Assembly: GCA_027080315.1 (NCBI GenBank)
Contig: JALWSI010000190.1
Location: forward strand, 1 to 14,034
Origin: a bacterium
GTDB lineage: Bacteria > Thermosulfidibacterota > Thermosulfidibacteria > Thermosulfidibacterales > JALWSI01
DNA: 14,034 nucleotides
Reading direction: 5' to 3'
Position numbers and translations under genes: made by a program. The notes beneath the pieces were generated by a model, which was given only the letters and a program-made list of their open reading frames with translations, was not told where the DNA came from and searched no databases. Shown here in pieces: positions 1-14,034 of the stretch (position 1 is its first letter; each line of letters opens with the position of its first letter).

Positions 1-95
1 ACTCTGCAACCTGCAACCTCAACGAGATACCTGGGCACCCAGAACTCAAGGTCTTCGTATCCTTCGTGCAAAAGAAAGGCTATGCACTTTTCCAT
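1..95 (-). CDS. DJ-1/PfpI-family protein, N-terminal fragment (cut by window edge)
   Basis: Reading leftwards from the ATG at 95, the first 31 codons give a protein beginning MEKCIAFLLHEGYEDLEFW and continuing VPRYLVEVAG. This matches the first beta strand and helix of DJ-1/PfpI (ThiJ) family proteins, where an acidic 'GYEDLE' turn follows the first hydrophobic strand. The nucleophilic-elbow Cys and the rest of the fold lie beyond the window. The start lies 3 nt after the pckA stop, and the run AAGGGGG at the end of pckA serves as its SD, so the two are probably co-transcribed and translationally coupled. Family members include deglycases, proteases, chaperones and amidases; this fragment cannot separate them. 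Confidence 0.6.
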   Translation of the reverse strand, partial: MEKCIAFLLHEGYEDLEFWVPRYLVEVAGCR

Positions 96-98
96 ATT

Positions 99-1595
99 TT
101 ACCCCCTTAGGGCCTCCAAAATTTCAGGATTGAGCCCTTCAAACCTTTTGAGCCATTCTATCCTTTCCTCGTAGAGGCTCTCCATCATCTTTTCGTAGGT
201 TTCCCTGCCGTAGATTCTGTAAGGATCAAACAGGCTGCATTGGACATCTTGGGCCTCTGTTGCCACATCGTAGCCAATCACTGGGTCGTACTCCCACTTC
301 ACCTCTCCCCTCAAAGCGTCAAGAATCAGATTCAGGGTGGTCTTTGGAGAGATCTTTATTCCCTCCTTTATTCCCCCTACCTTTCCTGTGTTCACTATCA
401 GCACCTCTACGTGGGGATTCTGTCGTAGTATCTCAAGTAGCTTGTTTCCCTCTTTGTGGGGATTGTCAACGATGAAGGGATTGAAAGCCACAACCCTTTT
501 AGACTCCCCCTCTCTTGATGGGTCGTCTGCTGAGGTTATTGTGGACTCACCAAGCATGAAGAAAGCAGCTGCCTGTTCTGGAGAGCGTAACCTGCCCAGA
601 GGAGGAAGGTCGTATCGTCTGGTGTTGAAGAGTATTGTGTCAACCCGCTCTAAGTCTATCTCGTCTTTGGTGTGGGGAATGAGAAACCTTGGAACAATAC
701 ACCTACCGTTTGAGGTGAGGCTTAGGTTGTCAAAGTCAATCTCGCCATGTTCATCCACCCACGCATTCTCTGCTATTGAGATGGGTGATTGGGTGGCAAC
801 AAAGAGCTCGGGTTGTTGTGTGACTGAGTCGGTTTTGATGTAGAAGCTGCTTTCTGTGCCATAGGCGTATGTGTCGTTGCGTAAAAGCATTATATCATCT
901 TGCAGAATGCTGATTCCCTCAGGAGACCGAAGGTCGTGGTCGTTCAAGGTGATGGTGGTCTTACCGGTTCCGCTTAATCCAAATATGAGAACCCCCTTCT
1001 CTTTTATCCTATCTTTAAACCTTAATCTGTAGAGCTTACCTCCTGCGTGCATGGCGAGACCATTGCGGTACTCCCTGGTGAGATACATGACAGAGCGTAG
1101 AGCCGCCATCTTGGCTTCTCCATAGTAGTCTGTTCCCAATACAAAGGTGAAGACTCGTCCGTCCTTTGTGGGGTGAACGTAGATGGCTTTTTGGGGCCAC
1201 TGTGGAACCTGGATCACCACTGCATCTGGCTCCTCTTGATGGTGAGGTTCAAAGAAGTTTTGTGAGAACATGTGGGCAAGACGGGCAAAGTCTCGTGTGA
1301 CATAGTAGTGGATACGGAACCTGAATTTTGGGTTTTTACACACGTCTCGTTCCACCATAACCAGGTCTGAACCCTGAAGGAAATCTCTGACGGCTTTCAA
1401 TTCTTTCTCTAATTCTGGATCGTACTCTTTCACCACAAAGGTCTCTTTGGCACTGCGGGATCTCACTGAAGTATGGTACAATGTGATGCCCCAGCTGTTT
1501 CTTATTGAAGATCCTCTGGCCAGCAATTTCAACTCTTCAGTGGAGAGATTCCTCAAGATGTTGCCGCCTACTATGGGTTGGGTGAATATATCCAT
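99..1595 (-). CDS. pckA: Phosphoenolpyruvate carboxykinase (ATP), divergent form
   Basis: Predicted to interconvert oxaloacetate + ATP and PEP + CO2 + ADP in the cytoplasm. The 498-aa length is near the usual size of the ATP class. The P-loop GLSGTGKTT is at residues 206-214. The second metal/nucleotide motif appears as LQDDI (231-235). An EssFYiKT segment (about 248-255) corresponds to the conserved E-G-G-C-Y-A-K-T region, and AMHAGG (181-186) replaces the usual MHCSAN. The substitutions around these motifs suggest a divergent subfamily rather than a close E. coli PckA relative. The start ATG at 1595 has GGGAGG 5 nt upstream. A possible -10 (TATATT, minus strand, 1639-1634) lies about 40 nt upstream, without a convincing -35. 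Downstream it runs straight into the PfpI-family gene. The enzyme class is confident; the physiological direction cannot be read from sequence. Confidence 0.88.
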   Translation of the reverse strand: MDIFTQPIVGGNILRNLSTEELKLLARGSSIRNSWGITLYHTSVRSRSAKETFVVKEYDPELEKELKAVRDFLQGSDLVMVERDVCKNPKFRFRIHYYVTRDFARLAHMFSQNFFEPHHQEEPDAVVIQVPQWPQKAIYVHPTKDGRVFTFVLGTDYYGEAKMAALRSVMYLTREYRNGLAMHAGGKLYRLRFKDRIKEKGVLIFGLSGTGKTTITLNDHDLRSPEGISILQDDIMLLRNDTYAYGTESSFYIKTDSVTQQPELFVATQSPISIAENAWVDEHGEIDFDNLSLTSNGRCIVPRFLIPHTKDEIDLERVDTILFNTRRYDLPPLGRLRSPEQAAAFFMLGESTITSADDPSREGESKRVVAFNPFIVDNPHKEGNKLLEILRQNPHVEVLIVNTGKVGGIKEGIKISPKTTLNLILDALRGEVKWEYDPVIGYDVATEAQDVQCSLFDPYRIYGRETYEKMMESLYEERIEWLKRFEGLNPEILEALRG

Positions 1596-2021
1596 ACCAA
1601 CCTCCCTTTCTCTGATATGCCTTCTGCTCTTAAAATATAGATCCCTTACTTGGCTAAAACACCCCCATGGCGTTTGTTTGTATCAAGGGCTTTTAGTAGG
1701 GTATTCCTCTTTCCTTAGATCAAGACCCCATGATGTTGTGTTTTAGAGCTATTATGAACACATTATTTAGGAAGAATAAAGCTTAGGATATTAGCAATCT
1801 AATTAAGATATGGATATATAAACTCAAGATATAGAGATAGATTGTTATTAAAGGATCAATATATTGTAATTAGGTTTAGAATAGATATGTAGTGGTGCAA
1901 ACTTAAAGCTTTGGTTTTGGTGAAATGCAGGGAAAGAGGGTCATACTCAAAGGTTTTTATGGCCAAAGTCTCTCCGTTGAAGTTTTGCTTGAAAAATTAT
2001 TAAAAAGTTAAAGTGAAGCTA
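1596..2021. other. AT-rich divergent intergenic region
   Basis: This stretch separates pckA (leftward) from the Cys/TSP3 operon (rightward). It is much more AT-rich than the flanking genes. I see the pckA SD at its left edge, a possible leftward -10 at 1634-1639, and no long ORF. One 28-codon plus-strand ORF (1925-2011, MQGKRVILKGFYGQSLSVEV...) ends in a plausible amphipathic stretch. It lacks a well-spaced SD and has no recognisable family, so it is not called as a gene. No tRNA, inverted-repeat mobile element or CRISPR-like repeat was seen. Confidence 0.6.
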
Positions 2022-2050
2022 TTGACAAAGTGCTTCAAGTAATTTTTATT
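2022..2050 (+). promoter_or_regulatory. Sigma-70-type promoter for the Cys/TSP3 operon
   Basis: A consensus -35 TTGACA (2022-2027) is followed after exactly 17 nt by TTTATT (2045-2050, 4 of 6 matches to TATAAT), in AT-rich DNA. Transcription would start near 2057, giving a leader of about 360 nt before the lipoprotein ATG at 2416. This is pattern evidence only. Confidence 0.55.
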
Positions 2051-2076
2051 AAGGATAGATGGAAAGGAGGTGGTGT

Positions 2077-2130
2077 GTGAAGCTAAAAAGAAAAGGGGGA
2101 AATAAGAGAATAATAAAGTGCAAAACTTAA
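2077..2130 (+). CDS. Possible 17-aa basic leader peptide (uORF1)
   Basis: A GTG at 2077 follows the extended SD AAAGGAGGTG (2063-2072), with 6 nt between GGAGG and the start codon. The reading frame encodes MKLKRKGGNKRIIKCKT and stops at 2128-2130. An ATG at 2059 in the same frame would add MERRWC but would place the SD inside the coding sequence. The peptide is strongly basic and has no recognisable family. It lies at the very start of the predicted leader transcript. It may be a real small peptide, a regulatory uORF or chance; the strong SD is the main argument for translation. Confidence 0.25.
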   Translation: MKLKRKGGNKRIIKCKT

Positions 2131-2190
2131 AGAATAAGGTGAAGCAGACGATATGGGAGAAAGGTTAAGATGAAAGGAGGTGGTAGAGAA

Positions 2191-2361
2191 ATGAAGAGTA
2201 TCTTGGCGGTGGAGGGGGGAATCGTATTGAGCGCTAAAGGCTTACAAAAGTGCGGTCTTAGAACACCTCCATGCGCCGTCCTTACAACGCGGTTCAAGAA
2301 GGAGCTTACAATAAAGAGCAGGTATTTTGTTCCCCTAAGGGGGATTGGGGTAGGTATCTAA
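2191..2361 (+). CDS. Possible 56-aa small protein (uORF2), unknown
   Basis: The ATG at 2191 is preceded by a second extended SD (AAAGGAGGTGG, 2172-2182) at good spacing. An in-frame ATG at 2170 would start before that SD. The product begins MKSILAVEGGIVLSAKGLQK, has two cysteines (in KCGL and PPCAV) and ends in a G/I-rich tail. There is no signal peptide, membrane segment or known domain that I can name. It lies 54 nt upstream of the lipoprotein ATG, in the same predicted transcript. Its composition is only weakly protein-like, so it could be a degenerate gene or a leader ORF. The SD is better than that of several undoubted genes here. Confidence 0.3.
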   Translation: MKSILAVEGGIVLSAKGLQKCGLRTPPCAVLTTRFKKELTIKSRYFVPLRGIGVGI

Positions 2362-2415
2362 AACTAAAGATAAAGGTGTGTGTTGGCTAAGAATTTAGGG
2401 AAGGAGGATAGAAAG

Positions 2416-2943
2416 ATGGCAGGTAGATTGAAAGTGTTGGGGTTTCTTTTGGTAGCCGTTCTGGTTGCTGGACTGGTTGGATGTGCTCCGTGTGGGCCTG
2501 TTTGTGAAGAGGTGACAGTAGAAAAACCGGCTCCAAAACCGCCTCCTAAGGCTGCTCCGGCGCCTGTGGTGAAGACCGTATGCACCACTTGTCAGAAAAA
2601 GGTGGTTACCTCTTGCAGAAAGCCCTCTGCGTGTCCCGTGTATTGCTTCTGGAACTGTGTGGATGACCGTGACTGTGACTGCATTCCTGATGCCAAAGAT
2701 AAGTGTCCCATGGAGAAAGAGAATTACAATGGGATAGACGATCAGGATGGTTGTCCTGAGAAGATAGTCCCCATGCCTGTGATCCAGAAGGTGATTCGCG
2801 ATAGCGACAACGATGGAATCGTTGATGATGACGACAGGTGTCCTTTCGAACCAGAGGATCGCAATGGGTTTATGGACGAAGATGGTTGTCCAGATGGAGG
2901 TCAGAAGCCTCTTTACAAGGAGTATCTTAACAAAAAGAGATAG
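2416..2943 (+). CDS. Cys-rich lipoprotein with thrombospondin type-3 (TSP3) repeats
   Basis: A 175-aa envelope lipoprotein. The ATG at 2416 is chosen because AAGGAGG (2401-2407) sits just upstream and the product then starts with a classical signal: MAGR, a hydrophobic core, and the lipobox LVGC with the acylated Cys at residue 23. A Pro/Ala/Lys tether (about 37-52) follows, then a Cys-rich part (CTTC at 56-59 and further cysteines), then two acidic repeats of TSP3 type: DRDCDCIPD...DKCP (84-98) and DSDNDGIVDDDDRCP (129-143), each followed by an NG-DxDGCP loop. TSP3 loops bind Ca2+ and occur in OmpA-like envelope proteins, but no OmpA domain is present here. In the first loop the usual Gly is Cys. 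It is closely similar to the C-terminal half of the next gene, so the pair arose by duplication. Role unknown, probably structural or Ca-binding in the periplasm. Confidence 0.8.
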   Translation: MAGRLKVLGFLLVAVLVAGLVGCAPCGPVCEEVTVEKPAPKPPPKAAPAPVVKTVCTTCQKKVVTSCRKPSACPVYCFWNCVDDRDCDCIPDAKDKCPMEKENYNGIDDQDGCPEKIVPMPVIQKVIRDSDNDGIVDDDDRCPFEPEDRNGFMDEDGCPDGGQKPLYKEYLNKKR

Positions 2944-2999
2944 CTTTAGGTGGGGCCTATTTTAAAAAGGGCTCCTTGAACCTAAGGGGAGGTTAAGAG

Positions 3000-4103
3000 A
3001 TGAAGAGATATTGGTATTTTAGTGTTATAGGGGTTGTGGGTACCATCCTAATTCTAATGAGCGGTACGGCTTCAGCCCAGACCGTTGTTACCCCTATTCC
3101 TTATCACAACCCTGGTGCTCCAGCTGCCACGGTGGTGTGTAGTACCTGTCCCACTTGTTCTGCATGTCAGATGATGGCTGCTCCAAGGATGAACTGTGCG
3201 GCTTGTCCTACATGCGCAGGATGTGTGGCTGCTCAAGCAGCACCTGCTGCTCCGCCACCACAGCCTAAACCAGCACCTCAACCTGCTGTTCCTGCACCTG
3301 CGCCTCAGCCCAAAGCCGCTCCTGCTCAGCCACCGGTGAGTGCAGCTCCTGCTGCACCTTCTCCACCTGCTCCTGTAGTGAACTGCAACACCTGTCCTAC
3401 CTGTGCTGGGTGCGCCCGGGCAGTTGCTCTTCCTCCTCCACCACCGCCTGAGGCAGGTACCTGCACCGTTTATCCTTACTGGAACTGTGATGGTGACAGG
3501 GACTGTGACTGCATTCCCGACTCGGTGGACAAGTGCGTAATGGACAAGGAGAACTACAACGGTATTGACGACAAAGACGGTTGCCCCGACAAGATCATTC
3601 CCATGGTGGTGATTGATAAGGTGGTGAAGGATACCGACAACGACGGCATCGTTGATGATGATGACAGGTGTCCCTTTGAGCCTGAAGACCACAACGGTTT
3701 CAAAGATGACGACGGTTGTCCTGACGGAGGAAAACCTACCCACTACAAAGAGTACATGAACAATCCCCTACCCCATGCCGAGAAACAGGCTTCTGAAGAG
3801 AGTGCGAAGGAGCTCACTAAGGATCTCAATAACGAGTATCTGATCCACGTGGGTTCTTTTGACGATCTCATTGACGCAATGAATGAGGCTCAAAAGCTGC
3901 ATGATAAGCTGGGAATCAAGAGGGTTTGTGTCTCCAAAGGAGTGGCTGATGGCAACACAGTGTATCGCACCATTGTGGGTCCATTTAAAGGAATGGAGCC
4001 TGCCAGGAAGGTGTTAGATGTGCTGTTGAAGGTTAAATGGGTGAAGAAACCTAGGGTTATTCCTGCGTCTAAGTTTGAAGAGTGCGTTAGCATGAAGTTT
4101 TAA
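3000..4103 (+). CDS. Secreted Cys-rich, Pro/Ala-rich TSP3-repeat protein with C-terminal SPOR domain
   Basis: A 367-aa periplasmic protein; SD AGGGGAGG lies just before the ATG at 3000. The signal peptide (1-26, ending ASA before Q27) has no lipobox. Three copies of C-x-x-C-P-T-C-x-x-C follow at 47-56, 66-75 and 129-138, the last two separated by a Pro/Ala/Gln-rich linker (about 77-128). Residues 160-253 repeat the neighbouring lipoprotein's paired TSP3 loops (DRDCDCIPD; DTDNDGIVDDDDRCP), including the unusual Cys in loop one and the shared YKEY ending. Residues 279-345 (EYLIHVGSFDD..., YRTIVGPF, ARKVL) form a SPOR domain, a fold that binds denuded peptidoglycan. The Cys clusters lack the CxxCH of c-type cytochromes, so disulfides or metal binding are likelier. 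Inferred role: a wall-anchored, Ca-stabilised spacer or scaffold acting with the lipoprotein. I know of no named family with this architecture. Confidence 0.82.
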   Translation: MKRYWYFSVIGVVGTILILMSGTASAQTVVTPIPYHNPGAPAATVVCSTCPTCSACQMMAAPRMNCAACPTCAGCVAAQAAPAAPPPQPKPAPQPAVPAPAPQPKAAPAQPPVSAAPAAPSPPAPVVNCNTCPTCAGCARAVALPPPPPPEAGTCTVYPYWNCDGDRDCDCIPDSVDKCVMDKENYNGIDDKDGCPDKIIPMVVIDKVVKDTDNDGIVDDDDRCPFEPEDHNGFKDDDGCPDGGKPTHYKEYMNNPLPHAEKQASEESAKELTKDLNNEYLIHVGSFDDLIDAMNEAQKLHDKLGIKRVCVSKGVADGNTVYRTIVGPFKGMEPARKVLDVLLKVKWVKKPRVIPASKFEECVSMKF

Positions 4104-4128
4104 GAGTCTCCTCTGAAGCGCTGTGCGT

Positions 4129-4159
4129 GAAGGCCCCTGCGGGGGCCTTCTACTGTTTT
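4129..4159 (+). terminator. Rho-independent terminator of the Cys/TSP3 operon
   Basis: A perfect 9-bp GC-rich stem, GAAGGCCCC / GGGGCCTTC, with a 4-nt TGCG loop is followed by TACTGTTTT. It lies 25 nt after the stop of the SPOR-domain gene and isolates that operon from the tRNA promoter downstream. Confidence 0.85.
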
Positions 4160-4194
4160 GAAGCAGAGAAAATCTCTTAGGAAGGCTTTGGGGG

Positions 4195-4222
4195 TTGACG
4201 GTATAGGGTGATAGGATTAAAT
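4195..4222 (+). promoter_or_regulatory. Promoter of the initiator tRNA gene
   Basis: TTGACG (4195-4200) and TTAAAT (4217-4222) are separated by 16 nt and lie about 20 nt before the mature tRNA 5' end, a normal distance for a stable-RNA promoter with a short 5' leader. The -10 is imperfect (4 of 6). Confidence 0.5.
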
Positions 4223-4241
4223 AGAGTGTCGGTTTTGGTGA

Positions 4242-4318
<77 letters not shown>

Positions 4319-4458
4319 TGCTTCAGAGCGGAAAACGCTTGGTGAGAGTTGTAGGGAGATAGTGATTTTCTAACTCGCCTGTGGTGATTGCTGGTTCCCT
4401 TTACATCCCACCGAGAGGGTTTCTGTAAACAAAAGGATATGAGGAGGTCATATCAAGT

Positions 4459-4920
4459 ATGACGGAAGCAACAGTAGGAAGTAGGGTCAAGGTCCATTAC
4501 ACTGGACGGTTAGACGATGGTACCGTGTTTGGGTCTTCGGCAGAAGGGGAACCATTAGAGTTCACCATAGGTGCAGGAGAGATGATTGAAGGGTTAGAAG
4601 AGAGCATTGTGGGGATGAACGTGGGAGAGAAGAAGACGGTTTCAGTTGTCCCAGAGAAGGCTTTTGGTGAGTATAGGGAAGACATGGTGATGGTTGTGCC
4701 TCAAGAGCACTTTCCACAGGATATTGAGCCGCAGGTTGGACAGGTGTTCCAGCTCTCTTCTCAGGCTGGTCCTCCCCTCATTGCTACTGTTACGAAGGTG
4801 GAGGCTGAGGGTATAACCATGGATGCCAACCACCCTTTGGCTGGTAAAACCTTGACCTTTGACGTGGAGTTGGTGGAGATCTTACCCCCCGAGGGTGGAA
4901 ACCTTATCGTAGAAGGCTGA
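4459..4920 (+). CDS. SlyD-like FKBP-type peptidyl-prolyl cis-trans isomerase
   Basis: A 153-aa cytoplasmic prolyl isomerase and folding helper. The FKBP core opens with VKVHYTGRLDDGTVF (10-24), continues with EFTIGAGEMIEGLEESIVGM (34-53) and closes with HPLAGKTLTFDVELVEI (125-141). Between them, residues about 70-125 form the inserted 'IF' chaperone flap (AFGEYREDMVMVVPQEHFP...). This arrangement and the DANHPLAGK signature place it in the SlyD subgroup. The His/Cys-rich nickel-binding tail of E. coli SlyD is absent; the protein ends in an acidic-hydrophobic stub. There is no signal peptide. The start ATG has GAGGAGGT 10 nt upstream. It is monocistronic, bounded by the tRNA gene and its own terminator. 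Confidence 0.93.
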   Translation: MTEATVGSRVKVHYTGRLDDGTVFGSSAEGEPLEFTIGAGEMIEGLEESIVGMNVGEKKTVSVVPEKAFGEYREDMVMVVPQEHFPQDIEPQVGQVFQLSSQAGPPLIATVTKVEAEGITMDANHPLAGKTLTFDVELVEILPPEGGNLIVEG

Positions 4921-4937
4921 TTAGATATCCGGAGCAC

Positions 4938-4966
4938 AAGGCCAGGGATACCCCTGGCCTTTTTTA
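4938..4966 (+). terminator. Rho-independent terminator of the FKBP gene
   Basis: A perfect 10-bp stem, AAGGCCAGGG / CCCTGGCCTT, with loop ATAC is followed by a T-run. It lies 17 nt after the FKBP stop and 45 nt before cobT. I see no clear promoter in the short gap to cobT, so cobT may depend on readthrough or on a weak promoter. Confidence 0.9.
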
Positions 4967-5010
4967 TTTCTCTTGTGTACTACCCTTTCAAAAAAAGAAG
5001 GAGGCTCAAG

Positions 5011-6078
5011 TTGGAATCTTGGTTGAAGGAGCTGATTGAGAAGATAAAACCCCTTGATAAGGCCCTTCTTAGCGAAGCACAAAACAGACTGGATAATCTA
5101 ACCAAACCCAGAGGAAGCCTGGGTAGGCTGGAGGAGCTTGGAAAGCTCTTTGTGGCCATAAGGGGGGACCTGTGGGCCAAGGTGGAGAAGAAAGCGGTGT
5201 TTGTATTTGCAGGAGACCACGGAGTGACCGAAGAAGGGGTGAGTGCTTTTCCAAAAGAGGTGACTGCCCAGATGGTTTACAACTTTCTGCGTGGCGGAGC
5301 AGGCATAAACGTGGTGTCACGTCAGGTTGGCGCAGATGTATTCGTGGTGGATATGGGGGTGGATCATTTCTTTAAGCCTGCAGATGGTCTCTTTAATGCC
5401 AAGGTGAGAGAGAGCGGAACCAGCAACATAGCTGTTGGCCCTGCCATGAGTAGAGAAGAGGCCTTAGAGTCTTTGAAGAACGGCGTTGAGGTAGCCTTTC
5501 ACTATGCGGCCAAGGGGTATAACCTCTTTGCCACAGGGGATATGGGCATAGGCAACACAACCCCGAGTAGCGCCATATTTGCGGTGCTTACCGGTAAAAC
5601 CCCTGAAGAGGTGACAGGCCGTGGTACTGGAATAGACAATGAGACCTTGGCCAGAAAGATAGGAGTTGTGAAAAGGGCTTTGGATGTGAACAGGCCTGAT
5701 CCGTCAGATCCCGTAGATGTTTTAGCTAAGGTTGGAGGTTTTGAGATTGGAGGTATTGCGGGGTTAATACTGGGGAGTGCGAGTTTAGGAATACCTGTTA
5801 TAGTTGACGGTTTTATCTCTACTGCAGGTGCCCTTATTGCCGTGGCCCTTGCCCCTCAGGTTAGAGATTATATCGTGTGCGCACACAAATCTGCTGCCTT
5901 CGGACATGAGGTGGCTTTGGAGTGGCTGGGGTGTCGCCCCTTACTTGACTTGGATATGCGGCTTGGTGAGGGAACCGGCGCCGCCATTGGTATGTGGCTA
6001 ATGGAGCTTGGTGAGAGGATTCTGCACGAGATGGCCACCTTTGAGGAGGCCGCTGTTGCTGAGGGAGAGGAGGTGTGA
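5011..6078 (+). CDS. cobT: Nicotinate-nucleotide:dimethylbenzimidazole phosphoribosyltransferase
   Basis: Activates the lower base of corrinoids: NaMN + 5,6-dimethylbenzimidazole gives alpha-ribazole phosphate, late in nucleotide-loop assembly of cobalamin. The family motifs are complete: NLTKPRGSLGRLE (29-41), FAGDHGVTEEGVSAFP (66-81), GDMGIGNTT (176-184), VDGFISTAGALIA (265-277), and RLGEGTGAA (317-325) with Glu320 matching the known catalytic Glu. The start is TTG 5011: AAGGAGG lies 6 nt upstream, the product then starts MESWLKEL, and the 355-aa length is normal. A GTG at 4975 would add a basic, non-conserved 12 residues next to the terminator. No other cobalamin genes are nearby. It converges with porB with only 11 nt between the stop codons. 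Confidence 0.95.
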   Translation: MESWLKELIEKIKPLDKALLSEAQNRLDNLTKPRGSLGRLEELGKLFVAIRGDLWAKVEKKAVFVFAGDHGVTEEGVSAFPKEVTAQMVYNFLRGGAGINVVSRQVGADVFVVDMGVDHFFKPADGLFNAKVRESGTSNIAVGPAMSREEALESLKNGVEVAFHYAAKGYNLFATGDMGIGNTTPSSAIFAVLTGKTPEEVTGRGTGIDNETLARKIGVVKRALDVNRPDPSDPVDVLAKVGGFEIGGIAGLILGSASLGIPVIVDGFISTAGALIAVALAPQVRDYIVCAHKSAAFGHEVALEWLGCRPLLDLDMRLGEGTGAAIGMWLMELGERILHEMATFEEAAVAEGEEV

Positions 6079-6089
6079 ATCCCCGATCA

Positions 6090-6977
6090 TCAAGGAAGGG
6101 AGGATGAAAGAGAATCTAATTCTCTCCATCTCTCTCTAACCCATTCCTTCAGGGCCTTTGTCTCTTCTGATCTCATCTTGGAGAATCTCTTTTGTAGTTT
6201 AAGGTACCCTTCCTCTTCTCCAAGGGCCGTAGGGATGTGGGTGATTCTCACCCTCCCCTTCTCTGCCTCCAGTAAGGGAAAGATCCCGGTCTCAACGGCC
6301 AATCTTGCAGCCTGAACCGTCAGGTTTTCCTCCATACCCCATCCCGTGGGACAGGGGGTGAGCAAGAGAAGAAAAGAGAAGCCTTCCTTTGAGGCTTCTT
6401 TTGCCTTTTTGAGCTTCTCCATCATGTCTTGGGGATGGCTTACACAGGCAGTGGCTGCATACTTTATTTTGTGATCAACCATTATCTTAAATAGGTTCTT
6501 CTTTTGCTCCCGCTTCAGAGAAGGGGTGGTGGGTGTCCAGGTGCAGGAAGGAGTTGCAGAGCTTCTCTGGGCTCCTGTGTTCATGTAGGCCTCGTTGTCG
6601 TAGCAGATGTAAAGTATCCGTTCGTTTCTCTCTGCCGCCCCTGATAGTCCGGCAAACCCTATATCGTAGCTGGCTCCATCCCCTGCCCAAACCATAACAG
6701 GGCTCTCTTTATCACCTTTGAGCTCTAAAGCGTGGGCTATACCTGTAGCAAACCCAGCTGAAACAGCAAATGGGGTGTGTATAAAGGGAACCTTCATGGC
6801 TGTGTGGGGATACTTTGAGGCTATCACAGAGCTGCACGAGGCTGGCACCACCATACGGGTTCTCTCCCCAAGCACCTTTAAGGTGAGACGCATGCTCAGG
6901 GCCACCCCACAGCCTGGACAGGCGAAGTGTCCTGAAGAGAGCAACTCTTCTGCCGGTGCGGGGTGTTTCATATCCAT
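6090..6977 (-). CDS. porB: Pyruvate:ferredoxin oxidoreductase, beta subunit (TPP-binding)
   Basis: The TPP-carrying subunit of a multi-subunit 2-oxoacid:ferredoxin oxidoreductase, which makes or splits acetyl-CoA, CO2 and reduced ferredoxin with pyruvate. HFACPGCG (17-24) gives cluster ligands Cys20 and Cys23; Cys48 (PASCSS) and Cys209 (TPCPTGW) complete the expected proximal [4Fe-4S] set. The TPP/Mg motif runs GDGASYDIG (99-107) to YDNEAYMNTG (126-135), and the YMNTGAQRSS stretch is typical of PorB rather than 2-oxoglutarate or branched-chain forms. The 295-aa length is normal. The ATG at 6977 has AAGAGGAG upstream and overlaps the porA stop by 10 nt, so translation is coupled. Substrate assignment to pyruvate is by motif resemblance. 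Confidence 0.9.
   Translation of the reverse strand: MDMKHPAPAEELLSSGHFACPGCGVALSMRLTLKVLGERTRMVVPASCSSVIASKYPHTAMKVPFIHTPFAVSAGFATGIAHALELKGDKESPVMVWAGDGASYDIGFAGLSGAAERNERILYICYDNEAYMNTGAQRSSATPSCTWTPTTPSLKREQKKNLFKIMVDHKIKYAATACVSHPQDMMEKLKKAKEASKEGFSFLLLLTPCPTGWGMEENLTVQAARLAVETGIFPLLEAEKGRVRITHIPTALGEEEGYLKLQKRFSKMRSEETKALKEWVRERWRELDSLSSSLP
6109..6125. other. Perfect hairpin within the porB 3' end, in the cobT/porB convergence zone
   Basis: AGAGAAT / ATTCTCT form a 7-bp stem with a 3-nt loop, 31 nt past the cobT stop and inside the last codons of porB. It is symmetrical, so it is present in both transcripts. It has no flanking T-run on either strand, so it is not a standard terminator. 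It is the only visible 3'-end structure for either operon. Confidence 0.3.
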
Positions 6978-8116
6978 TCTGTGCTCTCCTCTTGGGGGGA
7001 TCTTATGCTGCGGTGGTACACCTCTTCAATGAGGCTGGGAAAGACCTCACGTCCTCCAGTTGATACCACCCATCCCTTAACCAGAGGGGCATCTCCTCTC
7101 AAAGCTGCTCTCACCTCTTCTGACACTATGCCAGAGACACCATACGATACGGCCCTATCAAGCACCATTAAGATCTCAGCATCTCTCACCATCTCTCTCA
7201 ACTCTTCTGATGGGAAGGGCCTTATCAACCTAAGATTTATCAAACCTACCTTCTTTCCCCTACTCCTCAGCTCGTCAACTACCCATCTGGTTGTGCCTGT
7301 TAGATAGCCAGTGGTCACAAAGAGGGTTTTAGCACCCTCAACCTTGTATCCTTCAACAGGTAGATATCCTCTTCCAGTCAAATCCTTCCATTCTTTAAAG
7401 GCTTTTTTCCAGGTTTTTAGGGCCTTTCTATGCTCTTCAAAGAGTATGCCTCGGTATTGGTGGTAGAGGACCGGTTCAAGGGTTGGCCAGAGTGTGAAGG
7501 GATCGTTGTGGTCAAGGGCAAACTTGAAGTTGAAGGTAGGGAGAAACTCCTCAACAACCTCTTTGGGGAACAGCTTTACTGGCTCTGAGGTATGAGAAAC
7601 AAAGAAACCGTCAACACCTATAAGGGTGGGTATGTAGCACTCCTCTGCCACCCGGTACGAGATGGGCACAAGATCCATGGCATCCTGGGCAAAGTTAGCA
7701 AACACCTGCATCCACCCCGTATCCCTTTGTGACAAGATGTCCTGCTGATCGCACCAGAGATTCCACGGGGCTCCTATGGCTCTGTTGGCCACCACCATCA
7801 CTAAGGGCAGCCTTCCCCCTGCGCACCAGTGAAGCATCTCGTGCATAAAGACGAGCCCCTGCGAAGAGGTGGCCGTGAATGAACGTACACCTTGGGCTGT
7901 GGCCCCTGCTATCACAGAGATGGCGCTGAGCTCCGATTCCACCAAGATGTAGTGGGCATCCAGCCTCTTGTTGGCCACAAAGGCAGCTAAGTCTTCAATA
8001 ATGTAGGTCTGGGGCGATATGGGATATGCCGATATCACCTGGGGATTGCAGCATTTGACCCCTTCTGCTACGGCTGAAGCCCCTGTTAAAACTTTTAGGT
8101 TGTCCTTCTCTATCAA
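6968..8116 (-). CDS. porA: Pyruvate:ferredoxin oxidoreductase, alpha subunit
   Basis: The alpha (domains I/II-type) subunit that, with PorB, forms the catalytic core. SAYPISPQTYIIEDLA (29-44) is the conserved substrate/TPP-facing AYPI(T/S)P segment. ESELSAISVIAGA (60-72) and FTATSSQGLVFMHE (80-93) follow, then the PorA-type NLWCDQQDILSQRDTGWMQ (119-137). The C-terminal half has the transketolase-C-like domain (TLFVTTGYLTG..., INLRLIRPFP). Length is 382 aa, as expected. The start overlaps the preceding 92-aa gene by 4 nt (ATGA). The gamma and delta (ferredoxin-like) subunits that normally precede porA are not in this operon, so they must be elsewhere, be replaced, or be absent. Confidence 0.92.
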   Translation of the reverse strand: MIEKDNLKVLTGASAVAEGVKCCNPQVISAYPISPQTYIIEDLAAFVANKRLDAHYILVESELSAISVIAGATAQGVRSFTATSSQGLVFMHEMLHWCAGGRLPLVMVVANRAIGAPWNLWCDQQDILSQRDTGWMQVFANFAQDAMDLVPISYRVAEECYIPTLIGVDGFFVSHTSEPVKLFPKEVVEEFLPTFNFKFALDHNDPFTLWPTLEPVLYHQYRGILFEEHRKALKTWKKAFKEWKDLTGRGYLPVEGYKVEGAKTLFVTTGYLTGTTRWVVDELRSRGKKVGLINLRLIRPFPSEELREMVRDAEILMVLDRAVSYGVSGIVSEEVRAALRGDAPLVKGWVVSTGGREVFPSLIEEVYHRSIRSPQEESTEWI

Positions 8117-8391
8117 TGGACCTCCAGTTCCATTGTTTCCCTGTCAACCTCAACAACCACCTTGCTGAAGAGTCCCCATAGGGCCTTGTCTATCTTATCT
8201 TCTAAAGAGGTTTCTGGATCAAAAGGAACATTTAGAACCTCAAGCACCTCTTCAATTGCCATTCCCTCGTCCACAAACTCCTTGATGGTTATAGTGGTAG
8301 CTTGCTTTATCTCATCTCTGCTCTTCTCTTTGCCTTCAAGTTTGTCCATTGCTCGTCTCAAGATGATGTCTCTCTTTCTCATACCCTTCAT
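8113..8391 (-). CDS. Conserved-looking hypothetical protein, 92 aa
   Basis: I do not recognise this protein. It is soluble, highly charged and probably mostly helical: a basic N-terminus (MKGMRKRDIILRRAM), a K/E-rich helix to about residue 30, then EFVDEGMAIEEVLEVL and a central NVPFDPETSLEDKID turn, ending in a short strand-like VVVEVDRETMELEV. There are no Cys, no signal peptide and no membrane segment. Its ATG overlaps the lolD stop by 4 nt and its own stop overlaps the porA start by 4 nt, so it is certainly expressed with them. Its position, where a small PFOR subunit gene would normally stand, makes an accessory or assembly factor for PorAB conceivable, but the sequence has no [Fe-S] ligands. 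Confidence 0.75.
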   Translation of the reverse strand: MKGMRKRDIILRRAMDKLEGKEKSRDEIKQATTITIKEFVDEGMAIEEVLEVLNVPFDPETSLEDKIDKALWGLFSKVVVEVDRETMELEVH

Positions 8392-9071
8392 ATCTCCTCT
8401 TCAAGGTGGCCATCCACCATCTTAAATCTCCTCTCTGCCATGGCTGCTATCTCTGGATCGTGGGTGACGATCACCATGGTTCGATTTAGCCTCTCTTGCA
8501 GCTCCAACAGCACCCTTAACAGTTCAAGTCCCGCGCTTCTGTCTAAGTTTCCTGTTGGTTCATCTGCAAGAAGCAGATCAGGATCGTTAATCAAGGCCCT
8601 TGCCATGGCCACCCTCTGTTGCTCTCCTCCGGAGAGCTCAGAGGGCCTGTGGTTCAGCCTATGTTCAAGCCCAAATCCTTCAAGAAGCCCTGTTGCCTTT
8701 GTGGCTGCTTCTTCCTTTGGAACACCTGCCATAAGCGCAGGCATCATAACGTTTTCAAGAGCCGAGAATTCAGGCAAGAGATGATGGGCTTGAAAAAGGA
8801 ACCCTATGGTACGATTTCTGGTAGATGCAAGCTCTTTGTGGTTCATTCTTATGGTGTTCTGGCCGTTCAATACGATCTCTCCCTCAGTGGGTTTATCCAA
8901 CAACCCTAAGAGATGTAGCAGAGTTGACTTTCCTGAACCTGAGGGTCCCACAATGGCAATGAACTCGCCTTTTTCAAGGTGGAGGTTTACCCCTTTAAGC
9001 ACCTCAACCGTCTTGTGAGAGTTTGTGTACTGCTTGTGAAGGTTCTTTGCTTCCAAGAGGGGATCACTCAC
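8388..9071 (-). CDS. lolD: LolD/MacB-type ABC transporter ATP-binding protein
   Basis: A 227-aa ATPase of the LolD/MacB class. LolD drives release of outer-membrane lipoproteins from the inner membrane with the LolC/E permease. Walker A GPSGSGKST (42-50), Q-loop Gln94 in FLFQAHHLLPEF, signature LSGGEQQRVAMARAL (146-160), Walker B LLLADEPTGNLD (166-177) and H-loop His204 (VTHD) are all intact. The FQAHHLLPEFSALENV stretch is particularly LolD-like. No permease gene adjoins it: it follows the merR-like gene (overlap 8 nt) and precedes the 92-aa gene (overlap 4 nt). MacB-, FtsE- or other MacB-like ATPases are alternatives because the permease is not visible. Confidence 0.85.
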   Translation of the reverse strand: MSDPLLEAKNLHKQYTNSHKTVEVLKGVNLHLEKGEFIAIVGPSGSGKSTLLHLLGLLDKPTEGEIVLNGQNTIRMNHKELASTRNRTIGFLFQAHHLLPEFSALENVMMPALMAGVPKEEAATKATGLLEGFGLEHRLNHRPSELSGGEQQRVAMARALINDPDLLLADEPTGNLDRSAGLELLRVLLELQERLNRTMVIVTHDPEIAAMAERRFKMVDGHLEEEI

Positions 9072-9384
9072 TCAACACCTCCAGAAGGGCCTCTAACTCT
9101 CCCTTTATCTCTCGTATTAACCTGCTTCTTTTGGGGTTCCCTTCTACTGTCTCTCCTCTCAGATACCTTCTGGCCCCTTCAATGGTGAATCCCCTTTCGT
9201 AAAGGAGTTCCTTTATTAGTAGGATCAACTTCAGGTCTTTATCACTGTAGAGTCTCTGACCCTTTCTCTTTATAGGAGAGAGCTCTTCAAACTCCTTCTC
9301 CCAGAAACGCAGCACAGAAGGGGCAAGCCCTGTGATCTTGCTCACCTCTCCTATCCTTTTGAACCTCTTCTCGTCAGAAAGCAT
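9064..9384 (-). CDS. MerR-family transcriptional regulator
   Basis: A 106-aa protein with an N-terminal MerR winged helix: RIGEVSKITGLAPSVLRFWEKEF (10-32) is the helix-turn-helix and first wing, followed by KGQRLYSDKDLKLILLIKELLYERGFTIEGARRYL (41-75). The C-terminus (about 85-106) is a short helix suited to dimerisation. There is no ligand-binding domain and no Cys, so it is not a metal or thiol sensor of the classical kind. It resembles the small MerR-like proteins common in Deltaproteobacteria-like genomes. It is the first gene of the merR-lolD-92aa-porAB operon and may autoregulate it. The ATG at 9384 has a poor SD; only a distant GGGGG is visible. Confidence 0.85.
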   Translation of the reverse strand: MLSDEKRFKRIGEVSKITGLAPSVLRFWEKEFEELSPIKRKGQRLYSDKDLKLILLIKELLYERGFTIEGARRYLRGETVEGNPKRSRLIREIKGELEALLEVLSE

Positions 9385-9415
9385 GAGTGATAGCTTTTAC
9401 CCCCGTTCTGCTAAT

Positions 9416-9444
9416 TTGACTCTACTCTCCCTAATTCCTATGAT
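9416..9444 (+). promoter_or_regulatory. Sigma-70-type promoter of the rng operon
   Basis: TTGACT (9416-9421), a 17-nt spacer and TATGAT (9439-9444): five of six matches in each box. The transcript would start near 9451, with a leader of about 48 nt before rng. A mirror-image AGTCAA (9451-9456) lies just downstream of the -10. Confidence 0.7.
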
Positions 9445-9498
9445 GGATGTAGTCAATAGAGATTACAGCCAAAGGAATGCTGAGGTAGAAGGAGAATA

Positions 9499-11016
9499 AT
9501 GGGGAATAGGGTTATTGCAAACGCTGATATGAAGGAGACCAGGGTTGCCATTCAAGGAGATTGGGGACTCTGTGAGGTTTACATAGAGCGCAAGGGAGAG
9601 AAGGGTATTGCTGGCAGCATCTATAAGGGCAGGGTGGTTAAGGTGCTGCCTGGGATGGAAGCCGCCTTTGTGGATATAGGTTTAGGAAGGGCAGGATTTC
9701 TCTATGTTACCGACGTATTTGAAGGCTTTGACGACTACAGCGAGCTTCTGGAACACATGGGAGAGGATCCTCTCCATTTGGATGCTACGGCTTCAACTCG
9801 TGATAGGTTTATTGCGGACATCCTTAGAGAAGGCCAAGAGATAATGGTGCAGGTTGCTAAAGAGCCCTTGGGAAGCAAAGGGCCAAGGCTAACCTCCCAT
9901 ATCACCCTTCCCGGCAGGTATCTTGTGCTAATGCCCACAGTGAACCACATAGGCATATCCAGGCGTATAGATAAGAAGGAAGACAGGGCAAGGCTTAAAG
10001 AGATAGTTGAGAGGATTAAACCTCCTTCAATGGGTCTTATTGTTAGGACTGTTAGTGCAGACAAGGGCGAAGATGATCTCATTGAAGATTTAGATTTTCT
10101 CCTACGGCTGTGGGATGGCATAAGAAGGAAGATGGACTCGGTGTCGGCACCGTCGCTGCTCTACAAAGACCTTGATCTTCTTCTTCGGTCGGTTAGAGAC
10201 TTTCTATCTCCAGAGACCACCTCAATGGTTGTTGATGATCCTAAGGAGTACGAGAGGTGCAAAGAGTTTGTGAATGAGGTGCTGCCCCAGCTATCTCATA
10301 AGGTGGAGCTTTACCAGGGTACTGTGCCCATTTTTGAGTACTACGGCATTGAGGACGAGATAAATAAGGCCCTGGGCAGTAAGGTGTGGCTTAAATCAGG
10401 AGGATACATAGTTATTGAAGAGACTGAGGCCCTCACCGCTGTGGATGTGAATACAGGACGCTATGTAGGAGGCAAGAACTTAGAAGAGACCATATTCAAC
10501 ACGAACTTAGAGGCTGCCAGAGAGGTGGCCCACCAGGTTATGCTTAGAAACATAGGGGGCATAATCATCATTGACTTCATTGATATGGAAGAGGAGGAGC
10601 ACAAGCAACAGGTGCTTGAGATGCTGAAGAACTCCTTGAGGAGAGACCGTTATCCGTCTTACGTTCAAGGCTTTTCAGAGCTTGGGCTGGTGCTCATGAC
10701 CAGAAAGAGGGTAAAAGAGAGCTTGGTGAAGACGCTTTCTCAAAACTGCCCTTACTGTTCAGGAAAGGGATACATAAAGTCTCCTTTAACGGTTTGCTAT
10801 GAGGTCTTTAGAGACGTCCGAAAAAAGGTTTCCCTTTCTCCAGGTAGAGCCAACAGAAAGGTGTTGATTGAGGTGCATCCTGATGTTGCCAAGGTTATGG
10901 TTGAAGAAGAGGGGGACTCTTTGGACCTCTTAGAGTCTCTGCTCAAGGTTAAGATCCTTGTGAGAGAGTCTCCCAATCTCCATCAAGAGCGCTTTGTTGT
11001 ACGCTGTATCCAGTAG
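9499..11016 (+). CDS. rng: Ribonuclease G (RNase E/G family)
   Basis: A single-strand-specific endoribonuclease for 5'-end maturation of 16S rRNA and mRNA decay. The 505-aa length matches RNase G rather than full RNase E, with no long degradosome scaffold. An S1 RNA-binding domain lies at about 36-130 (GSIYKGRVVKVLPGMEAAFVDIG). The 5'-sensor/RNase-H-like region follows. The catalytic core has Asp316 (TAVDVNTG) and Asp359 (IIIIDFIDM), the two Mg-binding aspartates. The Zn-link CPYC lies at 417-420 followed by SGKGYI, with a C-terminal dimerisation region. The SD AGAAGGAG stands 5 nt before the ATG at 9499. It is the first gene of a plus-strand operon, followed after 9 nt by the phosphatase gene. 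Confidence 0.95.
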   Translation: MGNRVIANADMKETRVAIQGDWGLCEVYIERKGEKGIAGSIYKGRVVKVLPGMEAAFVDIGLGRAGFLYVTDVFEGFDDYSELLEHMGEDPLHLDATASTRDRFIADILREGQEIMVQVAKEPLGSKGPRLTSHITLPGRYLVLMPTVNHIGISRRIDKKEDRARLKEIVERIKPPSMGLIVRTVSADKGEDDLIEDLDFLLRLWDGIRRKMDSVSAPSLLYKDLDLLLRSVRDFLSPETTSMVVDDPKEYERCKEFVNEVLPQLSHKVELYQGTVPIFEYYGIEDEINKALGSKVWLKSGGYIVIEETEALTAVDVNTGRYVGGKNLEETIFNTNLEAAREVAHQVMLRNIGGIIIIDFIDMEEEEHKQQVLEMLKNSLRRDRYPSYVQGFSELGLVLMTRKRVKESLVKTLSQNCPYCSGKGYIKSPLTVCYEVFRDVRKKVSLSPGRANRKVLIEVHPDVAKVMVEEEGDSLDLLESLLKVKILVRESPNLHQERFVVRCIQ

Positions 11017-11025
11017 AATTTAACA

Positions 11026-11868
11026 ATGGATGCCAGGAAGCTGCTTCTGCTAAAAGATCAGGTTATGCCTTTTGTAAGGAAGGGAGGAGACCACGCGGCG
11101 GTCAACTTTTCACCTATAGGAGGGGGACGAGAGAGCGCTCTTGCCGTTGAGGAGAAAGGAATTAGTGACTTTGTGACAAGGGTGGATAGGGAGATAGAAG
11201 AGATAGTTGTTTCTGCTTTAGAACGCATAACCCCGGATATTCCCGTTGTGGCTGAAGAAGAGCATTGTTACTGGGGAGAAGGCTCTGTGCCTCCAACCTG
11301 CTGGATTCTGGATCCCTTGGATGGAACCAGGAACTTCATAAGGGGATATAGGAGATTTGCCCTTTCTCTGGGGCTCAGGGTTGAGGGTGAGATGGTAATG
11401 GGATTGATCTATCAGCCCATGACTGGAGACCTATTCTGGGGTGTTAAAGGTGGAGGGGCATGGAATCATGAGAAGCCCCTAAAGGTGTCAGAGGTCAAAG
11501 AGCCGAGTAGATGGACCGTTTCTATAGGTATGCCCTTTAAAGCTGTGGAGTGTTTAGACGGATTCATAACGATTTACCGCCATCTATTCTCACATGGGGT
11601 GGCCATTCGCCATACCGGCTCTGCTGCTCTGGATATGGCCTATACTGCAGCAGGGGTGTTTGACGGAGCAGTGGAACTTGCCATGGCTCCTTGGGATGTG
11701 GCTGCTGGTGTGCTTTTGATTGAAGAGGCTGGAGGATCAACCAGGTTTTTAGAGGATTCTCCCTTCTTGCTCTCCTCTTCTTCTGTAGGGGGAAGCGCAG
11801 TGTTCTTTGAATGGCTAAGCGAGTCGAAAGTTATGAATCCTGTTGCAGATTGCCTTAAGGGGATTTAG
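11026..11868 (+). CDS. Inositol monophosphatase-family phosphatase (IMPase/CysQ/FBPase IV type)
   Basis: A 280-aa Mg-dependent sugar- or nucleotide-phosphatase. Family motifs are in order: KGISDFVTRVDREIE (44-58), the metal ligand pair in VVAEEEH (E77-E78), LDPLDGTRNF (95-104, with the two metal-binding Asp at 96 and 99), and PWDVAAGVLLIEEAGG (222-237) with Asp224. The specific substrate (inositol-1-P, fructose-1,6-bisphosphate, or 3'-phosphoadenosine 5'-phosphate) cannot be fixed from motifs. The ATG at 11026 lacks a recognisable SD, so translation probably depends on ribosomes finishing rng 9 nt upstream; ATG 11065 would remove part of the first helix. Its 3' end lies just upstream of the next gene. 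Confidence 0.88.
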   Translation: MDARKLLLLKDQVMPFVRKGGDHAAVNFSPIGGGRESALAVEEKGISDFVTRVDREIEEIVVSALERITPDIPVVAEEEHCYWGEGSVPPTCWILDPLDGTRNFIRGYRRFALSLGLRVEGEMVMGLIYQPMTGDLFWGVKGGGAWNHEKPLKVSEVKEPSRWTVSIGMPFKAVECLDGFITIYRHLFSHGVAIRHTGSAALDMAYTAAGVFDGAVELAMAPWDVAAGVLLIEEAGGSTRFLEDSPFLLSSSSVGGSAVFFEWLSESKVMNPVADCLKGI

Positions 11869-11911
11869 TATTGAATCTGTTGGGGGAGATTATCTGAAAA
11901 AGGAGCAGGGC

Positions 11912-13024
11912 TTGGAACACGAAGAGATCCAGCTTTGGGAGAGAATAAAAGAAGGCTCTTTATCTGATGCCGATAAGCAACTCGTATTTGACCTGTGCCA
12001 TGAGGTGATAAGCTTTTTCAGCCGCAGCCGTATTGCTCCCACACCAGAGAACTACACCATGTGGTTTCTGGCCTTTGCCTATCTAAGGGAGAAGGGAATA
12101 AGAAGCCCCCAGATTGCTCAGCTCTTTGCTGCTTATGACAAGGTTGTTGAGATGCTTGATGCTGGAGAGACCAAAGAGCAGGTGGCGGTAGAGAGCGTCT
12201 CGTTGAATCTTGGGGACGAGGTGAAGAAGATCTTGAGGGAGTTAAGAAACCTTCTATTTCATATCGCTGAGACAGTTCTTGAGACCCGAGAGCTCTCCAG
12301 GGACGAGAGAAGGCTTCTTAACAGGTTCAGAATTAGGCTGAAGGAGAATGCTCTTGAGAAGAGTGACATAGACAGGCTTGGAGATATCCTGAACCAGATT
12401 GATGTTAAGACCGGGTACACCCTTAAAGAGCTGAACGAAAAGATCAGCTCTATGGAAGAGAAGCTCGCAGGTAAGATAAAGAGCAGCGCTTTGGATCCTG
12501 TCTCTGGAGCTATGAAGCTCAACATATTCAAGATGATACTTCGCAAGCTGTTGAGACGTAAAGAGATCGTTGATGAGCCATTCACGGTTCTAATGGTTGA
12601 CGTTGATAACCTTGCGGCTATCAACGATAAGTACGGCGAAGAGGCAGGTGATCTTTATCTGAAGAGGCTTGTTCGGGTGATCAATAATGAGCTAAGGGGA
12701 AACGACTTTGTGGCTCAATACAGAGGAGGCACCTTTCTGGTGCTTTTAAGAGACGTTTCTATAAAGACCGCCTCTCGAGTTGCCCAGAGGCTTAAAGACA
12801 AAATAGACCACATAAAGATCAGCTATAAAGGGGAAGAGTTCTCTACCACTGTTAGTATGGGCTTTGCAGAGGCTGAGAGAAAGGACACCTTTGAGACCAT
12901 TCTTGAAAAGTGTGAATCAGCCCTTTACCTGGCAAAGTCAGAGGGCAAAAACTGCATTCGCAGTTACATAGATGTTCTTACAAGAGAGGCCGCAGAGAAA
13001 AATTCCCAAAGTCGGTCCTTTTAG
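11912..13024 (+). CDS. Degenerate GGDEF-domain protein (likely c-di-GMP binder, not a cyclase)
   Basis: The start is TTG 11912 because AAGGAG lies 6 nt upstream; earlier in-frame starts (TTG 11843, ATT 11870) overlap or abut the phosphatase gene. The 370-aa product has no membrane segment. Residues 20-80 (VFDLCHEVISFFSR...APTPENYTMWFLAFAYL) resemble the N-terminal helical domain often found in soluble diguanylate cyclases. A charged helical/coiled-coil region (about 100-190) joins it to the GGDEF fold (195-355). The active-site motif is RGGTF (271-275) instead of GG(D/E)EF, and the early substrate motif is weak (SGAMKLNIF). The I-site RxxD survives as RGND (262-265), exactly 5 residues before it. 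Cyclase activity is therefore unlikely; binding of c-di-GMP as an effector is the better inference. The partner is unknown. Confidence 0.82.
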   Translation: MEHEEIQLWERIKEGSLSDADKQLVFDLCHEVISFFSRSRIAPTPENYTMWFLAFAYLREKGIRSPQIAQLFAAYDKVVEMLDAGETKEQVAVESVSLNLGDEVKKILRELRNLLFHIAETVLETRELSRDERRLLNRFRIRLKENALEKSDIDRLGDILNQIDVKTGYTLKELNEKISSMEEKLAGKIKSSALDPVSGAMKLNIFKMILRKLLRRKEIVDEPFTVLMVDVDNLAAINDKYGEEAGDLYLKRLVRVINNELRGNDFVAQYRGGTFLVLLRDVSIKTASRVAQRLKDKIDHIKISYKGEEFSTTVSMGFAEAERKDTFETILEKCESALYLAKSEGKNCIRSYIDVLTREAAEKNSQSRSF

Positions 13025-13074
13025 AGCAAATACGGTGTTGATTTTTGGGGTTTAGAATCAAAAGACCCTGGGTT

Positions 13075-13611
13075 TTAGCGGATTAGGTGGTTTTTTAACA
13101 CAAATCTCCACTTACAGGCTTTCCTTCCGGGATCAGGTGGACAGTGTACGCATTGGGTCTCTATGTCAGGGTTTATGGTTTTGGCAAATCCCCCATACTC
13201 TATCAAACCCACAGGTTTGCACTTATGTAGAGGAAGCCCTTTTAGATCCCTGGTGTCCTGAACCCTGCACTTGAGCATCTCCAATATAAGGGTATCTTGT
13301 TCGTAGTAGAGCCTGTAATCATTCACCAAAGAGTAGGGACGCAGTTGAAGGGCTACTTCAAGATCCTTTAAGCCGTTCTCGCCCGTTATGCCAAAGTATC
13401 TTTTTATGCGCCTCGCCTCTGATACCGTGTATTGTTGCCAAGCCACTGCATCTATTTTCATAGCTGTGTCCCAGCCAAACTCCCCTTCTATTGCCAAAAA
13501 CCAGCATCCATCCAAAGCCAGCCAGTTTTTGGCATGGGCATCAAGAAGCCTTAAAAGCTCCTCGCGACCCATGGTCTTAATAACCTCGCTTTTAATCTCT
13601 GGTTGGTTCAT
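13075..13611 (-). CDS. DUF6125-like Cys-rich protein
   Basis: A 178-aa soluble protein. The N-terminal half contains NWLALDGCWFLAIEGEFGWDTAMKIDAVAW (29-58), the 'wildtype-like' opening of a family annotated DUF6125 in many anaerobes. The second half carries EMLKCRVQDTRDLKGL (111-126), Cys131, and a closing CVHCPPDPGRKACKW (154-168). Cys115, 131, 154, 157 and 166 could form a metal or [Fe-S] site. The enzymatic role is unknown. The ATG at 13611 lies 4 nt after the stop of the upstream GGDEF gene and has a weak AGGA SD inside that gene's end, so the two form an operon. The family assignment is from memory of the pattern and is the less certain part. Confidence 0.72.
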   Translation of the reverse strand: MNQPEIKSEVIKTMGREELLRLLDAHAKNWLALDGCWFLAIEGEFGWDTAMKIDAVAWQQYTVSEARRIKRYFGITGENGLKDLEVALQLRPYSLVNDYRLYYEQDTLILEMLKCRVQDTRDLKGLPLHKCKPVGLIEYGGFAKTINPDIETQCVHCPPDPGRKACKWRFVLKNHLIR

Positions 13612-13615
13612 GGCG

Positions 13616-14034
13616 TTATCCTGTGGCTATTACTTTGTTCTTTCCAGAATTTTTAGCCATATACAGTCTTTTGTCAGCCTCTTTGATCGCTTTAAAGAAC
13701 TCTTCCTTGCCTTTACATCTGGCCACCCCAAAGCTTATGGTGACCTTTAGATTCTTGTCTTGATACCAAGTAACTTCTTTCTCCACATTCGCCCTTAGCC
13801 TTTCCACAATCTCGTAGGCTATGGCACTGCTGCTAACATCGTGGAGCAGAAGCAGGAATTCCTCACCTCCTCACCTTACTGCAATGTCTCCTTCTCTTAG
13901 GTTGCTTCTTATGATCTTGGCAATGGCCTTCAACACCTCGTCTCCTGCTTCGTGTCCGTAAGTGTCGTTTATCTTCTTGAAGTCGTCTATGTCTCCTATT
14001 GCTACGAAGTTGTATCCCCATCTGCTAATTATCC
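13616..14034 (-). pseudogene. GGDEF (diguanylate cyclase) gene with in-frame TGA before GGEEF; 5' end cut by window edge
   Basis: Reading leftwards from 14034, one frame gives a canonical GGDEF fold: [20 protein letters not shown], a following helix ending RSNLREGD, then IAVR, a TGA stop (13871-13873), GGEEFLLLLHD, and a complete C-terminal half (SFGVARCKG..., EADKRLYMAKNSGKN) ending at TAA 13616. The TGA occupies the residue just before GGEEF, normally Tyr or Trp; TGG to TGA is one base. Both halves are otherwise intact with no frameshift, so the event is recent, a sequencing error, or readthrough. TGA is a normal stop elsewhere in this window (FKBP, cobT, lolD, porB), so general codon reassignment is excluded. 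The I-site REGD stands 5 residues before GGEEF. The N-terminal sensor domain is outside the window. Confidence 0.78.

Follow-up and report, generated by a model that had tools for sequence, protein, structure and literature searches.

A tandem pair of cysteine-rich TSP3-type proteins, one a predicted lipoprotein and one with a SPOR domain, as a candidate split link between membrane and cell wall

The window (the whole 14,034-nucleotide stretch of bacterial DNA analyzed here) carries two adjacent genes for Cys-rich proteins, p1 and p2, which are separated by 56 bp and flanked by a PEPCK gene on the opposite strand and by a tRNA-Met gene (Table 1). They are the only copies of the family in the 1.84-Mb assembly of the window genome. 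We placed the p1 start at the ATG at 2416, which has a Shine-Dalgarno sequence (GGAGGATAG) a few nucleotides upstream; nothing of this kind precedes the in-frame GTG at 2380. The probable terminator beyond p2 comes from a scan in which terminator-like sites in the window were no more numerous than in shuffles. Upstream of the pair, ∼820 bp (1596–2415) contain no convincing gene and could represent leader ORFs or a decayed gene; two block copies ending in the Shine-Dalgarno-like GGAGGTGGT (2051–2074 and 2161–2184) and a weak 63-aa ORF (2170–2361) are found there. The PEPCK gene (99–1595, minus strand) is a divergent ATP-type member of the NF006821 subfamily. Elsewhere in the window are a gene for a GGDEF protein (11843–13024, plus strand) and, near the window end, an ORF similar to the C-terminal part of another GGDEF domain (13616–13807, minus strand). 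An Rfam scan of the window returned tRNA only.

Table 1. Features of the gene pair in the window and of its relatives in three Desulfurellales MAGs (L033, L034, and L035).
Feature	Position	Strand	Remarks
p1, Cys-rich TSP3-type lipoprotein (predicted)	2416..2943	+	175 aa, lipobox LVGC
p1 shared core, YCFWNC...YKEY	2641..2925	+	95 aa; loop 1 DRDCDCIPDAKDKCP, linker, loop 2 DSDNDGIVDDDDRCP
p2, exported Cys-rich protein (predicted), C-terminal SPOR domain	3000..4103	+	367 aa, signal peptidase I type
p2 N-terminal region	3138..3413	+	three CxxCPTCxxC tetra-Cys motifs in Pro/Ala-rich spacer
p2 shared core, YPYWNC...YKEY	3471..3755	+	95 aa; alignment with p1
p2 SPOR domain	3834..4025	+	Pfam, AlphaFold2 model, PDB fold match
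Stem-loop GAAGGCCCCTGCGGGGGCCTTC, probably the terminator of the pair	4129..4150	+	consensus scan only
p1 orthologues	L033:682-1089, L034:3854-4261, L035:3375-3782		135 aa
p2 orthologues	L033:1156-1893, L034:4327-5043, L035:3851-4576		238-245 aa
Small exported Cys-rich protein	L033:310-654, L034:3522-3812, L035:3005-3289		94-114 aa, just upstream of pair

Among 84,980 species genomes, strict peptide patterns, which more distant pairs may escape, identified the family in three MAGs labelled Desulfurellales/Desulfurellaceae. In all three, p1 precedes p2 as it does in the window, with a gap of 65–68 bp, and whole-genome searches of the carriers gave two copies per genome and none single. Two phyla are involved, since the phylum list of the MAGs does not include the window genome and the relatives of the window jump from order to domain. 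Neither the eight remaining genomes in the window's order nor the 22 remaining ones in the Desulfurellales phylum have the family, and several hundred further genomes (two sets, of 386 and 385, that overlap in part) contained generic TSP3 repeats only; among the roughly 800 genomes searched, in partly overlapping sets, no unpaired copy was found. Scattered, never-adjacent homologues, which the preliminary description had named as contrary to its reading, were not what we saw: the pair is adjacent in 4/4 carrier genomes. We conclude that it is a real, rare two-gene unit common to two phyla, with conservation counts based on four genomes and eight proteins. The pair may have been lost from the sister genomes or gained by transfer. 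Phage or plasmid cargo was rejected after searches of viral contigs and plasmids yielded no relatives.

In the Desulfurellales MAGs, the small protein encoded upstream of the pair has the core CILDKTCVYxxxADxCVxxCGLPDCxxCCG and no Pfam match, and a search of the window genome detected no counterpart of its gene. In the L033 copy, the N-terminal stretch is internally repeated, and the upstream context of this locus ends at a contig edge. Directly upstream of the L034 cluster (1–3320) lie two genes for multihaem c-type cytochromes that are relatives of ExtM/ExtN, proteins of selenite/tellurite-reduction operons. A multihaem-cytochrome conduit partner was rejected as the general context, as these genes were seen at L034 only and do not adjoin the cluster in L035.

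The n-region, h-region, and Cys-containing lipobox of bacterial lipoproteins are found in all four p1 proteins. The lipoboxes, called by regular expression and not by a trained predictor, are LVGC in the window (residues 20–23, with Cys23 predicted to be lipidated and Ala at +2), VVGC in L033, VTGC in L034, and MTGC in L035; a regular expression found no lipobox in any of the four p2 proteins. Window p2 is laid out as a signal peptide with its cleavage site between ASA and Q, a Pro/Ala-rich, Cys-rich spacer, the core described below, and the C-terminal SPOR domain, which matched Pfam SPOR (PF05036) at E 2.4e-7 (31.4 bits versus a cut-off of 21). The L034 and L035 proteins also score above this cut-off (39.5 and 39.2 bits), and the L033 protein is borderline, with 19.7 bits, slightly too low, in one search and 21.0 bits in another. 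The assignment of a lipid anchor to one copy and a SPOR domain to the other, made in the preliminary description, is thereby upheld. By these sequence features, p1 and p2 are exported sister proteins with split anchors, p1 being predicted to be membrane-fixed via its lipid and p2 to carry a cell-wall-binding domain. The window also encodes a LolD-like ATPase (8388–9071, minus strand; TIGR02211 E 1.5e-86, just below cut-off), which adjoins a short MerR-like gene and fits with the sorting of lipoproteins to the outer membrane in this organism.

AlphaFold2 modelled the SPOR domain at a pLDDT of about 89–95. The top PDB match of this model was the SPOR domain of RlpA (TM 0.78, normalised to that domain), with DamX and DedD as further top matches. 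The glycan site of RlpA consists of Q270, R302, R309, and R311 plus backbone contacts, and binding is mostly via the main chain (PMC6895207). R309 is retained in 4/4 p2 proteins and the position of RlpA F274 is aromatic in p2, while Q270 is replaced by His (window and L033) or Lys (L034 and L035) and window p2 lacks Arg at the positions of R302 and R311. We consider peptidoglycan binding by the p2 SPOR domain likely. PDB pentatricopeptide matches to p2 were rejected as weak repeated-helix matches within the SPOR region (single stretches at i-E 12 or worse).

The preliminary description had claimed that the adjacent genes share a segment of about 95 residues with the same acidic and Cys spacing, derived from an old duplication of which both copies were kept, and our measurements agree on each point. 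The two cores align ungapped over 95 residues, 72 of which are identical (76%), and the p1–p2 alignment has a BLOSUM62 score of 496, while 300 shuffles reached 78 at most. A direct DNA repeat (2636–2900 and 3466–3730) is 74% identical; the core DNA is 71.6% identical, or 85, 86, and 43% at codon positions 1, 2, and 3, versus 28% expected at the third position from composition. NG86 gave a dN of 0.16 with dS saturated. These values indicate an old, coding core with purifying selection acting on the protein.

Each protein contains one strict and one variant TSP3 motif. Loop 2 is the strict motif DxDxDGxxDxxDxC in 8/8 proteins, continuing ...GCP; loop 1 (DRDCDCIPDAKDKCP...GCP) is the variant DxDCDCxPDxxDxC, in which Cys replaces the usual Gly in all eight and which retains five ligand Asp, the third bracketed by Cys (DCDC). 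Ten predicted TSP3 Ca-ligand Asp and eight core Cys are invariant across the eight proteins, and 20,000 shuffles of each protein produced no strict TSP3 motif and never two loose ones. Because Pfam TSP_3 (PF02412) scores of the family proteins (13.6–24.3 bits) miss the gathering score of 25, with window p1 at a sub-threshold E of 0.057 and no match of window p2 at E 1, we refer to them as TSP3-type and not as Pfam TSP_3 members. The L034 p2 protein matched 5wtl, a solved structure of OmpA TSP3 repeats, with a whole-sequence E of 4.8e-14 as the sum over repeats and 3.4e-4 for the best single stretch, and the alignment of its loop 2 includes both repeat-framing Cys. In bacterial OmpA TSP3 repeats, calcium binding is reported to depend on an intra-repeat disulfide (Dai et al. 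2017, as cited in PMC12045341). The core loops of p1 and p2 probably bind Ca2+, and disulfides within the core are predicted. AlphaFold2 gave the core a pLDDT of ∼30–45 in both proteins, which we regard as uninformative and not refuting, since only eight sequences could be aligned and the fold would depend on calcium and disulfides. In total, the two window proteins contain 15 and 22 Cys. The tetra-Cys motifs of window p2 (residues 47–56, 66–75, and 129–138) are not present in the p2 orthologues of the three Desulfurellales MAGs; they are a lineage-specific feature of a predicted exported protein and could represent a metal or thiol site.

A protein tree of the eight cores did not separate a lipoprotein group from a SPOR group because the two cores within each genome resemble each other, with lineage-specific changes common to both (EPEDxNGFxDxDGCP in the window, EAGSxxNxGCP-like in Desulfurellales). 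In L033, p1 and p2 are 80–100% identical in 30-nt blocks over a stretch that starts ahead of loop 1 and runs through loop 2, with the exception of one linker block at 57%. Linker columns 46 (Pro versus Val/Ile) and 54 (Ile/Leu versus Val/Ala/Thr) are split by paralogue in 4/4 genomes. As read from these blocks, gene conversion homogenised the L033 loops and spared a linker stretch. The simplest reading of the sequences is a single old duplication followed by recurrent gene conversion that spares the linker, and a distinct linker may have been under selection. The unseparated core tree may instead reflect independent duplications, but columns 46 and 54, the SPOR tails, and the L033 conversion tract favor one old duplication.

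Several known systems resemble the pair in part. OmpA-family TSP3 proteins (5wtl) have the loop 2 pattern DxDxDGxxDxxDxCP...GCP, but p1 and p2 lack OmpA_C, combine one canonical with one Cys-variant repeat, and have, in p2, SPOR as the peptidoglycan domain; no Pfam OmpA match was found in the pair proteins of the window or of Desulfurellales. The lipoprotein PA1041/Pba is a peptidoglycan-binding anchor that links the outer membrane and peptidoglycan (PMC7947798). Its family model (NF053612) matches the TSP3-like loop region only, at 12.8–24.6 bits versus a cut-off of 250; it joins lipid and OmpA domain in one polypeptide, whereas in p1 and p2 the anchors are split and SPOR replaces OmpA. Single-chain proteins with a lipid anchor, TSP3 loops, and an OmpA_C-like domain are found elsewhere (L063:1243-1971; also L010). 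FtsN, DamX, DedD, and RlpA, the last itself a SPOR lipoprotein, resemble p2 in having a C-terminal SPOR fold after a low-complexity spacer. Unlike these SPOR proteins, p2 would have no transmembrane anchor after cleavage and has a TSP3 core instead of a catalytic domain, and it differs from RlpA in the replaced glycan-contacting Gln. Myxococcus TraA/TraB is likewise a two-protein unit of a Cys-rich, probably lipid-anchored protein and a TSP3/peptidoglycan-binding protein (PMC12045341), but TraB has a β-barrel and an OmpA domain and TraA a variable recognition domain, neither of which occurs in the pair; the TraB model (NF033763) covers only the TSP3 loop (18.2–22.1 bits versus a cut-off of 700). 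We found no paper on a bacterial protein that joins SPOR with TSP3, and outside the SPOR domain p1 and p2 are not covered by any curated family. The earlier proposal of an undescribed system appears to hold for the SPOR–TSP3 pairing, but not for its parts or for the idea of linking membrane and peptidoglycan via TSP3, which are known from PA1041/Pba, TraB, and the OmpA family. The domains are known; their split, paired arrangement appears to be undescribed.

Our leading reading, to which we give somewhat less than even confidence, is that the pair forms an accessory link between outer membrane and peptidoglycan, with the anchors on two paralogues whose cores associate. An ancient tandem duplication would have produced two exported, disulfide-braced, Ca2+-binding TSP3-type proteins that cooperate at the Gram-negative envelope. 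The lipid would hold p1 in a membrane, which Ala at +2 and the window's LolD-like gene lead us to expect to be the outer membrane; p2 would be free in the periplasm and grip peptidoglycan through its SPOR domain, and contact between the cores would join the two anchors. SPOR ligands are enriched at division sites, and the link could possibly be located there. We infer the membrane sorting, the glycan binding, and the core–core association, and a tether made through such contact is plausible. This reading is favored by the pair, order, and anchor types being alike in all carriers across two phyla, by the invariant Asp and Cys, by the matches of loop 2 to 5wtl and of the SPOR fold to RlpA, by cores kept alike within genomes while the linker is not, and by the single-chain lipobox–TSP3–OmpA_C-like proteins of other genomes. 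Against it we count the replaced Q270 and missing R302 and R311, the low core pLDDT, the small number of genomes, and the ability of gene conversion alone to hold cores alike without selection for interaction. The pair would be accessory and not the sole tether, since Pal/OmpA-type and other SPOR proteins are present (five Pal/OmpA_C matches and three SPOR proteins besides p2 in G000); a role as substitute for missing proteins of either kind was rejected because all genomes tested possess both. A more specific version, which we consider unlikely, is a two-component Ca-dependent clasp of the outer membrane to (septal) peptidoglycan, in which Ca2+-loaded, disulfide-bonded cores associate, the paralogue-specific linker makes the contact heterotypic, and the third protein completes the assembly in Desulfurellales.

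Ranked close behind the tether, and a real possibility, is that p1 and p2 do not bind each other and that their TSP3 cores are rigid, protease- and heat-resistant spacers that position p1 at the outer membrane and p2 at (septal) peptidoglycan for separate functions; the two would be co-located through common origin and co-expression. TSP3 repeats have such a spacer role between the barrel and OmpA domain of TraB (PMC12045341), neighboring paralogues tend to remain adjacent and undergo gene conversion, as in the L033 tract, and the cores are predicted at low confidence; however, common origin by itself would not require that the few carrier genomes, spread over two phyla, all keep the pair together and have no singletons, and two linker columns stay paralogue-specific despite loop conversion. 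Surface or matrix adhesion seems improbable to us. It would have p1 displayed outside, with its Ca-loops serving cohesion or mineral/sulfur attachment, p2 as a wall-side base, and the third Desulfurellales protein in the same surface layer. The weak TSP3-loop matches to MtsC (myxobacterial cell–cell cohesion) and TraB (outer-membrane exchange), the extra exported gene in 3/3 Desulfurellales, and the L034 cytochromes point this way, but the matches are limited to the generic TSP3 loop and far under cut-offs, a surface-export signal of known type is absent, the cytochromes are not beside the cluster in L035, and the window genome lacks the third gene. Least probable of all is thiol or metal chemistry, in which the cores, the loop 1 CDC, and the CxxCPTCxxC motifs of p2 would bind a transition metal or handle thiol/polysulfide, with calcium secondary. 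The high Cys content, the three tetra-Cys motifs, and the Cys for Gly in loop 1 of every sequence suit this idea, whereas the invariant core Cys are even in number and include four at the positions of TSP3 disulfides, none of the other three genomes has the tetra-Cys arrays, and the Asp ligands are invariant.

If the tether reading is true, two paralogues can each supply one half of a membrane–wall tether and be joined by calcium loops, and TSP3 would join the domains known to partner SPOR. The pair also provides a small, testable system in which gene conversion would keep two cores alike while one linker stays different.
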